From: Streptomyces katrae
Lineage (GTDB): Bacteria; Actinomycetota; Actinomycetes; Streptomycetales; Streptomycetaceae
DNA length: 64,000 nucleotides
Assembly (NCBI RefSeq): GCF_002028425.1
Contig: NZ_CP020042.1
Coordinates: 6,113,560 to 6,177,559 of the forward strand
Direction: 5' to 3'
Under the pieces are notes generated by a model. The model ran no database searches. It had not been told where the DNA came from and saw only the letters and a program-made list of their open reading frames with translations. Both the position numbers and the translations under genes were made by a program. Positions 1 to 64,000 of the stretch are shown piece by piece (position 1 is the stretch's first letter; every line of letters starts with the position of its first letter).

Positions 1-1
1 C

Positions 2-502
2 ATGACCGACCTCCCCCAGGACCTCGGCTACACCCCCGAGGTCGTCCTGCGCGCCCGCGCCGCGCTGCACGCCGGCGCGCCGGTCCTGTGCGACGTGCAG
101 ATGGTCGCCAGCGGCGTCACCCGCAAGCGGCTGCCCGCCGGCAACGAGGTGATCTGCACCCTCTCCGACCCGGCCGTGCCCGCGCTCGCCGCGAAGATGG
201 GCACCACCCGCAGCGCCGCAGCCCTCGAAGTCTGGCGTGACCGGGGCCTGTTGGAGAACTCCGTCATCGCCGTCGGCAACGCCCCGACCGCGCTGTTCCG
301 GCTGCTGGAGATGATCGAGGAGGGCGCCCCGCGCCCCGCCGCCGTCATCGGCGTGCCCGTGGGCTTCATCGGCGCCGCCGAGTCCAAGGACGCCCTCGCC
401 GCCCACCCCTCGGGCCTCGACCACCTGATCGTGCGCGGCCGGCGCGGCGGCAGCGCCATCGCGGCCGCCGCGGTCAACGCGATCGCGAGCGAGGAAGAAT
501 GA
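2..502 (+). CDS. cobH: precorrin-8X methylmutase, 5' end cut by window edge
   Basis: Precorrin-8X methylmutase (CobH/CbiC) moves the C-11 methyl group to C-12 to make hydrogenobyrinic acid, late in aerobic cobalamin synthesis in the cytoplasm. About 166 residues are visible against a family length near 210, so the first 40 or so residues lie left of the window and the ATG at position 2 is internal. Typical family stretches are VLCDVQMVASGV near residue 28 and the C-terminal IGVPVGFIGAAESK and RGRRGGSAIA segments. Its TGA overlaps the ATG of cobIJ, so the two genes are translationally coupled. The family call is firm; only the start is missing. Confidence 0.93.
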   Translation: MTDLPQDLGYTPEVVLRARAALHAGAPVLCDVQMVASGVTRKRLPAGNEVICTLSDPAVPALAAKMGTTRSAAALEVWRDRGLLENSVIAVGNAPTALFRLLEMIEEGAPRPAAVIGVPVGFIGAAESKDALAAHPSGLDHLIVRGRRGGSAIAAAAVNAIASEEE

Positions 503-2007
503 GCGGCACGGACCACAACACGGCGAAGGGCAAGCTGTACGGGGTCGGGCTCGGGCCCGGCGACCCGTCGTTGATGACCCTGCGGGCCGTCGAGGTGATA
601 GCGCAAGCGGACGTCGTCGCCTACCACAGCGCCCGCCACGGCCGTTCCATCGCCCGCTCGATCGCCGCGAAGCACCTGCGCGCCGACCACGTCGAGGAGC
701 CGCTGGTCTACCCGGTCACCACCGAGACCACCGACCACCCCGGCGGCTACCAGGGCGCGATGGAGGAGTTCTACGAGGCCTCCGCCGCCCGCCTGGCCGC
801 GCACCTGGACGCCGGCCGGACCGTCGCCGTGCTCGCGGAGGGCGACCCGCTCTTCTACGGCTCGTACATGCACATGCACAAGCGGCTCGCCGACCGCTAC
901 GAGGCGGAGGTCGTCCCCGGCGTCACCTCGGTGAGCGCCGCCGCCGCCCGCCTCGGCACCCCGCTGGTCGAGGGCGAGGAGGTGCTGACGATCCTGCCCG
1001 GCACCCTGCCCGAGGAGGAGCTCACCGCCCGCCTCGCCGCCACCGATTCGGCCGTCGTCATGAAGCTCGGCCGTACCTTCCCCGCCGTGCGGCGGGCGAT
1101 GGAGGGCAGCGGCCGGCTGGCGGAGGCCCGTTACGTCGAGCGCGCCACGATGGAGGGCGAGCGGACCGGGGTCCTCGCGGACACCGACCCCGACAGCGTC
1201 CCGTACTTCGCCGTCGCCGTCGTGCCCAGCCGCATCGGCAACCCGGGCAGCGCGCCGTCCGGGCCCGGCGAGGTCGTCGTCGTCGGCACCGGCCCGGCCG
1301 GGCCGCTGTGGCTGACCCCCGAGACGAAGCGGGCGCTGGCCGACGCCGAGGTACTGGTCGGGTACACCACCTACCTGGACCGGGTGCCGGTCAAGCCGGG
1401 CCAGGTGCGGCACGGCTCCGACAACAAGGTGGAGTCCGAGCGGGCCGAGTTCGCCCTCGACCTCGCCCGGCGCGGCAAGCGGGTCGCGGTGGTGTCCGGC
1501 GGCGACCCCGGGGTCTTCGCCATGGCCACGGCGGTCTTGGAGGTGGCCGGCCAGGCCCCCTACGCGGACGTGCCCGTACGGGTGCTGCCGGGCGTGACGG
1601 CGGCCAACGCGGCGGCCGCCGCGGCCGGGGCCCCGCTGGGCCACGACTACGCCACCCTCTCGCTCTCCGACCGGCTCAAGCCGTGGGAGGTCATCGCGGA
1701 GCGGCTGCGCGCGGCCGCCGCCGCCGATCTGGTGCTCGCCCTGTACAACCCGGGCTCGCGCAGCCGGACCTGGCAGGTGGCCCAGGCACGGGAACTGCTG
1801 CTGGAGCTGCGCGCGCCGCAGACGCCGGTGGTCGTGGCCCGGGACGTGGGCGGCCCGGAGCAGTCGGTGCGGATCGTCACGCTGGCCGAACTGGAGCCGT
1901 CCGAGGTGGACATGCGGACGATCCTGCTGATCGGCTCCTCGCAGACGCAGGTGACCGAGCGGCCCGACGGGTCGCGGGTGACGTGGACGCCGCGCCGCTA
2001 TCCGTGA
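499..2007 (+). CDS. cobIJ: CobI-CobJ fusion: precorrin-2 C20- and precorrin-3B C17-methyltransferase
   Basis: Two SAM-dependent tetrapyrrole methyltransferases are fused in 502 residues. Residues about 12-245 are CobI (N-terminal GVGLGPGDPSLMTLRAVE, then EGDPLFYG), which methylates precorrin-2 at C-20. Residues about 258-502 are CobJ (VVVVGTGPAG, then VSGGDPGVFAMA and LPGVTAANAAAA), which methylates C-17 with ring contraction. A short Gly/Pro/Ser linker joins them. Such fusions are common in actinomycetes. The gene starts inside the stop codon of cobH (ATGA overlap). The remaining cobalamin genes cobL-cobM-cobK lie downstream but converge on this transcript from the minus strand. Confidence 0.95.
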   Translation: MSGTDHNTAKGKLYGVGLGPGDPSLMTLRAVEVIAQADVVAYHSARHGRSIARSIAAKHLRADHVEEPLVYPVTTETTDHPGGYQGAMEEFYEASAARLAAHLDAGRTVAVLAEGDPLFYGSYMHMHKRLADRYEAEVVPGVTSVSAAAARLGTPLVEGEEVLTILPGTLPEEELTARLAATDSAVVMKLGRTFPAVRRAMEGSGRLAEARYVERATMEGERTGVLADTDPDSVPYFAVAVVPSRIGNPGSAPSGPGEVVVVGTGPAGPLWLTPETKRALADAEVLVGYTTYLDRVPVKPGQVRHGSDNKVESERAEFALDLARRGKRVAVVSGGDPGVFAMATAVLEVAGQAPYADVPVRVLPGVTAANAAAAAAGAPLGHDYATLSLSDRLKPWEVIAERLRAAAAADLVLALYNPGSRSRTWQVAQARELLLELRAPQTPVVVARDVGGPEQSVRIVTLAELEPSEVDMRTILLIGSSQTQVTERPDGSRVTWTPRRYP

Positions 2008-2022
2008 CGGTGGTGCCGTGGC

Positions 2023-2092
2023 CCGGACCGGGATCCCCCGGACCGGGCCGCGGCCGGACCGGGATCCCCCGGACCGGGCCACGGCCGGACCG
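2023..2092. repeat. 31-bp tandem duplication with internal inverted repeat, likely bidirectional terminator
   Basis: Two 31-bp units (2023-2053 and 2054-2084) differ by one base and are followed by the first 8 bases of a third unit. Each contains GGCCCGG and CCGGGCC arms that can pair into a GC-rich hairpin around a GGATCC core. It lies between the convergent cobIJ and lipoprotein genes, the expected place for a shared terminator. The terminator role is inferred; no U-tract is seen, which is normal in Streptomyces. Confidence 0.5.
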
Positions 2093-2131
2093 TCGTTCCG
2101 TCCGGGGCGCGGGACAGGCCGCCGCCCCCGC

Positions 2132-2647
2132 TCAGCCCGGGCAGCCCGTCAGAGCGTCCGGGCAGCCGTGGACCGTCGCCGGGTCGAGCGTGAGCAGCTG
2201 CCACGACACCACCCCGGCCGGCGGCGAGTCCTCCAGGGCGGGGTCGATGTGCGCGTTGAGCGCCGACCCCGCCGGGAGGTTCAGCCGGGTCACCTCCCCG
2301 GCGGTGCACGACACGTCGAACGACCGGTCCCCGGAGCCGCCTTCGCGGGACAGCACCAGGGTGACCCGGGAACTCTCCTCGCTGTCACAGGCGATGTCGA
2401 AGCGGTACGGGCGCTCCCCGCCGGTCTCCAGGGTCTTCTCCATCCCCGCCTTCAGGAACCCCGTCCCCCGCATGGTCACGCGGGCGCCGGCCGCGACGTC
2501 CTTCCCCAGGGTCTCGTCGGCCCGCTGGAGCGCGTCGTCGGGCTCCCAGCCCTGGGGCTCGGGCGCCGCGCCCCCACCGCATCCGGTGACGAGCGCCGAC
2601 GCGGCGGCGAGGGCCAGGACGAGGGCGAGGGGGTGACGTATCCGCAT
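2132..2647 (-). CDS. small lipoprotein of unknown function
   Basis: A 171-residue protein with a classic lipoprotein signal: MRIRH, a hydrophobic run to about residue 20, then the lipobox VTGC with Cys near residue 22 as the expected lipidation and cleavage site. The mature part is acidic and polar with no recognised domain. It should be exported and anchored on the outer face of the membrane. It lies just downstream of cobK on the same strand (about 9 bp gap) and may be co-transcribed with cobL-cobM-cobK, but nothing in it indicates a cobalamin role. A solute-binding or cell-wall role cannot be told apart from sequence. Confidence 0.7.
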   Translation of the reverse strand: MRIRHPLALVLALAAASALVTGCGGGAAPEPQGWEPDDALQRADETLGKDVAAGARVTMRGTGFLKAGMEKTLETGGERPYRFDIACDSEESSRVTLVLSREGGSGDRSFDVSCTAGEVTRLNLPAGSALNAHIDPALEDSPPAGVVSWQLLTLDPATVHGCPDALTGCPG

Positions 2648-2656
2648 TCCTCCACC

Positions 2657-3457
2657 CTAAGGGGCGCGGCCCGCTCCGTCCCCGAGCCAGCGCAGGGCCG
2701 CGTCCACCGACTCCGCCCGGGCCGGACCCTCCGGTACCGGCGGACGGCGCACGACCAGCACCGGGATCCCGGCCTCCCGGGCGGCGGTGAGCTTGGGGGC
2801 CGTCGCGTCGCCGCCGCTGTCCTTGGTGACCAGGACGTCGATGCGGTGACGGGCCATCAGCTCCCGCTCCTCCTCCAGCCCGAACGGGCCGCGGGCCAGC
2901 ACGGTCTCCAGGCGGGGCGGCACCGGCCCCTCCGGCGGGTCCACCGAACGCACCAGGAACCAGGTGCCGGTGAGGTGCGCGAAGGCGTGCAGGCCCGTCC
3001 GTCCGGTGGTCAGGAAGGCCCGCCCGCCGAGGGACGGCAGCACGGCGGCGGCGCCCGCCAGGTCGTCCGCGAACGTCCAGGCGTCGCCCGGGCCCGGACT
3101 CCAGCCCGGCCGCCGCAGCGCCAGCACGGGCACGCCCGTGAGCACCTCCGCCCCGGCCGCGTGGAAGCTCATCCGCTCGGCGAAGGGGTGCGTGGCGTCG
3201 ACGACGTGCGTGACCCCGTGGGCGGTGATCCAGCGGGCCAGCCCCTCGACCCCGCCGAACCCGCCGATCCGGGTCTCGCCCGGCGGCAGCACCGGCGAGC
3301 CGACCCGGCCCGCGAGGGAGTTCGTCACCCGGTACGAGGACGCGTACGCGGGGTCCCGCGCCAGTGCCTCCGCCAGCCGGCGGGCCTCGGTCGTGCCGCC
3401 CAGGATCAGGACGTGCCGCGCGGGCTCCCGTACGGTGTGCGGCGGCTCAGCAGACAT
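2657..3457 (-). CDS. cobK: precorrin-6A reductase
   Basis: CobK/CbiJ family, 266 residues, the usual length. It reduces the macrocycle of precorrin-6A to precorrin-6B with NADPH. The N-terminal nucleotide-binding segment HVLILGGTTEARRLAEAL (about residues 15-32) and the VVDATHPFAERMS motif (about residue 86) are diagnostic. Its start overlaps the end of cobM by 11 bp, so it is coupled to the upstream minus-strand genes cobM and cobL. Confidence 0.92.
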   Translation of the reverse strand: MSAEPPHTVREPARHVLILGGTTEARRLAEALARDPAYASSYRVTNSLAGRVGSPVLPPGETRIGGFGGVEGLARWITAHGVTHVVDATHPFAERMSFHAAGAEVLTGVPVLALRRPGWSPGPGDAWTFADDLAGAAAVLPSLGGRAFLTTGRTGLHAFAHLTGTWFLVRSVDPPEGPVPPRLETVLARGPFGLEEERELMARHRIDVLVTKDSGGDATAPKLTAAREAGIPVLVVRRPPVPEGPARAESVDAALRWLGDGAGRAP

Positions 3458-4196
3458 GCCGGTCGCGCTCGGGGGAGTAGAGGTGGCTGTCGCGGAACTG
3501 CTCCGCGCCCAGCGTCCGCCCCACCACGATGACGGCGGTGCGCACCAGTCCCGCCTCCTTCACCTGTCCCGCGATGTCGGCGAGCGTCCCGCGCAGGATC
3601 AGCTCGTCGGGGCGGCTGGCCATCGCCACCACCGCCACCGGGCACTCGGCCCCGTAGTGCGGCAGCAGTTCCTCCACGACCCGGTCCACGTAGCGGGTGG
3701 CCAGGTGCAGCACCAGCAGGGCGCCGCTGCGGCCGAGCGTGGCCAGGTCCTCGCCGGGCGGCATCGGGGTGGCCTGCTGGGCGATCCGGGTCAGGATCAC
3801 GGTCTGGCCGACGGTGGGCACGGTCAGCTCCCGCTTGAGGGAGGCCGCCGCCGCCGCGAACGCCGGCACGCCCGGGACGACCTCGTACGGGATGCCCGCC
3901 GCGTCCAGGCGCCGCATCTGCTCGGCGACGGCGCTGAAGATGGAGGGGTCGCCCGAGTGCAGCCGCGCCACGTCCAGGCCCGCCTCGTGGGCCCGTACGC
4001 ACTCGGCGATGATCTCGTCGAGGTTCAGCCGGGAGGTGTCGACCAGCCGGGCCCCCTCGGGGCACTCCTCCAGGAGCTCGCGCGGGACCAGGCTGCCGGC
4101 GTAGAGGCAGACCGGGGCGGCGGCGAGGGTGCGGGCGCCGCGTACGGTGATGAGGTCGGCGGCGCCGGGGCCCGCGCCGATGAAGTACACGGTCAT
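3447..4196 (-). CDS. cobM: precorrin-4 C11-methyltransferase
   Basis: CobM/CbiF, 249 residues, full family length. It transfers a methyl group from SAM to C-11 of precorrin-4. The N-terminal YFIGAGPGAADLITVRG glycine-rich motif, CLYAGSLVP, and LHSGDPSIFSAVAEQM (about residues 78-95) mark the family. The ATG at 4196 follows a GGAGA Shine-Dalgarno and lies only about 1 base after the cobL stop, indicating coupled translation in a cobL-cobM-cobK operon. Confidence 0.94.
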   Translation of the reverse strand: MTVYFIGAGPGAADLITVRGARTLAAAPVCLYAGSLVPRELLEECPEGARLVDTSRLNLDEIIAECVRAHEAGLDVARLHSGDPSIFSAVAEQMRRLDAAGIPYEVVPGVPAFAAAAASLKRELTVPTVGQTVILTRIAQQATPMPPGEDLATLGRSGALLVLHLATRYVDRVVEELLPHYGAECPVAVVAMASRPDELILRGTLADIAGQVKEAGLVRTAVIVVGRTLGAEQFRDSHLYSPERDRHVC

Positions 4197-4197
4197 G

Positions 4198-5448
4198 TCA
4201 TTCTCCTTGGTGCTTCGGCTTCGTCACGGACCACTGGGTGACGGGCATCGCCTGTCGCCAGCCGGTGAAGCCGCCGACCGGCACGGCGTGCGCGACGGAC
4301 AGCTTCACCAGTTCGCCGCCGAGGCGCCGGTGCTGCCCGGCGAGGACCGCCTCCGACTCCAGCGTCACCGTGTTGACGACCAGCCGGCCGCCGGGCGCGA
4401 GCGCCGCCCAGGCGGCGTCGAGCAGGCCCGGCGCGGTGAGCCCGCCGCCGATGAACACGGCGTCGGGGGCGGGCAGTCCCTCCAGGGCCGCCGGGGCCGC
4501 GCCGACGACCACGCGCAGGCCCGGGACGCCGAGGGCCGCCGCGTTGCGGGTGATGCGCCCGGCCCGCTCCGGGACGCGTTCGACGGCCACGGCGCGGCAG
4601 GAGGGGTGCGTGCGCATCCACTCGATGCCGATCGAGCCGGAGCCGCCGCCGATGTCCCACAGCAGTTCGCCGGGGGCGGGGGCCAGCGCGCAGAGGGTCG
4701 CGGCACGGACGTGGCGCTTGGTGAGCTGCCCGTCGTGCTCGTACGCGGCGTCGGGCAGGCCGGGGGTGGCGCCGAGCCGGGGGACCGCCGCGCCGGGATC
4801 CCGGCGGCACTCCACGGCGACCACGTTGAGGGGATCGCCGGGCCCGTGCTCCCAGGTGTCCGCGGTGCCCCCGTACACGTCCTCGCGCTCGGAGCCGAGC
4901 TGTTCCAGGACCCGCATCCGGCTGGGGCCGAAGCCCCGCTCCCGCAGGAGGGCGGCGATCTCGCCCGGGGTGGCCGCTCCGGCGCTGAGCACCAGCAGCC
5001 GCCGCCCCTCGTGCAGTGCGGCCGCCACCCGGGCCACGGGCCGGCCGACGACGGTCACGACCTCGGTGTCCTCCACCGGCCAGCCCAGGCGGGCGCAGGC
5101 GTAGGAGACGGAGGAGGGGTGCGGGTGGACGCGGAGCGCGTCGGGGCCCAGCTCCTCGCAGAGCGCGCGGCCGATCCCGTAGAACATCGGGTCCCCGCTT
5201 GCCAGTACCGCGATCCGGCGCCCGGCGTGCTCGGCCATCAGCTTCGGCACGGCGGGCCGCAGCGGGCTCGGCCACGCCACCCGCAGCCCGGCGCACTCGC
5301 CGGCCGGGAGGAGGTCCAGCTGCCGGGGCCCGCCGATCAGCACCTCGGCGCCGGCCAGCGCGCCCCGGGCGGTGTCGGTGAGCCCGGCCCAGCCGTCGGC
5401 GCCGAGACCGACGACGGCCACGGCCATGGGGGGTGCTGCGGAGCTCAC
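4198..5448 (-). CDS. cobL: precorrin-6Y C5,15-methyltransferase (decarboxylating), CbiE-CbiT fusion
   Basis: CobL, 416 residues, a fusion of CbiE (residues about 8-205: VVGLGADGWAGLT, ASGDPMFYGIGRAL) and CbiT (about 230-410: LTKRHVRAATL, then the Rossmann SAM motif WDIGGGSGSIGIEW near residue 262). It methylates C-5 and C-15 of precorrin-6B and decarboxylates the C-12 acetate. The GTG at 5448 is preferred because GAGG lies 7 bases upstream; an internal ATG seven codons in is possible. It is the first gene of the cobL-cobM-cobK operon. No B12-box-like element is apparent in the region upstream. Confidence 0.94.
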   Translation of the reverse strand: MSSAAPPMAVAVVGLGADGWAGLTDTARGALAGAEVLIGGPRQLDLLPAGECAGLRVAWPSPLRPAVPKLMAEHAGRRIAVLASGDPMFYGIGRALCEELGPDALRVHPHPSSVSYACARLGWPVEDTEVVTVVGRPVARVAAALHEGRRLLVLSAGAATPGEIAALLRERGFGPSRMRVLEQLGSEREDVYGGTADTWEHGPGDPLNVVAVECRRDPGAAVPRLGATPGLPDAAYEHDGQLTKRHVRAATLCALAPAPGELLWDIGGGSGSIGIEWMRTHPSCRAVAVERVPERAGRITRNAAALGVPGLRVVVGAAPAALEGLPAPDAVFIGGGLTAPGLLDAAWAALAPGGRLVVNTVTLESEAVLAGQHRRLGGELVKLSVAHAVPVGGFTGWRQAMPVTQWSVTKPKHQGE

Positions 5449-5880
5449 TGCGGTACCTCGGCAGGGGGAGAGGGCGAATGCGCGGGACGGACCCGCAGCT
5501 TACTGGGGCGCGGCCACGGCCCCCCTGCCAGGGTGACCAGCACCGACGCCCCCGCCGCCCCACGGACGCGACCACCGCGAAGGCACGCCCTGCCACCGCC
5601 CGTGAGGGTCCCTCGCGCAGCCGGCCCCGCCCGCCGCGGCGGCATGCCGCACCACCGCCTGGGCGGGCCCCTCGCGCCGTCGCCCCGTCGGCCGTCGGCA
5701 CGCCCTGCCACCGCCCGTGAGGGTCCCTCGCGCAGCCGGCCCCGCCCGCCGCGGCGGCATGCCCCGCCGAACGCCCCTGCGGGTGCTGCGCACCGGCATG
5801 CCCCCGTCCGCCCCCGGCACGCCCCCGTCCGCCCCGGGCGGAACCTGCCCCGGGTACCCGCGCCGCCCCACACTCGGAAG
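5449..5880. other. 432-bp intergenic region with decaying tandem repeats
   Basis: No credible gene is seen between divergent cobL and the FAD monooxygenase gene. The region is dominated by a roughly 55-60 bp repeat. Two copies (5582-5648 and 5697-5763) are identical over 67 bp, and a diverged copy (about 5651-5695) lies between them. A further degraded copy may follow to about 5800. The promoters of both flanking genes must lie here or beside it, but I see no clear -35/-10 pair and no cobalamin riboswitch signature. Confidence 0.6.
5582..5763. repeat. 67-bp perfect direct repeat, copies offset by 115 bp
   Basis: Bases 5582-5648 recur exactly at 5697-5763. The intervening 48 bp resembles the repeat imperfectly, giving an apparent three-copy array. 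Exact identity over 67 bp of noncoding DNA implies recent duplication or gene-conversion-like maintenance. Confidence 0.85.
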
Positions 5881-7365
5881 ATGGACGACACTCCGGACAA
5901 CCACCCAGCAGGCTCGGACGACGCCCACGTACGCCCCCGCGCGGCCGGCCCGGCCCGCGGCCCCGACCACCCCCAGGACGACGGAGACGACGGCGGCGGC
6001 CACGCCGTGGTCCTCGGGGCCGGGCTCGCCGGGCTGCTGACGGCGCGGGTCCTCGCGGAGCACTTCGCCCGCGTGACCGTCCTCGAACGGGACGAACTCC
6101 CCGAGCACGGCCCCGCGTTCCGCCCCGGCGTGCCGCAGTCCCGGCACGCGCACGTCCTGTGGTCGCGCGGCATCGAGGCCATGGAGCGGCTGCTCCCCGG
6201 GATCACGGCCGAGCTGACCGGCGCCGGCGCCGCACTCCTCGAATCCCCGCGCGACTTCCTCTGGCTCAGCCCGGCCGACTGGTTCCAGCCCGTCCCCGGA
6301 GCCAGGATGCTGGTCGGCAGCCGCGAGCTGCTCGACTGGACGCTGTGCCGGGCCGTGCGCCGGGACCGCCGCATCGAGGTGCTGGGCGGCCGGCTCGTGA
6401 CCGGGCTCGTCGCCGGCCCGGACGGCCGCTCCGTCACCGGCGTCACCCTGCGCGACCGCGCCCCGCTGGCCGCCCGCCTGGTGGTCGACGCCACCGGCCG
6501 CACCTCCCGGACCCCCGCCTGGCTCGCCGCCCTCGGCCACCCGGCCCCCGAGGTCACCCGGTACGACTCCCACCTCGGCTACTCCAGCCGCCTCTACGCC
6601 CTCCCCGAAGCTCCGGCCGCCGGGCCGGCGGCCCGGCGCTGGCGCGGGATGTACGTCCAGGGCCGCACCGACCTCCCGCGCGGCGGAGTGCTCGTCCCGC
6701 TGGAGGACGGCCGCTGGCTGGCCACCCTCGTCGGCAACGGCGAGCACGCCCCGCCGACGAAGGACCCCGAGTTCCTGGAGTTCACCCGCACCCTGCGCAG
6801 CCCCGCCCTCTACGAGGCCGTCCGCGACGCCGAACCGCTCACCGAACCCGCCGGCTTCCGCGCCACCGCCAACGAGTGGCGCCACTACGAGCGGCTGGAC
6901 CGCTGGCCCGACGGCCTCCTCGTCATCGGTGACGCCGCCTGCCGCTTCAACCCCGTGTACGGGCACGGCATGACCGTGGCCGCCACCGCCGCGCACGCCC
7001 TCGGCGAGGCCCTGGCCGGCCTGCCGGCCCGGCGGATCCCCGCCGAGTGCCCCACCCTCCAGCGGCGTACGGCGGCGGCCTCCGCGGTTGCCTGGCAGAT
7101 CGCCACCAGCGAGGACCTCCGCTACCCCTGGACCGAGGGCCCGCCGCCCGACCGCGCGACCCGGGTCCTCCAGCGCTACATGTCCCGCGTCATGGCCGGC
7201 GCGAACTCCGACCCGGCCATCTCGGCCCCCTTCTTCGGCGTCCTGTCCCTGTCCGCCCCGCCGAACACCCTCCTCGCCCCCGGCACGATGCTGCGCGTCC
7301 TGTCGAAGTGGCGCCTGCCCACCGCCCCCGACGCCCCGCCCTACCCGCCGCACCACACCCGGTAG
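5881..7365 (+). CDS. FAD-dependent monooxygenase/epoxidase-like oxidoreductase
   Basis: A 494-residue flavoprotein. After a polar acidic N-terminal tail of about 40 residues comes the Rossmann motif VVLGAGLAGLLTARVL ending in VTVLERD (FAD ADP-ribose binding), then LVVDATGRTSRTP, and the second FAD motif LLVIGDAACRFNPVYGHGMT near residue 345. This matches the PHBH/geranylgeranyl-reductase-like superfamily and resembles polyether epoxidase-type oxidoreductases. The substrate is unknown. The first in-frame ATG with plausible context is at 5881, although its GGAAG is immediately adjacent, so a downstream GTG near 6007 cannot be excluded. Cytoplasmic and monocistronic. Confidence 0.8.
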   Translation: MDDTPDNHPAGSDDAHVRPRAAGPARGPDHPQDDGDDGGGHAVVLGAGLAGLLTARVLAEHFARVTVLERDELPEHGPAFRPGVPQSRHAHVLWSRGIEAMERLLPGITAELTGAGAALLESPRDFLWLSPADWFQPVPGARMLVGSRELLDWTLCRAVRRDRRIEVLGGRLVTGLVAGPDGRSVTGVTLRDRAPLAARLVVDATGRTSRTPAWLAALGHPAPEVTRYDSHLGYSSRLYALPEAPAAGPAARRWRGMYVQGRTDLPRGGVLVPLEDGRWLATLVGNGEHAPPTKDPEFLEFTRTLRSPALYEAVRDAEPLTEPAGFRATANEWRHYERLDRWPDGLLVIGDAACRFNPVYGHGMTVAATAAHALGEALAGLPARRIPAECPTLQRRTAAASAVAWQIATSEDLRYPWTEGPPPDRATRVLQRYMSRVMAGANSDPAISAPFFGVLSLSAPPNTLLAPGTMLRVLSKWRLPTAPDAPPYPPHHTR

Positions 7366-7393
7366 CAGGGCAGGGCCGGCGGCCGCGCGGTCC

Positions 7394-8290
7394 TCAGTCG
7401 CGCACGGCCCGCTCGTACAGGGCCCGTATGTCGTCCCCGAAGTAGCTGCTGAACGAGGTGGTCTCGTCCCCGCCCCCGTCCCGCCCGCCGATGACCCCGA
7501 TCAGAGCGTTCCCGGCGCTGAGGACGGGACCGCCGCTGGTGCCGTTGGGGACGTCCGCGCAGTCGAACCGCAGCTGCGCGGGCCCGTCGGCCACGGCAGT
7601 GTTCGCGCAGCCCAGCGGCCGCTCGGTGTCGTTCGGGTACCCCACCAGCCGGGCCGGCACCGGCAGTTGCTGGCCGAAGCGGACGGGGTGCGCCCCCGTG
7701 ACGTCCTCCAGCCGCTGCCCCGGGTGCCCGGCGCGGCGCACCCGTATGAAGGCCACGTCGACGTCCGGGTCGGAGTCGCGCACCCACCGCGGGTCCACGT
7801 CGATCCGCGTGGGCACCCACACCCCGTAGGGCGCCTTGCCCTCCTCGTACCCGGGCACGAAGGCCAGGTTGTTGCGGAACCCGCCCGCGTACACGCAGTG
7901 CGCCGCGGTGACGACGAGGTCCCCGGCGGCGGAGTGCACCACGCTCCCCGAGCAGTGGTGGTCGTCGTCCCAGTCCAGGCCGGGCGAGAACAGCGCTCCG
8001 ACGGCGGGCTCGGCCGGCACCTCCCGGGCCTCCAGCGGCTCGGACGCCTTCCAGTCGCCGTCCGCGAAGCCCCGTACCGGCGGCTGGGCCTCCGGGGCCC
8101 CCTCGGTCAGCTTCTCCAGCGCCGCGGCGGCGGACTCGTCGGCGAGCGCGGCGTCCTGCACGTACCGCCCCTGCTCACCGTCCCCGCGGGCGACGGTCCC
8201 CATCCGGCCCATGCCGAAGGCCACCCCGGCGGCCACCAGGGCGCAGCACACGCCCGCCAGCACGCAGACCCGTACGGCCCTGCCCGTCAT
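7394..8290 (-). CDS. secreted trypsin-like serine protease
   Basis: A 298-residue protein with an N-terminal hydrophobic export segment (VRVCVLAGVCCALVAAGVAF, about residues 6-25). The chymotrypsin-fold triad is intact: His in VVTAAHC (about 128), Asp in PDVDVAFIRV (about 177) and Ser in GTSGGPVL (about 251). Cys pairs flank His as in S1 peptidases. The ATG at 8290 has GGGAG 6 bases upstream; a longer form starting nine codons earlier is possible. Expected outside the cell as a V8/trypsin-like endopeptidase. It converges on the monooxygenase gene. Confidence 0.85.
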   Translation of the reverse strand: MTGRAVRVCVLAGVCCALVAAGVAFGMGRMGTVARGDGEQGRYVQDAALADESAAAALEKLTEGAPEAQPPVRGFADGDWKASEPLEAREVPAEPAVGALFSPGLDWDDDHHCSGSVVHSAAGDLVVTAAHCVYAGGFRNNLAFVPGYEEGKAPYGVWVPTRIDVDPRWVRDSDPDVDVAFIRVRRAGHPGQRLEDVTGAHPVRFGQQLPVPARLVGYPNDTERPLGCANTAVADGPAQLRFDCADVPNGTSGGPVLSAGNALIGVIGGRDGGGDETTSFSSYFGDDIRALYERAVRD

Positions 8291-8496
8291 CGCGCCACTC
8301 CCGCCGCCGAGGATCACCCGTCAACACCCCGGAACGGCCGGCCGCCCCCAGGGGTTCCCGGCCGGAATGTGCCCCTCCTCACAACCCTCCTCACGGCCCG
8401 TCCCCGGCCCGCCATCCCCAGTCCTTCCCCTCTTCACCCAACTCCCCTACGCTCCAGGCGCCTTACCACTCGGTAACCCAGGGGAGCCGCACACCC

Positions 8497-9543
8497 ATGT
8501 CCATCCGCACCCGCCTGCGCGCGGCAGCCGCACTGCTGACCGCTGCCCTCGCGACCGTCGCCGTATCCGCCACCCCGGCAGCCTCCGCCCCCACGGGCGC
8601 CTCCGCGACCGGCGACCTCCGGTACTCCGCGTCCACCGGCGTGGGAGTCCACAACGCCTACGAGAAGGCCAAGTACCCCTACCTCGCGGACGCCCTGGAC
8701 TCGGGCGCGGCCATGCTGGAGCTGGACGTCTGGACCAACTTCTTCGGCAGCTCCTGGCGCGTCTCCCACGACAACCCCTTCGGCAACGACAACAACTGCG
8801 AGAACGCCGCCACCCCCGCCCAGCTGCGCACGAAGTCCCGCGACCAGAACCTTGCGGGCTGCCTCTCCGACATCCGCAGCTGGCACGACGCCCACCCCGG
8901 CCACCGCCCGGTCGTCCTCAAGCTGGAGCTCAAGGACGGTTTCGCCGCGAACCTGGGCCGGGGCCCGGCCGCGCTCGACTCCCTCCTCACCTCGAAGCTG
9001 GGCGACGCCCTCTACACCCCCGGCCGGCTGGCCGCCGGCTACCCCGACCTGGATACGGCGGCCCGCGCCGACGCCTGGCCGACCCGGGTGCAGATGGCGG
9101 GCAAGTTCCTGGTCGAGCTGATCCCGGGCACCCTGGAGGAGGGCAACAGCGCGGACAGGCTCTGGACGGACCGCGAGTACGCCGAGTACCTGCGCGACCA
9201 CCTCTCCACGGCCGCCGCCTTCCCGGCGGTCCACCGCGCCGAGGCGGGCGACCCCCGGAGCCGCTACGCGGACCCGGCCCTGCGCCCCTGGTTCGTCGTC
9301 TTCGACGGCGACGCGTCCGCCTACGCCTCGGGCACGATCGACACCGCCTGGTACGACCGCAACCACTACCTCCTGATCGCCACGGACGCCCAGAACGTCT
9401 CCCCGGCGATCGACGCGGTCCACCCCACGGAGGCCCAGGCCCGCGACCGGGTGGCGCTGATGGCGGGCCACCACGCCTCGATCACCTCCGCGGACTGGTA
9501 CCCCCTGCCCTCGGTCCTCGCCACGGTCCTGCCCCGCGGCTGA
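8497..9543 (+). CDS. secreted PI-specific phospholipase C domain protein
   Basis: A 348-residue protein with a Sec signal peptide (MSIRTRLRAAAALLTAAL, cleavage near the AxA at PAASA, about residue 31). The PI-PLC X-like barrel follows, with a first active-site His in VGVHNAYEK (about 51) and a second in WRVSHDNPFG (about 91). Acidic metal-type residues occur in AMLELDVW. It resembles the calcium-dependent PI-PLC-like enzymes of streptomycetes, which cleave phosphoinositides outside the cell. A GGGGAG precedes the ATG. A strong hairpin follows the stop codon. Confidence 0.85.
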   Translation: MSIRTRLRAAAALLTAALATVAVSATPAASAPTGASATGDLRYSASTGVGVHNAYEKAKYPYLADALDSGAAMLELDVWTNFFGSSWRVSHDNPFGNDNNCENAATPAQLRTKSRDQNLAGCLSDIRSWHDAHPGHRPVVLKLELKDGFAANLGRGPAALDSLLTSKLGDALYTPGRLAAGYPDLDTAARADAWPTRVQMAGKFLVELIPGTLEEGNSADRLWTDREYAEYLRDHLSTAAAFPAVHRAEAGDPRSRYADPALRPWFVVFDGDASAYASGTIDTAWYDRNHYLLIATDAQNVSPAIDAVHPTEAQARDRVALMAGHHASITSADWYPLPSVLATVLPRG

Positions 9544-9560
9544 CCCGCACAGCGGAAGAC

Positions 9561-9594
9561 GAGCGCCCCGCCGGGCGGTCCCGGCGGGGCGCTC
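9561..9594. terminator. bidirectional terminator hairpin
   Basis: A perfect 15-bp GC-rich stem (9561-9575 pairs with 9580-9594) around a 4-base loop. It lies 17 bp after the PI-PLC stop and 19 bp after the stop of the convergent metalloprotease gene, so it can serve both. Confidence 0.85.
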
Positions 9595-9612
9595 GCGCGT
9601 GCGCGCCCGGGG

Positions 9613-11889
9613 TCAGGGGGCGGACGGGGAGAGCTGGAGGGTGGTGGTCGTGGCGGATTCGCGCAGGACCTGGAGGCGGGTGCCGGTGTCCGGGACCTTG
9701 ACGCCCACCTGGGGCAGGTCCGCGTTCCAGTAGGAGGTGCGGTGGTCGTCGAAGACGGCGACGCCCGGGCGGGAGGGGACGGTCAGGGTGCTGCCGGTCT
9801 TGTGGAAGGTGACGCGGTCGGCGGGGCGGGTGGAGAAGGTCGCGTCGAAGGTCTGGGCCCGGGCGTTGGCCAAGGTTCCGTCGGGGTAGCGGAGGGCGTC
9901 CGGGCGGGCGTCGACCGGGAGGATCAGGCCCGAACCCGGATGCGCCTTCGTGGTGTTGTCGCTGTAGGCGGTGTCCCAGAGCCAGAGCAGCACGCCCTGC
10001 TGGTAGGGGTAGAACTCGACCCGGTTGTCCGTGGAGGTGAAGTTGTACGGACCGGTGCGCAGGTAGGAGCCGTAGCCCGTGTAGCGGCGGTTCTCCGCGA
10101 AGTAGGCGCGCGGGTGGGACTCCGTGCCCGTGCGGCCCTCGGTGCGGGACCACTTGCGGGCCGTCCAGTCGCCGGTTCCGTTCTCGGCACCGTCGGTGAA
10201 GAGGGTGCGGCCGTCGGCGTCCGAGGTGATGCGCAGGTCGTCGAAGGTGACGCCGCGGCCGTGGGTGTTGCCGTCCGAGGTGGCGTGGAAGCGGATCCGG
10301 GTGGTGGCGGCCGGGAGCGGGACCTTGAGTTCGGTCCAGCCGGCCGAGGAGCCGGAGACCCCCTTCGCGGGGATGGCCGTCCCGTTCACCGTGCCGGGCA
10401 GCGGGGTCCAGGTGGCGCCGTCGTCGGAGGAGCCTTCGACCGTGAGGAAGTCGAAGTCCTGCTCCGTGTCGTACCAGAGGCGGGCTCCGAGGGTCGCCGG
10501 CCCGGCGGAGAGGCCGACGGTGCGGGTGAGGGTGTTGTCCATGAAGTCACCGGTGCCGCTCCACCACTGGCTCGCGCCCTCGTACGGGTCGGTGAGCTCG
10601 GTGCGGGTGGTGGAGGGCGGGAGGTGGACCAGGAGGGCCTGGGGGTCCTGGGTGTTGTAGCCCGAGACGCCCAGGGTGGCGCGGGTCCTGCGGCCCGCGT
10701 CGGCCTCCGTGTAGTCCAGCCAGCCCAGCTGGAGCTTGCTCCACGGGTCCAGGTCGCCGGGGAACTGCCCCGTGGTGTTGGGGCCCTTGCCCAGGTAGGA
10801 GGCCGAGGACATCAGGGACCAGAAGTTGACGGCGTTGTCCCCGTCCGAGCTGTACAGGTCGGGCAGGCCCAGGTCGTGGCCGAACTCGTGGGAGAAGAGG
10901 CCCGCGCCGCTGTTCTCGCCGCCGGTGAGGTAGTCGCCGGCCCAGATGCCGGAGTCGCCGACCGGGGTGCCGCCCGCCTTGTTGCCGGCCGGGCCCGCGG
11001 TGCCGGCCTGGTCCCAGTAGGCGAACCAGCGGTGGGCCCAGATGGCGTCCTTGCCCTGGTCGCCGCCGCCCCAGGTCTGGTCCTTGCCCGCGTGGACGAT
11101 CACCAGGTGGTCGAGGTAGCCGTCGGGCTCGTTGAAGTTGCCGTCGTGGTCGGCGTCGTAGCGGTCCCACACGTCGTACGGGGCGAGCTCGGCCTTGATC
11201 TCCTCCGGCGTACGGCCCTTGGCGAGTTCGGAGTCGTACCAGGCCTTGGTGGCGTCGCGCACCAGGTCCCAGTTGGTGCGGCACTGGCCGGACTCGGTGC
11301 ACTTGTCCGTGCCGTAACGGGCCTCGTTGTAGGGGAGCTTGACCCAGTCGGTGATCGTGCCGTCGAGGTCGTAGCGGCCGGAGGACTGGAGGTTGTAGTA
11401 GGCCCGCATCGAGGCCGCGCCCGGGTCGGCGGAGAAGAACTGCTGCCGGTAGAAGTCCCGGTCGAAGTCCTTGCGCCAGAGGGTGTGGTTGTCGTCCTTG
11501 GGCGGCTTGGCGATGGTGTTGTGCACGGGGCCGGGGGTGCCGCCGAAGCGGGGGTCCGTCTCGTCGCCGAACTCGGCGAGGATGACGAACACCTTGTCCT
11601 TGCGCTCCTGCGAGAGCTCGACGTACTGGTCGCCGATCCTGGCGGTACGGGGGGCCGGGCCGGCCCGGCGCGATCCGCCTGCGCCGCCGCTCGCCGCGAC
11701 GCCCTCCATGGCCTGGCGGCGCAGGGCCTGGCGCTGGAGTTCGAGGGGCGCGGGCGGCGGGGCGGCCTCCTGTCCGGCCTGCGGGGCGGCGGGGGCCGGC
11801 GGGGGCGGGGCGGCCGCCTGGGCGGGGGTGGCGAGGAAGGCGAGAGCGGTGAGTGATATCGCCGCTCCCGCCGCGGCAAGTCTGCGCAA
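9613..11889 (-). CDS. secreted M6-family (immune inhibitor A-like) metalloprotease
   Basis: A 758-residue exported zinc protease. From the TTG at 11889 (GGAAAGG 9 bases upstream) the protein begins with a Sec signal (LRRLAAAGAAISLTALAFLA, cleavage near AQA). A Pro/Ala-rich propeptide leads to the peptidase domain. The zinc site HEFGHDLGLPDLYSSD near residue 335 fits HExxHxxGxxD of family M6. The C-terminal half is beta-rich (EGSSDDGATWTPLPG, RFHATSDGN, VTFDDLRIT), resembling the MAM/concanavalin-like domain of InhA-type proteases. An upstream in-frame GTG at 11940 would add 17 residues ahead of the signal but lacks a Shine-Dalgarno. Likely nutritional, or active against host or competitor proteins. 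Confidence 0.9.
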   Translation of the reverse strand: MRRLAAAGAAISLTALAFLATPAQAAAPPPPAPAAPQAGQEAAPPPAPLELQRQALRRQAMEGVAASGGAGGSRRAGPAPRTARIGDQYVELSQERKDKVFVILAEFGDETDPRFGGTPGPVHNTIAKPPKDDNHTLWRKDFDRDFYRQQFFSADPGAASMRAYYNLQSSGRYDLDGTITDWVKLPYNEARYGTDKCTESGQCRTNWDLVRDATKAWYDSELAKGRTPEEIKAELAPYDVWDRYDADHDGNFNEPDGYLDHLVIVHAGKDQTWGGGDQGKDAIWAHRWFAYWDQAGTAGPAGNKAGGTPVGDSGIWAGDYLTGGENSGAGLFSHEFGHDLGLPDLYSSDGDNAVNFWSLMSSASYLGKGPNTTGQFPGDLDPWSKLQLGWLDYTEADAGRRTRATLGVSGYNTQDPQALLVHLPPSTTRTELTDPYEGASQWWSGTGDFMDNTLTRTVGLSAGPATLGARLWYDTEQDFDFLTVEGSSDDGATWTPLPGTVNGTAIPAKGVSGSSAGWTELKVPLPAATTRIRFHATSDGNTHGRGVTFDDLRITSDADGRTLFTDGAENGTGDWTARKWSRTEGRTGTESHPRAYFAENRRYTGYGSYLRTGPYNFTSTDNRVEFYPYQQGVLLWLWDTAYSDNTTKAHPGSGLILPVDARPDALRYPDGTLANARAQTFDATFSTRPADRVTFHKTGSTLTVPSRPGVAVFDDHRTSYWNADLPQVGVKVPDTGTRLQVLRESATTTTLQLSPSAP

Positions 11890-11940
11890 CGGGGGTGACC
11901 TTTCCGGGAGTTGGGGCGCAGGTAATATTTCACATGTCAC

Positions 11941-12448
11941 AGGTGACGGCTAGAGGGCGTGAGGCGAGGGGCCGGGGCCCGTGGGGCGCCGCGCGGGGCG
12001 AGGTCCCCTGCCCGCCCTTCCTCCGTGCCCAGGGGCTCCACCCCTGCCCCCAAAATCCGGCGCCGCCGGCGTTCGAGGCGCTGGGGGTCTGGGGGTGGAG
12101 CCCGGGAACGGGGTCCGGGGGAGAAACGGCGAAAGGGCGGGACCGGGAGACGGCTCCGCGCAGCGGTACGCCCGCGCGGGAGCCCGGCGGTGCCGTTTCC
12201 CCGGGGGCGCGGCCTCGTTGAGGCGAGCGGAGGCCGCAGCCGGTGCGGCCCGACGCAGCCGACCGCACAGGGGGCCCGCGCATGCTCAGCCAACGCCACC
12301 GCGACCGCCGGAGGCGGCCCCACGCCCCGTACGGGCCGGACCGGGACGGCCTCGGCGCCGGCCGTGACCGTGAACGCCGTCGATATCCGGCCCGGGACCC
12401 TCTCGGTGTCCGCCCCGGCCGGCCCTGCGACGCCCCGCCGGAGGCGTC
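11941..12448. other. 508-bp intergenic region without a convincing gene
   Basis: The region lies between the divergent metalloprotease and AMP-ligase genes. It contains GC-rich inverted repeats around 12048-12072 (CCGGCGCCGCCGG core) of the dispersed type common between Streptomyces genes. A 69-codon reading frame (12243-12452) overlaps the ligase start but has arginine-rich composition typical of an off-frame reading. I see no RNA gene. Confidence 0.5.
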
Positions 12449-13597
12449 GTGAGCGGCCCGGACGGCCGGGAGGGCCCGGAGGGCGTGGCCCCGCTCCCCG
12501 CGCAGGGGTACGCGACCCTCACCTTCGAGGCGCCGGCGGAGCGCCCCGGCATCGGGGCCGCCGCCCCCGACCGCACGCCCCCCGGCGGCTGGCACCTGCC
12601 CTGGGACCGGCTCGGCACCGCCGAAGCCGCTCGCGTGCTCGGGCAACTCCGCGCAGGGCAGTACGAGTTCCACACCTCGGGCGTCACCGGTGAGCCCGTC
12701 CGACGGGTCCTGTCCGGCGAACTGCTCGCGGCCGACGCCGCGCACGCCGCCCGCCTGCTGGCCCCGTACGCCCCCGGGGCCGTCGTCAGCTTCGTCCCGC
12801 CCCGGCACGCCTTCGGGGCCTCCGCCACGATGATGCTGCCCGCCCTCACCGGGCTGCCGGTGTGGTTCTGGCCCGCCGACGACTGCCCGCCCCCGCCCGT
12901 CGCCGCCCGGCGGATCGCCGTCGTCGCCATCCCGCGGACCTTCCGGGCCCTGGCCCGCCACCCGCGCTGGACGGCCTCCTTCGAACACCTCGTCCTCCTC
13001 CACGGCTCCGCCGAACTCCCGCCCGAGGCACGCCGGTTCCGGGACGACCCACGCATCGACCTGATCGAGCTGCTGGGCTCCACCGAGACCGGTGCCGTCG
13101 CGCACCGCAGCGGCTGGGACCCGCAGGGGGCGTGGACCCTCCTGGACGACGTCGCCTTCGCCGCCCCGGCCGTCGGCGCAGAGGGCCCGCTCACCGTCAC
13201 CGGCCCCCGCCTCGCGGCCCTCCCCGACGGAGGCCGCCCAGCGCACCACGAGATGGACGACCTCGTGCACCGCCTCGGCGACCGGCTCTTCCTGCGCCGC
13301 GGCCGCCGCGCCCACCTGCTCAAGGCCAACGGGATCCGGCACGACCTGGGCGCCATCGCCGCCCGGCTGGCCGCCGCACTCCCCGGGGCGGACGTGGCCT
13401 GCGTGCGCACCCCCGGACCGCGGGGCGGCGAGGCGTACGACATCCTCGTCGCCGGGGGAGGCCCCCTGACCGCGGAGGGCGTACGCGCCGCCGCCCGCGG
13501 CCTCGGCGCCGAACCCCGACGGGTCCACCTCGTCGACCACATCCCGCGCGGCCCCCTCGGCAAACCGCTGGCCGTCCCCCCACAACCCCCCGCATGA
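12449..13597 (+). CDS. short AMP-dependent acyl/aryl ligase-like protein
   Basis: A 382-residue member of the adenylate-forming (ANL) superfamily. Visible motifs are the A3-like P-loop FHTSGVTGEP (about residues 73-82), the A5-like ELLGSTETG (about 206-214) and a C-terminal ILVAGGG...GPLGKPL segment containing the catalytic Lys region. It is well below the usual 500-550 residues. The N-terminal part before A3 is reduced to about 70 residues, as in small ligases of the aryl-polyene/xanthomonadin type. The GTG start is inferred. The gene lies 116 bp upstream of the caspase operon on the same strand and could be its first member, but nothing links the functions. Substrate unknown. Confidence 0.7.
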   Translation: MSGPDGREGPEGVAPLPAQGYATLTFEAPAERPGIGAAAPDRTPPGGWHLPWDRLGTAEAARVLGQLRAGQYEFHTSGVTGEPVRRVLSGELLAADAAHAARLLAPYAPGAVVSFVPPRHAFGASATMMLPALTGLPVWFWPADDCPPPPVAARRIAVVAIPRTFRALARHPRWTASFEHLVLLHGSAELPPEARRFRDDPRIDLIELLGSTETGAVAHRSGWDPQGAWTLLDDVAFAAPAVGAEGPLTVTGPRLAALPDGGRPAHHEMDDLVHRLGDRLFLRRGRRAHLLKANGIRHDLGAIAARLAAALPGADVACVRTPGPRGGEAYDILVAGGGPLTAEGVRAAARGLGAEPRRVHLVDHIPRGPLGKPLAVPPQPPA

Positions 13598-13713
13598 CCC
13601 TCCCCGCACCATCCGCGGCCTGAACTCCGCGTTCGCCACCCCCCGTTCGCCGCACGGCGCTATCGTGCCGGGCGGGGGCAGACGCGCCGGCAGACGAGGG
13701 GGCGGTAAAGGCG

Positions 13714-14976
13714 ATGCGGTTTCTGTTCGTTCACGGCACGGGCGTACGGCGCGACCGGCACGACACCCTCTTCGCGCTGGTGCGCGAGCGGCTCACCGGC
13801 CGCTTCCCCGGCGCGGCCGTCGACTCCTGCTTCTGGGGCGAGCGCTTCGGAGCCGCCCTCGGCTCCGGCGGCCGCTCCGTCCCCGGACTGCGCGCCGCCG
13901 CAGCCGGCGGCGCGGACGCGGCCGACACCGAGACCGCCGAGTGGGGGCTGCTGCTCGCCGACCCCCTGTGCGAGCTCCGGGTGCTGGCGGAGGCCGGCTG
14001 GGACGCCGGCGGGCCCGGGGCCGACGCCGGGGACGACCCCTTCGCCATGCCCGGCGTCCAGCCCGCCGGAACCCGCGTCCTGGACCTGCTGCACCGCTTC
14101 GCCGAAGCCCCCTACGGCCCGCGCGGCGAAGGCAGCGAGCTCCGCGCCCTGCTGGACGGCACCGGCCTCGCCCCCGGGTTCCGCCCCGCGCTGCGGGCCG
14201 CCGCCGGCTCCGCCGAGGCCGCCCGCGCCGGGGCCCGTGCCACCGCCGAGCCGCAGGCCCGCGAGCTGGCCACCGCCCTCGCCCGGTCCGTCACCGCCGG
14301 AGCCCTCGCCACCGCCGGGACCGACGCCGACTGCACCGCCGCCGAACGCGACCGGCTCGTCGAACTGCTGACCGCCCGCCTCGGCGGCGGCGCCCGGGTC
14401 CCCGGCGCCCGCGCGGCCGCCTTCCTCGGCCGGCTCGCCCTGCGCGTCTCCACCCAGCCGCTGCTCAACGCCTGGCGCGGCTCCCTCACGGCCGGCGCCA
14501 CCCCCGCCCTCGGCGACATCCTGCGCTACCAGGCCCGCGGCACCGAACTGCGCTCGTTCCTGCACGCCAGGATCACCGCCGAACCGGGCCCGACCGTACT
14601 CATCGGCCACAGCCTCGGCGGCATCGCCCTGGTCGACCTGCTCGCCCTGGAGGCCGCCACCGGCGGGCCCGTGCCCGGCGCCGAACTGCTGGTCACCGTG
14701 GGCTCGCAGGCCCCGTACCTGTACGAACTCGGCGCCCTCACCGCCCTCCCGCCCGGCAGCGCCCTCCCGTACGGCTTCCCGCGCTGGCTCAACGTGTACG
14801 ACCGCCAGGACGTCCTCTCCTACGTCGCCGGACCCGTCTTCCCCGGCGACCCCCGCGTCACCGACCACGAGATCCGCAGCCGCCAGCCGTTCCCGGCCTC
14901 CCACAGCGCCTACTGGAAACAGCGGTCCCTCTACGAGCGCATCGAACGGGCGGTGGCCGAAGCGGGCATCGGGTGA
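13714..14976 (+). CDS. alpha/beta-hydrolase-like protein, first gene of caspase-MoxR-vWA operon
   Basis: A 420-residue cytoplasmic protein. It starts MRFLFVHGTGVRRDRHD, the beta-strand and oxyanion region of alpha/beta hydrolases, and has a nucleophile elbow TVLIGHSLGGIALVDLLA (Ser at about residue 298). A late NVYDRQDVLSYV (Asp candidate) and RVTDHEI or PASHSAYW (His candidates) complete a possible triad. A large Ala-rich helical insertion fills residues about 100-230. Its TGA overlaps the GTG of the caspase-like gene (GTGA), so the two are coupled. In this context it may be an effector (lipase/esterase) or a modifier of the conflict system. The fold call is good; the role is inferred. Confidence 0.75.
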   Translation: MRFLFVHGTGVRRDRHDTLFALVRERLTGRFPGAAVDSCFWGERFGAALGSGGRSVPGLRAAAAGGADAADTETAEWGLLLADPLCELRVLAEAGWDAGGPGADAGDDPFAMPGVQPAGTRVLDLLHRFAEAPYGPRGEGSELRALLDGTGLAPGFRPALRAAAGSAEAARAGARATAEPQARELATALARSVTAGALATAGTDADCTAAERDRLVELLTARLGGGARVPGARAAAFLGRLALRVSTQPLLNAWRGSLTAGATPALGDILRYQARGTELRSFLHARITAEPGPTVLIGHSLGGIALVDLLALEAATGGPVPGAELLVTVGSQAPYLYELGALTALPPGSALPYGFPRWLNVYDRQDVLSYVAGPVFPGDPRVTDHEIRSRQPFPASHSAYWKQRSLYERIERAVAEAGIG

Positions 14977-17054
14977 CCCACCCCGGACTCCGGCCGGACA
15001 CGGACCTCGAACTCCCGTCCGGCCCACCGTACTTGCCCGCCGCCCTGGCGCCCCGGCGCACCTTCGCCCTCGTCGCAGGGGTCGAGCGGTACGGGATCAG
15101 CCACCACTGGAACCTGCGCGGACCCGCCCGCGACGCCCTGCGCTTCGCCCGCTGGCTCACCGGCCCCGGCCAGGTTCCGGCGGCGAACGTACGGCTGCTG
15201 CTCTCCCCGCTCGACGACCCCGGCCGGCTCGACTGGACGGCCTCCCCGGGCCTGGCCGAGCTGAGGACGGCGTACCGGCCCGCCACCGAGGCGAACGTCA
15301 AGTCGGCCCTGCTCGAAGAACTCCCGCAGTGCGACGGCGACCTGCTGTGGATCTTCTGGGCCGGCCACGGCTACCTCGGACGCGACGGGGAGCTGATGCT
15401 GCCCTGCGCCGACGCCGGACCCGGCCAGATCCGCCACCTCAACCTCGACTCCGCGCTGCGCTGGTGGAAGACCGACCTGGTCAAGCACCGCCGGTTCCCG
15501 CTCCAGGCCGCGCTGGTGGACGCCTGCCGGGTCGACGCGCCCCGCGACAGCCGGTGGAACTTCGGCAGCACCGACTACGGCGGCGGCGCGACCGTCCCCG
15601 GCCGGCGGCAGTTCCGCCTCTACGCCTCCCGCGAGGGCGAAGCCGCGCAGAACGACGCCGAACGCGGCGCCGGCCGGTTCACCGAGGCCCTCCTCGCGGA
15701 ACTCGGCGACCGGTCCGTGCGCGAGGGCGTCACCGGCCTCCCGGAAGCCGCCCGCCGCATCCACCGCACCTTCCAGGAACTGCGCGAACGCGGCGAAGGC
15801 TGGCAGCTGCCCCAGTTCCTCGTCGACCGGGACTGGGACGCCGGCTCCTTCCTCGACGACGGCCTCTACGGCCCCGCCCTGCCGCGGGCCGCCCGCCTCG
15901 ACCAGGCAGGCTGGGACGGACTCGGCGAGCTGTTCGAGGGCCGCGCCCTGCCGCGCTGCGCCTACGAGGCCTACGCGTGGGCGTTCAAGGAAGCAGGCTG
16001 CGCCGCCCCCGTCCACCACGGGCTGCCCGCCGACAGCCTCCTCGACGTGGCCGCCGACCTCGACGAACGGCAGGGCGGCCGCGGCGGCATGCCCCTGGCC
16101 GTGCCCTTCGTCCACTACCTCGCCGACCGGGCCGCCCGTCCCGCCGGCGCCGCGGGCGGCCTCGGCGACCCGGTCTGGGCCGCCCGGCTCGCCCTGTGGG
16201 TCCGCGCCGCCCGCCGGCGCCTCTCCCTGCCCGTGCTGCGTCCGCCGCCCGGCCCCGCCCGGCAGGCCGTGCTGCACGTCCGGCTGGAGTCCCCGCCGGG
16301 CGGCGAGGACGGCCTGCTCGCCCGGATGTGGCTGCGCGGCGAACACACCCGCCACATATGGGAGTCGGAGGGCAGCCCGGTGCCGGCGGCCGTCGTGCGC
16401 GCCGAACTGCTGCGCCAGCTCGCCCTGTTCGGCGCCGAGCCGAAGGAGGCTGACGGCACCGGACAGGCCTCGGAGGGCATCGGGCGGATCGAGTTCCACG
16501 TGCCGTACGAGATGCTGGAGACGGCTTTCGACCAGTGGCCCGTCCCCCGCGGACCCGGCGGCCGCACCCGCCCCCTCGGCATGCTCTACGAGGTGGTGGT
16601 GCGCTGTCCGCAGGAACGGGAGGACACCCGCACCGAATGGCGGGCCAAATGGCGCTGGATGCACGCCCAGGGAGGCCGCCACCCGGACACCGTACGGGTG
16701 GTGGAGGACCCGGAGGTCACCGACGCCCTCGGGGTGCAGCTGGGCGCCCGCACCGCGCCCGCCTGCGTCCTCGGGCACGCCTCGGCGGCCCGGACGGAGG
16801 CCCTGCTGGAGGCGGTCCTCGAAGGGGGCGTCCCGGCCGCCGTCTGGCAGCGCGGCGGCGGCGCGCCCGCCGGGGGCCTGCCCGCCCGCCTCTCCCCGGA
16901 GGCCCTGCCCGGCGCACCGGCGGTGCTCGGCCTGCCCGCCCGCGTGCGCGAAGCGCGCCGGGCGGCCGCCGGGGGAGCGGCCGAAGGGGCAGACCGGCTG
17001 GTGCTGTTGTGGGACGATCCCGACGACACGATCGACCTCCGCTCCCTGCTGTGA
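14973..17054 (+). CDS. caspase-like protease with VMAP-like C-terminal domain
   Basis: A 693-residue protein. Residues about 25-270 form a caspase/metacaspase fold: TFALVAGVERYG first strand, catalytic His132 in WAGHGYLG and catalytic Cys185 in LVDACRVD. A helical segment (about 285-375: LGELFEGRALPRCAYEAYAWA) resembles effector-associated adaptor domains. Residues about 410-690 resemble VMAP (vWA-MoxR-associated protein) C-terminal modules: VLHVRLESPPGGEDGL, a FDQWPVPRG motif, RTEWRAKWRWMH, and a terminal GVPAAVWQRGG. The family fits MoxR-vWA-VMAP conflict systems, in which nucleotide-driven assembly is thought to release an effector protease. The GTG start overlaps the upstream stop. Confidence 0.85.
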   Translation: MTHPGLRPDTDLELPSGPPYLPAALAPRRTFALVAGVERYGISHHWNLRGPARDALRFARWLTGPGQVPAANVRLLLSPLDDPGRLDWTASPGLAELRTAYRPATEANVKSALLEELPQCDGDLLWIFWAGHGYLGRDGELMLPCADAGPGQIRHLNLDSALRWWKTDLVKHRRFPLQAALVDACRVDAPRDSRWNFGSTDYGGGATVPGRRQFRLYASREGEAAQNDAERGAGRFTEALLAELGDRSVREGVTGLPEAARRIHRTFQELRERGEGWQLPQFLVDRDWDAGSFLDDGLYGPALPRAARLDQAGWDGLGELFEGRALPRCAYEAYAWAFKEAGCAAPVHHGLPADSLLDVAADLDERQGGRGGMPLAVPFVHYLADRAARPAGAAGGLGDPVWAARLALWVRAARRRLSLPVLRPPPGPARQAVLHVRLESPPGGEDGLLARMWLRGEHTRHIWESEGSPVPAAVVRAELLRQLALFGAEPKEADGTGQASEGIGRIEFHVPYEMLETAFDQWPVPRGPGGRTRPLGMLYEVVVRCPQEREDTRTEWRAKWRWMHAQGGRHPDTVRVVEDPEVTDALGVQLGARTAPACVLGHASAARTEALLEAVLEGGVPAAVWQRGGGAPAGGLPARLSPEALPGAPAVLGLPARVREARRAAAGGAAEGADRLVLLWDDPDDTIDLRSLL

Positions 17055-17067
17055 CCCCGTATCCGAG

Positions 17068-17121
17068 CGAAGCACCCGAAGCACTCGAAGCACTCGAAGC
17101 ACCCGAAGCACCCGAAGTATC
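17068..17121. repeat. six tandem 9-bp units between caspase and MoxR genes
   Basis: CGAAGCACC, CGAAGCACT, CGAAGCACT, CGAAGCACC, CGAAGCACC and CGAAGTATC run head to tail, starting 14 bp after the caspase stop. This is the only sizeable gap (about 150 bp) in an otherwise overlapping operon. Further down, CGACTTCACG is repeated at 17161-17181. Confidence 0.85.
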
Positions 17122-17207
17122 CGGACCACACGCACGATCCGAACGGCCCGACCGACCGCACGACTTCACGACGACTTCACGCGACGATGACGATGGAGGC
17201 AGAGGCA

Positions 17208-18263
17208 GTGGCGAAGGACTGGTGGCTGTACCAGGGCACGGGCCGGGGCGAGGACCGGCGCGCCCGCCTGGAGGCCGGATCGCCGCCGCCCTGGCGGGAC
17301 TTCACCGGCCGCCCCGACCCGGACTACCGGCCGCCCGGCTGCACCGGGGAGGCCTGGGAGCGCACCCGGCGGCGCGGCGAGGGGTACGTCCCCGACGAAC
17401 CCGAGAAGGACGTCGTCAACACCGCCCTCCACCTGCGCCGGCCCCTGCTCGTCACCGGCAAGCCCGGCGTCGGCAAGTCCACCCTCGCCTACAGCATCGC
17501 CGCCGACCTCGCCCTGGGCCCCGTCCTGCACTGGCCGATCACCAGCCGCACCGTCCTGCGGGACGGCCTCTACCTCTACGACGCCATCGGCCGGCTCCAG
17601 GAAGCCGGACTGGAACAGGTCCGCCTCCCCGGCGCCCCGGCCGCCACCGGACCGGCCGTCCCCGCCCCCTCCGTCGCCCGCTACCTGCGCCTCGGCCCGC
17701 TCGGCACCGCCCTGCTGCCCCAGCCCAGGCCCCGCGTCCTGCTCATCGACGAGATCGACAAGAGCGACATCGACCTGCCCGGCGACCTCCTCACCGTCTT
17801 CGAGGACGGCGGGTTCGTCATCCCCGAACTCGCCCGCCTCGCCAAGGAGGAGCCGACCGTCGCCATCGGCACCGACGACGACCCCGACGCGGGCGTCGCC
17901 GTCACCCAGGGCCGCGTGCAGTGCAGCTACTTCCCCGTCGTCGTCCTCACCAGCAACGGCGAACGCGACTTCCCGCCCGCCTTCCTGCGCCGCTGCGTCC
18001 GCCTCCACCTCGACGCCCCCGGCCCCGAGAAGCTCGCCCGGATCGTGCGCGGACGGCTCGGCGTCGACATCACCGCGGCGGACGGCGCCGAGTACCAGGA
18101 CCTCGTCCGCAGCTTCCTCGAACGGGCCGACGACGGCGACCTCGCCACCGACCAGCTCCTCAACGCCATCCAACTGCGCCTCGCCGGTGCCTGGTCGGCC
18201 CCCGGCGACCGCGACCGCTTCCTCGCCACCGTCATGCAGCACCTGACCGGGCCCACCGCGTGA
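17208..18263 (+). CDS. MoxR-type AAA+ ATPase
   Basis: A 351-residue AAA+ ATPase of the MoxR class. Walker A is GKPGVGKST (about residues 84-92), Walker B is VLLIDEIDKSD (about 176-186), sensor 1 is VLTSN, and the arginine-finger segment is FLRRCVRLHL. MoxR proteins act as chaperone-like remodelers paired with a vWA partner, here encoded by the next gene. The GTG at 17208 is chosen because GGAGG lies 8 bases upstream; ATGs at 17187 and 17193 are in frame but lack a Shine-Dalgarno. The stop overlaps the GTG of the vWA gene by 4 bases. Probable energy-coupling core of the operon. Confidence 0.88.
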   Translation: MAKDWWLYQGTGRGEDRRARLEAGSPPPWRDFTGRPDPDYRPPGCTGEAWERTRRRGEGYVPDEPEKDVVNTALHLRRPLLVTGKPGVGKSTLAYSIAADLALGPVLHWPITSRTVLRDGLYLYDAIGRLQEAGLEQVRLPGAPAATGPAVPAPSVARYLRLGPLGTALLPQPRPRVLLIDEIDKSDIDLPGDLLTVFEDGGFVIPELARLAKEEPTVAIGTDDDPDAGVAVTQGRVQCSYFPVVVLTSNGERDFPPAFLRRCVRLHLDAPGPEKLARIVRGRLGVDITAADGAEYQDLVRSFLERADDGDLATDQLLNAIQLRLAGAWSAPGDRDRFLATVMQHLTGPTA

Positions 18264-21200
18264 TCGAGAAGCTCCTCGCCGCCTTCGGCGAAGGCGCCGA
18301 GGCCGGAGCCGCCCCGCGCACCGCCATCGGGGCGGAGGAGATCGCCGACATCCTGTGGCTGGCCGCCCGCGTCGACCCCGCCGCCGCGGACGCCCGCACG
18401 CCCGCCCCGGCCGCCGACGGCGCCGAAGCCTGCGCACCGCCGCCCGACCCGCCCGACCCCCCGGCCGGACCCGCCCCCGCACCGGGCGCCGGCACGGACC
18501 AGCTCTTCCCCGCCACCACCCGCCCCGGCCCGCCCGACGGCCGCGCCGACGGGGCGTCCGGCCGGCGCGGCGTACCCCTGCGCCTGCCGCGCACCGCCTC
18601 CCTCGACGACCCGCTCGGCCTCATGCGCTCCCTGCGGCCCGTCGGACGCCGCTCCATCGGCGGCCCCGGCGAGGAACTCGACGAACAGCTCACCGTCGAG
18701 CGCAGCATCGAGGCCATGGTCCCCACCCCGGTGCTGCGCCCCGCCGAGAGCCGCTGGCTGGACCTGGCCCTGGTCGTCGACGCCCACCACTCGATGCTGC
18801 TGTGGGCCGACCTCGTCGCCGAACTGCGCGGGGTCCTCACCCGCAGCGGGGTCTTCCGCGACGTACGCACCTGGCAGCTCACCGGCACCGGCCGCGGCGG
18901 CACCCCCCAGCTCGCCCGGGGCCCCGGCGGACCGCCCCGCAACCCCCTCGAACTCGCCGACCCGGCCGGCCGGCGGCTGATCCTCGTCCTCTCCGACACC
19001 GTGGCGGGCGGCTGGCAGGAGGCCCCGCTGCGCGCCGTCCTGCGCCACTGGAGCAGCCACAACGCCGTGGCCGTGCTCAACGTCCTGCCCGAACGGCTGT
19101 GGACCCGGGGCGCCGTAGCGCCCGTGCCCTTCGCCGTCCGCTCCGAGCGGCCCGCCGCGGCCACCCGCTCCTGGCAGCGGGTGCCGGCCGCCCGGCGGGC
19201 GCGCGGCGGCGGGCCGGTGGTCCCGGTCGTCGGCCTCGCCTCCGGGAGCCTGGCCCGCCTCGTCCGCGTGGTGTCCGGCGACGGGCGCTGGCGCCGCCTG
19301 GCCTGCCTGCGGCTCGACGCGGGCGCCTCCGTGACGCCGCCGGTGCCGGGGCCGGCGCGCCCGGCGGCCGACCCGCTGGAGCTGGTGGAACGCTTCCGGG
19401 CCGGCGCCTCCCCGACCGCGCAGCAACTCGCCGCGCACCTGGCCGCCGTACCGCTGACGCTGCCCGTGATGACCCTGGTCCGCCGCTCCCTGCTGCGCGG
19501 CTCCGAGCACGGCCACCTGGCCGAGGTGGCCCTGGGCGGGCTGTTCGCCCCGTGGCGGGGGCAACAGCGGCCCGAGGAGGCGGAGTTCGAGTTCCTTCCG
19601 GGGGTGCGGGAGGTGCTGCTGGGCTCCCAGCTGCGCGGGGACGTGGCGGAGGTCCGGGAACTGGTACGCCGCAGGGTGTGGGAGTACATGTCCCGCAACC
19701 GGGGCACGGGCCCCGACTTCTCGGCGACCCGGGTCACGACGGGGACGGAGGGCCGGCGGCTGGTCCCGGAGGGGGCTCTGCCGTTCGCGGAACGCGGGCC
19801 GGTGGGGGAACGCGGGCCGGGCACGGACCGGGAGGTGGGCGAACGCCGCGGGCCGGGCGCGGGCCGGGAGCCGGGCGAACGCCGGGGGACGGGCGCGGGC
19901 CGGGAGCCGGGCGCGGCCGCCGCCGTGGCGGACCCGGGGCCCGGCGGCCGGGTGGTCCGGGTCGGCTTCGACCCGCTGAGGGAGCCCGGTGAGGTCGGGA
20001 TCCTGCTCGCGCCGCGGCTGGTGCTCACGGTGGGGCAGGCGGCGGGGCCGGGGGAGACCGTGTGGGTCAGGGCGGGCGGCCGGGAGTTCGCCTGCCGGCC
20101 GGTGTGGTGGGACGACGCGAGCCCGCCCGTACTGCTGCTGGAGAGCGAGGGGGACCTGACGGACCCGGCGGGGTTCGTCCCGCAGCCCTGGGGGACGGCC
20201 CCCGCCGGCGCCGCGGCGCGCGTCCGCGTCGACGGGGCCACGGAGGCGGGGCAGCCGGCCGCGCTGACCGCGACCCTGGTCCGCGACGGCGGAGCGGCCA
20301 ACGGGGAACTGGTCCTGCCCTCCCCGGACCCGGAGACCTGGACCCACTTCGTCGGAGCCCCGGTGTCCCACGAGGGCCGGCTGCTCGGAGTGGTGCACAC
20401 CGTGTACCGCGACCGCCTGGTGTTCCTGACGGCCGCCGCCCTGCTGGAGCAGCCCGCCTTCCGCGCGGCGCTGGACGGCCACCCGGCCGCGGTCCCCCAC
20501 CTCGGGGGGGACGAGGGCGGTCCGCAGGTGACCGTGGACGTACGGGTGGGCCAGGGGGCGGTGCCCCGCGGCAGCTCGGCGGGCGCGGAGCTGCGCGACC
20601 TGATGGCCCGGCTGATGACGGATGCCCAGGTCCGGGGGACACCGGTCGGCGGAGAGGGTTCGAGGACCCTGCACGTGGTCCTGAACGCGCCCGGCGCCCT
20701 GGGCCGCGCGGGGCGGCTGCTGGCGGCACTGCCGGCGACGCTGGCCCGGTACGGGGACGGACCCGGGCAGGGTGTCCAGCCGCCGCTCGCCATGGTGCTG
20801 GGGACCGGCGACCCGCAGCATCCGCTGCGGGAACCGGAACGGCTGATCGAGCACGACCTGATCGGGGAGCGGTTACGGAGCGCCCGGCGGGGGCGGACCG
20901 GGCGGCTCCTGCTCGTCCTCTCCCAGCGTTTGTACGAGGAACTCGGCGCACTGCTCGGCCCGACCGCGCTCAGCGTGCTCACCCCGCTCGGGGACGGTGC
21001 CGGGGCCTGGGTGTACGAGGGCGGCCCCCGGCAACTGGCGGAACTGCTGACGGAGGCCGACGAGTCCGCGCGCGGCACGGCGGTCACCTGGCACCGGTGC
21101 CGCGCCGGTGCCTCGGACACCGACCCGCTGGGCTGCCCGGGCAGCCGGCTGCTGGAGCGCCACGCCTGCCTGGCGCACCTGCCGCCCGGGGAACAGGAAG

Positions 21201-22369
21201 CGGTGCTGAGCTCCCTCGGCCCGGGCTCGTCGGTCGATTTCAGGGGGATCCCCCTCACCCAGGGCCTGTTGCGCCGTGTCCTCGACGCGGTACGGGAGCC
21301 GGGGACGGGACAGATCACGCTCGGCGCGGCGGCCTTCGCACAGGCGCGCTTCGTGGACGGCTGGGAGGAGGAGGGGGTGGTGTTCACCGGAGCGGCCGAC
21401 TTCTCGGACGCCTCCTTCGCCGGCCCGGTGGACTTCTCGGGGGCGGTGTTCCGCGCGGACGCCTCCTTCGACCGGGCCGTCTTCGAAGACACCGTGGGGT
21501 TCCCGCACAGCAGGTTCGAGGGCCGGGCCGGCTTCCGCCGGGCGGTCTTCCGGCGGGGTGCGCACTTCACGCAGGTCACCTGGAAGGGCGATGTCTGCTT
21601 CCAGAGTGCTCTGATGGGGGACTTCCACCGGCTGCGGCGGGTGACCGTGGAGGGGGAGGCCGACTTCCGCCACGTGCGGTACGAGGGCTCGATGCTGCTG
21701 GAGGACTCCACCCTGGCCGGGCCGGTGAGTTTCGAGTCCGCCGTGTGGCGGGGCTCGCTGTCGGTGGCCGATACGCGCTTCATGTCGACGGCGGTCTTCG
21801 ACCTCGCGCGGTGTGAGGGGATCGCCCTGCTCCGGGCCGGCCGTTTCAACGGCCCGGCCCGCTTCGCCTCCACCGTCTTCGAGGGGGCGGCGAGTTTCTC
21901 CATGGGGGCGTTCGAGGAGGCCGCGGTCTTCACCGGGGCCGCCTTCAACGGGCGCGCCTCGTTCGCGAGCACCGTCTGCGCCGGCGGTGTCTCCTTCGAC
22001 CGTACGGTCTTCTCCGGCTCGCTCACGTGGCGCGACATGACGGTCGAGAACGGGCCGAGCAGCTTCGCCGACGCGCGGTTCCTGGGGCCGGTGAGCTTCC
22101 TGCGCACCGAGTTCGTGACCGGCACGGGTTTCGACGGCGCGGCCTTCGACGGCACCGTCACCCTCGCGGACACCACCTTCCGTGCCGGTCTGACCTTCGA
22201 CGGCACGGCCTTCAACGCCCGGACCGAGTTCACCGGCGTCAAGTTCCCCGGGTCCCTGCCCCTTCCCGGCGACTGGACCGCGAGAAGGTCCGACGCGGGC
22301 CTGTGGTACATCACTTCACCGCACCCCGCCGCCTCCCTCCCGGAAGACGCCGCCCCCGACGACGCGTGA
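18260..22369 (+). CDS. vWA-like/SAV_2336-type N-terminus, inactive trypsin-like domain, cyclase-like domain, pentapeptide repeats
   Basis: A 1,369-residue multidomain protein. Residues about 1-380 match the SAV_2336-type N-terminus with a vWA-like core (WLDLALVVDAHHSMLLW, then RRLILVLSDTVAGGW). The metal-site motif DxSxS reads DAHHS, so it is degenerate. A charged GERRGPGAGREPG linker covers about 510-553. Residues about 563-750 have a trypsin-like layout with VLTVGQAA in place of TAAHC and HFVGAPVSHEG in place of GDSGGP, so the triad is lost. Residues about 756-930 look like a nucleotide-cyclase fold without its metal aspartates (inference). Residues about 1027-1333 are pentapeptide repeats (F-x4-F pattern), a right-handed beta-helix. 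Coupled to MoxR by GTGA overlap. Confidence 0.8.
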   Translation: MIEKLLAAFGEGAEAGAAPRTAIGAEEIADILWLAARVDPAAADARTPAPAADGAEACAPPPDPPDPPAGPAPAPGAGTDQLFPATTRPGPPDGRADGASGRRGVPLRLPRTASLDDPLGLMRSLRPVGRRSIGGPGEELDEQLTVERSIEAMVPTPVLRPAESRWLDLALVVDAHHSMLLWADLVAELRGVLTRSGVFRDVRTWQLTGTGRGGTPQLARGPGGPPRNPLELADPAGRRLILVLSDTVAGGWQEAPLRAVLRHWSSHNAVAVLNVLPERLWTRGAVAPVPFAVRSERPAAATRSWQRVPAARRARGGGPVVPVVGLASGSLARLVRVVSGDGRWRRLACLRLDAGASVTPPVPGPARPAADPLELVERFRAGASPTAQQLAAHLAAVPLTLPVMTLVRRSLLRGSEHGHLAEVALGGLFAPWRGQQRPEEAEFEFLPGVREVLLGSQLRGDVAEVRELVRRRVWEYMSRNRGTGPDFSATRVTTGTEGRRLVPEGALPFAERGPVGERGPGTDREVGERRGPGAGREPGERRGTGAGREPGAAAAVADPGPGGRVVRVGFDPLREPGEVGILLAPRLVLTVGQAAGPGETVWVRAGGREFACRPVWWDDASPPVLLLESEGDLTDPAGFVPQPWGTAPAGAAARVRVDGATEAGQPAALTATLVRDGGAANGELVLPSPDPETWTHFVGAPVSHEGRLLGVVHTVYRDRLVFLTAAALLEQPAFRAALDGHPAAVPHLGGDEGGPQVTVDVRVGQGAVPRGSSAGAELRDLMARLMTDAQVRGTPVGGEGSRTLHVVLNAPGALGRAGRLLAALPATLARYGDGPGQGVQPPLAMVLGTGDPQHPLREPERLIEHDLIGERLRSARRGRTGRLLLVLSQRLYEELGALLGPTALSVLTPLGDGAGAWVYEGGPRQLAELLTEADESARGTAVTWHRCRAGASDTDPLGCPGSRLLERHACLAHLPPGEQEAVLSSLGPGSSVDFRGIPLTQGLLRRVLDAVREPGTGQITLGAAAFAQARFVDGWEEEGVVFTGAADFSDASFAGPVDFSGAVFRADASFDRAVFEDTVGFPHSRFEGRAGFRRAVFRRGAHFTQVTWKGDVCFQSALMGDFHRLRRVTVEGEADFRHVRYEGSMLLEDSTLAGPVSFESAVWRGSLSVADTRFMSTAVFDLARCEGIALLRAGRFNGPARFASTVFEGAASFSMGAFEEAAVFTGAAFNGRASFASTVCAGGVSFDRTVFSGSLTWRDMTVENGPSSFADARFLGPVSFLRTEFVTGTGFDGAAFDGTVTLADTTFRAGLTFDGTAFNARTEFTGVKFPGSLPLPGDWTARRSDAGLWYITSPHPAASLPEDAAPDDA

Positions 22370-22373
22370 CGTA

Positions 22374-22421
22374 TCCAGCGTCCAGCGTCCTGCGTCCTGC
22401 GTCCGGATCCTGCATCCTGGG
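22374..22421. repeat. tandem 7-bp TCCtGCG-type repeat
   Basis: Seven consecutive units beginning TCC (TCCAGCG twice, TCCTGCG twice, then a 6-base TCCGGA and the variants TCCTGCA and TCCTGGG) directly follow the stop of the pentapeptide-repeat gene. No hairpin is evident. It fills most of the gap to the phosphatase gene. Confidence 0.8.
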
Positions 22422-22456
22422 GCGACAACCTCCCCACCCGCCACAGGAGTTCGCCC

Positions 22457-23194
22457 ATGTCCTCCCCGCGCCACATCCCCTTCACCCGCCTGCACAACTT
22501 CCGCGACCTCGGCGGCTACCGCTGCGCCGACGGCCGGACCACCGCCTGGGGCGTCCTCTACCGCGCCGACTCCCTGGGCAAGCTCGACCCGGCCGGCGCC
22601 GACTGGGAGCGCTTCCTCGGCCTGGGCATCCGTACCGTCATCGACCTCCGCTACCCCTGGGAGATCGAGGCCAAGGGCCGGATACCGCAGGCCGAGCGCT
22701 TCACCTACGCCAACCTCAGCATCGAGCACCGCCCGTACGACCAGGCCGCCATCGACCCCGCCCTCGACCCCTGGCGCTACCTCGCCGACCGCTTCGCCGA
22801 AGTCGCCGAGGACGGGGTCGAGGAGATCCGCCGGGCCATCGGTCTCATCGCCGACGGACCCGGACCCGCCGTCTTCCACTGCACCTCCGGCAAGGACCGC
22901 ACCGGCCTCATCGCCGCCCTCGTCCTGACTCTCCTCGGCGCTCCCGAGGAGGAGATCCTCGCCGACTTCGCCCTCACCGAGCTCGCCACCGCCCGCCTGA
23001 CCGCCGACTGGCACGCCGCCAACCCGGGCCGCACCCTGCTCTGGCCCTCGTACGGGCGCGCTCCGGCCACCGTCATGGCCCTGGTCCTCGCCGACCTGAC
23101 GGATCGTTACGGCTCCCCGTCCGCCTACCTCACCGACACCGTCGGCATCACCCCGGACACCGTCGGCCGGCTGCGTGAACGCCTCCTCGTCTGA
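22457..23194 (+). CDS. IphP-type tyrosine/dual-specificity phosphatase
   Basis: A 245-residue cytoplasmic phosphatase. FTRLHNFRDLGGYRCADGR at the N-terminus is the signature of the IphP/LipA-like family, and the P-loop HCTSGKDRTG (CX5R, Cys at about residue 142) is intact. A general-acid Asp is likely in the preceding loop. AGGAG lies 7 bases before the ATG. It follows the conflict operon by about 90 bp on the same strand, so read-through is possible, but there is no translational coupling. Substrate (phosphotyrosine or phosphoinositide) unresolved. Confidence 0.88.
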   Translation: MSSPRHIPFTRLHNFRDLGGYRCADGRTTAWGVLYRADSLGKLDPAGADWERFLGLGIRTVIDLRYPWEIEAKGRIPQAERFTYANLSIEHRPYDQAAIDPALDPWRYLADRFAEVAEDGVEEIRRAIGLIADGPGPAVFHCTSGKDRTGLIAALVLTLLGAPEEEILADFALTELATARLTADWHAANPGRTLLWPSYGRAPATVMALVLADLTDRYGSPSAYLTDTVGITPDTVGRLRERLLV

Positions 23195-23201
23195 GGACGC
23201 G

Positions 23202-23239
23202 AAAACCCGGTGCGCCCGGCGGCGCGCGCTGCCTACACT
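23202..23239 (+). promoter_or_regulatory. candidate promoter for EF-G paralogue leader
   Basis: A -10-like TACACT at 23234-23239 lies about 70 bp before the first leader peptide. An AAAA tract at 23202-23205 stands just upstream of the -35 position, a layout seen at WhiB7-dependent resistance promoters. The -35 itself is weak, so the WhiB7 link is only a suggestion. Confidence 0.35.
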
Positions 23240-23307
23240 CGCCGTGCGCGCCGCCGGACCGGCCCGCGCGCCTCATGCCGTCGGACGAAGAGAAGGGGAG
23301 CAGGGAC

Positions 23308-23385
23308 ATGCGCACGCACACCGCCGCCGCCCTCGTTCCCCCGGCCCGGTACGACGTGATCCCGGTGTCTCGCACCGCGCGGTAA
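23308..23385 (+). CDS. leader peptide 1 upstream of EF-G paralogue
   Basis: A 25-codon reading frame, MRTHTAAALVPPARYDVIPV then SRTAR, behind a strong purine-rich ribosome site (AGAAGGGGAGCAGGG). It is followed at once by an inverted repeat (ACAGC 23385-23389 with GCTGT 23396-23400) and another (GTACG 23405-23409 with CGTAC 23418-23422). The long leader, a good ribosome site and hairpins directly after the stop are the layout of ribosome-mediated attenuation. Whether it is translated is inferred. Confidence 0.5.
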   Translation: MRTHTAAALVPPARYDVIPVSRTAR

Positions 23386-23486
23386 CAGCTGCGCGGCTGT
23401 CACCGTACGCCCGTGAACGTACCCGCCCGGGCCATGAAGTGGTCCTCGCCCGGCCGACGATGACGCCCTGTCGTCCAAGGCCGCGC

Positions 23487-23555
23487 ATGCACACGCACAC
23501 GCACATGCGCATGCGCGTAGGGGTACGCACGGGAATCGCGCCGCCCACCTCCTGA
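23487..23555 (+). CDS. leader peptide 2 upstream of EF-G paralogue
   Basis: A 22-codon frame ([20 protein letters not shown] then TS) with AAGG 6 bases upstream. It ends 26 bp before the EF-G paralogue start. It is rich in alternating His/Thr and Met/Arg codons. Together with leader peptide 1 it could make downstream translation depend on ribosome stalling. It may be fortuitous. Confidence 0.35.
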
Positions 23556-23581
23556 TCCAAGGCACCGAAAGGCCATGGGCC

Positions 23582-25621
23582 ATGCGCACTCGCACCAGCA
23601 CCACCCCCCTCGCCGCCGTCCGCAACCTCGGCATCCTCGCCCACGTCGACGCGGGCAAGACGACCGTCACCGAGCGGATCCTGTTCGCCACCGGTACCAT
23701 CCACAAGCGCGGAGAGGTCCACGACGGAACCACCGTCACCGACTTCGACGCCCAGGAACGGGCCCGCGGCATCACCATCTTCGCCGCGGCCGTCAGCTGC
23801 GCCTGGGACGGACACCGGATCAACCTGATCGACACCCCCGGCCACGTCGACTTCGCCGATGAGGTCGAGCGTTCCCTGCGCGTGCTCGACGGGGCCGTCG
23901 CGGTGTTCGACGCCGTCGCCGGGGTCGAGCCGCAGAGCGAGTCGGTGTGGCGGCAGGCGGACCGGCACGGCGTGCCCCGGATCGCGTTCGTCAACAAGCT
24001 CGACCGCGCGGGCGCCGACCTCGACACGGCGGTCGCCTCCATCCGGGACCGGCTCGGCGCCGTCCCCCTGGTCGTCCAGCTGCCCGTGGGCCGCGAGGAC
24101 GCCTTCACCGGCGTCGTCGACCTGCTGCGGATGCGCGCCCTGCTCTGGGGTGCGGGCGCCGACTCGTACGAGACCGCGCCCGTCCCCGACGCGCTGCTGG
24201 AGGAGGCGCAGCGGCGCCGGCGCCTCCTGGAGGAGACGGTGGCCGAACTCCATGCGGACGCCCTGGAGGAGTTCTGCGCGACGGGCTCCCTCGCCGAGGC
24301 GACGCTGGTCCGCGCCCTGCGCGAGCTGACCCTGGCCGGGGAGGCAGTCGTGGTCCTGTGCGGCTCGGCGTACCGCAACCGCGGGATCGAGCCGCTGCTG
24401 GACGCGGTGGTGGCGTACCTGCCGTCGCCGGCCGACATGCCGCCCGTACAGGGCCGCGCCGCCGACCCGGCGGAGCCGCTGGCGGCGCTCGCCTTCAAGG
24501 TGACGGCGACGCCGACCGGACGGCTGACGTACGTACGCCTCTACGCGGGCACCCTGCGCAAGGGCGACACCGTACTGGACCCCGGTACGGGCAGGACGGA
24601 ACGGGTCGGGCGGATCCTGCGGGTGCAGGCCGACCGGCACGAGGAACGGGAGGAGGCGGTGGCCGGTGACATCGTGGCCGTGATCGGGCCCAAGGCGGCC
24701 CGGGCCGGCAGCACCCTGTGCGCGCCGGGGGCCCCGCTGCTCCTCGAACCGCCGTCCGTGGCCGATCCGGTGGTGTCGGTGGCGGTCGAGGCGGGCCGCA
24801 GCACCGACACCGGCCGGTTCTCCGCCGCGCTGGCCCGGATCGCCGAGGAGGACCCCTCGCTGGTGGTCCGGACGGACGCGGAGACCGGACAGACCGTGCT
24901 GTCGGGGCTGGGCGAGCTCCATCTGGAAGTCGCGGTGGAGAAGATCCGCCGGGACCAGGGCGTGGAGGTCGTCGTGGGCCGTCCGCGGGTCTCCTACCGG
25001 GAGACCGTGGTGGAGGGGGTGACCGGGCTGGTCCACCGGCACGTCAAACAGGACGGCGGCGCGGGCCAGTTCGCCCATGTGGTGATCGACGTCGAGCCGC
25101 TGGGCGAGCCGGGCTTCGCGTTCCGTTCGACGGTCGTCGGGGGCCGGGTCCCGGCGGAGTACGCGCGGGCCGTGGAGGCCGGCTGCCGGGACGCGCTCGC
25201 CGAGGGTCCCCTCGGCGGGCACCCGGTGACGGGGCTGCGGGTCGTCCTCACCGACGGGGCGATCCACTCCAAGGACTCCTCGGAGCTCGCCTTCCGCGCG
25301 GCCGGCCGGTTCGCACTGCGGGAAGCCCTGCGGGCGAGCACGCTGGAGCTGCTGGAGCCGGTCGCGGAGGTCACCGTGACCGTCCCGGACGAGTCCGTCG
25401 GCGCGGTCCTCGGCGACCTCGCCGCCCGGCGGGGCCGGGTCACGGGCTCGGCCACCCGGGCCGGGACCGCGGTGGTGACGGCGACGGTGCCGCTGGCCGA
25501 ACTCTTCGGCTACGCGTCCCGCCTGCGCGGCCGCACCCAGGGCCGGGGCACCTTCACCACCCGCCCGGCGGGCCTGGCCCCGGTCCCGGCGGGGGTGGCC
25601 TCGACCCTGCTGCCGGGTTAG
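23582..25621 (+). CDS. EF-G paralogue / ribosome-protection-like translational GTPase
   Basis: A 679-residue GTPase with all EF-G domains. G1 is AHVDAGKTT (about residue 20), switch I is RARGITI, G3 is DTPGHVDF (about 84), G4 is NKLD (about 138), domain IV has [11 protein letters not shown], and the domain V C-terminus is [16 protein letters not shown]. It is shorter and more divergent than housekeeping EF-G and fits the accessory FusA2-like or tetracycline-resistance-protein-like paralogues of actinomycetes. No str-operon neighbours (rpsL, rpsG, tuf) are present. The regulated leader suggests inducibility by ribosome-targeting drugs. AAAGG lies 9 bases before the ATG. Confidence 0.82.
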
Positions 25622-25633
25622 CCGTCGGCCCCG

Positions 25634-25667
25634 CCCCGCCCCGCCCGGTACGCCGGGCGGGGTGGGG
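25634..25667 (+). terminator. terminator hairpin after EF-G paralogue
   Basis: Two 15-base arms (25634-25648 and 25653-25667) pair with one G-U wobble around a TACG tetraloop, 12 bp after the stop codon. Confidence 0.85.
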
Positions 25668-25690
25668 CTTCGGGGACCCGGCTTCCGAAA

Positions 25691-25751
25691 TATCTTGACG
25701 TCGAGATAGCTGGGAGGGCAGGCTACCGCCTGGTATCTCGACATCGAGATA
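25691..25751 (+). promoter_or_regulatory. two 18-bp palindromic operators upstream of MFS gene
   Basis: Site 1 (25691-25708) TATCTTGACGTCGAGATA and site 2 (25734-25751) TATCTCGACATCGAGATA are near-perfect and perfect inverted repeats, 43 bp centre to centre (about four helical turns). Their form resembles MarR-type operators. The TTGACG inside site 1 could be the -35 of the promoter, so binding would block transcription. No MarR gene is adjacent in this window. Confidence 0.75.
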
Positions 25752-25781
25752 CTTTCGGACGGGGGAAGGCGGAGACCGGGC

Positions 25782-27422
25782 ATGGGGCGGCACGGCACGA
25801 CAGGGCGCGACAGGGGCAACGACACCGGGCACGACGGCGCCCCGGACCCGGGCCCGACCGACGAGCAGCCCGCGCAGGCGGCCCCGGCCCCGGCCCCGGG
25901 CCCTGCCCCGGCCCCTGCCCCGGCCCCGGCCCCGGCCCCAGGCCCTGCCCCGGGCCCGGGCCCGGCCCCCGTCCCGGCCCCGGGCCCCGTCCCGGCCCCA
26001 GGCCCCGTCCCGGCTCCGGGCCCCGTCCCGGCCCCGGGCCCGGGCCCCGCTTCAGCCGCGCACCCGGCTCCGGCCCGGCCCACGGACCCTCCGCCCGGCC
26101 CGGGCCCCGCCCCGGAGGCAGGGGGCGCGACGGGTGGTCTGATCGCCCAGCTGCGGCGGCCTCCCGGCGGCCGGGACGCCCGGATCATGCTTCTCGGCCA
26201 GCTCCTCGACCGCACCGGGACCGGCGTCTGGGCCGCCTCCTCCGTCCTCTTCTTCACCTTCGTCGTCGGCCTCGACGCCGGCCGCCTCGGCCTCATGCTC
26301 GGCGTCGGCGCCCTCGCGGGCATCGCGGGCTCCCCGCTCGCCGGCCACCTGGCCGGCCGGTACCCCGTACGCCCCCTCCTGATCGCCTGTCACCTGCTGC
26401 GGCTCGCCGCCCTCTGCGCGATGCTCGTCGTCACCCGCTTCGAGCTGCTCCTGCCCATCGTCGCCCTCACCCACCTCGGCGACCGCGCGGCCAAGACCCT
26501 GGAGATGCTGTTCGCCACCCGGGTGGCGGGCGAACGCCGCGCCACGTACCAGGCCCTGTCGCGCAGCGCCGCCAACGCGGGGTACGCCGTCGGCGCGGGC
26601 ATCGCCGCCATCGGCCTCGCCGTGGGCACCCGGGGGGCGTACGAGCTCCTCATCCTCGGCAACGCCCTGTCCTTCCTGGCCGCCTCGGCACTGGTCTGGC
26701 GCACCCGGGAGCCGCACGGCCACGGCCGCCTGATCGCCGCGGCACGCCCGGCCGCGGGGGAGGGCGCGGCGCAGGACGGGGCCACGCCCTCCGCCGGCTC
26801 CGCGTCCGCCCCCAGGAGCCCGTGGCGGGACCGGGGCTACCTCCGCTTCGTCCTCCTGGACATGCCGCTCAACCTGGACGACTCGCTCCTCAACGTCGGC
26901 CTGCCCCTGTGGCTCGTCCACCACACCGACGCCCCGCACGCCGTCGTCCCGGCCTTCCTCGCCCTCAACACCGTGCTCGTCGTCGTCCTCCAGCTCGCCG
27001 TCTCCGCGAAGGTGAGCACCGCCCGCCAGGCGGCCGGCGCCGTCGGCTGGTACGGGCTCTTCCTGCTCGCCGCCTGCGCCCTCCTCGCGCTCACCCCCGC
27101 CCACGGCCCCTGGACCGCCTCCGCCACCCTGCTCGGCGCCGCGGTCCTGGTCACCGCCGCCGAGCTGGTGCGTTCGGTGTGCTCCTGGGAACTGGCCGTC
27201 TCCCTCGCGCCGCAGCAGGCACGGGCCTCCTACCTGGGGGTGGCCGGCATCTCCCCGTCCGCCCAGAAGGCCGTCGGACCGCTGCTGCTGACCGGCGCCG
27301 TCATGGCCGCGGGCCCGGCGGGCTGGCTGGCCCTCGGCGCCGGGGTGGCGGGCCTGGCCCTGGTCCAGCGCCGGGCCGCGCTCCACCGCCTGGACGCAGC
27401 CCTGCCGGCCCCCGCCGCCTGA
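25782..27422 (+). CDS. MFS transporter with Pro/Ala/Gly-rich N-terminal extension
   Basis: A 546-residue membrane protein. Residues about 31-115 are an unusual low-complexity run of (A/G/V)-P repeats. The MFS core begins near residue 125 (MLLGQLLDRTGTGVWAASSV) and has about 12 hydrophobic segments with a central loop (WRTREPHGHGRLI) at about 305. It resembles drug-efflux-type MFS proteins. The paired palindromes upstream imply ligand-controlled expression by a MarR-type repressor. Substrate unknown. The ATG at 25782 has GGAG 6 bases upstream; initiation downstream of the repeat is conceivable but lacks a good ribosome site. Confidence 0.82.
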   Translation: MGRHGTTGRDRGNDTGHDGAPDPGPTDEQPAQAAPAPAPGPAPAPAPAPAPAPGPAPGPGPAPVPAPGPVPAPGPVPAPGPVPAPGPGPASAAHPAPARPTDPPPGPGPAPEAGGATGGLIAQLRRPPGGRDARIMLLGQLLDRTGTGVWAASSVLFFTFVVGLDAGRLGLMLGVGALAGIAGSPLAGHLAGRYPVRPLLIACHLLRLAALCAMLVVTRFELLLPIVALTHLGDRAAKTLEMLFATRVAGERRATYQALSRSAANAGYAVGAGIAAIGLAVGTRGAYELLILGNALSFLAASALVWRTREPHGHGRLIAAARPAAGEGAAQDGATPSAGSASAPRSPWRDRGYLRFVLLDMPLNLDDSLLNVGLPLWLVHHTDAPHAVVPAFLALNTVLVVVLQLAVSAKVSTARQAAGAVGWYGLFLLAACALLALTPAHGPWTASATLLGAAVLVTAAELVRSVCSWELAVSLAPQQARASYLGVAGISPSAQKAVGPLLLTGAVMAAGPAGWLALGAGVAGLALVQRRAALHRLDAALPAPAA

Positions 27423-27512
27423 GCGCCACACCTACCCGGCTGCGGAGGAGATTGCCCCGGCCCGGGGCGGGTAACCGCCTGCTGGGGGCCCTATCCGGCA
27501 CTGGGAGGAGCC

Positions 27513-27935
27513 ATGGCCCGTCGTGTGCACGAGGTGATGACCAAGAACCCCGTGACCGTCGAGAAGCAGACCTCGCTCGCCGAGGCGGCCAGGGTGATGC
27601 GGGACGCCGACATCGGCGACGTCCTCGTCGTCGACGAGGGCAGGCTCCGCGGCATCCTGACCGACCGCGACCTCGTCGTCCGGGCCATGGCCGACAACCG
27701 GGACCCGTCGGAAACCACGGTGCATGCCGTCTGCACCACCGACCCGGTCACCGTCGGCCCCGACGACGGGGTCGACGAGGCCATCACCCTCATGCGGCGC
27801 AAGGCCCTGCGCCGCCTGCCGGTGGTCACCGGGGACGGCGGGCTCGTCGGCGTGGTCAGCCTGGGCGACCTGGTGGTGGAGCAGGACCCGGGCTCGGCCC
27901 TCGCCGCCATCGCGGCGGCCGGACCCGACAGCTGA
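27513..27935 (+). CDS. tandem CBS-domain protein
   Basis: A 140-residue protein made of two CBS motifs (HEVMTKNPVTV...GDVLVVDEGRLRGILTDRDLV and AVCTTDPVTV...LRRLPVVTGDGGLVGVVSLGDL), forming one Bateman module that usually binds adenosyl ligands. GGGAGGAG lies upstream of the ATG. It is followed after 25 bp by the DUF6213-like gene and is probably co-transcribed with it. Stand-alone CBS proteins in Streptomyces are often linked to energy or stress sensing; the partner is unknown. Confidence 0.9.
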   Translation: MARRVHEVMTKNPVTVEKQTSLAEAARVMRDADIGDVLVVDEGRLRGILTDRDLVVRAMADNRDPSETTVHAVCTTDPVTVGPDDGVDEAITLMRRKALRRLPVVTGDGGLVGVVSLGDLVVEQDPGSALAAIAAAGPDS

Positions 27936-27960
27936 ACGCAACAGCGGAGGAGGTGTCGCC

Positions 27961-28227
27961 ATGAACGCGTACGTACCCCTGGTCTCGGTGGCGGACGGCG
28001 GACTGCTGATCCCCGCCAACGAGGTGACGGCCCTGCTGCGGCGCCTCGCGGGCGGCTGGCTGCAGTCGGTGTACGACGGCGAGACCGACCTCGACCCGGG
28101 TACGACCCTGGGCCTGGCCAACATCCTGGTGGAACTGGCCGACCAGATCGACGTCGAATGCATCGGCTTCATGCCCGTCGCGGACGAAGGCGCCTGCGAC
28201 CCGGGCGCCTGCGACCCGGACGCCTGA
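27961..28227 (+). CDS. small conserved Streptomyces protein (DUF6213-like)
   Basis: An 88-residue acidic protein (VPLVSVADGGLLIPANEVTA, then LANILVELADQIDVECIGF) that fits the actinobacterial DUF6213 family as I recall it; the name should be checked. A strong GGAGGAGG site precedes the ATG. The C-terminal GACDPGACDPDA is a short duplicated run. No function known. Confidence 0.75.
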   Translation: MNAYVPLVSVADGGLLIPANEVTALLRRLAGGWLQSVYDGETDLDPGTTLGLANILVELADQIDVECIGFMPVADEGACDPGACDPDA

Positions 28228-28244
28228 CCGGGGCCGGGACAGGG

Positions 28245-29777
28245 TCAGACGATGCCCTCCGCGATGTCCGCCTGCTCGCGGGCGTTGCCGTAGGCGGAGG
28301 GGGTGCTGTACGAGCGCCGTGCCGCGTACCACCAGGCGCTCGCGAGGGCCAGGACGACCACGAGGGCGATCACCGCGTAGTTCATCGAGTCGATCGTCAC
28401 CGGGGACTTCTGCGGCAGGCAGAACAGCACGGTGACCACGGCCACCCACACGACCGCGACCCAGCCGACCGGCCGGCTCCAGCGGCCCAGGTTCCAGGGG
28501 CCGGGCTCGAACCGGTCGCCGGCGCGCAGCCGCAGGTAGACCGGGATCGCGTAGGCCGGGGTGATGCCGATGACGTTGATGGCCGTCACGGCACCGTACG
28601 CCGTGGCGGACCACAGCGAGGGAAGGGCGAGGACGCCGGCCACGGCGACGGAGAGCCAGACGGCCGGGACCGGGGTCTGGGTGCGGCCGCTGACCTTGCG
28701 CCACAGGGCCGAGCCGGGGAGCGCGTTGTCACGGCTGAAGGCGAAGACCATCCGGCTCGCCGCGGCGACCTCGGCGTTGCCGCAGAACAGCTGGGCCACG
28801 ATGACGACGAGCAGCAGCGCCCTGGCGCCGCCGGAGCCCAGGGCGTCGAGGAAGATCTGGGCGGGCGGGACCCCGGTGGCGCTGCCCGCGACGGCCGCGT
28901 AGTCCTGGATGGCGAAGGTGAGCCCCGCCAGCAGTGCGAACCCGGCGAGCCAGGAGGCCCAGATGGCCCGGACGATGCCCTTGGCCGCGGCGACGGAGGC
29001 GTTGGAGGTCTCCTCCGAGAGGTGCGCGGAGGCGTCGTAGCCGGAGAAGGTGTACTGGGCGAGCAGGAGGCCGACGGCGGCGACGTAGAACGGGTTGGCC
29101 CAGCCGGTGTCGTTGACGAACTTCGTGAAGACGAACGAGACCGGCTGGTGGTGGTCGGGGACGAAGGCGAGCGCGCCGACGATCAGCGCGACGCCGCCCA
29201 GGTGCCACCAGACGCTGACGGAGTTGAGCACGCTCACCAGGCGGACGCCGAAGAGGTTGAGCACGGCGTGCAGCAGCAGGATCGCCAGGAAGATCAGGAA
29301 GGTCGAGCCCGGGGTGGGCGTGAAGCCGAACTGGAGGTTCAGGAACGCGCCGGTGAACAGGGCGGCGCCGTAGTCGATGCCGGCGATGGCGCCGAGCAGC
29401 CCGAGCAGGTTCAGCCAGCCCGTGTACCAGCCCCAGCGGCGCCCGCCGAGCCGGTCGGCCATGTAGTAGAGCGCCCCGGAGGTGGGGTAGGCGCTGGTCA
29501 CCTCGGCCAGGGCGAGGCCCACGCAGAGGACGAAGAGGCCCACGCCGGCCCAGCCCCACAGCATCACGGCCGGGCCGCCGGTGCCCAGGCCGAAGCCGTA
29601 CAGGGTCATGCAGCCGGACAGCACGGATATGACCGAGAAGCTGATGGCGAAGTTGCCGAAGCCGCCCATCCGGCGGGCGAGGACGGGCTGGTAGCCGAGT
29701 TCCCTGAGCCGCTCCTCCTCGTCCATGGGGGGCGGGGCCTGGTGGTCCGGGCGGGCTGCCGGCGTGGTGCGCGACAC
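28245..29777 (-). CDS. APC-family amino-acid permease
   Basis: A 510-residue permease with about 12 transmembrane segments. The GYQPVLARRMGGFGNFAISFSVISVLSG start and GYDASAHLSEET motif (about residue 250) are typical of the APC superfamily branch that includes GABA/choline-type permeases. The GTG at 29777 is chosen because GGAGG lies 7 bases upstream, even though the frame is open further. It converges on the DUF6213-like gene with a 17-bp gap. Substrate likely an amino acid or amine. Confidence 0.88.
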   Translation of the reverse strand: MSRTTPAARPDHQAPPPMDEEERLRELGYQPVLARRMGGFGNFAISFSVISVLSGCMTLYGFGLGTGGPAVMLWGWAGVGLFVLCVGLALAEVTSAYPTSGALYYMADRLGGRRWGWYTGWLNLLGLLGAIAGIDYGAALFTGAFLNLQFGFTPTPGSTFLIFLAILLLHAVLNLFGVRLVSVLNSVSVWWHLGGVALIVGALAFVPDHHQPVSFVFTKFVNDTGWANPFYVAAVGLLLAQYTFSGYDASAHLSEETSNASVAAAKGIVRAIWASWLAGFALLAGLTFAIQDYAAVAGSATGVPPAQIFLDALGSGGARALLLVVIVAQLFCGNAEVAAASRMVFAFSRDNALPGSALWRKVSGRTQTPVPAVWLSVAVAGVLALPSLWSATAYGAVTAINVIGITPAYAIPVYLRLRAGDRFEPGPWNLGRWSRPVGWVAVVWVAVVTVLFCLPQKSPVTIDSMNYAVIALVVVLALASAWWYAARRSYSTPSAYGNAREQADIAEGIV

Positions 29778-29869
29778 GGGGGTACCTCCGAGGGGGTGGG
29801 AGCACGGGGACGGGGGAGGGGAGCGGGGTGTTGCCTGGGGGCCGCGGCGCGGGGGGGTGCGGCGGGAGG

Positions 29870-30928
29870 TCAGCTCCGGTCGGCCAGGCTGCGCGACCTG
29901 GCGCGCAGGAAGACCTCCTCGGCCAGGGCCTGGTCCGCGGGGTCGCGGGTCCGCTGGGCCCACGGCGAGGTGGTCCAGTAGCCGCCCATCGCCTCGAAGA
30001 CCCGGGCCGCCCCGCCGAACCGGTGGGCCCCCCACAGGGCGTGGGCGAGGTGGTTCAGGTCGAGCGGGGAGGCGTACGCCGGGTCGGCGTACGCGAACCA
30101 GGCGTCCAGGGCGTGCACCGCGGCGCGGATGGCGTCCTCCGCGACCCAGTGCAGGTCCAGCGCCCGCTCGTGGCCGCCCTCGCGGCGGTACCGCTCGACG
30201 TGGACGTAGAGCGGCAGGAGGTGGACGGCCGACCCGGGCGGGGCCGTACCGGCCGCCCAGCGGGCGAAGTTGACGCCCTCCGAGCGCGGGCCGGCCGCAC
30301 CCGCGAGCACGAACTGCAGCATCCGGTGATAGGCCTCGCGGTTGTACGGGTCCCGTTCGTCGGCCTGCGCGAGGATCCCCCAGGGCCCCGGGGGCAGCAT
30401 CGGGCCGGGCGGCGCGAGCCGGTGCTCGTCCATCCGCCGGTGCCCGTCGAGGAGGGCGAGCGCGAGCAGGCAGACCCACGGCACCGGGTCGGCCGGGCTG
30501 ATCGCGGCGGTGTTCCGGCAGGCCTGCCAGGCCTCCTGCCACAGTTCGTGGGTACGGGGATGGCCGGAGCGGTGGGCACGGACGGCGCGCTCGACGGCGA
30601 CCCGGGTGTGCATGACGGTCGCGGCGAGGCTGGTGGGCTGCTCGGCGCGCCAGGCCAGGACCACGTCGGAGCGGGCGGCGACCGCCGCGAGGACCTGGGT
30701 GCGCTGGGTCCACAGCCCCCAGCCGTCCGTGCGCTCCAGCAGCCGGGCCATCGACAGCCAGCGCCCGGCGCGCAGGTCCTGGACGGCGGCGCGCAGGTCG
30801 TCGTCGCGGCCGGCGGGGTGGTAGACGGGCCGGAAATCGCTGCCGGCCATCACCTCGTCCCGGGTGCGGTGCGGCAGGTTCGGGCTCGTCTTGCGGTCTT
30901 CGTGGTCATCGGGGTCCTCGGATCGCAT
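29870..30928 (-). CDS. conserved hypothetical cytoplasmic protein
   Basis: A 352-residue soluble, helix-rich protein with many Trp and Arg residues (DLRAGRWLSMARLLERTDGWGLW, HELWQEAWQACRN, RFGGAARVFEAMGGYW). The spacing suggests TPR-like helical repeats. I do not recognise a named family, though homologues are familiar as hypotheticals in Streptomyces. The start is uncertain: ATG 30928 lacks a clear ribosome site, while ATG 30850 (MAGSDFRPVYHP) is an alternative. A -10-like TATAGT on the minus strand near 31023-31028 could serve it. The permease gene follows 92 bp downstream. Confidence 0.65.
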   Translation of the reverse strand: MRSEDPDDHEDRKTSPNLPHRTRDEVMAGSDFRPVYHPAGRDDDLRAAVQDLRAGRWLSMARLLERTDGWGLWTQRTQVLAAVAARSDVVLAWRAEQPTSLAATVMHTRVAVERAVRAHRSGHPRTHELWQEAWQACRNTAAISPADPVPWVCLLALALLDGHRRMDEHRLAPPGPMLPPGPWGILAQADERDPYNREAYHRMLQFVLAGAAGPRSEGVNFARWAAGTAPPGSAVHLLPLYVHVERYRREGGHERALDLHWVAEDAIRAAVHALDAWFAYADPAYASPLDLNHLAHALWGAHRFGGAARVFEAMGGYWTTSPWAQRTRDPADQALAEEVFLRARSRSLADRS

Positions 30929-31212
30929 GGAGGTGCGGGGATGCGTGAACCATGCGCGAACTGGCCGGCGAACCCCCGCCGTCGACCCACGGACGGCGCC
31001 CTTACCGACCGTTGATCGGCGATCACTATAAGGCGAGTCCGGCCGGCTGCACCCGGAAACTTTTTCGAACGCAAGTATCAAGCCACACAAGGGATATGAG
31101 GTGGCGCCATCCGGACCCCCGCCGCCCGGACGGATCTTGACGGGCGCCCGCACGCTGGGGAAGGCTTCCGACCGACGATCGATGGACCTGCCGGAACACG
31201 GACGGAGTCGTG

Positions 31213-32649
31213 ATGACGGGCCCGGTGCTCGCAGTGGACCAAGGCACCTCGGGAACCAAGGCCCTCGTCCTGTGTCCGGACCGCGGGGTCATCGGCTCCG
31301 CCTCCGCCCCTGTACGCCCTCGCCACCTGCCGGACGGCCGGGTCGAAGTGGACCCCCGCGACCTGCTGCGATCGGTCGTCGACGCCGGACGGGCCGCCCT
31401 GGCGGCGGCCGGCGAACCGGCGGTGGCCGTGGGCCTGGCCAACCAGGGCGAGACCGTCCTCGCCTGGGACCCGGCGGACGGCGAACCGCTGACCGACGCG
31501 ATCGTCTGGCAGGACCGGCGCGCCGCCGGGCTCTGCACCGAACTGGCCCCGCACGCCGACCTGCTGCGGGAGCGCACCGGCCTGCCGCTCGACCCCTACT
31601 TCGCCGCCCCCAAGATGGCCTGGATACGCCGCCACCAGACGCGGCGGGGCGTCGTCACGACCAGCGACGCCTGGCTGGTGCACCGCCTCACCGGCGAGTT
31701 CGTCACCGACGCCGCGACCGCGGGCCGCACACAGCTGCTCGACCTCGACACCGTCGGCTGGTCGCGGCCGGCCCTCGCCGCCTTCGGACTCGACGGGGAA
31801 CCGCTGCCGAGGATCGTCGACGCGGACACCCGCGTCGGCACCACCAGCGCCTTCGGCCCCGAACTGCCGCTGACCGGCCTCCTCGTCGACCAGCAGGCCG
31901 CCCTCCTCGCCCAGAGCGTCACCGTGCCCGGCGCCGCCAAGTGCACCTACGGCACCGGGGCGTTCCTGCTCGCCCAGACCGGCCCCGAACCCCGCCGCAG
32001 CTCCACGCGACTGGTCGGCTGCGTGGCCTGGCGGATCGCCGGACGCACCAGCTACTGCCTCGACGGGCAGGTCTACACGGCCGCTTCCGCCGTGCGCTGG
32101 CTGACCGACCTCGGAGTGATCTCCGGCGCCGAGGACCTCGACACCGTGGGCGCGAGCGTTCCGGACTCCGGCGGCGTCACCTTCGTCCCCGCCCTCGCCG
32201 GGCTCGCCGCGCCCTGGTGGCGGGGCGACCTGCGCGGCTCCGTCACCGGCCTCGGCCTCGGCACCACCGCCGGCCACCTCGTGCACGCCCTGTGCGACGG
32301 GATCGCCGCCCAGGTCGCCGAGCTCGCGGACGCCGCCGCGGCGGACCTCGGCGCGCCGCTCACCTCCCTGCGCGTCGACGGCGGCCTGACCCGTTCCGCC
32401 CTGCTCATGCAGGCCCAGGCCGATCTGCTCGGGATCCCGGTCGAGGTGTCCGCCCTGCCGGACGCCACCGCGCTGGGCGTCGGCGCGGTCGCCCGCCTCG
32501 GTCTCGACCCCTCCCTCACCGTCCGCGACGCGGTCCCGGCATGGAAGCCGTCCGCCGTCTACGAGCCCAGGGCCGGCGCCGACGAGGCCGCCGACCGCCG
32601 CGCACGGTTCCGCGCGGCGGTCGCGGCCCTCCTCGACGGCCCGGCATGA
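31213..32649 (+). CDS. glpK: glycerol kinase-like FGGY carbohydrate kinase
   Basis: A 478-residue FGGY kinase. The phosphate-1 motif LAVDQGTSGTKALVL opens the protein, VWQDRR is near residue 95, and the FGGY signature region and adenosine motif SLRVDGGLTRSALLMQAQADL (about 393) close it. It phosphorylates glycerol or a related polyol with ATP. The ATG at 31213 follows GGAG; the GTG one codon earlier is also possible. Its TGA overlaps the ATG of the FAD oxidoreductase (ATGA), and that gene overlaps the next by GTGA, giving a coupled three-gene glycerol-type operon. It is not next to glpF or glpD, so it is probably a second kinase. Confidence 0.82.
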   Translation: MTGPVLAVDQGTSGTKALVLCPDRGVIGSASAPVRPRHLPDGRVEVDPRDLLRSVVDAGRAALAAAGEPAVAVGLANQGETVLAWDPADGEPLTDAIVWQDRRAAGLCTELAPHADLLRERTGLPLDPYFAAPKMAWIRRHQTRRGVVTTSDAWLVHRLTGEFVTDAATAGRTQLLDLDTVGWSRPALAAFGLDGEPLPRIVDADTRVGTTSAFGPELPLTGLLVDQQAALLAQSVTVPGAAKCTYGTGAFLLAQTGPEPRRSSTRLVGCVAWRIAGRTSYCLDGQVYTAASAVRWLTDLGVISGAEDLDTVGASVPDSGGVTFVPALAGLAAPWWRGDLRGSVTGLGLGTTAGHLVHALCDGIAAQVAELADAAAADLGAPLTSLRVDGGLTRSALLMQAQADLLGIPVEVSALPDATALGVGAVARLGLDPSLTVRDAVPAWKPSAVYEPRAGADEAADRRARFRAAVAALLDGPA

Positions 32650-34112
32650 GCGTCACCACCCGTGGCCCCCTGCCCGGCGGGGAGTACGACGTCACGGTCA
32701 TCGGCGCCGGAGTGGTCGGCTCCGCCATCGCCCGCGAACTGGCCCGGTTCCCGCTGCGGACCGCCCTGGTCGAAGCCCGCGACGACGTCGGAGACGGCAC
32801 CTCCAAGGCCAACACCGCCATCCTGCACACCGGCTTCGACGCGGTGCCCGGCTCCCTGGAGTCCCGGCTCGTGCGCGAGGGCAGCGGGCTGCTCGCCGCG
32901 TACGCCGCCGAGAGCGGCATCCCCGTCGAGCCGCTGGGGGCGCTCCTCGTGGCCTGGGACGAGGACCAGCTGGGAGTCCTCCCCGGCCTCGCCGCCAAGG
33001 CGCGGCGCAACGGCCGCCACGACACCCGCATCATCACGGCCGAGGAGGTACGGGCCCGCGAACCGGAACTCGGGCCCGGAGTGCTGGGCGCGCTGGAGGT
33101 ACCGGGAGAGTCGGTCATCTGCCCCTGGACCACCACCCTCGCCTACGCGACGCAGGCGGTCCGCTCGGGCGTCGACCTCCACCTGAACTGCCGCGTCACC
33201 TCCATCACTTCGGGACCCCGGCCGGCCCCGGACGACGTGCACACCCCCCACACCCGCCACGCCCTCCACACCCGCCACGCCCTCCACACCCTGCACACGG
33301 TCCGCGGGCCGCTGCGCACCCGCCACCTGGTCAACGCGGCCGGGCTGCACGCCGACCGGATCGACCGGCTCCTCGGCCACGCGGACTTCACCGTGACCCC
33401 CCGGCGCGGCCAGCTGATCGTCTTCGACGAACTGGCCCGGGGCCTCGTACGCCACATCCTGCTGCCGGTGCCGACCGCGCTCGGCAAGGGGGTCCTGGTG
33501 ACCCCGACGGTGCACGGCAAGGTGATGCTCGGCCCGACCGCCGAGGACCTGGACGACAGGACCGCCACCGGCTCGACCGCCGAAGGCCTCGCCCTGCTCC
33601 GGGAGAAGGGCCGGCGGATCCTGCCCGCCCTCCTCGACGAGGAGGTCACCGCCGTCTACGCGGGCCTGCGGGCCGCCACCGCCTCCGAGGACTACGCGAT
33701 CCGCGCCCACCCCGCCCAGCGGTACGTCACGGTCGGCGGTATCCGCTCGACGGGCCTGACCGCCTCGATGGCGATCGCGGCCCACGTGGTGGAGCTGCTG
33801 GCCGAAGGCGGCCTGCCCCTGTCCGGCGCCCGGGACCCGCGGCCGGTCCGGATGCCGAACCTGGGGGAGGCGTTCCCCCGCCCCTACCGCGACGCCGGGA
33901 TGATCGCGGCGGACCCGGAGTACGGGCGGATCGTCTGCCACTGCGAGCGCGTGACGCGCGGTGAGATCCGTGACGCCCTCGCCGCAACCATCCCGCCCGG
34001 CTCGCTCGACGGCCTGCGCCGGCGCACCCGCGCCCGGGCCGGCCGCTGCCAGGGCTTCCACTGCGGTGCGGCCGTCCGCGCGCTGTTCGAGTCCGAGGAG
34101 CCCCACCGGTGA
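32646..34112 (+). CDS. FAD-dependent glycerol-3-phosphate dehydrogenase-like oxidoreductase with BFD-like iron-sulfur domain
   Basis: A 488-residue flavoprotein. VTVIGAGVVGSAIARELARF (about residues 17-36) binds FAD. The DAO/GlpA-like core runs to about 400, and a C-terminal BFD-type [2Fe-2S] domain has CHCERVT (about 434) and CQGFHC (about 471) cysteines. This matches GlpA-like/LhgO-type dehydrogenases that work with a GlpB-like pyridine-nucleotide subunit, here the next gene. An unusual His/Thr-rich insertion (residues about 199-217) is encoded by an 18-bp duplication. Coupled at both ends by 4-base overlaps. Confidence 0.85.
   Translation: MSVTTRGPLPGGEYDVTVIGAGVVGSAIARELARFPLRTALVEARDDVGDGTSKANTAILHTGFDAVPGSLESRLVREGSGLLAAYAAESGIPVEPLGALLVAWDEDQLGVLPGLAAKARRNGRHDTRIITAEEVRAREPELGPGVLGALEVPGESVICPWTTTLAYATQAVRSGVDLHLNCRVTSITSGPRPAPDDVHTPHTRHALHTRHALHTLHTVRGPLRTRHLVNAAGLHADRIDRLLGHADFTVTPRRGQLIVFDELARGLVRHILLPVPTALGKGVLVTPTVHGKVMLGPTAEDLDDRTATGSTAEGLALLREKGRRILPALLDEEVTAVYAGLRAATASEDYAIRAHPAQRYVTVGGIRSTGLTASMAIAAHVVELLAEGGLPLSGARDPRPVRMPNLGEAFPRPYRDAGMIAADPEYGRIVCHCERVTRGEIRDALAATIPPGSLDGLRRRTRARAGRCQGFHCGAAVRALFESEEPHR
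33249..33284 (+). repeat. 18-bp in-frame tandem duplication in FAD oxidoreductase gene
   Basis: The unit CACACCCGCCACGCCCTC is present twice in tandem, followed by a partial third copy. It encodes a THTRHALH-type surface loop between the FAD domain and substrate domain, so it probably lengthens a loop without breaking the fold. Confidence 0.85.
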
Positions 34113-35336
34113 ACCGCACCGACCCCACCGGCCGCACGGACCGGACCGTGGACGTCCTGGTCGTCGGAGCGGGCCCCGCCGGACTCGCCCTCGCCACCCG
34201 CGCCGCCCGCGCCGGCGCCGGCCGGGTCGAGGTCCTGGAACGCGAGGAGGAGCCGGGCGGCGCACCCCGCCACTGCCACCACGGCGGCTTCGGCAGCCCC
34301 CCGCTGCCCTGGGTCACCGGCCCGGCGTACGCCCGGCGCGCGGTGGCGGCGGCCCTGGACGCCGGGGCCGCCCTCCGCACCGGCGTCACCGCCACCGGCT
34401 GGGCCGGACCGCTGACCCTGGAGACCACGAGCCCGTCGGGCCTGGAGCGGATCACCGCCCGGGCCGTCGTCCTCGCCACGGGCGCCCGCGAACGCCCCCG
34501 CAGCGCCCGCCTGGTCCCGGGCACCCGCCCCGCAGGCGTCTTCACCACAGGAGAACTCCAACGCTCGCTCCACCCGCACGGCCACCACCCCATCGGCCGC
34601 AGAGCCGTGCTGATCGGAGCCGAACCGGTGGCCCGCCACGCGGCACGCACCCTCCGCCGCACGGGCACGCAGGTGGTGGCGATGCTCACGCAGCACCCGC
34701 GGGCCACCGCCCTCCCCGGCATCCCCCTCCTCACCCGGACCACGGTGTCGGAACTGCACGGCCGTGGCCGGCTCACGGGCGTGGCCGTCCGCCACGAGGA
34801 CGGCCGGTCGGGGGTCATCGCCTGCGACACGGTGGTCTTCACCGGCGACTGGATCCCCGAGCACGACCTGGCCCGCCGCGGCGGCATCGCCCTGGCCCCC
34901 GGCACCCGCGGCCCCGCCGTGGACGCCGCCTTCCGCACCGGCACCCCCGGGGTCTTCGCCGTGGGCAACACCCTCCACGGCATCGAGTCCGCGGCCACCG
35001 CCGCCGCCGAGGGCGCCGCCGCCGCGACCCCGCTCCTGGCCCACCTCTCGGGCACCCCCTGGCCCACCCCCGGCCCACCCCTCCTGGTCCAACCCCCCTG
35101 GCCTGGGCCACCCCGACCCACCTCACGACCCCCGCGACCCGCCCCCTCCTCGTCCGCACCGCCGAACCCCTGACGGCCCCGAAGCTCCAGCTCCACCAGA
35201 ACACCCGCCTCCTCTGGCACCACCGCCCCCAACCCCCCTCACCCCCACCCGCTCCCTGCGCCTCCCCCCACACTGGACCCCCCGGGTGGACCCGGACGGC
35301 GGCCCGGTCATCCTGAGCATCACGGACCGCGTCTAG
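34109..35336 (+). pseudogene. FAD/NAD(P) oxidoreductase (GlpB-like partner), 3' end frameshifted twice
   Basis: The intact frame runs 34109-35173 (354 residues): VDVLVVGAGPAGLALATRAA at the N-terminus, VVLATGARERPR, and a late GTPGVFAVGNTLHGIESA. It fits the pyridine-nucleotide flavoprotein partner of GlpA/LhgO-type dehydrogenases. Past about 35092 the expected C-terminus continues in the next frame (RPLLVRTAEPLTAPKLQLHQ) and then, past about 35228, in the third (PTRSLRLPPHWTPRVDPDGG to ILSITDRV, stop at 35336). Both breaks fall in runs of C, and both equal loss of one base. Either sequencing under-calls or genuine decay explains it. The stop in the third frame overlaps the corA stop by CTAG, which supports that frame as native. 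Confidence 0.75.
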
Positions 35337-35528
35337 AGCCAGTCCCGCCTCTTGAAGACGACGTAGAGGCTCGTACAGACCACCGCCATCAGAAGGATGG
35401 CGAAGGGGTACCCGAAGCTCCAGCTGAGCTCGGGCATGGCTTCGAAGTTCATGCCGTAGATCGTGCCGACCAGGGTGGGGGCGAAGAGGATAGCCGCCCA
35501 GGAGGAGATCTTCTTGAAGTCGTCACCC
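35333..35528 (-). pseudogene. corA 3' end, copy 1 (displaced native fragment)
   Basis: The last 63 codons of a CorA Mg2+/Co2+ transporter: DDFKKISSWAAILFAP, the signature GMN in TIYGMNFEAMPEL, a second membrane segment and the C-terminal FKRRDWL. The frame stays open to the right but stops resembling CorA at 35528. Because corA runs leftward, this is the tail left behind when DNA was inserted into the gene. The rest of the gene is not in the window. Confidence 0.85.
35502..35528. repeat. putative attachment site copy 1 (27-bp identity with 38994-39020)
   Basis: The 27 bases, beginning GAGGAGATCTTCTTGAAGTC and ending GTCACCC, are identical in both corA tails, whereas the flanking coding sequence has diverged. 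The identity ends exactly where corA homology ends. This fits a recombination core (left boundary of element A). Confidence 0.75.
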
Positions 35529-35766
35529 TCACACCGCTGACCTGCGGAAACCGGCTGCACAGGCGGCCCGACCTGCGACGATCCGCCTCTCCGGCCCTTT
35601 CGCGGTGCTGCCCGTTTGTACGGCCGATCCTCCCCAGCCGCTCCCCAATGGGTCAACGCCGCGGTATGGGCGAGCGCGACTTCATCGCCTTGGTCGACGG
35701 CGTGCACCTGACTGCTGGTCCGGCTGCGCGTGCCGGCCGCCGCCTGGGTGGGCGGCCGGTCAAGGT
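35529..35766. other. left junction region of element A with CTCCCCA repeats
   Basis: No gene is seen. The sequence keeps patchy similarity to 39021-39170 (CGCTGACCTGCGGA, CGATCCTCCCCAG, CGCTCCCCA). It includes two CTCCCCA motifs near 35630-35647, which may be integrase arm sites. Confidence 0.55.
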
Positions 35767-38052
35767 CTACCTTCCTCGTAGCCACCCCCTGCCCCGGGAG
35801 TGTGTCTGCCAGTACGCCAGTGCCTCCTGGGTGGTCGCGAGGTCGGGGTGGTCCGGGCGGAGTACGCGCAGTTGCTCGTTCAGCAGGTCGGAGAGGAGGG
35901 CAATCGCGCCGCGAGGGTCGCCGGAGCGGCCGCGCCAGTGGGCGAGCGCGGCGCGGGTGCGGAAGATTTCGGACCGGTCGGTGTCGGTGGCCACCGCGTG
36001 CGGATTGGACCAGGTGTTCCGAGAAGCCCGGGCGATCTCGCGCGACTCCAGGCGGAGCTGGTCGTTGAGCAGGTCGGTCAGGACGGTCACGGCCCCTCGC
36101 GTGTCGCCCGACTCGCCCAGCCAGTGGCCGAAGCGGAAGCGGGTCTCGAAGGTGCCCGAGTACTCCGGCCCGTAGTTGCGGAGCTGCTCGTCAACGAGCT
36201 GGCGATACGCGACCACTGCCCCGGCAGCGTCCCCTGCCTTTCCCTGCCACTCGGCGGCGGTGCGGCGCAGAGTGAAGTCGGGCGGGCCCGTCCGTCCGTT
36301 AACGGCCGCGATGTACCGATCATCGGCGATCATGTCGTGATAGACGCTTGCGATGCCCGGCAGGTCGCCTGCCTCTTTGAGCCAGTAGGCCAGGCGGTGG
36401 CGCAGCTCGGTGACCTCCGCGACGAGGCGGACCCGTTGGGAGGGGAACAGTTCGTACTCCGGGTTCAGCAGGGCCAGCTGATCGTCGATCATCCGCCGGT
36501 ACTCGGTGATAGCGGCGGCGAGGTCGCCGGACTCCGCCCGCAGCCGGGCGATCCGGCCGCGCAGTTTCGTCACGGACTCGTGCCGGGTTCCCAGCCGGTC
36601 GGCCGTCGTCGGCAGCAGCGCCAAGAAGTAGTCCAGTGCGGCCTGTGGCCGGCCGTCGTCCGCCAGCGCGTCGCCCACCCGGAACACGAGGTCGTGCAGC
36701 CCCGGACCGGTACTCCAGCCGTGCCGGAGCGCGGGCTCGCCGGAGCCCAGCAGGAGGACCGGGGCATTGCGCGTCAGCGCCTCGACATTCGAACGCAGCA
36801 CGTCCGGCGGGAAGTCGAGGACGCGCGAACGCAGATGTGGCATCTGCTCACGCGGAGGTACCATGAAGAACGTCATCGAGTTCGCCTCGTCCGCCGACTT
36901 CCGGGACGCGGCGAAGAGCAGGTTGGCGGCCCAGTCGACCAGCTCCGCGGCCCGGCTCGCGGGCACGCCCTCGCGGACGGCTCGCTGCACCACCGGGTGG
37001 ACCCGCACGGACCGGTCCCGGTCCGCCGGGTCGTAGTCGAGCAGGCTCCACCGGTGCAGCAGCGCGAGCGTCTCGACGGTACTCCCGTCCGGCTCCACGT
37101 CCTCCGTCGGGCGTGGGGTCCCCTCCGGGGCGCGGTACCTGAACGCAGGGGTCAGCACCGCAGCCGGGATGCCGTCGAAAGCCAGCGGCGCCGCCAGCTC
37201 CAGCAGGGCCCGCGCCGTCCCGACCGGCTCCTGGGCGTCGGCGCGCTCCAGCGCGAGGTCCCAGAGGTTCGGCAGAGGCAGGCTCTGCTCGTCCGGCAGT
37301 CCGCCAGGGTCCGGTACGAGGTCGGCCAGCTGCCGCCCCTCGTCGCGGAGTAGGCGGAGGTAGTCGGCGCAGCTCAGGCCGGTGCCGACCAGGTAGGCGG
37401 CCGCCTGCGCGAGCGCGACCGGCAGGTGTCCGAACTCGCGGGCGAGCGCCTCCAGCTGCTCAGGCGGTTCGAATCGGCCGGACGCGGCGAGCACCGCCGT
37501 GAGGTAGCCGAAGGCCTCGGCGGAGCTGAACGACGGCACGGTGACCACCTGTCGGCCGAGCCCCTCGCGGGCCAAGTCCCGGCGCGAGGTGGTGACCAGG
37601 GTCCGCCCAACGGGCTGGTTCGGAGGCCAAAGCCCACGCAGAGCGTCGGGGTCGACCAGACCATCCAGGACGATCAGCCAGCGGACCGCCTCCCCGCCCC
37701 CGCCCGGCCGGAGCCAGGCCAGGAACTCCCGCGCGCCCTGCTCCGGATCGGCTGGGTCACTACCAGTGATCTCGGCGATGGCCCGGGCGTAGGCGGTCAG
37801 AATCTCCACGCGGCTGCCGGCGGTCACCCAGACCAGCAAGTCGAGCTGCCCGGCCTGCCAGGCCGTCCGGGCCTCGTTCGCGGCCAGCTGGGTCTTGCCG
37901 ACCCCCGCTGTGCCGACCAGTATCCGGTAGCGCGCAGGGGTGTCGGGGATGTCGACAACGGCCCGGTGCTGGAAGCAGCCCGCGGTGTTCGGAACCGCCC
38001 CGACCTGGTGCGGCCAGGCCGCCGGGGCACGTCGGCCGGCGTAGTAGGCCAC
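35767..38052 (-). CDS. STAND NTPase (NB-ARC) with C-terminal TPR array
   Basis: A 761-residue signal-transduction ATPase. The P-loop is ILVGTAGVGKTQLAANEA (about residues 48-65) and Walker B is RWLIVLDGLVD (about 125). An ARC/winged-helix region with FGHLPVALAQAAAYL (about 210) follows. The C-terminal half (about 450-750) holds TPR-like units (ALDYFLALLPTTADRLGTRHES, AITEYRRMIDDQLALL, AVTVLTDLLNDQLRLES). Such NLR-like proteins sense phage or stress through the repeats. The GTG at 38052 is the first canonical start; the frame upstream continues open with LFTGVQASNHSLAVGHAD, an amyloid-motif-like stretch, so a rare start further up is possible. The partner gene lies directly upstream. Confidence 0.8.
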   Translation of the reverse strand: MAYYAGRRAPAAWPHQVGAVPNTAGCFQHRAVVDIPDTPARYRILVGTAGVGKTQLAANEARTAWQAGQLDLLVWVTAGSRVEILTAYARAIAEITGSDPADPEQGAREFLAWLRPGGGGEAVRWLIVLDGLVDPDALRGLWPPNQPVGRTLVTTSRRDLAREGLGRQVVTVPSFSSAEAFGYLTAVLAASGRFEPPEQLEALAREFGHLPVALAQAAAYLVGTGLSCADYLRLLRDEGRQLADLVPDPGGLPDEQSLPLPNLWDLALERADAQEPVGTARALLELAAPLAFDGIPAAVLTPAFRYRAPEGTPRPTEDVEPDGSTVETLALLHRWSLLDYDPADRDRSVRVHPVVQRAVREGVPASRAAELVDWAANLLFAASRKSADEANSMTFFMVPPREQMPHLRSRVLDFPPDVLRSNVEALTRNAPVLLLGSGEPALRHGWSTGPGLHDLVFRVGDALADDGRPQAALDYFLALLPTTADRLGTRHESVTKLRGRIARLRAESGDLAAAITEYRRMIDDQLALLNPEYELFPSQRVRLVAEVTELRHRLAYWLKEAGDLPGIASVYHDMIADDRYIAAVNGRTGPPDFTLRRTAAEWQGKAGDAAGAVVAYRQLVDEQLRNYGPEYSGTFETRFRFGHWLGESGDTRGAVTVLTDLLNDQLRLESREIARASRNTWSNPHAVATDTDRSEIFRTRAALAHWRGRSGDPRGAIALLSDLLNEQLRVLRPDHPDLATTQEALAYWQTHSRGRGWLRGR

Positions 38053-38153
38053 TTGGTCGGCGTGGCCGACGGCGAGGCTGTGGTTGCTCGCCTGTACCCC
38101 CGTGAACAGCGGCGGCGGCGAGGTCTGTGTTGGGCTAGGCGTAGCCGGTCCGT

Positions 38154-38630
38154 TCAGCCCCTGGACGGATCCGGCCCCTGAGGGTGGCCGATCTGCACAC
38201 CCCCGTGGATCACACCGGCGGCGACCGAGCCTTCCTGTGCGCTGATGTGCACGCTTCCGCCGACCGCCATCCCGCCATCCCCGGCCGACACTTGGGCCTG
38301 CGCCGCGCGCTCTTCAAGCAGCTCGCGCAGGGCCTCGCCCGCGCGCTCGCGCTCGCCGTCCGGCAGATCCTCCAAGAACGCCTCGAACCGGACCTGCCAG
38401 GAGGCCTCCTGCCGGATCCTGAGCCGCTCCAGCTGGCTGCCCTCGGCCGCCTCGAGCTCGGCGGCGGTGCGTTCCAAACGCTCCAGCTCAGCGCTCTCGC
38501 GCTGGGCGTTCCCCCGCCCGAACCAGGCGGCCACCCGGCTTCGGAACCCCTCCCAGGCCGCGGTCCCGGCCGCGGTCATCACCGCCGTCCCACCGGACAT
38601 GGCCAGCCCCGTCAACGCCTCGGACAGCAT
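38154..38630 (-). CDS. partner of STAND NTPase, coiled-coil with amyloid-motif-like C-terminus
   Basis: A 158-residue protein. It has a short hydrophobic N-terminal segment (LSEALTGLAMSGGTAVMTAA) and a long charged coiled coil (ESAELERLERTAAELEAAEGS, about residues 47-67). The C-terminal Gly/Ser/Val-rich tail (GGSVHISAQEGSVAAGVIHG) resembles bacterial amyloid signalling motifs. GGGGGG precedes the ATG at 38630. Small genes of this form regularly precede NB-ARC/TPR genes in streptomycetes. A role as effector or adaptor triggered by the NTPase is inferred. Confidence 0.65.
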   Translation of the reverse strand: MLSEALTGLAMSGGTAVMTAAGTAAWEGFRSRVAAWFGRGNAQRESAELERLERTAAELEAAEGSQLERLRIRQEASWQVRFEAFLEDLPDGERERAGEALRELLEERAAQAQVSAGDGGMAVGGSVHISAQEGSVAAGVIHGGVQIGHPQGPDPSRG

Positions 38631-38824
38631 GCGCAACCCCCCGTGTCGGCAACCGTGACCCCGACCGTACCGCGAGCCGGGCACCGCGCCCAGGCGGATA
38701 TCCACACAATCGCTCAGGCGAGCGAGGGCAGGTGACCAACCGTCAAGCCAGACCGGCCAATCGTCACCCTGAAGCGCCGATGTCAGTGCCGTTCGCCGGC
38801 ACGGCGCCCGGCGGATTCCCCCCT

Positions 38825-39020
38825 CTACAGCCAATCCCGCTTCTTGAAGATGACGTACAGGCTCACGCACACCGCTGCCATCAGCAGGATCGCGAAGGGG
38901 TAGCCCGCCGCCCAGTGCAGTTCGGGCATCGTCTCGAAGTTCATGCCGTAGATGGTTCCCACCAACGTGGGTGCAAACAGAATGGCGGCCCACGAGGAGA
39001 TCTTCTTGAAGTCGTCACCC
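38825..39020 (-). pseudogene. corA 3' end, copy 2
   Basis: A second set of 63 CorA C-terminal codons (GMN in TIYGMNFETMPEL, ending FKKRDWL), differing from copy 1 at 8 residues and at many silent positions. It would have restored the 3' end of corA when element A's ancestor integrated, and was itself displaced by element B. There is no start or promoter of its own. Confidence 0.85.
38994..39020. repeat. putative attachment site copy 2
   Basis: Same 27 bases as 35502-35528, in the same orientation, 3,492 bp away. It marks the right end of element A and the left end of element B. Confidence 0.75.
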
Positions 39021-39483
39021 ACAAGGCGCTGACCTGCGGAGATCGCTCCAGAAGGTCGTCTGGCCTGCGACTTTGCAGGTTTCCGGCGCTTTCACAGTGA
39101 TGCCGATTTGCGCGGTCGATTCTCCCCAGACGCTCCCCAGCGGTGGTCATTCTCCCCAGATTCTCCCCGGGCGAAAGCTGCCCTGAGAGGGAGCAGCCGC
39201 TGGTGACGCCGTCGTCCTGCCATGCGAACGTTGACTACGTAGCGTTCGCAGGCTGAGCGGGCATTTGGGCTCCGCCCGGCCGGACGGGGTTCGTAGGGCC
39301 AGGGCGCGGATGACTACGATCTCGGTCGCAGTCATCATCCTGGCCCCACTGCGTTGCTCCTGATGCCTGGCACCACCACCGGATCGTGCATGTACCGTCC
39401 CCTCGAGACGTCCCGCCTCGCTGGCACCGACCATGCCGCGTCCACATGGCTCGTGTCTCGCAGGAGGAAGCACTGTCCCATGA
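39021..39483. other. left junction of element B: integrase arm-like repeats and operon-end hairpin
   Basis: No gene is seen. Four CTCCCC-type motifs stand at 39121-39129, 39132-39140, 39151-39159 and 39162-39170, with one pair on each side of a 10-bp spacer. They are candidate arm-type binding sites for a tyrosine integrase. Further right, TGCGAACG (39223-39230) and CGTTCGCA (39243-39250) form a perfect 8-bp stem that could terminate the minus-strand Pycsar-type operon. Confidence 0.6.
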
Positions 39484-39678
39484 TCAAGGAATCACGTCTC
39501 CAGGATCGTCGGGGCGGTGGCCGTGAATGCGGTACACGAGCTCGTCCGGGTGGCGCATGACCCTGGCCAGTCGCCACACCGTCTCATACGGCCTGCGGCC
39601 GCGCTCCCGGGACCACAGACAGAGGGCGAGCAGACTGGTGAGCGGGTCGAGCAGCCAGCGCAGTACGGAGGTCTTCAC
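39484..39678 (-). CDS. small basic protein, last gene of Pycsar-type operon
   Basis: A 64-residue protein (VKTSVLRWLLDPLTSLLALC, then WSRERGRRPYETVWRLARVM) with one short hydrophobic stretch near the N-terminus and an Arg-rich remainder. Its GTG overlaps the stop of the upstream gene (GTGA), the same coupling used elsewhere in the operon, which supports it as real. Function unknown. Confidence 0.55.
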   Translation of the reverse strand: MKTSVLRWLLDPLTSLLALCLWSRERGRRPYETVWRLARVMRHPDELVYRIHGHRPDDPGDVIP

Positions 39679-40448
39679 TGCTCATCCTCCGTTGGGAGGG
39701 GGACGGCCGTGGGGGAGGGGGTCGCAGGTTCCAGGTCGTCGGGCGGCGGCCAGGGGAAGCCGTCGGCCCAGCCCATCTGCTCGAAGAGCGTGCGGGCGGT
39801 GGCCATGAATCGTGCTTGCCGCCCTGGCATGGCGTCCAATCGCTTCCAGACGTAGAGGAGGGTGTGAGCGAGCCGCTCTGCTTCTGTGCTCTCGGTGGCC
39901 GACGTTCCCACCACGGGCAGGATCGCCTCCTGAAACGACGTCCAGTCGAGGGCCGACAAGTCGTCCAGATGTTGCTCCAGCCACCACAAGCGGGCGGTGT
40001 TCTGGTCGGCGCACACGGTCCGAGCCAGCTCCTGACGCCGTAACCGCTCCTGGGCGAGACGGAGTTCCACATCGCGCAGGGCGTCCTGGTGCCTTTGGGA
40101 GCGGTCGGCATCCTGCTGGGGGAGCAGGAGGACGAGACGGGCCCGGAGCCAGAGGCCGGGGCGGCCGGTGGGGTTGTGCCATGGGGAGATCGCCAGGGCT
40201 AGCTTCTGCCGAGCGCACTCCAGCTCCTCGGGCCGATGTTTCCCGGCAATGCCGCGGCCGAGTTCGTCCAGGGCCAGGCGGGCTGCCGCTCGCGCGGCGG
40301 TCGCGCGGTGGGTCCCGGCCACCTGGGGAACGACCAGATGGGTGAGAGTGCCGCGCGCGAGGAAGCGGACGCCCGGTAGACAGGTGGGCCAGTACGCAGT
40401 GAACCGGCCGACCCGCCGTCTCCACCAGTGGCCGGGACGATCGGTCAC
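39675..40448 (-). CDS. unknown protein in Pycsar-type operon
   Basis: A 257-residue protein with a basic Trp-rich N-terminus (WWRRRVGRFTAYW), an Ala/Arg-rich helical region (HRATAARAAARLALDELGRG), a charged probable coiled coil near residues 120-145 (ALRDVELRLAQERLRRQEL) and a Pro-rich tail. No domain recognised. Coupled to the NTPase gene upstream and the small gene downstream by GTGA overlaps, so it is produced with them. Confidence 0.65.
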   Translation of the reverse strand: MTDRPGHWWRRRVGRFTAYWPTCLPGVRFLARGTLTHLVVPQVAGTHRATAARAAARLALDELGRGIAGKHRPEELECARQKLALAISPWHNPTGRPGLWLRARLVLLLPQQDADRSQRHQDALRDVELRLAQERLRRQELARTVCADQNTARLWWLEQHLDDLSALDWTSFQEAILPVVGTSATESTEAERLAHTLLYVWKRLDAMPGRQARFMATARTLFEQMGWADGFPWPPPDDLEPATPSPTAVPLPTEDEQ

Positions 40449-42460
40449 GCCTCTGACACCTTCCCGACGCGGTCGTAGTGCCGCATGGCGTGACCGAGGA
40501 CGTCCCGCCAGAACGGCTGGACCACCGCTCCCTCCTCCACTAGCAGCCGGTCGAAAGGCCCGCGCAGTCGCGGTGGGGCGAACACTTCCGCGAGCAGCGT
40601 GATCGCCGCGTCCCTGTGGTCTTTGTCGTACTCGAACCGCTTCTGCCACCGGGTGAGCTGGTCGAGCACGGGGGCCACCGCCTCGTCGGTCGACAGCAGC
40701 GACTGCCAAGCAAGGACGTAGTGCTCCCTGTTGTTCGCCTCCCGCGCCGAATCGAGGACGAGGTCGGTGCCCTCGTCGCTGGAGACGAGTGCCAGGAAGG
40801 CCCCCAAAGCCCTGCGGAGAGCCTTCTCGCCAGCCTCGGTCCCGTGCTTCTTCAGCCACTGCACGACCGTCTTGTCCACCAGGCCGGGGGTCTGCCGGAC
40901 GAGCCCCCGGAAGGCATCGGTCAGCTTCCCGGCTCCGAAGTCCATCCCACCCGCCGCCTTGCCCAGGCGGGTCAGGGCGAGTGCAGGCTGTTCCAGGCCC
41001 CAGGGTCCGCCGCAGACGTCGACGACCAGATCGAGCTTCTCTGCGTTGCCGGACTCCGCCCATGTGAGGAGCCGGTCCCGGACGTAGCGGCCGAGTTCGA
41101 CGTCGGTCGCGGCTTTCGTCAGCGCCTCGACGGCCAAGGTCCGCCGAGGGCCGGTGAGGCCCGTCGCGAGTGCGTCGAGCACGTACCTGTCGTGCCGGCG
41201 TACCGCCAGGCGCAGGAGGGCCTCGCTCGCCAGGCGGGCGTCGTCCTCCGGGACGGACCGATTCGCGGCGACCCCGACCGCCCATGCCGTCAGCAGGTCG
41301 TGCTGGGTGGGGAACTCGTCCCACAGATGACGCAGGATGGCCGCGGGTAGCCCCTGGCGACTTCGGTCGTGGTGGGCCCGGTCGCCGACCGGCACGATCT
41401 CGGCAGCCTGAAGCCGACGGGACGACGTCGCATCGGCTAGCACATCGGCCGGCCCGCGGGCCTGGCCCAGCGAGACGAGCAGGTCGTCGGACGCGCGGAC
41501 GACGGAACCGCGCCGCCCTCCGTCGAGCAGCGCTCCCGCCCACACCGTGACCCGAGTGGACAGCAGCGACGGGCCCCCGTCCACCGCACCGCGCTTGTTG
41601 AGCAGTTTCTCCACCGTGGTGTGCCAGTCCCCGAACCGGTCCACGATTTCCTTGAGCTGTTCCCTGTCCTTGGCCGTGCCAAGGAGCCCGGCCAGTCGGA
41701 ACGCCTCGCAGGCGGATGGGTCGGTTGCCCAGATCGGGGAGAGTTTCTCGTCCGCCAGCCAGGCCACCCGGTCCAAATGACCGCGCGCGATGAGCTCGGC
41801 CTCGACCAGGCGCCGCGCACCAGGAGACTCCAGCCGTACGGTGACGCCGCCGGTGGCGTCGGCCAGCGCACCCTGCCAGTCGCCCGGAGTGGCCAGTACG
41901 ACCAGGAATGATTCCCGTTCGCGCAGCGCCGCTCCGTGCAGGACCAGGTCCGGCCCGAATCGGGCGGGTGGCTCGTCCGGCAGGTCGGAGAGGTCGAGCA
42001 CGAAGCCCGTCGTCGACCGCTTCGGGAGGCACTGGGTCCCCGGCTTGGACCACTCCGGTTCGAGGTCGAACAGTTCCAGGCCCTGCAGTGCCGCCGCCCG
42101 GCGCAGGAGCCGTACTGCCGCGGTCCGTCGGCCGCTGCCGGCGGGCGCGCACAGCACCACGATGCCGTGCTCTTCGAGGATCTTGGCGGCGTCCGGTAGA
42201 CGGTTCGGCTCCCGGGGCTCAACGAAGCGCCCATCCTCGCTCGCCTGGTGGGCGGAGTCGCGGCCGTCGATGGGCAGGTCCTGGACGTAGTCACCGTTCA
42301 GGTGCACGGCGTAGTTGTGCGCCTGAACGTTGTTGTCGCCGTATTGGCGGTACTCCGTGTTCGATGGCGGCGCGCCGGCCGGGGCTTCCTGCGTCGGCGG
42401 TTCCGTCGGCTCCGTACCGCGGTGGTTAGGGTCGGGCATCTCGCTGCTCTGGTTACTCAT
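40445..42460 (-). CDS. P-loop NTPase (STAND-like) coupled to cyclase
   Basis: A 671-residue protein. After a Pro-rich head, residues 37-50 read YRQYGDNNVQAHNY, a motif shared with the C-terminus of the cyclase encoded just upstream. A P-loop APAGSGRRTAAVRLL lies at about residues 105-120 (Lys replaced by Arg in the GxxGxGR form). The rest is helical, probably an alpha-solenoid of degenerate repeats, with no named family. Its ATG overlaps the cyclase stop (ATGA). It is probably a sensor or effector partner in the cyclic-nucleotide system. The Arg in the P-loop leaves ATP hydrolysis uncertain. Confidence 0.7.
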   Translation of the reverse strand: MSNQSSEMPDPNHRGTEPTEPPTQEAPAGAPPSNTEYRQYGDNNVQAHNYAVHLNGDYVQDLPIDGRDSAHQASEDGRFVEPREPNRLPDAAKILEEHGIVVLCAPAGSGRRTAAVRLLRRAAALQGLELFDLEPEWSKPGTQCLPKRSTTGFVLDLSDLPDEPPARFGPDLVLHGAALRERESFLVVLATPGDWQGALADATGGVTVRLESPGARRLVEAELIARGHLDRVAWLADEKLSPIWATDPSACEAFRLAGLLGTAKDREQLKEIVDRFGDWHTTVEKLLNKRGAVDGGPSLLSTRVTVWAGALLDGGRRGSVVRASDDLLVSLGQARGPADVLADATSSRRLQAAEIVPVGDRAHHDRSRQGLPAAILRHLWDEFPTQHDLLTAWAVGVAANRSVPEDDARLASEALLRLAVRRHDRYVLDALATGLTGPRRTLAVEALTKAATDVELGRYVRDRLLTWAESGNAEKLDLVVDVCGGPWGLEQPALALTRLGKAAGGMDFGAGKLTDAFRGLVRQTPGLVDKTVVQWLKKHGTEAGEKALRRALGAFLALVSSDEGTDLVLDSAREANNREHYVLAWQSLLSTDEAVAPVLDQLTRWQKRFEYDKDHRDAAITLLAEVFAPPRLRGPFDRLLVEEGAVVQPFWRDVLGHAMRHYDRVGKVSEA

Positions 42461-43242
42461 CGCTGGCCCCGCTCGCGGTAGAGGTTGTAGGCCTGGGTGT
42501 TCTGCTTGCCGCGCTGGTTGAAGGTCACAGCGCCGGGCCCCGTTGGAGCCGTGGGCGTCGGCGCCGTGTGCGCCGCGGTCCCCGGCTCCTCCTCATCCGC
42601 GGGTGCGGTGGACGGCTCGAAGATGTCCGGATCCGCGAGCCCCCAGTCGAAACCGGGAAGGTGCAGATAGGCGGGCTGCTCGAACTTCTTCACCTTGACC
42701 AGATGCCGGTGGAAGTGCGCCGGCAGAACGTCGTCGTTGACGCAGCCGCTGTCGAAGACGTCCTCGTACACTCGCTGGGAGACGATCACGGCTGTGTTGG
42801 TGATCTCGGGATGCCCGCGCTGGAGCACCGCCCGTAGCACCTTGTCGTCCAAGAGCCTGTGGGTCTGCACCATCGGCACACCCAGACCGCTCCGAGGCAA
42901 CGGTCCGACGTGGATGCTGACCCGCATCTGCAGCGGCTTGAGGTGCGGGTTCTCAGCCCGTCGGCGGCCGAGCGCCTGGCGCAGCGCGTCGGGGAAGTGT
43001 CCCACCAGCGCGGGCAGAACCTCGGGGTCCATGCCGGCGACGTAACCATCGCCCGTGTGCTGGCCGAACACGCGCCGCTCCCAGTGCGCGCTGACGTTGC
43101 TGGCGCTCAGCGCCTGGGCCAGCAGGGGCGGGATGTCGGCGTTGACCCGCTGCATTTCCTTGCTGTCAAGTGTTCCGAAGTCCCTGGCGTCCACGGCCAG
43201 CACGGCCCGATAGGGCCACAAAGGCTCCCATGACGGCAGCAT
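42457..43242 (-). CDS. Pycsar-type nucleotide cyclase
   Basis: A 261-residue class III cyclase-homology protein. Metal-binding positions are present: YRAVLAVDARDFG (first Asp, about residue 17) and FGQHTGDGYVAGM (the GDG second Asp, about 60). VSIHVGPLPRSG and VIVSQRVYEDVF follow the cyclase pattern. It lies in one operon with a PycTM-like effector, so it probably makes cUMP or cCMP on infection. The ATG at 43242 has AGAGGAG 6 bases upstream; a longer frame to 43350 is not supported. The C-terminal tail FNQRGKQNTQAYNL repeats the motif at the start of the next protein. Confidence 0.8.
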   Translation of the reverse strand: MLPSWEPLWPYRAVLAVDARDFGTLDSKEMQRVNADIPPLLAQALSASNVSAHWERRVFGQHTGDGYVAGMDPEVLPALVGHFPDALRQALGRRRAENPHLKPLQMRVSIHVGPLPRSGLGVPMVQTHRLLDDKVLRAVLQRGHPEITNTAVIVSQRVYEDVFDSGCVNDDVLPAHFHRHLVKVKKFEQPAYLHLPGFDWGLADPDIFEPSTAPADEEEPGTAAHTAPTPTAPTGPGAVTFNQRGKQNTQAYNLYRERGQR

Positions 43243-43315
43243 GTGCCGCTCCTCTCGTCGCTTCCCCCCCCACGCGGCGGGGAGAGCACCACCCTGTTCG
43301 ACGAGCAGGAAGCCG

Positions 43316-43335
43316 ACCGTCCAGCGTTGGACGGT
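43316..43335. promoter_or_regulatory. perfect 20-bp palindrome between regulator and cyclase genes
   Basis: ACCGTCCA (43316-43323), GCGT, TGGACGGT (43328-43335) forms an 8-bp stem with a 4-base loop in the 109-bp gap. It could be an attenuator hairpin or a second operator. Confidence 0.6.
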
Positions 43336-43340
43336 ACGAG

Positions 43341-43356
43341 TGTGTGGCACGTCACA
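43341..43356. promoter_or_regulatory. CRP-like binding site upstream of cyclase gene
   Basis: TGTGT, GGCACG, TCACA matches the TGTGA-N6-TCACA CRP/FNR consensus with one mismatch. It overlaps the end of the CRP-like gene and lies about 100 bp before the cyclase start, a position suitable for control of the cyclase by the encoded regulator. Confidence 0.5.
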
Positions 43357-44056
43357 TGACGGGAGCTCCGCGCGGCGGCCGGTCGCTGTCTCCCACTCCG
43401 TCGTCCTGCGCCGCGGCTCTCAGCAGGGCAGGATCCCTGACAACGAGCCGCCGACGGCCGAGCGTGACGATGCCGTCGGACTGTAGACGCGCGAGGGCGG
43501 CGAGCGCGGACGACCTGCTCATGCCCGCCATGGTGGCCAAGTCCTCCCTGGGTATGCCGAGTTCGACGACAACACCGCCACCCCCGTCCTGGTGACCCAC
43601 CTCGTCTGCAAGATGGGCGACCACCCGTGCTAGGCGCGCCGGCGGCGGCAGATGAGCAAGGTCGGCGCGCAGACGCTCCTGGCTGTTCAGCCGGTCCACG
43701 CTCAGCCGGTACACGACCGGCTCCAGGCGATGCCGGGCCACGTATCCACGGAAGGCATGTGCGGCCATGACGACACCGGTGCAGGGACGTACCGCAGTCA
43801 CGGTCGCCGAGCGCGGCCGGTCGAGCAGCACACCCATCTCGCCGAGGACCTCGCCGGGGCCGCGGAGCATCAACGTCAGATGGTCCCCGGCCTCATTGCC
43901 CTGCACCACCTTGACGAGGCCGTCGACCAGCGCGATCACACCGTCGGGTGACTCGCCTTGGGCTAGCAGCACCGCCTGGCTTCGGTAGGTGCGCCGATGC
44001 CCGCGTTCGATCAAGTCGCGCCAGACATCAGGAGCGACGAGGGAAAGAAAATTCAC
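43352..44056 (-). CDS. Crp/Fnr-family regulator in Pycsar-type operon
   Basis: A 234-residue regulator. Residues about 15-125 form a cyclic-nucleotide-binding beta-barrel (FGFG-like GEVLGEMGVLLDRPRSATVTAV contains the phosphate-binding cassette with E and R), a dimer helix follows, and the C-terminal winged helix (IPREDLATMAGMSRSSALAALARLQSDGIV, about residues 170-200) binds DNA. GGAGG lies 7 bases before the GTG. It sits between the membrane effector and the cyclase, so its ligand may be the cyclase product, giving feedback control. Confidence 0.88.
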   Translation of the reverse strand: MNFLSLVAPDVWRDLIERGHRRTYRSQAVLLAQGESPDGVIALVDGLVKVVQGNEAGDHLTLMLRGPGEVLGEMGVLLDRPRSATVTAVRPCTGVVMAAHAFRGYVARHRLEPVVYRLSVDRLNSQERLRADLAHLPPPARLARVVAHLADEVGHQDGGGGVVVELGIPREDLATMAGMSRSSALAALARLQSDGIVTLGRRRLVVRDPALLRAAAQDDGVGDSDRPPRGAPVM

Positions 44057-44075
44057 CTTGACGCCTCCTCTCGCG

Positions 44076-44570
44076 TCACGCGAGAACCGTGGCTGCGGCG
44101 AAGAAGCCGCAGCCAGCTACTGCCAGGACGAGGGAGCACTGCACCCGTCGGTGTTTGGCCCAGGCTATTTCGCTCATCACTACCAGTTGCCGGCTGAGTG
44201 AAGGCAGCGGGTCCGTGTTCCGCAGCGCCCTCTCCAGCGCGGCTGGTTCCATGAGCCGCAGGTGTCCGAAGTACAGGAAGTCGCCGTCCGGCTCTGGCCC
44301 GCGCCGCTCTTTGCCGAGCCGGGGAGAAACGGCCCATGCGGCGCAACCGGCACCCGCCATGATGAGTAGGACACCGAGCCACAACAGTGTCTGTGCCGCG
44401 ACGGACTCGAACCCGCCCGCCGCCCGCCGGGAACTCGCCAGCAGACTAAGTACGGCCAGCGTGGTGGACTGCAGGGTTAGGGCGAGCGCGGCTTTCGAGT
44501 CCGCCTTGGCCGTCGCATCCGCGACGGCTGACTGGATCTTCCACGCTGTTTCGGTCGGCTCAGTCGGCAC
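44076..44570 (-). CDS. Pycsar membrane effector (PycTM-like)
   Basis: A 164-residue membrane protein with two N-proximal hydrophobic spans, a third at the C-terminus (VQCSLVLAVAGCGFFAAATV), and the conserved-looking GDFLYFGHLRLMEPAALERAL and SRQLVVMSEIAWAKHRRVQ segments I associate with the PycTM effector family. In Pycsar systems this protein binds cUMP or cCMP and impairs the membrane. The GTG at 44570 is chosen because GGGGGG lies upstream and the longer frame lacks family features. It is the first gene of the minus-strand operon and is 19 bp from the CRP gene. Confidence 0.75.
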   Translation of the reverse strand: MPTEPTETAWKIQSAVADATAKADSKAALALTLQSTTLAVLSLLASSRRAAGGFESVAAQTLLWLGVLLIMAGAGCAAWAVSPRLGKERRGPEPDGDFLYFGHLRLMEPAALERALRNTDPLPSLSRQLVVMSEIAWAKHRRVQCSLVLAVAGCGFFAAATVLA

Positions 44571-45089
44571 GTTGACATCCCCCCAGGTGCAGCGAGTGCC
44601 TGCTCGCTGTTGCTGCGCTGAAGGCTGCGCAGGCACGGCCGTCCGAAAACACACGGCGGATATCTTGGCCTGAACACGGTGGGGGAACGGGCGGTCCTGT
44701 CGGGGCGCTGCCGTAAGCGCATGATCATGCACAACCTGCCCGGGAGCCAGATGCATACTCCATGCATCGCATGCGGCGATACAGGAAGCCCGCCGATGCG
44801 TGAGATCTTCCGTCGCCCAGGCTCCTTAGTGTGGATTCTGGTGCTGGAGCCGGACAGGCGCGGCAAGAACGCGCCAATGTCACTCGGTGTAATGGGGTGG
44901 GTGGGTGAGTCCTGGGGACGGCGGCCCTCGGGACCAGACGGCCTGCGTCGCGGCCATGGAGGATCTGCCGCAAAGTGAAGTATCTGCCCCTCTGCCTTGA
45001 CCAAGCGGAGTACCGCTTTGCCGGGCATTCCCGGGGCGGGCTGTTGTCAGTGGCGTTGGGCAGAATGTGGTCAGGGGGAAGGAGTGGCG
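44571..45089. other. 519-bp divergent control region upstream of Pycsar-type operon
   Basis: No credible gene is seen. It must hold the promoters of the minus-strand operon and the plus-strand small gene. Notable is ATGCATACTCCATGCAT (44751-44767), two 6-bp palindromes spaced 5 bp apart. GC content is visibly lower than in the left half of the window. Confidence 0.45.
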
Positions 45090-45323
45090 ATGTCCACCGA
45101 GGGTTCTGACCTGCGCATACCTACGCCGAGCGGCTGCCGCTGGTGTGGGATCGAAGCGCGTGAGCACATGCAGCGATGGAAGCCACCAGTGGGATGGCAT
45201 GAGTGGGTGGCTCCCACTCTGGAGCAGCGCAAGGAGCGCATGCTAGCCCGCCGTCGGCAGGATCGAACCGACACCGGTGGTGGGCTAGCGGCACAGGGAC
45301 GGATCAGGAAGCTACCTTCCTGA
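45090..45323 (+). CDS. small mobile-element protein with CxxC
   Basis: A 77-residue protein (CRWCGIEAREHMQRWKPPVG, then WVAPTLEQRKERMLARR) with a single CxxC and a Trp-rich centre. GGAAGGAG precedes the ATG at 45090. Similar small proteins recur on integrated Streptomyces plasmids. Its 3' end overlaps the convergent OLD gene by 20 bp. Function unknown. Confidence 0.65.
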   Translation: MSTEGSDLRIPTPSGCRWCGIEAREHMQRWKPPVGWHEWVAPTLEQRKERMLARRRQDRTDTGGGLAAQGRIRKLPS

Positions 45324-47184
45324 GCTCCTTGAAGACGTTCCGCAACTGCATCGGCACGTCTTGCGGATCATTCAGGGTCATAGCCAGATCAGACATCATC
45401 CGGGGTTTGCCGCCGGGGCCGCTGGCGCTGCCGGACTGCAGCATCTGCTGAACCTCGGAACTGAACTTGCCCTGGCTGCGGAGGGCGGCGAAGTCGGCAG
45501 GCTGCCAGGTGCCGTCGTCCTTCGGCCAGATCTTGTTGGCGACACGAGCCCATACGCCGTCATGGAACAGCTCCTCGAGCTCGTTGAACATTTCCCCCTG
45601 TGGGTCGTGGTCCTCGGGTTCCCCGAGGAATTTCACGTAGCGGGAGGCGTCGGTACCGAAGAACTGGGTGAGCTTGGGGGTTTTGAAGATGCTCTTGCTT
45701 ACGTTGCGGCTGTCGGCGTCGACCACCAACATGACCGTGCGGCCCTGCCTGACGAGGTAGCGGGCTAGGTGCAGGGCGCCTTCATTGTTGAAGCACGCCC
45801 ACAGAGCGATACCAGCTGCCTGCAGCGACAGCCCCTCGCACAGCCGGAACAGCAGAGGGAAGGCTTGCTGCTCGGTTTCGCCTTCCACTGCCAGGAAGCA
45901 GCGCTCATGCAGCAGCACCGAGTTCCTCAGCCCGACCGCAGCGGCGATCTTGCCCAGGTATTCGTCGATCTCCTCCCCAAGAACTCCGGCCCCGAGCCGC
46001 TCCACGACCGTCCGGTGGTTCACTAGCTTCAGGTGTACCACGTCGGAGATGTCGACCCCGTCGATGAGGTTCATCGAATGGGTCGCCACCACCACGTTGA
46101 CGTCACGGACATCGCTCTGCGCCCGAATCAACTGCATGATCTTGCGCTGATGCGTGTAGTCGAGATGAGTGTCTGGCTCGTCGTACACCACGATCGTCTG
46201 CACGGTCGGCGGCTCGAGCGGCTCGCCCCCACCTGGACCGACGGTGGGGGCGGTGTCTTCCTCCGCTGCTAGCAGCTCCTGAGTCCACTCCCAGATCGCC
46301 AGTGATATACGGCGGTTGCTGCCCAACCCTGTGCGATCCAGTCCCACCGCCTCCCCAGCGCGGCGGGCGATGCGCAGCGGCGCGCCCTTGAAGCCCTGCT
46401 GGAAGGAAACGTCAGGATCGACGGAGACCTTCTGTAGATCCGGGCAGCGTGTCTGGATGTGATCACACAGAGATTTCGCGTCGAGGCGAAGCCGATCCTG
46501 AACCTCGCCCTCGATGGCCGAGAGTCTGCCTTTGAGCTCAGGATCAGCCATGTGGCTGGAAAAGCGGTCGATCAGTGCAGTCCTGACTGCGTCATCAGGC
46601 TTGGCAGCCTTGCCGTCGAACGGGAGATAGCGCGGCATGCGCTTTCCGAGACCAGAGGGCGCAAGAACCCAGCCCTCCGAACTGGCGTGCTCCCGCCCGT
46701 ACGCGCGCAGAGCTCCGAGCAGGTCCGGCTTGCGCGCGGAGAGGGGGGAAAGCCCCAGTTCCTTCACCAAGGCTTTCGCATCCGAAGCCTGATACTGCGC
46801 CAGATCATGCAGCCGCTCGTCATCCGGAACGGCCTCCCAGAGCTCCAGCCGAGACACGAGGTCCTCACCAGCACAACGGCGCAGTCGAACCCGCTCAGGA
46901 AGGCCGAACTCGTTCTGCTCCCACGTGTCCAGGGTGAACCGTCCGACGACACTGGTCTCCGTGCACCTCAACGGCGGAGTGGACTCGTCGCCCCCGGCGA
47001 CATCCATATAAGTGCGATCGTCGAGTGTCAGCTCATGCTTCCCGAGCAGGAAGGCGAGGGCGCCCAGCACCGCGCTCTTGCCCCCGTCATTGTGGCCAGC
47101 GAGGATCGTGGGCTTCCCGACTGGTATGTCTGTGATCTCTGTCAACGAACGAAAACCGCTCACGCCAAAGCTGTTCAGGTGCAC
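45304..47184 (-). CDS. OLD-family ATP-dependent nuclease (AAA + TOPRIM)
   Basis: A 626-residue OLD-type protein. The ABC/SMC-like ATPase has Walker A in LAGHNDGGKSAVL (about residues 29-41) and Walker B in IVVYDEPDTHLD (about 330), followed by VVATHSMNL. The C-terminal TOPRIM nuclease has the Glu motif FLAVEGETEQQA (about 433) and DxD in MLVVDADSRN (about 487). OLD nucleases act against phage or foreign DNA. No UvrD-like gene follows, so it is a stand-alone (class 1-like) OLD rather than Gabija. GC content is lower than the chromosome average. Confidence 0.87.
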   Translation of the reverse strand: MHLNSFGVSGFRSLTEITDIPVGKPTILAGHNDGGKSAVLGALAFLLGKHELTLDDRTYMDVAGGDESTPPLRCTETSVVGRFTLDTWEQNEFGLPERVRLRRCAGEDLVSRLELWEAVPDDERLHDLAQYQASDAKALVKELGLSPLSARKPDLLGALRAYGREHASSEGWVLAPSGLGKRMPRYLPFDGKAAKPDDAVRTALIDRFSSHMADPELKGRLSAIEGEVQDRLRLDAKSLCDHIQTRCPDLQKVSVDPDVSFQQGFKGAPLRIARRAGEAVGLDRTGLGSNRRISLAIWEWTQELLAAEEDTAPTVGPGGGEPLEPPTVQTIVVYDEPDTHLDYTHQRKIMQLIRAQSDVRDVNVVVATHSMNLIDGVDISDVVHLKLVNHRTVVERLGAGVLGEEIDEYLGKIAAAVGLRNSVLLHERCFLAVEGETEQQAFPLLFRLCEGLSLQAAGIALWACFNNEGALHLARYLVRQGRTVMLVVDADSRNVSKSIFKTPKLTQFFGTDASRYVKFLGEPEDHDPQGEMFNELEELFHDGVWARVANKIWPKDDGTWQPADFAALRSQGKFSSEVQQMLQSGSASGPGGKPRMMSDLAMTLNDPQDVPMQLRNVFKELRKVAS

Positions 47185-47685
47185 TGCGCGACCGCTCCAA
47201 CTTCCGCGCCGGTACTCCCTTCACGCGACCGCAGCCCGCGCCGTCAGGGAGCCCTGGCGCTTCTCCCAACCCCAGACCGCTCATCCTAGAGCTTCCACTG
47301 CAGTGTCATCCTCTGTCCCCTCAATCTCTGACTTCGCCCTACGAACAGGCGCGCCCTCGGACCAGGCGGCCCAGACATCCCTTGGCGCGGCAACAGCGGA
47401 ACAGGATCTGCGGCGAACCCGTCAAGCAAGCCCCCCAGGGCGCCGACCTCCGATCATCTGATCGTTGGTTGTGGTAGATCACTGGCTGATGTCCGGTGAG
47501 AATGCATCAAGCCGCTACTGCCGGACCGGCCGCCGAAACGTGTAGTCGTTGGCGTGATCGCAGAGCAAGGCACCCAGGTGATCACCGGAAGATCGGCGTC
47601 GCGGGCGGCAGCGAGCCACTCGTGGGCCTGGTGGTCGCGTCGTACGGCCGTTGCCGGGCCCTTGGAGTCCAGGATGTGCGCACCC
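47185..47685. other. 501-bp region without a recognised gene
   Basis: Upstream of the OLD gene I see CGATCATCTGATCG (47451-47464), a perfect 14-bp palindrome that may be an operator. The rest may hold remnants of an older gene on the minus strand (a stretch reading HQAHEWLAAARDADLPVITW), but it has stops and no start. Confidence 0.4.
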
Positions 47686-48084
47686 TCATCGGAAGCGGGA
47701 GTACCGCTCTTCCAGGCGACGGAGCTGGTCGACCCAGAACTCCTCTTTCTGCTGGCGGGACGCCTTCGCGGGCAGCAGACCCAGTTCCTGGGCCAGTCCG
47801 AAGAATCCGGGTCCAGCCTCGTTGCTGTTGAGGTAGAAGACCAGGGCCGAGATCATCAGGCCGGATTCCGGTCGGTTGGCCTCGACGACCAGCCAGAGCA
47901 GGTGGCCCATCGCCGCACGCTCATCGGCCCGGGAAAAGTCGAACCCGGACACGCCGACGCGCTGGACAAGCGTCGTGTTGAGCTCAGTGTATGAGGTCGG
48001 CCTGTTCATTCTGGCCCTCTCGATGAGGAATGCCAGGCCGGCTTCAGTGAGCTTGGCCCACTCCTCTTCGCTGCGTCCGTACAC
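47686..48084 (-). CDS. conserved hypothetical protein of Streptomyces mobile elements
   Basis: A 132-residue protein (VYGRSEEEWAKLTEAGLAFL, ERAAMGHLLWLVVEANRPES, LMISALVFYLNSNEAGPGFF). I recall close relatives as hypotheticals on integrated elements but no function. The GTG at 48084 follows GGGGGG. Soluble, mixed alpha/beta by composition. Confidence 0.65.
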   Translation of the reverse strand: MYGRSEEEWAKLTEAGLAFLIERARMNRPTSYTELNTTLVQRVGVSGFDFSRADERAAMGHLLWLVVEANRPESGLMISALVFYLNSNEAGPGFFGLAQELGLLPAKASRQQKEEFWVDQLRRLEERYSRFR

Positions 48085-48469
48085 CGAACCCCCCTGCACG
48101 TCTCGGATACCCGAAGTGGAAGTATGCCGCTCTGCGTGACGGGGCGTTAGGGCGGAGATGGGACGGCTATCTGCCCTTCCCGCGTCGAGCAGGTCAACCC
48201 CTCCGGTCGTGGTGGCGGACTTATCATCCGGCGTGACTGCCCTATTCAACGGTGGGTCAGCTCGTCTCCGGATCGGCCTGCTCCGAGTCGGCCGTCTGCT
48301 GGACCTCAGCAAACCTGCAATGCCCAGCCCCGTTGGCGGTCGCGGCAGCGGAGCGCCGCATGGGGAGGGTGCCCAAGCCTCGCTGTGGTAGTCCGCGACG
48401 CTCGTGGTGCGCAGGCCGGGTGCCTTCAGGTTGCGCTCCTAACAGCTTGGTTCAGCAAGAAACGTGTGG
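48085..48469. other. 385-bp intergenic region, nothing recognised
   Basis: I see no gene or RNA. Composition is mixed, with several short inverted repeats of no clear role. Confidence 0.4.
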
Positions 48470-49528
48470 TTATGCGCTGGAATCCCGAACCAGCGCAGTG
48501 AACGCAGCGGCACGGAAGGCGTTGCGGATCTCCGCCAGGGGTTCGCGGTCGCGGTTGAAGCGGAGCTTGTTGGTGAGGAGGACGGCCCAGCGGCCTTGGG
48601 CCGGGCTGATCCACATGCCGGTGCCAGTGAAGCCGTAGTGGACCCAGATGTCCTGGTCAGGATCGGTGCCGGGTGCGGGATGCCAGAAGAGGCCGCGGGC
48701 TGGGGTGAGGTCGCCAGTCTGGATGCGGAGGGAGTGTTGGGTCCAGGTGGGGCCGAAGGCTGCCCGGGTGGGGGCGAGCATGTGGCGGAGGAAGAGGGCG
48801 AGGTCATCGAGGACGGAGAAGGTGCCGGCGATGCCGCAGACGCCGCCGACGAGGCGGGCGGAGAAGTCGTGGGCAGTGCCCTTGAGGTGGGTGCCGGTGG
48901 TCTCGTCGTACTCGGTGGGGGCGCAGCGGGCCGCCTCGGTGATGGGCAGGGGGCCGAAGCGGGTGCGAGTCATGCCCAAGGGCTGCCAGACGCGGTCGGT
49001 GGCGAGCCGGTCCAGGGGCTGGCCCGAGAGGTGTTCGGCGAGGTAGCCGAGGACGAGGGCGGCCCGGTCGGTGTATTCGACGGCCTCGCCCGGTGGGCGG
49101 TGGAGGGCTTCGTGGAGGACGCCGTCGCGGATGTCCTGGGGGTCGGTGCCGTAGAGGTTCTTCAGGTTGGCGCGCAGGGGCAGGCCCGCGGTGTGGGTCA
49201 GGAGGTAGTGGGCCGTGACCCGGGCCAGGGGGTGGCCGGCGACCTCGTCCCAGAAGGTGCCCAGGGGGGCGTGGAGGTCGAGTTTGCCCTCTTCGGCGAG
49301 CGTGCCGATCGTGGACCAAACGGCGAGGATCTTGGTGAGGCTGGCTACGTCGAAGACGGTGTTCAGCCGCATGGGCTCGTCGGGCCGGTCGGGGTCGAGG
49401 AGGCCGACGGCTCCGCTCCCGCGGATGCCGTCGGCGTCCCCGACCGCCCACACCGCGCCGGGGTAGACCTCCTCGCGAACGCCGGTCTGCAGGAGGTCTT
49501 CGATTCGGGCGGCGGAGGGCGTGGTCAT
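48470..49528 (-). CDS. beta-lactamase-fold serine hydrolase (class C-like)
   Basis: A 352-residue serine hydrolase. SxxK is VASLTKILA (Ser at about residue 64), a YxN-like motif is VEYTDRAAL (about 150) and the KTG-equivalent is HYGFTGTG (about 310). There is no signal peptide, so it is cytoplasmic, as are many EstB-type esterases or D-amino-acid hydrolases. ATG 49528 follows GGGAG closely. Divergent from the phosphotransferase gene with 171 bp between. Possibly part of the neighbouring biosynthetic cluster. Confidence 0.85.
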   Translation of the reverse strand: MTTPSAARIEDLLQTGVREEVYPGAVWAVGDADGIRGSGAVGLLDPDRPDEPMRLNTVFDVASLTKILAVWSTIGTLAEEGKLDLHAPLGTFWDEVAGHPLARVTAHYLLTHTAGLPLRANLKNLYGTDPQDIRDGVLHEALHRPPGEAVEYTDRAALVLGYLAEHLSGQPLDRLATDRVWQPLGMTRTRFGPLPITEAARCAPTEYDETTGTHLKGTAHDFSARLVGGVCGIAGTFSVLDDLALFLRHMLAPTRAAFGPTWTQHSLRIQTGDLTPARGLFWHPAPGTDPDQDIWVHYGFTGTGMWISPAQGRWAVLLTNKLRFNRDREPLAEIRNAFRAAAFTALVRDSSA

Positions 49529-49699
49529 GGTCTCCCGATCGTCGTACGGCCGCGGGTGGTCCGTCGGCCAGGGTAGTGAGGCCGCCAGCACTGTTCCGGA
49601 TCCGCCACGGGCGGAGTCAGGCGAGCTGGTGGCGGAAGCGATCTCGGTTCGCCTCTCCGTCCGACTCTCAGTGGGGATCTGGGTGACGAATTCGGGTGC

Positions 49700-50752
49700 G
49701 TGATTCGGCGTCGGCGTACCGTGCTGGAGGTGACGGATACGACACGAGAAAATGCTCTGACGGCAGTGCTGCCCGGCCTGTCCGACGCGTTCGGACTGGG
49801 CGCGGTGAGTGATCGGCGGTTCCTTGCCCACGGCCTGATGAACCGGAACTGGCGGCTCGTGACTGCTACCGGGGTGTACGCGCTCAAGGAGATCACCGAC
49901 GTTCCTCTGGCGAAGGTTCGCAGGAACCTCGCGGTCCTCGTGGACCTGGCCCGTGAGGGCATCCCGGTGCCGGCGCCGCTGAGCGCGGCCAACGGTGACC
50001 TGGTGGCGGAGGTCGGTGGTCACGGCTACTGCGTCCTGCCGTGGGTGGACGGCGAGCACCTTCAAGGGACGGATCTCCCGCTCGACCAGGTGCGCGATCT
50101 CGGTGCTCTGCTGGGCCGCCTCCACGAGGGCTTGCGGCGGCATGGTCCCGGCCCAGTCCCGGAGCAGGCGCCGGTGGCGAAGGTCCGCGATGTGACCGAG
50201 GCCGACCGTGCGGCTGCTGCCCTCCTGAGCCGCTTGCCGTCCGCTCCGGTGACGGACTTCGACAAGGCCGCCGCCGAGGCCCTGCACGACCGGCGCCGCC
50301 TCCTCGCGCGGTACGCCGATGCCCGGCCGGAAGGCGAGGTGCCGGCCGGGCCCTACGGGTGGACGCACGGCGATTTCCAGTACCGCAACCTGCTGCGTCG
50401 CGACGGCCGGGTGGTGGCGGTCCTGGACTGGGACCGGCTAGGTGTTCGTCCGTACGGGGAGGAGGTCGCGCGGACCGCGCAGGTGCAGTTCGGGGTCGGT
50501 GGTGCCTTCGACCTCGACCGTGTTGCCGCGTTCTGCTCCGGATACCGGTCCGTGATCGATCTGTCCGAGGGCGACCTCGCCGACGCGGTGAAGCGGCTGT
50601 GGTGGAAGCGGCTGACCGACTTCTGGCAGCTGGAGTTCTACCTCGACCGCCAGGACCCCGCCTTCGGCGAGATGTTCCTGACGGACGAGGCACTGCTGAA
50701 CTGGTGGACCGACCGCGCCGACGAGGTGCAGGCCGCCTACGCGGCCCGTTAG
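49700..50752 (+). CDS. APH/choline-kinase-like phosphotransferase
   Basis: A 350-residue kinase-fold protein. VYALKEIT (about residue 58) is the ATP-binding Lys strand, WTHGDFQYRNLL (about 222) is the catalytic loop, and VVAVLDWDRLG (about 240) is the metal Asp. It may phosphorylate a sugar, aminoglycoside or small metabolite. Its start is ambiguous: GTGs at 49700, 49721 and 49730 are all in frame. The stop overlaps the convergent glycosyltransferase stop by 4 bp. Confidence 0.8.
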   Translation: MIRRRRTVLEVTDTTRENALTAVLPGLSDAFGLGAVSDRRFLAHGLMNRNWRLVTATGVYALKEITDVPLAKVRRNLAVLVDLAREGIPVPAPLSAANGDLVAEVGGHGYCVLPWVDGEHLQGTDLPLDQVRDLGALLGRLHEGLRRHGPGPVPEQAPVAKVRDVTEADRAAAALLSRLPSAPVTDFDKAAAEALHDRRRLLARYADARPEGEVPAGPYGWTHGDFQYRNLLRRDGRVVAVLDWDRLGVRPYGEEVARTAQVQFGVGGAFDLDRVAAFCSGYRSVIDLSEGDLADAVKRLWWKRLTDFWQLEFYLDRQDPAFGEMFLTDEALLNWWTDRADEVQAAYAAR

Positions 50753-51834
50753 CCAGCGGCTGCTGCCGCCGGGATGAGTCCGGCGGCAGCCAGCTCGGGC
50801 AGGCACGGCCGGACCAGCGGCGCTGCCCCGGCGCGGGCCTTCGCGCCGAGGCCGGTCCGGGCGGCCGACTCGATCGCCTGTACCCAGCCGTCCACGTCGT
50901 CGGGGTGGAGGATCACTCCGCCGTCCCCGACCGCCTCGGGAATGCCGCCGCGTGACGAGCCGATCGTGGGGACGCCGTGGAGCCCGGCTTCCACGATCAC
51001 CCGGGGGAAGGCGTCTTCGACCTGGGAGGGCACGAGCAGCAGGTCGTTCGCGGCGTAGATCGGGCCCATGGCGTAGGTGCGGGGCACCCAGTGCACGTTC
51101 GGGTACGCGGTGAACTCGCCGGCTGTGTCCCACCAGCCCTCAACGAGGGTGAACCGGAGGGTGGGCAACCGGCGAATCAGCTGGTGCAGGAGGGCCGCGC
51201 CCTTGGCTGGGATGGGATTGACCATCAGCACGCCGCCGGGGACGCGGCCGGCTGTGCCGCGCCCCGCGGCGAGGAGGGGCCCGGCACGTTCGGCCGGCAC
51301 GAATGGCGGGTAGAAGACGACCGCCTTCGTGTCGGCGTGGGCCTGGGCCCGTCCCGCGACGAACTTCGACGTGGCGAGGGCGACGTGCGGTCGGCCATGC
51401 AGGACGCCCATGCTGTTGGCCGAGACCGAGTGCAGCCATCCGGCAACCCGCGAGGACCGGCGGGCAAGGGCGGCCAAGTCGGCCGCCCGTTCCTGCGAGG
51501 TCACCACCAGATCCGGCCGGGCCTCGGTCAGGAGGCCCTTCAGGGTCGCTTCCACCCTGTCCTGCGGCACGGCCCGGCACGAGACGCCGTTCCACTGGTA
51601 GCGGACCTCCCCGCAGGCCTCCTCCCACACGGTTCCGTGGGCCCGGAGGTGGGCGCGCAGGTGGCCGATCTGGGCGGACCCGTTCCAGGGGGCCTCATGG
51701 CTGCCGAGGTAGACGACACGCCAGCCGGCCCGGACGAACTCTTCCGCCAGGAGCTGCTGGGAGACCTCCGCGCCCCCGATCAGTAGCGGTGGCGGGGTCC
51801 GCCGCCATACGAACACCACCGTCGGGCCGGTCAC
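50749..51834 (-). CDS. GT4-type glycosyltransferase
   Basis: A 361-residue GT-B glycosyltransferase. The N-terminal nucleotide-fold begins VVFVWRRTPPPLLIGGAEVS. The donor-binding C-terminal half has VPSQVEDAFPRVIVEAGLHG (about residues 270-290) with the E-x7-E retaining-GT4 pattern, then PTIGSSRGGIPEAV. The GTG overlaps the stop of the P-loop kinase gene (GTGA). Last gene of a six-gene coupled operon. Confidence 0.85.
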   Translation of the reverse strand: MTGPTVVFVWRRTPPPLLIGGAEVSQQLLAEEFVRAGWRVVYLGSHEAPWNGSAQIGHLRAHLRAHGTVWEEACGEVRYQWNGVSCRAVPQDRVEATLKGLLTEARPDLVVTSQERAADLAALARRSSRVAGWLHSVSANSMGVLHGRPHVALATSKFVAGRAQAHADTKAVVFYPPFVPAERAGPLLAAGRGTAGRVPGGVLMVNPIPAKGAALLHQLIRRLPTLRFTLVEGWWDTAGEFTAYPNVHWVPRTYAMGPIYAANDLLLVPSQVEDAFPRVIVEAGLHGVPTIGSSRGGIPEAVGDGGVILHPDDVDGWVQAIESAARTGLGAKARAGAAPLVRPCLPELAAAGLIPAAAAAG

Positions 51835-52445
51835 CGGACACCCGCCCAGTACGTGAAGAGGGCTTGCACCACGGCGGCCGTCTCCTGCCGGTCGCCGTCC
51901 CCGGAGGCGATGGCCAACTCCGCAGTCGCCGGGCGGTGGGCCGGGCGGCAGAAGTAGTCGCGGAAGTGCGTGAGGAAGGCGGGGTCGTGGAGGAAGTACT
52001 CGGGCTCGACCTCGTGGTGTCCGGCCGCCTTGCGCCGCAGGTGTAGGAGCTCGGGCATCACGTCCAGGTACAGGGTGCGGTCCGGCCTCAGGTGCGGCAT
52101 CTCCTCGGCCCGGCGGGTCAGTTCGGGCAGGACGTTGAAGCCGTAGATCTCGTCCATGGCGTGAGCGTGGGCGAGGAAGGTGTCGACGGTCCGGTCCAGG
52201 ACGACCAGCCCGCCGTGGCGGCGAGCTGCGTCCACGCGGTTGCCCTCGATCTCCATGAACGTCATAAACGCCTTCACCTGCTCGTCTGCCGACCGGGTGG
52301 AGGGGGTGGGGATGTCCTCGCGGCACGCGAACGACTTCACGTAGCAGGAGAAGAACAACGCGTCCTGCATCGCCGGCACCCGGCGTAGCCGCCCCAGGGC
52401 AGAGGTCTTGCCCCCGTACGAGGGGCCTTCCAGGCCGAGGATCAT
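51831..52445 (-). CDS. P-loop nucleotide/nucleoside kinase-like protein
   Basis: A 204-residue P-loop protein. Walker A lies at the extreme N-terminus (ILGLEGPSYGGKTSALGRL), then VVLDRTVDTFLAHAHAM and DRTLYLDVMPELLHLRR, like thymidylate or deoxynucleoside kinases. The substrate is uncertain; in this operon it may activate a nucleotide-sugar precursor. The ATG shares its A with the TGA of the deacetylase gene (TGATG). Confidence 0.75.
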   Translation of the reverse strand: MILGLEGPSYGGKTSALGRLRRVPAMQDALFFSCYVKSFACREDIPTPSTRSADEQVKAFMTFMEIEGNRVDAARRHGGLVVLDRTVDTFLAHAHAMDEIYGFNVLPELTRRAEEMPHLRPDRTLYLDVMPELLHLRRKAAGHHEVEPEYFLHDPAFLTHFRDYFCRPAHRPATAELAIASGDGDRQETAAVVQALFTYWAGVR

Positions 52446-53338
52446 CACGACCCCCCGAGTCGGTAGAAGCGTTCCGCGAACTGGCCCCGCGGACGGCCGT
52501 CCGGGTCGGGCAGCAGGTTGGAGGCGACGGTGTGGGCGTGCCGGATCGGCCGGTACATCTTCCGTGCGGGGTGCATCTGCGAGCCGTGCATGTGTAGCAG
52601 GGTCACCTTGTCCAGGACGGTGGCCGTGATGTCCTCCAGCTTCGGTTCGAAGACATCGCGTACCCGCTGTCGGAACAGCTGCCGGTCGCATCCGGACAAT
52701 CCGTACGTGGACCAGAAGGCGGCGTCTTCCCAGAACCAACGGCAGCCCAGGCGGCGCGCCGCCTCGTGGACGGCGAGATGGTCCGGGTGGCGAGTGACGG
52801 CGGCCGGGGCGAGCAGTTCTGCGTCGTCCATCCCGTCCAGCACCTCGGCGAGTTCGGAGGTGATTCGGTCCACCTGGGCGGGCTCGGGTGCCCGATAGGG
52901 CTTCTCGGCGTCCTTGTGCCCCAGGCCGACCCGGGCCGCCCCGAGGGGCAACAGGGACTGGGCGGCTTCGCGGTCGCGGAGTCCGGAGACCGTCTCCACG
53001 CCGTTGTAGGTGTTCTCGAGGGAGGGATGGACGCTGCGGGAGCGGGTGAAGACGGTGACCACGGTCAGCGGTCGGGGACGGGCGAGGAAGGTTCCGGAGG
53101 CGGACAGGACGAAGTCGTCGTGGTGGGGTTCGATGACGACCACCGGCCGCCCGGACGGCTTGCGCGGCTCGATCCAGTACGGCGCGAGGGTCAGCGGCGC
53201 CGTCAGCGTCATGATCTCCTTCGCCCCGGTCAGGGAGTCCATCCAGGCCCGGTGCGCGGTCAGGAGGTCGGTGGGGAAGGTGTAGATGCCGTCAGCGTCC
53301 GGCAGGGGAAGGCGGGTCACCTGGGGTTCTCCGATCAT
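52445..53338 (-). CDS. PIG-L family deacetylase
   Basis: A 297-residue zinc-dependent deacetylase-like protein. The motif VVIEPHHDDFVLSASG (about residues 66-81) carries the PHxDD zinc and catalytic residues, and TRHPDHLAVHEAARRL (about 183) carries the later HPDH zinc ligand. Family members remove acetyl groups from N-acetylglucosamine-type sugars (mycothiol, bacillithiol, teicoplanin). ATGA overlap with the upstream GT2 gene. Confidence 0.87.
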   Translation of the reverse strand: MIGEPQVTRLPLPDADGIYTFPTDLLTAHRAWMDSLTGAKEIMTLTAPLTLAPYWIEPRKPSGRPVVVIEPHHDDFVLSASGTFLARPRPLTVVTVFTRSRSVHPSLENTYNGVETVSGLRDREAAQSLLPLGAARVGLGHKDAEKPYRAPEPAQVDRITSELAEVLDGMDDAELLAPAAVTRHPDHLAVHEAARRLGCRWFWEDAAFWSTYGLSGCDRQLFRQRVRDVFEPKLEDITATVLDKVTLLHMHGSQMHPARKMYRPIRHAHTVASNLLPDPDGRPRGQFAERFYRLGGS

Positions 53339-54066
53339 CGGACGGTGGTGGCGTACCAGTTGCGCCAGAAGCGGGGCGAGGTCAGGCCGAGGCGGACGAC
53401 CACGGGGTTCTGCCACCAAAGCATCCGGGCCGTGGACCAGGCGTCGTAGCGGCGGGTGGAGGGCCGCACGCGGAGGTCGTCGAGGACCGCGACCGGCCCG
53501 CCCGTGCGGCGGCCGTAGGCGGTCAGGCGGGCGAAGAACTCCATGTCCTCGCTCATGAAGTAGTCGGGGCGGTAGCCGTGTACTGCCTTGAAAGCGTCCC
53601 GGGTGCAGAACTGATTGACGCCTTGGGCGCCACCGTGGCGGGCGCGGTGGTGGTCCCAGTAGGCGCACAGCAGACGGGCCCCGAACCGGGTGGGGGTGTA
53701 GAGCGGTGGGATCGCCCCGCCGACGGCCCCGGCGTCCATCGCGGCGACGGCGGCCGTGATCCCCTCCAGCGGCAGGGCCACGTCGGCATCGACGAAGAAC
53801 AGCATCCGGCCCTCGGCCTCGCGGGCTCCGGTGTTCCGGGCCAGGCCGATGCTGCGGACCCGCTCCGTCACCGCCCTGGCCCCCAGTGCCTTCGCGACGG
53901 TCGCGGTGTCGTCGGTGGAGGCGTTGTTCACCACGATCACCTCCCCCAGGAGGCCGGAGGTGGCTTCCCAGGCGCGGAGGGACGCGAAGACGGTGGGCAA
54001 GTAGCGGGGCAGGTACTTGGCCTCGTTGTAGGCGGGAATGATCACCGACAGATCGGGATCGGTCAC
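53335..54066 (-). CDS. GT2-type glycosyltransferase
   Basis: A 243-residue GT-A enzyme. LSVIIPAYNEAKYLPRYLP opens it, VVNNASTDDTATVA follows, and the metal-binding DxD is FFVDADVAL (about residue 97). MSEDMEFFARLTAYG (about 180) is the ED motif. No membrane segment, so a soluble sugar transferase. Coupled by GTGA to the phosphotransferase upstream. Confidence 0.88.
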   Translation of the reverse strand: MTDPDLSVIIPAYNEAKYLPRYLPTVFASLRAWEATSGLLGEVIVVNNASTDDTATVAKALGARAVTERVRSIGLARNTGAREAEGRMLFFVDADVALPLEGITAAVAAMDAGAVGGAIPPLYTPTRFGARLLCAYWDHHRARHGGAQGVNQFCTRDAFKAVHGYRPDYFMSEDMEFFARLTAYGRRTGGPVAVLDDLRVRPSTRRYDAWSTARMLWWQNPVVVRLGLTSPRFWRNWYATTVR

Positions 54067-54971
54067 AGCACGGTCCTTCCTGATTGCGGGGACAGGGCAA
54101 GATGCAGGCGGGCGGCCCAGGCGTCGCGGTCGCGGCCCTCCCGGTGGGCGGCGTAGGTCCAGCCGCGTACGGCCTGGAAGGCCACGTACGCGTCCAAGAG
54201 CCGGGGGTCGACGGGTCGTCCGTAGGCAGCGGCAACGAACACCCGGTCGGACGGCTCCAGAGCGTCGCAGGTCACGAGGGTCTGGGCGAGGTCGTACTCG
54301 GGGACCTCCACGGTCGTGGCCTCGAAGTCCACGAGGCAGTCGGGGAGGCGGGGCCGGCCGTGTTCGCCGACGATGAGCCGTCGGTCGCCTCCGCAGACCA
54401 TGTTCTCCAGGTGGAGGTCTCCGTGGCACCACACGAGTCGCTCCAGGCGTGCCCCGGCCGCGATGACCTCCAGGGCGGGCGCGAGCCGGACGAAGACCTG
54501 TTTGGGGCAGTGGGCGGCCAGAGCGCTGACCTGCTGGCCGATGCCTGGCGCCAGGGGGACGTCGGGCGGGGCCTTGACGGTATGGAAGGCGGCCATCAGC
54601 AGGGCGAGCCTCAGCAGTGCCGCCGGACGCGGCATCTTCCCGGCCCGGACGGCATCCCCCAAGGTGCTCATTCCGGCGTCGGCGGTGACCAGAGCGGAGA
54701 CGGCCAGGCCGGGAACCGGCCCGTACCCGATCACGGCCGGCACCCGCACCCGCCCGGCGGCGGCGACGGCGGCCAGGAGGCGGGCCTCGTCGACAGCGCC
54801 GTGGGAGCCGTCGGCCGCGAACAACTTGACCACCACCCGGCAGCCGTCGACGAGTCGGACCCGATAGACAGCCGTCTTTGGTCCGTTGCGGACGCGGACC
54901 GTCTCGGCCGGAGCCGACCCGACCAGTTCCGTGCAGGCCCTATCTACTGCCAGAACCGTGCCGCCAGTCAC
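54063..54971 (-). CDS. phosphotransferase (APH-like kinase)
   Basis: A 302-residue kinase-fold protein. CRVVVKLFAADG (about residue 45) holds the ATP-binding Lys, VWCHGDLHLENMV (about 185) the catalytic Asp, and CLVDFEATTVEVPEYDL (about 212) the metal Asp. It may phosphorylate the glycan intermediate or confer self-resistance. Coupled by GTGA to the GT8 gene. Confidence 0.85.
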   Translation of the reverse strand: MTGGTVLAVDRACTELVGSAPAETVRVRNGPKTAVYRVRLVDGCRVVVKLFAADGSHGAVDEARLLAAVAAAGRVRVPAVIGYGPVPGLAVSALVTADAGMSTLGDAVRAGKMPRPAALLRLALLMAAFHTVKAPPDVPLAPGIGQQVSALAAHCPKQVFVRLAPALEVIAAGARLERLVWCHGDLHLENMVCGGDRRLIVGEHGRPRLPDCLVDFEATTVEVPEYDLAQTLVTCDALEPSDRVFVAAAYGRPVDPRLLDAYVAFQAVRGWTYAAHREGRDRDAWAARLHLALSPQSGRTVL

Positions 54972-55828
54972 AGTGCACCCGCCCCGGCCACGTGCCGCAG
55001 CGTGCGGTGCAACTGCTGCCGGTAGGCACGCACGTCCTCCGTGCCGGGGCACGAGCGCAACCACGGCTTGTGGCCCCCGACGAAGTGCACCACGTGCCCA
55101 TCCCGGCGGGTAACCGGGCGGCGGAGGACCCGACGGACCCAGTCCCCCCGCTCGAGGAACCGATCCACCTCGAACCGGTTGAACACCGGCCCGACCGGGT
55201 GCGCGGCCCCGGAGGACAGCAACCAAAGGTTCAGGGCGCACTGGTCGTTGTGCTTGATGTACCGCCGCCCGCCGAGCAGAGCCCGCTGCACCCCGGCCCG
55301 CATGGGGGCGAGCATCGGAGCGGGGACCCACAGCATCCCGGCGTTGAAGTAGGTGCGCCCGACCAGGTGGGGCCAGCGCTCGGCGACCCCCGGCAGTGCC
55401 GGGCACTGCCCGACGGCCGGGTTGAACTCGTCCTGCACGGCGCCGATCCGGTCCGCCGGCAGTCCGTCCAGGGGCGCGGAGAGGTCGCCGCGCACGTGGA
55501 CGTCTGCGTCCACGTAGATCAGGAACGGCCGGTCGAGGAAGCCGGGGGTGAACCCGAACCTCAGGTAGGTGGCGACCGAGATGTAGGCGGTGTCCGCCAT
55601 GACGCTCTCGGACGGCGGAGCCTGCCAGCGCAGGTCGAACGAGCCGAACCCGCAGCGGCGGGCGAAGGACTCCATCACGGCGGCCTGCCCTGCGGACAGG
55701 CCGTTGGTCAGTACCCGTACCGCGCTCTCGCGGCGGTCGGCCACCGGCAGGTGGTCGGCGACCGACCCGAGCGTGACCAGGGCGGGCAAGAGGTAGCGGG
55801 CATCGACGCACATGCCGATCGCGTACAC
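54968..55828 (-). CDS. GT8-type glycosyltransferase
   Basis: A 286-residue GT-A enzyme. VYAIGMCVDARYLLPALVTL is the usual GT8 opening, FLIYVDADVHVRGDL (about residues 98-112) carries DxD, and HFVGGHKPWLRSC (about 255) is the late HxxGxxKPW motif of family 8. The GTG at 55828 has GGAGG 7 bases upstream. First gene of the minus-strand cluster, so the promoter lies in the 190 bp before it. Confidence 0.88.
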   Translation of the reverse strand: MYAIGMCVDARYLLPALVTLGSVADHLPVADRRESAVRVLTNGLSAGQAAVMESFARRCGFGSFDLRWQAPPSESVMADTAYISVATYLRFGFTPGFLDRPFLIYVDADVHVRGDLSAPLDGLPADRIGAVQDEFNPAVGQCPALPGVAERWPHLVGRTYFNAGMLWVPAPMLAPMRAGVQRALLGGRRYIKHNDQCALNLWLLSSGAAHPVGPVFNRFEVDRFLERGDWVRRVLRRPVTRRDGHVVHFVGGHKPWLRSCPGTEDVRAYRQQLHRTLRHVAGAGAL

Positions 55829-56021
55829 GCGGGTGCCTCCAGGGCGAGGTTCGACGGGACTGGCCGGCAGGGCCGGGGCATGGTGGCCGACTCCTCGCCC
55901 GTATTTGGGGGGAGCCGACCGCCTCACCGGTGTCGGCGAGGTGCTGCAGTCACCTGCCGCGGCCGGGCAGGTGGAGGGCTTCCGGCGCCGACGCCCCAGG
56001 CAGACCGGCGCCGGAAGCGGT

Positions 56022-56459
56022 TCAGACAAGCCGCAGGAGGTCCGTGTTCCGGGCGAGGTGGGCCACCGACTTGGCCAGCAGCCGCAGCGCTATCGCCGGA
56101 TCGCTCCCGCAATCCCGGGCGACCTTGCGGGCGAACCGCACGGTGCCGACCGCGATGTCCTTGTCCCGGCTCTCCGGCAGCAGGGCCGCGTACCGTTCGG
56201 CGGGCACCGCGAGGGTGTGGACGTGCTCGCGCAGCCGCTCCCGCAGCCGTACGGATGCCTCCCCGGCCGGGTGGTGGTCGGCGAGAGTGAGGGCGGCCTC
56301 GACGTCCCCGGCGACGGCGGCAGCCGCGGAGGCGATCACGGTCTTCTGGTTGGCGGAGGTGACCGTGGGCACCTCGACCGGGGCTGTCGCCACTTCGTGC
56401 GCGAGTACGGTCACGATTCCGCTCCCATCCGCCTGCTGCCGGTTCGGCTGTGTGGACAA
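56022..56459 (-). CDS. DUF6415-like protein
   Basis: A 145-residue helical protein (LREHVHTLAVPAERYAALLP, GTVRFARKVARDCGSDPAIA). It resembles the Streptomyces family annotated as DUF6415, often beside secondary-metabolite genes; the number is from memory. It lies upstream of the GT cluster on the same strand and divergent from the XRE regulator. Confidence 0.7.
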   Translation of the reverse strand: MSTQPNRQQADGSGIVTVLAHEVATAPVEVPTVTSANQKTVIASAAAAVAGDVEAALTLADHHPAGEASVRLRERLREHVHTLAVPAERYAALLPESRDKDIAVGTVRFARKVARDCGSDPAIALRLLAKSVAHLARNTDLLRLV

Positions 56460-56580
56460 GTAACCCGTGTCCGAGCCGTGTTGGACATGACGAATCCGCT
56501 CGCAGCTACTCGCGTGACCACTGACGAAAAGTCCCGACCTGCGCTACCTCGTATGGCGGCCCCACCTCTACCGTGACTGC

Positions 56581-57855
56581 ATGGTGCGGAAGCGGAACGC
56601 GGAATTAGAGACCTGGATGAAGGAACACGGGCTCAGCGCGGGCGCTCTTGCCGAGCAGGTCAACGACGCGATGGCGGACCTCACCGGCCACCGCGGCGCC
56701 GTCACCGAACGGACGGTCTACCGGTGGCTGTCGGGAGAGAACCGCTCGCCACAGGACCGCCAGTGGCAGGCCCTGGAGGTCGTCTCCGGGCTTCCCGCGA
56801 CCGACCTGGGGTTCGTGCCTCGCGCCCGCCCCCGCCCCGCAACGCCCTCAGCACGACTGGAGGACCCTGTGCTTGGCCGTCGAAGCTTCATCTCCGTAGC
56901 CACCGGCGCGGCGGTCGCCGTGTCCACCGGCACCGCGACCGCAGCCACCCGACCCACCGTCGGGCACTCCGATGTCGACCGCCTGCGCGGTCTGGTGGCC
57001 GAACTGTGGCTCCTGGACGACCAGAACGGCGGCGGCCCCGTTCTGGAGAAGCGCGCCGCCGACCTCGCCGCCCGTACGATCAGCCTCCAGCAGCACGGCT
57101 CCGCCAGCCAGCGTGTCCGCTCCCGGCTCTACGCCGTCGCCGCCTCCTTCACGGCCTTCGCCATGTTCTCGGCCATCGACGCCCGACGGCTGGGGGAGGC
57201 CCAGCGCTACCTGGAGCAGTCCGTCACCCTCGCAGGGCTTTCCGGAGACGGACAGGTCCAGCACCAGACCTGGCGGTATGCCGCCATGCTCGCCGGACAG
57301 CGCGGCCGGTACGCCGACGCCCTTGCCGCGGCCGAAGCCTGCACCGGCACCCGGGCGCACCGCGCCGACCCCCTCTACGCCTCGCTGACCCACTCCCGCA
57401 TCGCCCTGACCGCCGCCAGCCTCGGTGACAAGACCCGGGCGCTCCGCGCCCTGGACCGGGCCCACGGTGCCTACGACCGGGCCGATCCCGCCGAGGCCCG
57501 TCCGTCCTCCGTCGCCTTCTACACCCGGGGCGAACTCCACGGCCTGACCGGCATCACCCATTACCGGCTAGGCGAGGCGGAGAAGGCTGAGTTCCATGCG
57601 CACCGGTGCATCGCGGACCTCCGCGACGACCAGCACCGCAACCGCGCCTACTACCTGTCCCAGGCGGCCCTCGCGCAGGTCGCGCAGGGTGATGTCGAGC
57701 AGGCCGTGGCCACTGCCACCCGCGTCATCGCCCCGACCAGCGCCGACTCAGGCCGGGTCCCCCACCTCCTGGGCAGCTTCACCTCCGCACTCAATCAGGC
57801 GGCCCCCAAGTCCGCCGTCACCCGCCAGTGGAACGACCGCGCCCGCACTGCCTGA
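56581..57855 (+). CDS. XRE-family regulator with TPR-like C-terminus
   Basis: A 424-residue regulator. The helix-turn-helix domain covers residues about 5-60 (GLSAGALAEQVNDAM...TERTVYRWLSGENR). LGRRSFISVATGAAVAVSTG near 100 is a short hydrophobic linker typical of this Streptomyces family. The C-terminal half has TPR-like helices (AQRYLEQSVTLAGLSGDG, ADALAAAEACTGTRAH). Probably controls the adjacent cluster, perhaps through a small signal. The acetyltransferase gene follows 23 bp downstream. Confidence 0.82.
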   Translation: MVRKRNAELETWMKEHGLSAGALAEQVNDAMADLTGHRGAVTERTVYRWLSGENRSPQDRQWQALEVVSGLPATDLGFVPRARPRPATPSARLEDPVLGRRSFISVATGAAVAVSTGTATAATRPTVGHSDVDRLRGLVAELWLLDDQNGGGPVLEKRAADLAARTISLQQHGSASQRVRSRLYAVAASFTAFAMFSAIDARRLGEAQRYLEQSVTLAGLSGDGQVQHQTWRYAAMLAGQRGRYADALAAAEACTGTRAHRADPLYASLTHSRIALTAASLGDKTRALRALDRAHGAYDRADPAEARPSSVAFYTRGELHGLTGITHYRLGEAEKAEFHAHRCIADLRDDQHRNRAYYLSQAALAQVAQGDVEQAVATATRVIAPTSADSGRVPHLLGSFTSALNQAAPKSAVTRQWNDRARTA

Positions 57856-57878
57856 ACCGTCACGCGACAAGGAGCACC

Positions 57879-58457
57879 ATGCCCGCCCCGGAGATCACCC
57901 TTCACCGCTACGGCACCGACCAGCTGCCCACCATCCGCCCCACCCTGGTCGGCGTGTACGCCGAGGTGTACGAGAAGGAGATCGGCGAGGACCCGTTCTT
58001 CTCCGTCGACCGCTTCGAGGGCCGGCTCACCGGCCACTCCTCCCGCCCGTCCTGGGAGGCCGTGGTCGCCTATGACGGTGGCGAGGCCGCCGGCTACGCC
58101 TACGCCGCGGCCCTGCCCCAGAACACCGGCTGGTGGGCCCACATGCTCCAGCCCCTCCCGGAGGCGGACACGACCGAGGACGGCACCCGCACCCTCGCCC
58201 TCTTCGAGATCATGGTCCGTGCTCCCTGGAGGGGCACGGGCTTGGCGCACCGCATCCACGAGGAACTTCTGGCCGGCCGCACCGAGGAACGCGTCACGCT
58301 GCTCGTCGAGCCCGGACACCCGAAGGTGAAGGCCCTCTATGAGGGGTGGGGGTACCAACACATCGGTGACCAGCAGCCGTTCCCCGACGCCCCGGTGTAC
58401 ACCACCATGCTCCGCGCGCTCAGGTGTGATGGCAGTACATCTGCAGGGCGATCCTGA
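57879..58457 (+). CDS. GNAT-family N-acetyltransferase
   Basis: A 192-residue acetyltransferase. The acetyl-CoA-binding strand-loop is [22 protein letters not shown] (about residues 111-132; Q/RxxGxG/A), followed by [27 protein letters not shown] precedes the ATG. Probably co-transcribed with the XRE gene; substrate may be the cluster product. Its last residues overlap the convergent small gene. Confidence 0.85.
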
Positions 58458-58743
58458 GGCCGGAGACCGCCTTGTGGGTGGCTCGGGCGAAGAAGCCGGC
58501 GACGGTGACGCCGACGGCCCTGGCGGCGGTCGCGACGAGCGCGTGCTCGTCGTCGGGCAGACAGACGCTGCACACCTTGGAGCGCTGGTCGTCCCTGCGG
58601 TGCGTCGTCGTGCACGCGCTTTGGCGGGGTAGCGGAGGTGACGCGGCTTCGCACGCAGGCTGCTGCTCTTCCCTCGGCTGCGATCCGTCCTCGGTCGCTG
58701 CCTGGTGGACCGGTGCCCCCTGGCTCCGGTCCGATCCCGCCAC
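58420..58743 (-). CDS. small protein, possibly mobilisation-related (RHH-like C-terminus)
   Basis: About 107 residues. The C-terminal half ([20 protein letters not shown], then [16 protein letters not shown]) looks like the ribbon-helix-helix/MobC-like DNA-binding proteins found on Streptomyces plasmids and integrated elements. The N-terminal half is low in structure, and the start (GTG 58743) is uncertain. Overlaps the 3' end of the acetyltransferase gene. Confidence 0.5.
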
Positions 58744-59000
58744 TCCAGGGGCGGGATCGGCCGAGATGCTCTCTCCCCCGACGGGGAAGAGCGTCTTGGC
58801 CGATAACTTGCTCCGTCTCGGGCTTGGATAGGGGCCGCCTGCTGGTGGTCGTGGGGACTCGTGGTTGTGGAGGCGTCGTGCAAGAGCGTGTCTCCTGTTG
58901 GTCGGGCTGGAACGGCTTCGGTGCTGTGGGGATGGGGCGTACGAACGTCAGCTCGCCCCGCGACGGATGCGCGGGTGAGCAGCCTGACTTCGGACGGGGC

Positions 59001-59912
59001 TCACGCGGCGTCCGCCCTGCCGCTGTCGAGTTCGACCTGGACCTGGCGGGTGATCTTGTCCCGGCGGTCCCTGCCGATGGAGAGGCCACGTGCGCGGACA
59101 GCCGTCTCGATGTGGCGGCTTGACGCGCGTCCATCGCGTCCGAGCGGGGCGGTGCGGGCGATGGCGCGGAGTTCGTCGTCGGTGGCGGCGGGCTTGCGAC
59201 CGGTGCGCTTCTTCGGCGGGACGTGGGCTTCCGCCACTTGATCGGCCTCTTCCGCCACATCGCCTGATCCGTCCCGTAGGGCGTCAGCCGGAGCGAGGCG
59301 GCCACCCTCGCGTGGAGGGCTGTGAGGGTCCACGGGCCCTTCTGGGTAGGGGAGCTGCTCCGTGGCGGGGTGCGCGCCGGGACGGTCCAGGCCCGCGGGA
59401 TGCGCTGCGGGCTCGCCTGCCGGACAGCGGTTGTGGTGGGACTCGTCGGCGGCGACATGGCGGTGGATCTGCCGCATGAGGACGCCGAAGGCGAAGAGCG
59501 CGGCTGCTGGAGGCACGGCGGCGACGACGTAGTCGAGGGCCGGGGCCGGGGCGCCGTTGGTGCTGCTGACGCCGGCGACGTTGAGGGCGATGGAGCCCAG
59601 TGATCCGGCAGCGGTGAGGGCGATCGCCCACCCGTCGGTTTCCCGGCGGAGGCTGGCCCGGAGCATGAGTACTTCCCCGGCGACGATGAAGGCGTCGAGC
59701 GTGGCGGGCCACGCCCACTGGCGGGCTGGGGAAGCGCTGAGGCCGTGCTGCCCCGCGACTTCGGCGAGATGGGCGTAGGAGAGCCAGAATCCTGCTGCGG
59801 TGAGCGCGACGATGACGCAGCCTGCGACGGCCAGGGCGTACCGCTCAGCCGTCTGGGTGCGGTGGGAGGTGGTGGTCAAGCGGGTGGTGCTCCAAGGGGT
59901 TGGCGCGTTCAA
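59001..59912 (-). CDS. DUF2637 membrane protein (Spd-like)
   Basis: A 303-residue protein with four hydrophobic spans in residues about 20-150 (YALAVAGCVIVALTAAGFWL, LDAFIVAGEVLMLRASL, AIALTAAGSLGSIALNVAGV, VVAAVPPAAALFAFGVLM) and a long charged cytoplasmic tail ending in a helix-turn-helix-like region (GRDGRASSRHIETAVRARGL). DUF2637 proteins are typical of conjugative Streptomyces plasmids and integrated elements, where some act in plasmid spread. The TTG at 59912 overlaps the DnaC-like gene stop (TTGA). Confidence 0.85.
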   Translation of the reverse strand: MNAPTPWSTTRLTTTSHRTQTAERYALAVAGCVIVALTAAGFWLSYAHLAEVAGQHGLSASPARQWAWPATLDAFIVAGEVLMLRASLRRETDGWAIALTAAGSLGSIALNVAGVSSTNGAPAPALDYVVAAVPPAAALFAFGVLMRQIHRHVAADESHHNRCPAGEPAAHPAGLDRPGAHPATEQLPYPEGPVDPHSPPREGGRLAPADALRDGSGDVAEEADQVAEAHVPPKKRTGRKPAATDDELRAIARTAPLGRDGRASSRHIETAVRARGLSIGRDRRDKITRQVQVELDSGRADAA

Positions 59913-60559
59913 GCGGCAGGGGAGGTGCGGCGGCGGTCGGCGCCGTCGAGGACGACCCGGCGGGTCATCTCGGAGAGGCGGGAAGCGACACGGTCGCCGA
60001 GGGCGGTGCGGAGCTCGGGGATGGGGAGGTTGGTCGTGAGCAGGGTGGGGCGCAGGTACTCGTACCGGTGGTTGATCAGCCGGTAGGTCAGCTCCTCCGT
60101 CCACTCGCTGCCCTTGGCGGCGCCGAGGTCGTCCAGGAGCAGCAGCGGGCAGCGGGCCAAGGTGCGCAGCTCACGTTCCGCGTCGAGGCCGGGGCGGGGC
60201 CTCAGGCGGGCGTACAGGTCGGCGGCTGTGACCGCCTCCCAGCGCAGGCGGACGCCAGCAGCGAGCAGCGCGCGGACGGCCCCGTAGGCCTGGTGGGTCT
60301 TGCCGGTGCCCGTGGGACCTGCGATCAGCAGCGACGGGCCCTCTGCTATGCCCCGCGTACCGCTCGGGCCAGGGCGTCCGGCACGCGCGATCTCGTCCAC
60401 CCAGGCGGTGACTTGGGGGTGATCGGCGAGGGCATGCCGGTATCGCGGGGGGATCCGGGCGTCGGCCAGTTCCAGTGCGCTGACAGGCTCGGGCGTGGGC
60501 TCCGGTTCCTCCGAGCCGATGACGGGGTCCATGCCCCGGCGGGCCAGGATGCCCGCCAC
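59909..60559 (-). CDS. DnaC/IstB-like ATPase (helicase loader type)
   Basis: A 216-residue AAA+ protein from GTG 60559. Walker A is IAGPTGTGKTHQAYGAVRAL (about residues 78-97), Walker B is PLLLLDDLGAAKGSEW (about 136), and sensor 1 is LLTTNLP. It probably loads the helicase during element replication. The conserved-looking upstream stretch TATTLPQPSGQAVRA continues in frame to a CTG at 60607 that overlaps the previous stop (CTGA), so the true start may be this rare codon, giving 232 residues. Confidence 0.82.
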   Translation of the reverse strand: MAGILARRGMDPVIGSEEPEPTPEPVSALELADARIPPRYRHALADHPQVTAWVDEIARAGRPGPSGTRGIAEGPSLLIAGPTGTGKTHQAYGAVRALLAAGVRLRWEAVTAADLYARLRPRPGLDAERELRTLARCPLLLLDDLGAAKGSEWTEELTYRLINHRYEYLRPTLLTTNLPIPELRTALGDRVASRLSEMTRRVVLDGADRRRTSPAA

Positions 60560-60603
60560 GGCCCGGACGGCCTGACCGGAGGGCTGGGGCAGGGTGGTGG
60601 CGG

Positions 60604-61497
60604 TCAGAGCGCACCCCCGTAGGCAGCGGCGACGTCGGTGGGGTTGGTCCAGGGACGGTGGGTGACGGCGGTCGTGGGCGTCCCCGCGTTCATGACCTCG
60701 TGCACGACACTGGCCAGGGTCTTCGGGTGAAGGCCCTTGGCACGGTGGCGGTCCAGACCGGCTCGTACGTGGGCGGGGTCGATGCCCTCGGCCAGGAGCT
60801 TCGCGGCTTCCCGTCCGAGTTGACCGAGCACGCTCGCGGGCGGACGGTGTTCGCAGGCCGCGGCGTACTCGGTGACGAGGTCCTTCGCCGAGACGGTCTG
60901 GGGCGCGGGGGCGCTCGCGACCCCCAACGGGGTAGTTCCTAGTTCCCTGTTCCTAGGTCCTAGATCCGGACGCTGAGGGTTCACCGCGGCCTTTACGAGC
61001 CCTCCCTGAGCACGCGCTGACGACTCACTGAATCGCCCCTGACCTGCAGAGTCTCGGCTCATGGTGGGCTCCGTGTCTTCTCCCGGACCTTTCACGGAAG
61101 CCTCAGCGACTGCTCCGCGCATGGGCAGTGAGGTCTCACGGGGAAGGCCGAGGTCGTGGTGCGGGCAGTCCGAGATCCTGCTGGCGCTGGGGCGGTTGAT
61201 CTTCTGGTGGCGGCCGAAGGCGACGATGTGCAGGTACTGCCTTCCGTCCTCGCCCTCGTAGCGGCAGATCAGGCCGACAGCGTCGAGCTGCGTCAGGTCG
61301 TCCTCGACCTCCACCGGGCCGTGCTCGCGGCGCAGCGACCACAGCTGTCCGGCGATGACGGCGGCCTGGTCACGGATGCGGCCCCTGTCGTCGGCTTGGG
61401 TGAGCAGGCCGAAGAAGGTCCGCTCGGCTGTCAGGGACACGGCCGCCAGGGACTCGGAGGCGAAGGCCTCGGGCTTGATGGTGCGGATACGGGCGAT
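60604..61497 (-). CDS. replication-organiser-like protein, non-canonical start
   Basis: About 297 residues. The N-terminal part (ARIRTIKPEAFASESLAAVS, FFGLLTQADDRGRIRDQAAV, YLHIVAFGRHQKINRPSASR) is the winged-helix type common in actinophage and element replication proteins. The C-terminal QLGREAAKLLAEGIDPAHVR resembles DnaD-like tails. Family members usually begin M-ARIRTIKPE; here that position is ATC (61495-61497), with no ATG, GTG or TTG nearby in frame, although GAAAGG lies upstream. It forms a replication operon with the DnaC-like and DUF2637 genes. Confidence 0.7.
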   Translation of the reverse strand: MARIRTIKPEAFASESLAAVSLTAERTFFGLLTQADDRGRIRDQAAVIAGQLWSLRREHGPVEVEDDLTQLDAVGLICRYEGEDGRQYLHIVAFGRHQKINRPSASRISDCPHHDLGLPRETSLPMRGAVAEASVKGPGEDTEPTMSRDSAGQGRFSESSARAQGGLVKAAVNPQRPDLGPRNRELGTTPLGVASAPAPQTVSAKDLVTEYAAACEHRPPASVLGQLGREAAKLLAEGIDPAHVRAGLDRHRAKGLHPKTLASVVHEVMNAGTPTTAVTHRPWTNPTDVAAAYGGAL

Positions 61498-61702
61498 GAG
61501 GACCGACCGCCTTTCGAAATTGGGGGCGTGGAGACAGTGGGGCAGTGATGCGTGGACAACACAGCCACACCCCTGCCCCGGAAGTCCAGGGCTGGTTCTA
61601 GGACTCCTGAAAGATTTTCCGGCTGCAGGGTAGACCTGAAATCCCGGTCGCCGAAATCTCCCCCAAATTCTGCTGGCATCGCTCACAGCAGACAGGAAAG
61701 CC

Positions 61703-61732
61703 TTCCGAAGGCTCGGGCGCGCAAGCTACAAC
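61703..61732 (+). promoter_or_regulatory. candidate promoter giving a leaderless XRE transcript
   Basis: TTCCGA (61703-61708), an 18-bp spacer and TACAAC (61727-61732) lie just 6 bases before the ATG at 61739. No Shine-Dalgarno is present, so the transcript may be leaderless. Confidence 0.35.
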
Positions 61733-61738
61733 ACAGCA

Positions 61739-62023
61739 ATGCCGCCACGCCCCCTTGAAATCGGACCCGCCGGACGGGCCGCCGCCCACGCCATCGAACG
61801 CACCCGCGTCGCCCGTGGCTACTCCCAGCGCCAGCTCGCTGCCCGCGTCACCGCACTCGGTCGCCCCATGACGTTCACCGCGCTCTCACGTATCGAACGC
61901 ACGGTCCGGCGCTGCGACATCGACGACCTCGTCGCCATCGCTGCCGCCCTCGGAACCCCTCCGCAGATCTTGCTGGCGACGGTGCCGATCCACCCGGCTC
62001 CCGCCGGGGTGGGCGAAATATAG
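61739..62023 (+). CDS. small XRE-family repressor
   Basis: A 94-residue helix-turn-helix protein (ERTRVARGYSQRQLAARVTA, then FTALSRIERTVRRCDIDDLV), the size of a phage or element repressor. It lies between the divergent replication operon and xis-int, the position of a master switch. There is no ribosome site before the ATG (possible leaderless start). Its operator may be the 25-bp palindrome that follows it. Confidence 0.8.
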   Translation: MPPRPLEIGPAGRAAAHAIERTRVARGYSQRQLAARVTALGRPMTFTALSRIERTVRRCDIDDLVAIAAALGTPPQILLATVPIHPAPAGVGEI

Positions 62024-62029
62024 CCGACG

Positions 62030-62054
62030 ATCCCCGATTTCCGAAACCGGGGAT
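62030..62054. promoter_or_regulatory. 25-bp near-perfect palindrome between XRE and xis
   Basis: ATCCCCGATTTC, C, GAAACCGGGGAT: 12-bp arms with one mismatch around a single central base. It could be the repressor's operator in front of xis-int or a terminator for the XRE gene. Confidence 0.65.
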
Positions 62055-62142
62055 TCTCCGGACTATTGGTGGTCCCGTACGTCTTCGCCGCCCATGGTGG
62101 CGGGGCGCTTTCATTCCCTTCGTCTGCCTTAAGGATTCTCAC

Positions 62143-62460
62143 TTGTCTCCTGTCGACCCGGTCTCCTCCGTCAGTGCTGCCGAATTCCGTCACCGTCCGC
62201 CCATCAGTCGCGCGTTTCTCGGGGTGCAGGACGCGGCTGAATATCTCGGTATTTCGCCCAAGATGCTCTACGTATGGCGTCACCGGCGCCAGGGTCCGCC
62301 GAGTTTCCGCATGGGTGCCCGCGGGCGAGTGACGTACCGGATCGATGCGCTCGATGCCTGGATACGCGAGCAGGAGCAGGCGGATTCCCGATCCAACCCC
62401 GCCCTCAACCCGGTGAGCGCCGCACCGCAGCGGCGCGCCGCCTACTTGGCAACCGTCTGA
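62143..62460 (+). CDS. xis: excisionase (MerR-like helix-turn-helix)
   Basis: A 105-residue protein with the excisionase-type winged helix (VQDAAEYLGISPKMLYVWRH, then FRMGARGRVTYRIDALDAWI). It bends attachment-site DNA so that the integrase excises the element. The TTG at 62143 follows AAGGA. It precedes int by 44 bp on the same strand, the usual xis-int order. Confidence 0.87.
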   Translation: MSPVDPVSSVSAAEFRHRPPISRAFLGVQDAAEYLGISPKMLYVWRHRRQGPPSFRMGARGRVTYRIDALDAWIREQEQADSRSNPALNPVSAAPQRRAAYLATV

Positions 62461-62504
62461 CGCCTCCCGGCCGCCCCTCCCGACCCCTACCTGCAAGGAA
62501 ACAC

Positions 62505-63752
62505 TTGGCCGGCTACATCGAAGACCGCTGGATCAACAAGAAGAAGGACCCCGTCACCGGCAAGCGCGAGCGCACCGCCCGGTACGGAAAGGGGAGTCGC
62601 TACCGGGTCGCGGGTATCCCCGGTGTCCGCGGCATGTCGTTCGACACCCTGGAGGACGCCAAGGCGTGGCTCCGCAGGGCCGGCACCGACAGCGAGCGGG
62701 GCGAGTTCGTCGATCCGCGCGACGGCTCCATCACCATCGCCGACTACGTCAGGCACCACTGGCAGGCGGGCGTCCGTGGAGCACCGGGCACGGTCAAGCG
62801 GGTCGACGAGCGCGTGCGCCTCCACGTCCTTCCGCACATCGGCGAGGTGGCGCTGCGGGATGTTTCTGCCTCCGTCCTGCGCGGCTACATCGCCACGCTC
62901 GAAGGCGAGTGCGCACCGCGCTACGCCCGGCAGATCCTCACCACCCTCTCGAACGTCTTCGAGACGGCGATCGACGACAAGCGTCTGGTCCGCAATCCGA
63001 TGCGCGCCAAGTCGGTGCGCTGGCCCAAGGCTCCTGAGGACCAGCGGGAGGCATGGCTGCTGGAGACCGCGCAGCGGGTACGGGACGTCATCAACCAGCG
63101 GTACCGGATCGCCGTCGTCGTCGCCCTCGGGTGCGGGCTGCGCCAGGGGGAGGTCTTCGGGCTGTCGCCCGCGGATGTCGACTTCGAGCGCGGCCTCATC
63201 CGTGTCCGTCGACAGGTCCAGCTCCTGTACGGGCGCCTGTACTTCACCCTCCCCAAGGGCGGGAAGACCCGGATCGTCGACATGCCGCCGTCGGTGGCCG
63301 CCGAGTTGCGCGCACACTTCCTGCAGCACCCGGCCGTCGAGGTCGAGTTGCCGTGGGGCGGCCCGGAACCGGATCGGGAGAGACGAGCCTTTCCGCTGGT
63401 CCTGACCACGACCTACGGCAACGCCATCCGCGCCAACATCTTCAACGACGAGGTGTGGAAGCCCGCCCTCGCGCAGGCCGGAGTGATCCCCGTGCGGGAG
63501 AAGGGCCAGCGCTGGAAGGCGTCCCGCAAGGACGGCTTCCACGTCCTCCGGCACACCTACGCCTCCGTGATCCTCGAGGCGGGCGAGTCCGTGGTCACCC
63601 TGGCCCGGTGGCTTGGCCACTCCAGCCCGACCATCACCCTCGACCACTACGCCCACTTCATGCCCGAGGCCGGCGGCAAGGGGCGTGCAGCCGTTGATGC
63701 GCTGATCGGCGTGATCCCTGAGTATGTTCCCGAGAATGTCACGCTTGAATGA
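62505..63752 (+). CDS. int: tyrosine recombinase (integrase)
   Basis: A 415-residue site-specific tyrosine recombinase. An arm-binding N-terminal segment (residues about 1-60, YIEDRWINKKKDPVTGKRER), a core-binding SAM-like domain (about 75-165) and the catalytic domain follow. The active-site set is complete: Arg213 in GCGLRQGEV, His346 and Arg349 in HVLRHTYAS, His372 in WLGHSSP, and nucleophile Tyr382 in LDHYAHF. The TTG at 62505 has AAGGA 5 bases upstream. It is the only integrase in the window and the likely driver of element B integration into corA. Confidence 0.93.
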   Translation: MAGYIEDRWINKKKDPVTGKRERTARYGKGSRYRVAGIPGVRGMSFDTLEDAKAWLRRAGTDSERGEFVDPRDGSITIADYVRHHWQAGVRGAPGTVKRVDERVRLHVLPHIGEVALRDVSASVLRGYIATLEGECAPRYARQILTTLSNVFETAIDDKRLVRNPMRAKSVRWPKAPEDQREAWLLETAQRVRDVINQRYRIAVVVALGCGLRQGEVFGLSPADVDFERGLIRVRRQVQLLYGRLYFTLPKGGKTRIVDMPPSVAAELRAHFLQHPAVEVELPWGGPEPDRERRAFPLVLTTTYGNAIRANIFNDEVWKPALAQAGVIPVREKGQRWKASRKDGFHVLRHTYASVILEAGESVVTLARWLGHSSPTITLDHYAHFMPEAGGKGRAAVDALIGVIPEYVPENVTLE

Positions 63753-63755
63753 GAA

Positions 63756-63789
63756 AACGGGTGGCACAGCACCTGCTGTGCCACCCGTT
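63756..63789 (+). terminator. terminator hairpin after integrase gene
   Basis: A perfect 16-bp stem (63756-63771 with 63774-63789) with a two-base loop, starting 4 bp after the int stop. Confidence 0.88.
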
Positions 63790-63858
63790 GTGGCGTCCAG
63801 GACTCAGCGCATGGGCTCTCTAACGCTGGCGGACGTCTCGCACAGTGTTGGAGATGGC

Positions 63859-64000
63859 TCAGAACAGTGGAATGCCAAGGCTCGCTGAAACCAACTGGGC
63901 AACTCCTGTCCAGCCAAGGGCGGGCAGATTGGTCCTGGCGCTCTGCAGCACCCTCTCCGTGAGCTGTCGAACCCGCCCGGGCTCTGGTGCGCCCATGGCG
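63859..64000 (-). CDS. 3' end of a gene running in from the right edge, unknown
   Basis: An open frame of 46 codons continues off the window and ends LGIPLF at a TGA (63859-63861). Visible residues include RVRQLTERVLQSARTNLPAL and GWTGVAQLVSASL. The coding potential is plausible but short, and I recognise no family. It is not corA, so the right attachment site of element B must lie further right. Confidence 0.35.
   Translation of the reverse strand, partial: AMGAPEPGRVRQLTERVLQSARTNLPALGWTGVAQLVSASLGIPLF

Follow-up and report, generated by a model that had tools for sequence, protein, structure and literature searches.

We show here that a predicted class III nucleotide cyclase of Streptomyces katrae and the P-loop NTPase encoded by the overlapping downstream gene carry matching short motifs, at the C-terminus of the former and the N-terminus of the latter, and that this match co-varies between cognate partners across homologous cyclase/NTPase pairs, in a genomic neighbourhood that features a Crp-type regulator and a Pycsar-type PycTM effector. 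As the best reading of these data, we consider it rather probable that the locus encodes a Pycsar-like system gated by the NTPase, in which amyloid signalling recruits the cyclase.

The window, i.e. the whole analysed stretch of 64,000 nt (assembly GCF_002028425.1, contig NZ_CP020042.1, positions 6,113,560-6,177,559 of the forward strand), features on its minus strand the gene order PycTM-Crp-cyclase-NTPase-257-aa protein, with 4-nt overlaps joining the last three genes. The class III nucleotide-cyclase-like protein (261 aa; 42457-43242, minus strand) consists of a core of about residues 1-203 followed by a disordered tail, and its gene shares positions 42457-42460 with that of the 671-aa P-loop NTPase (40445-42460, minus strand); an earlier sequence-only reading of this DNA had already described the NTPase as overlapping the cyclase. 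Upstream lie the candidate messenger-responding regulator, of Crp/Fnr type (43352-44056, minus strand), whose cNMP-binding and Crp HTH domains both score over cut-off (PF00027 and PF13545), and PycTM, a Pycsar-type 2TM effector (44076-44576, minus strand), the start of which near 44576 is an estimate, with the longest open reading frame extending to 44756. Of the 11 orthologue loci of the window (L250-L260), 10 encode the 257-aa protein, of unknown kind (39675-40448, minus strand; start codon overlapping the NTPase stop), which elsewhere turned up solely in shorter, overlapping versions of those loci. The window also holds a gene of defence type for an OLD/GajA-like AAA ATPase with a TOPRIM domain (45304-47184, minus strand), located upstream of the operon, as well as a second candidate BASS (bacterial amyloid signalling sequence) pair (35767-38993, minus strand), where an NB-ARC/TPR protein is preceded by a small helical protein that we take to be BELL-like and whose C-terminus is GSVHISAQEGSVAAGVIHGGVQIG; no N-terminal motif matching GSVHISAQEGSVAAGVIHGGVQIG was seen in the NB-ARC/TPR protein.

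The two motifs in question are FNQRGKQNTQAYNL in the cyclase tail (residues 241-254 of 261; 42481-42522, minus strand) and YRQYGDNNVQAHNY near the start of the NTPase (residues 37-50 of 671; 42311-42352, minus strand). Both peptides were found where the sequence-only reading had placed them, and its gapless alignment over 14 residues was reproduced, with 6/14 identities (Q, G, N, Q, A and N) and a BLOSUM62 score of 33; compared with all other parts of the two proteins, the cyclase tail scores 15-21 and the NTPase N-terminus 14-20. Shuffling of both termini places the pair only modestly above chance (p = 0.026), and at least 6 of the 1560 C-tail/N-terminus pairings between the 40 called genes of the window outscore it, the top six reaching 36-47. 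The single window pair is weak evidence, and it is the cross-genome comparison that carries the case.

For that comparison, 233 cyclase-like ORFs were reduced to 207 usable ones, which form 27 clusters when grouped at 60% core identity; left out were 1 without a stop in the locus, 24 without a next gene by our rule and 1 with a tail outside 20-200 aa. Across the 27 clusters, cyclase tails score on average 50.0 with their cognate N-termini versus 32.1 with non-cognate ones (z 11.1, equalled in 0/20,000 permutations), and the effect is absent from all three controls: z was -0.9 when tails were scored against the C-termini of the NTPases, -1.5 when cyclase cores were scored against the N-termini, and 0.8 for further pairs of neighbouring genes (n=18). 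Chance, a plausible explanation for a single pair, is ruled out as a full explanation by this comparison together with its controls. The cognate N-terminus ranks first in 13/27 clusters after normalisation (12/27 raw) and lower in the other 14/27, where some of the next genes do not encode NTPases; a P-loop regular expression matches 22/27 next genes, 19 of which were accepted by eye, and no tail/N-terminus match is visible in L035, L039 and L212. Among ten genomes that hold two usable systems each, the cognate combination outscores the cross combination in 16/20 cases, the failures being L035, L039, L177 and L200. The motifs themselves vary greatly between clusters, as exemplified by QGMAVMGGVVGDIT in L034, VDARGAVFGFG paired with VDASGAAFGFG in L046, and TVHGGMHQSF paired with TVHGGVHQTF in L157. 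The sequence-only reading had staked its proposal on such co-variation in homologous cyclase/NTPase pairs, and we observe it both between the 27 clusters and among the closer orthologues described below. Two groups of loci depart from the common architecture. In L050 and L218 the tail of the cyclase is similar not to an NTPase but to the C-terminal motif of a small helical neighbour, presumably BELL-like; two effectors here have one tag, which connects the family directly with the known BASS systems. In L035, L037 and L039 the usual NTPase is replaced by a downstream protein that starts near a CFVIGPI/CFVVGPI stretch.

Co-variation extends to the window's own orthologues. From 28 orthologue pairs, comprising the window and 27 pairs matched up by equal length of the longest contig, 5 were dropped for N-termini that are too short, and in the remaining 23 the cognate combination is favoured with a permutation p of 5e-5; the cognate ranks first in 7/23 and the window pair fourth, as would be expected where near relatives have motifs in common. 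The aligned 14-mer form is present in 15/28 pairs, and in these 15 cognates share 9.40/14 residues versus 7.43 for non-cognates (p 5e-5), as illustrated by the pairs FHQYGEHGKQGYNF / FHQYGDHSVQAVHY in L250 and FSHTGEHGIQAYNH / FSHSGEHGIQAYNL in L252. At motif positions 3 (Q or H) and 8 (N or not N) the two sides agree in 21/21 pairs, with 3 and 2 changes, respectively, on each side when mapped on the cyclase tree. A phylogenetic sign test was set aside, as 2 starred independent pairs and so few co-switches put significance out of its reach. Two orthologous loci are probably decayed alleles: L255 (G321), where a single open frame spans cyclase and NTPase but lacks the stretch with both motifs and the P-loop, and L258 (G173), where the cyclase is shortened and the NTPase was not found.

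A motif at the C-terminus of one protein that matches one at the N-terminus of an adjacent NTPase is the arrangement that defines BASS signalosomes, and the cyclase/NTPase pairs display it. In the available texts on BASS1-10 (BELL/NLR two-gene signalosomes; PMC7889193, PMC8086366, PMC12261475), the genes are likewise adjacent or overlapping and the C-terminal motif sits on the effector and the N-terminal one on the NTPase (PMC7889193), with effector motifs reported on BELL and, less often, CHAT and TIR proteins, and with BASS3 related to RHIM (PMC7889193). These sources describe BASS motif families as diverse in filamentous actinobacteria, and the motifs studied here are diverse as well. A profile of the window-clade motif sets two BASS3-type peptides, Frankia BASS3 and an archaeal BASS3-like one, in the register F-x-Q-x-G-x4-Q; both are among the peptides for which section 13 of PMC8086366 gives Congo red binding and aggregate spectra. 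Against a background from which proteins already matching the motif pattern had been excluded, the pooled profile matches them with shuffle p values of 0.002 (BASS3) and 0.018 (BASS3-like) and the cyclase-only profile with 0.003 and 0.006, while the NTPase-only profile matches BASS3 (0.009) and not the archaeal BASS3-like peptide (0.17). This suggests a BASS3-like register. The core spacing of RHIM is Q-x-G-x-x-N, and the motifs share this spacing with RHIM functional amyloids, in a comparison drawn through the two BASS3-type peptides alone. What sets the present pairs apart from BASS is the nucleotide cyclase on their effector side. A count of the word 'cyclase' gives 0 for the main text of each of PMC7889193, PMC8086366 and PMC12261475, and no cyclase was found as a BASS partner in the literature covered, the founding BASS paper (Dyrka 2020) lying outside that scope.

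The same co-variation data apply to a real and specific recruitment pair of a non-amyloid kind, in which the disordered segments would either form a beta clasp or share a third protein as their binding partner, with the NTPase acting as a scaffold for the cyclase and no templating involved. That both motif segments are predicted to be disordered and that motifs differ so much between clusters is in keeping with this alternative, but the paired sequences are near-identical instead of complementary, as homotypic templating expects (12/14 identical residues in the motif pairs P0014/P0135, P0017/P0136 and P0031/P0140), and the BASS3-like register, as well as the effector C-terminal/NTPase N-terminal layout in the text of PMC7889193 cited above, speak against it; we regard such a mechanism as unlikely, albeit one to keep in view.

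AlphaFold2 (AF2) modelling and fold searches divide the NTPase into a disordered N-terminus, an AAA+/STAND-like ATPase and a C-terminal helical solenoid, with pLDDT under 50 throughout residues 1-51, which hold the motif. Its Walker A sequence is GSGRRT, in which Arg replaces the canonical Lys, and G108, G110 and R111 are invariant in 54 aligned rows. The designation 'STAND-type' given by the sequence-only reading has weaker backing, from a generic AAA+/STAND-like fold and from an nSTAND3 match of the window NTPase that remains below threshold (19.4 bits, cut-off 27.2); among nine other NTPases nSTAND3 matches are below cut-off in 2/9 and absent in 7/9.

For the cyclase, a Pfam-based assignment had to be abandoned, as none of 19 members examined features a match to PF00211, and the predicted fold was used instead. 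This fold is that of a class III cyclase, with solved PycC structures among its matches, so the cyclase identity proposed from sequence holds by predicted fold and lacks a Pfam match. Metal-binding Asp18 and Asp65, as well as Arg129, are present in 27/27 clusters, and the catalytic, transition-state Asn position is occupied by N in 9/27 clusters and by other residues in 18/27, with V in the window protein. The PADLOC PycC model picks up 3/19 relatives (best E 0.0028) and, at E up to 1, gives no hit to the cyclase of the window, which was not assigned to that family. By its modelled fold and conserved residues the protein is a putative cyclase, and the tail that carries the motif is predicted to be disordered. 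The family is found in 25/61 close genomes, in at least 119/199 sampled Streptomyces genomes (profile search, E up to 1e-5) and, across the phylum, in 7/296 genomes at E up to 1e-30, with named loci including Streptomyces, Kitasatospora, Actinoplanes, Micromonospora and Salinispora; among 392 genomes searched, 11 others are listed with a cyclase closely akin to that of the window (58-90% identity). Close relatives at 60-80% identity to the window cyclase also occur on large actinobacterial plasmids, in 5 of the 8 records that matched, which suggests mobility.

The Crp and PycTM genes, which the sequence-only reading had missed, supply an output for the proposed coupling. A Crp gene lies upstream of 220/232 cyclases, in a count of partly redundant, non-independent loci where the same place may have been fetched twice, and in 23/27 clusters, and 8/8 tested Crp proteins contain both domains. 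The window PycTM matches PF18967 with 73.1 bits (cut-off 27.2) and PADLOC PycTM with an E-value of 2.4e-30, and is the sole PF18967 match in the 8.06-Mb genome at E up to 0.001. PycTM-like genes lie near 74/207 cyclases and in 12/27 clusters, and Pfam confirms 6/7 of those tested outside the window. Where at least 4 kb is available on both sides, 45/90 loci hold PycTM and about half do not; among the matches listed genus-wide (150 vs 150), PycTM and cyclase lie within 10 kb of each other in 71/150, where about 0.4 would be expected. Between the Crp and cyclase genes lies a CRP-like palindrome of the form TGTG-N8-CACA, TGTGTGGCACGTCACA (43341-43356), a candidate operator and one of two such sequences in the window. 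The same form occurs in 7/167 cyclase upstream regions, versus 0.3 expected by shuffling, and in 2/8 of those in the window's cluster, and with these frequencies a conserved Crp operator was ruled out. Separately, inverted repeats of six bases around a 4-base spacer are found in 47/167 cyclase upstream regions, versus 16 in one shuffle, and could possibly mark a site for a regulator that does not follow the CRP consensus.

The class III cyclase fold, the two metal aspartates and a PF18967 PycTM beside the cyclase are shared with Pycsar, for which PycC and PycTM have been described as a two-protein system, with activation only modelled in the available text of PMC11224242. Unlike Pycsar, the present systems include two extra conserved genes, encoding the Crp regulator and the NTPase, as well as a disordered, motif-bearing tail on a cyclase that escapes the PADLOC PycC model; neither Crp nor NTPase was found in Pycsar operons in the literature covered, a scope outside which the founding Pycsar paper (Tal 2021) falls. 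A second parallel is with the VMAP ternary and iSTAND2 conflict systems, which include cNMP cyclases and in which, according to the portions available of Kaur et al. 2020 and 2021 (PMC8195603, PMC7159879), the cyclase is likewise coupled via an adaptor shared with the NTPase N-terminus. The adaptors of those systems are folded EAD or death-like domains, whereas here a short BASS-like motif within a disordered segment forms the link, and a Pfam search found no adaptor domain.

Inactive cyclase domains occur in these related conflict systems, as far as the consulted part of PMC7159879 goes, and a comparable degenerate nucleotide-binding module, producing no messenger and leaving the assembled complex itself as the output, would agree with the 0/19 Pfam matches and with the absence of Asn from the transition-state position in two-thirds of clusters (18/27). 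Yet both metal aspartates and Arg129 are present in every cluster, and the cyclase is adjoined by partners of the cyclic-nucleotide type, namely a Crp with a cNMP-binding domain and an effector of the Pycsar type, which makes a messenger-free module quite improbable in our estimate.

At the codon level, the two motifs use the same codon at 61/69 positions versus 45.9 expected from codon bias over seven loci, an excess that derives mostly from the L251-L256 clade, where gene conversion may, on this sequence evidence, keep the motif pairs alike; codon identity is near expectation in the window (4/6 vs 3.9) and in L250 (6/7 vs 5.2), and for the window pair gene conversion is not needed as an explanation. 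That motif likeness in general is a functionless product of composition or of gene conversion between low-complexity linkers draws on this excess, on the single-pair p of 0.026 and on the higher-scoring unrelated pairs, but is very improbable given controls that show no effect in the same genomes and with the same adjacency, an effect that holds across 27 clusters with unrelated motif sequences, and a codon excess that is small or nil in the window and in L250.

Returning to amyloid recruitment by the NTPase, the pathway we infer would begin with the NTPase as a sensor that oligomerises upon a trigger, whereupon its BASS3/RHIM-like N-terminal motifs would form a cross-beta seed. On this seed the matched motif at the cyclase C-terminus would be templated, and cyclase chains would be brought together. 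Class III cyclases function as dimers, and clustering would activate the enzyme for that reason. The resulting cyclic nucleotide would act on PycTM at the membrane, where it would halt growth or kill the cell as Pycsar does, and also on Crp for transcriptional feedback, in what may be a phage-defence role. A more elaborate version, which we advance tentatively and hold somewhat doubtful as a whole, would have a STAND-like sensor control a prion-like, all-or-none amyloid gate on a Pycsar-type cyclase, a second-messenger enzyme of immunity, with numerous motif pairs, insulated from one another within the genus, serving as separate wires and a Crp arm carrying the alarm into transcription.

Overall, a matched NTPase-cyclase pair would join the BASS and Pycsar fields, and its numerous distinct cognate motif pairs are ready-made tests of specificity. 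If the proposed coupling is true, a Pycsar-like cyclase acquires a concrete sensor and amyloid signalling gains a new enzymatic, signal-amplifying output, and templating between proteins may be a way in which bacteria raise an immune alarm through a second messenger.
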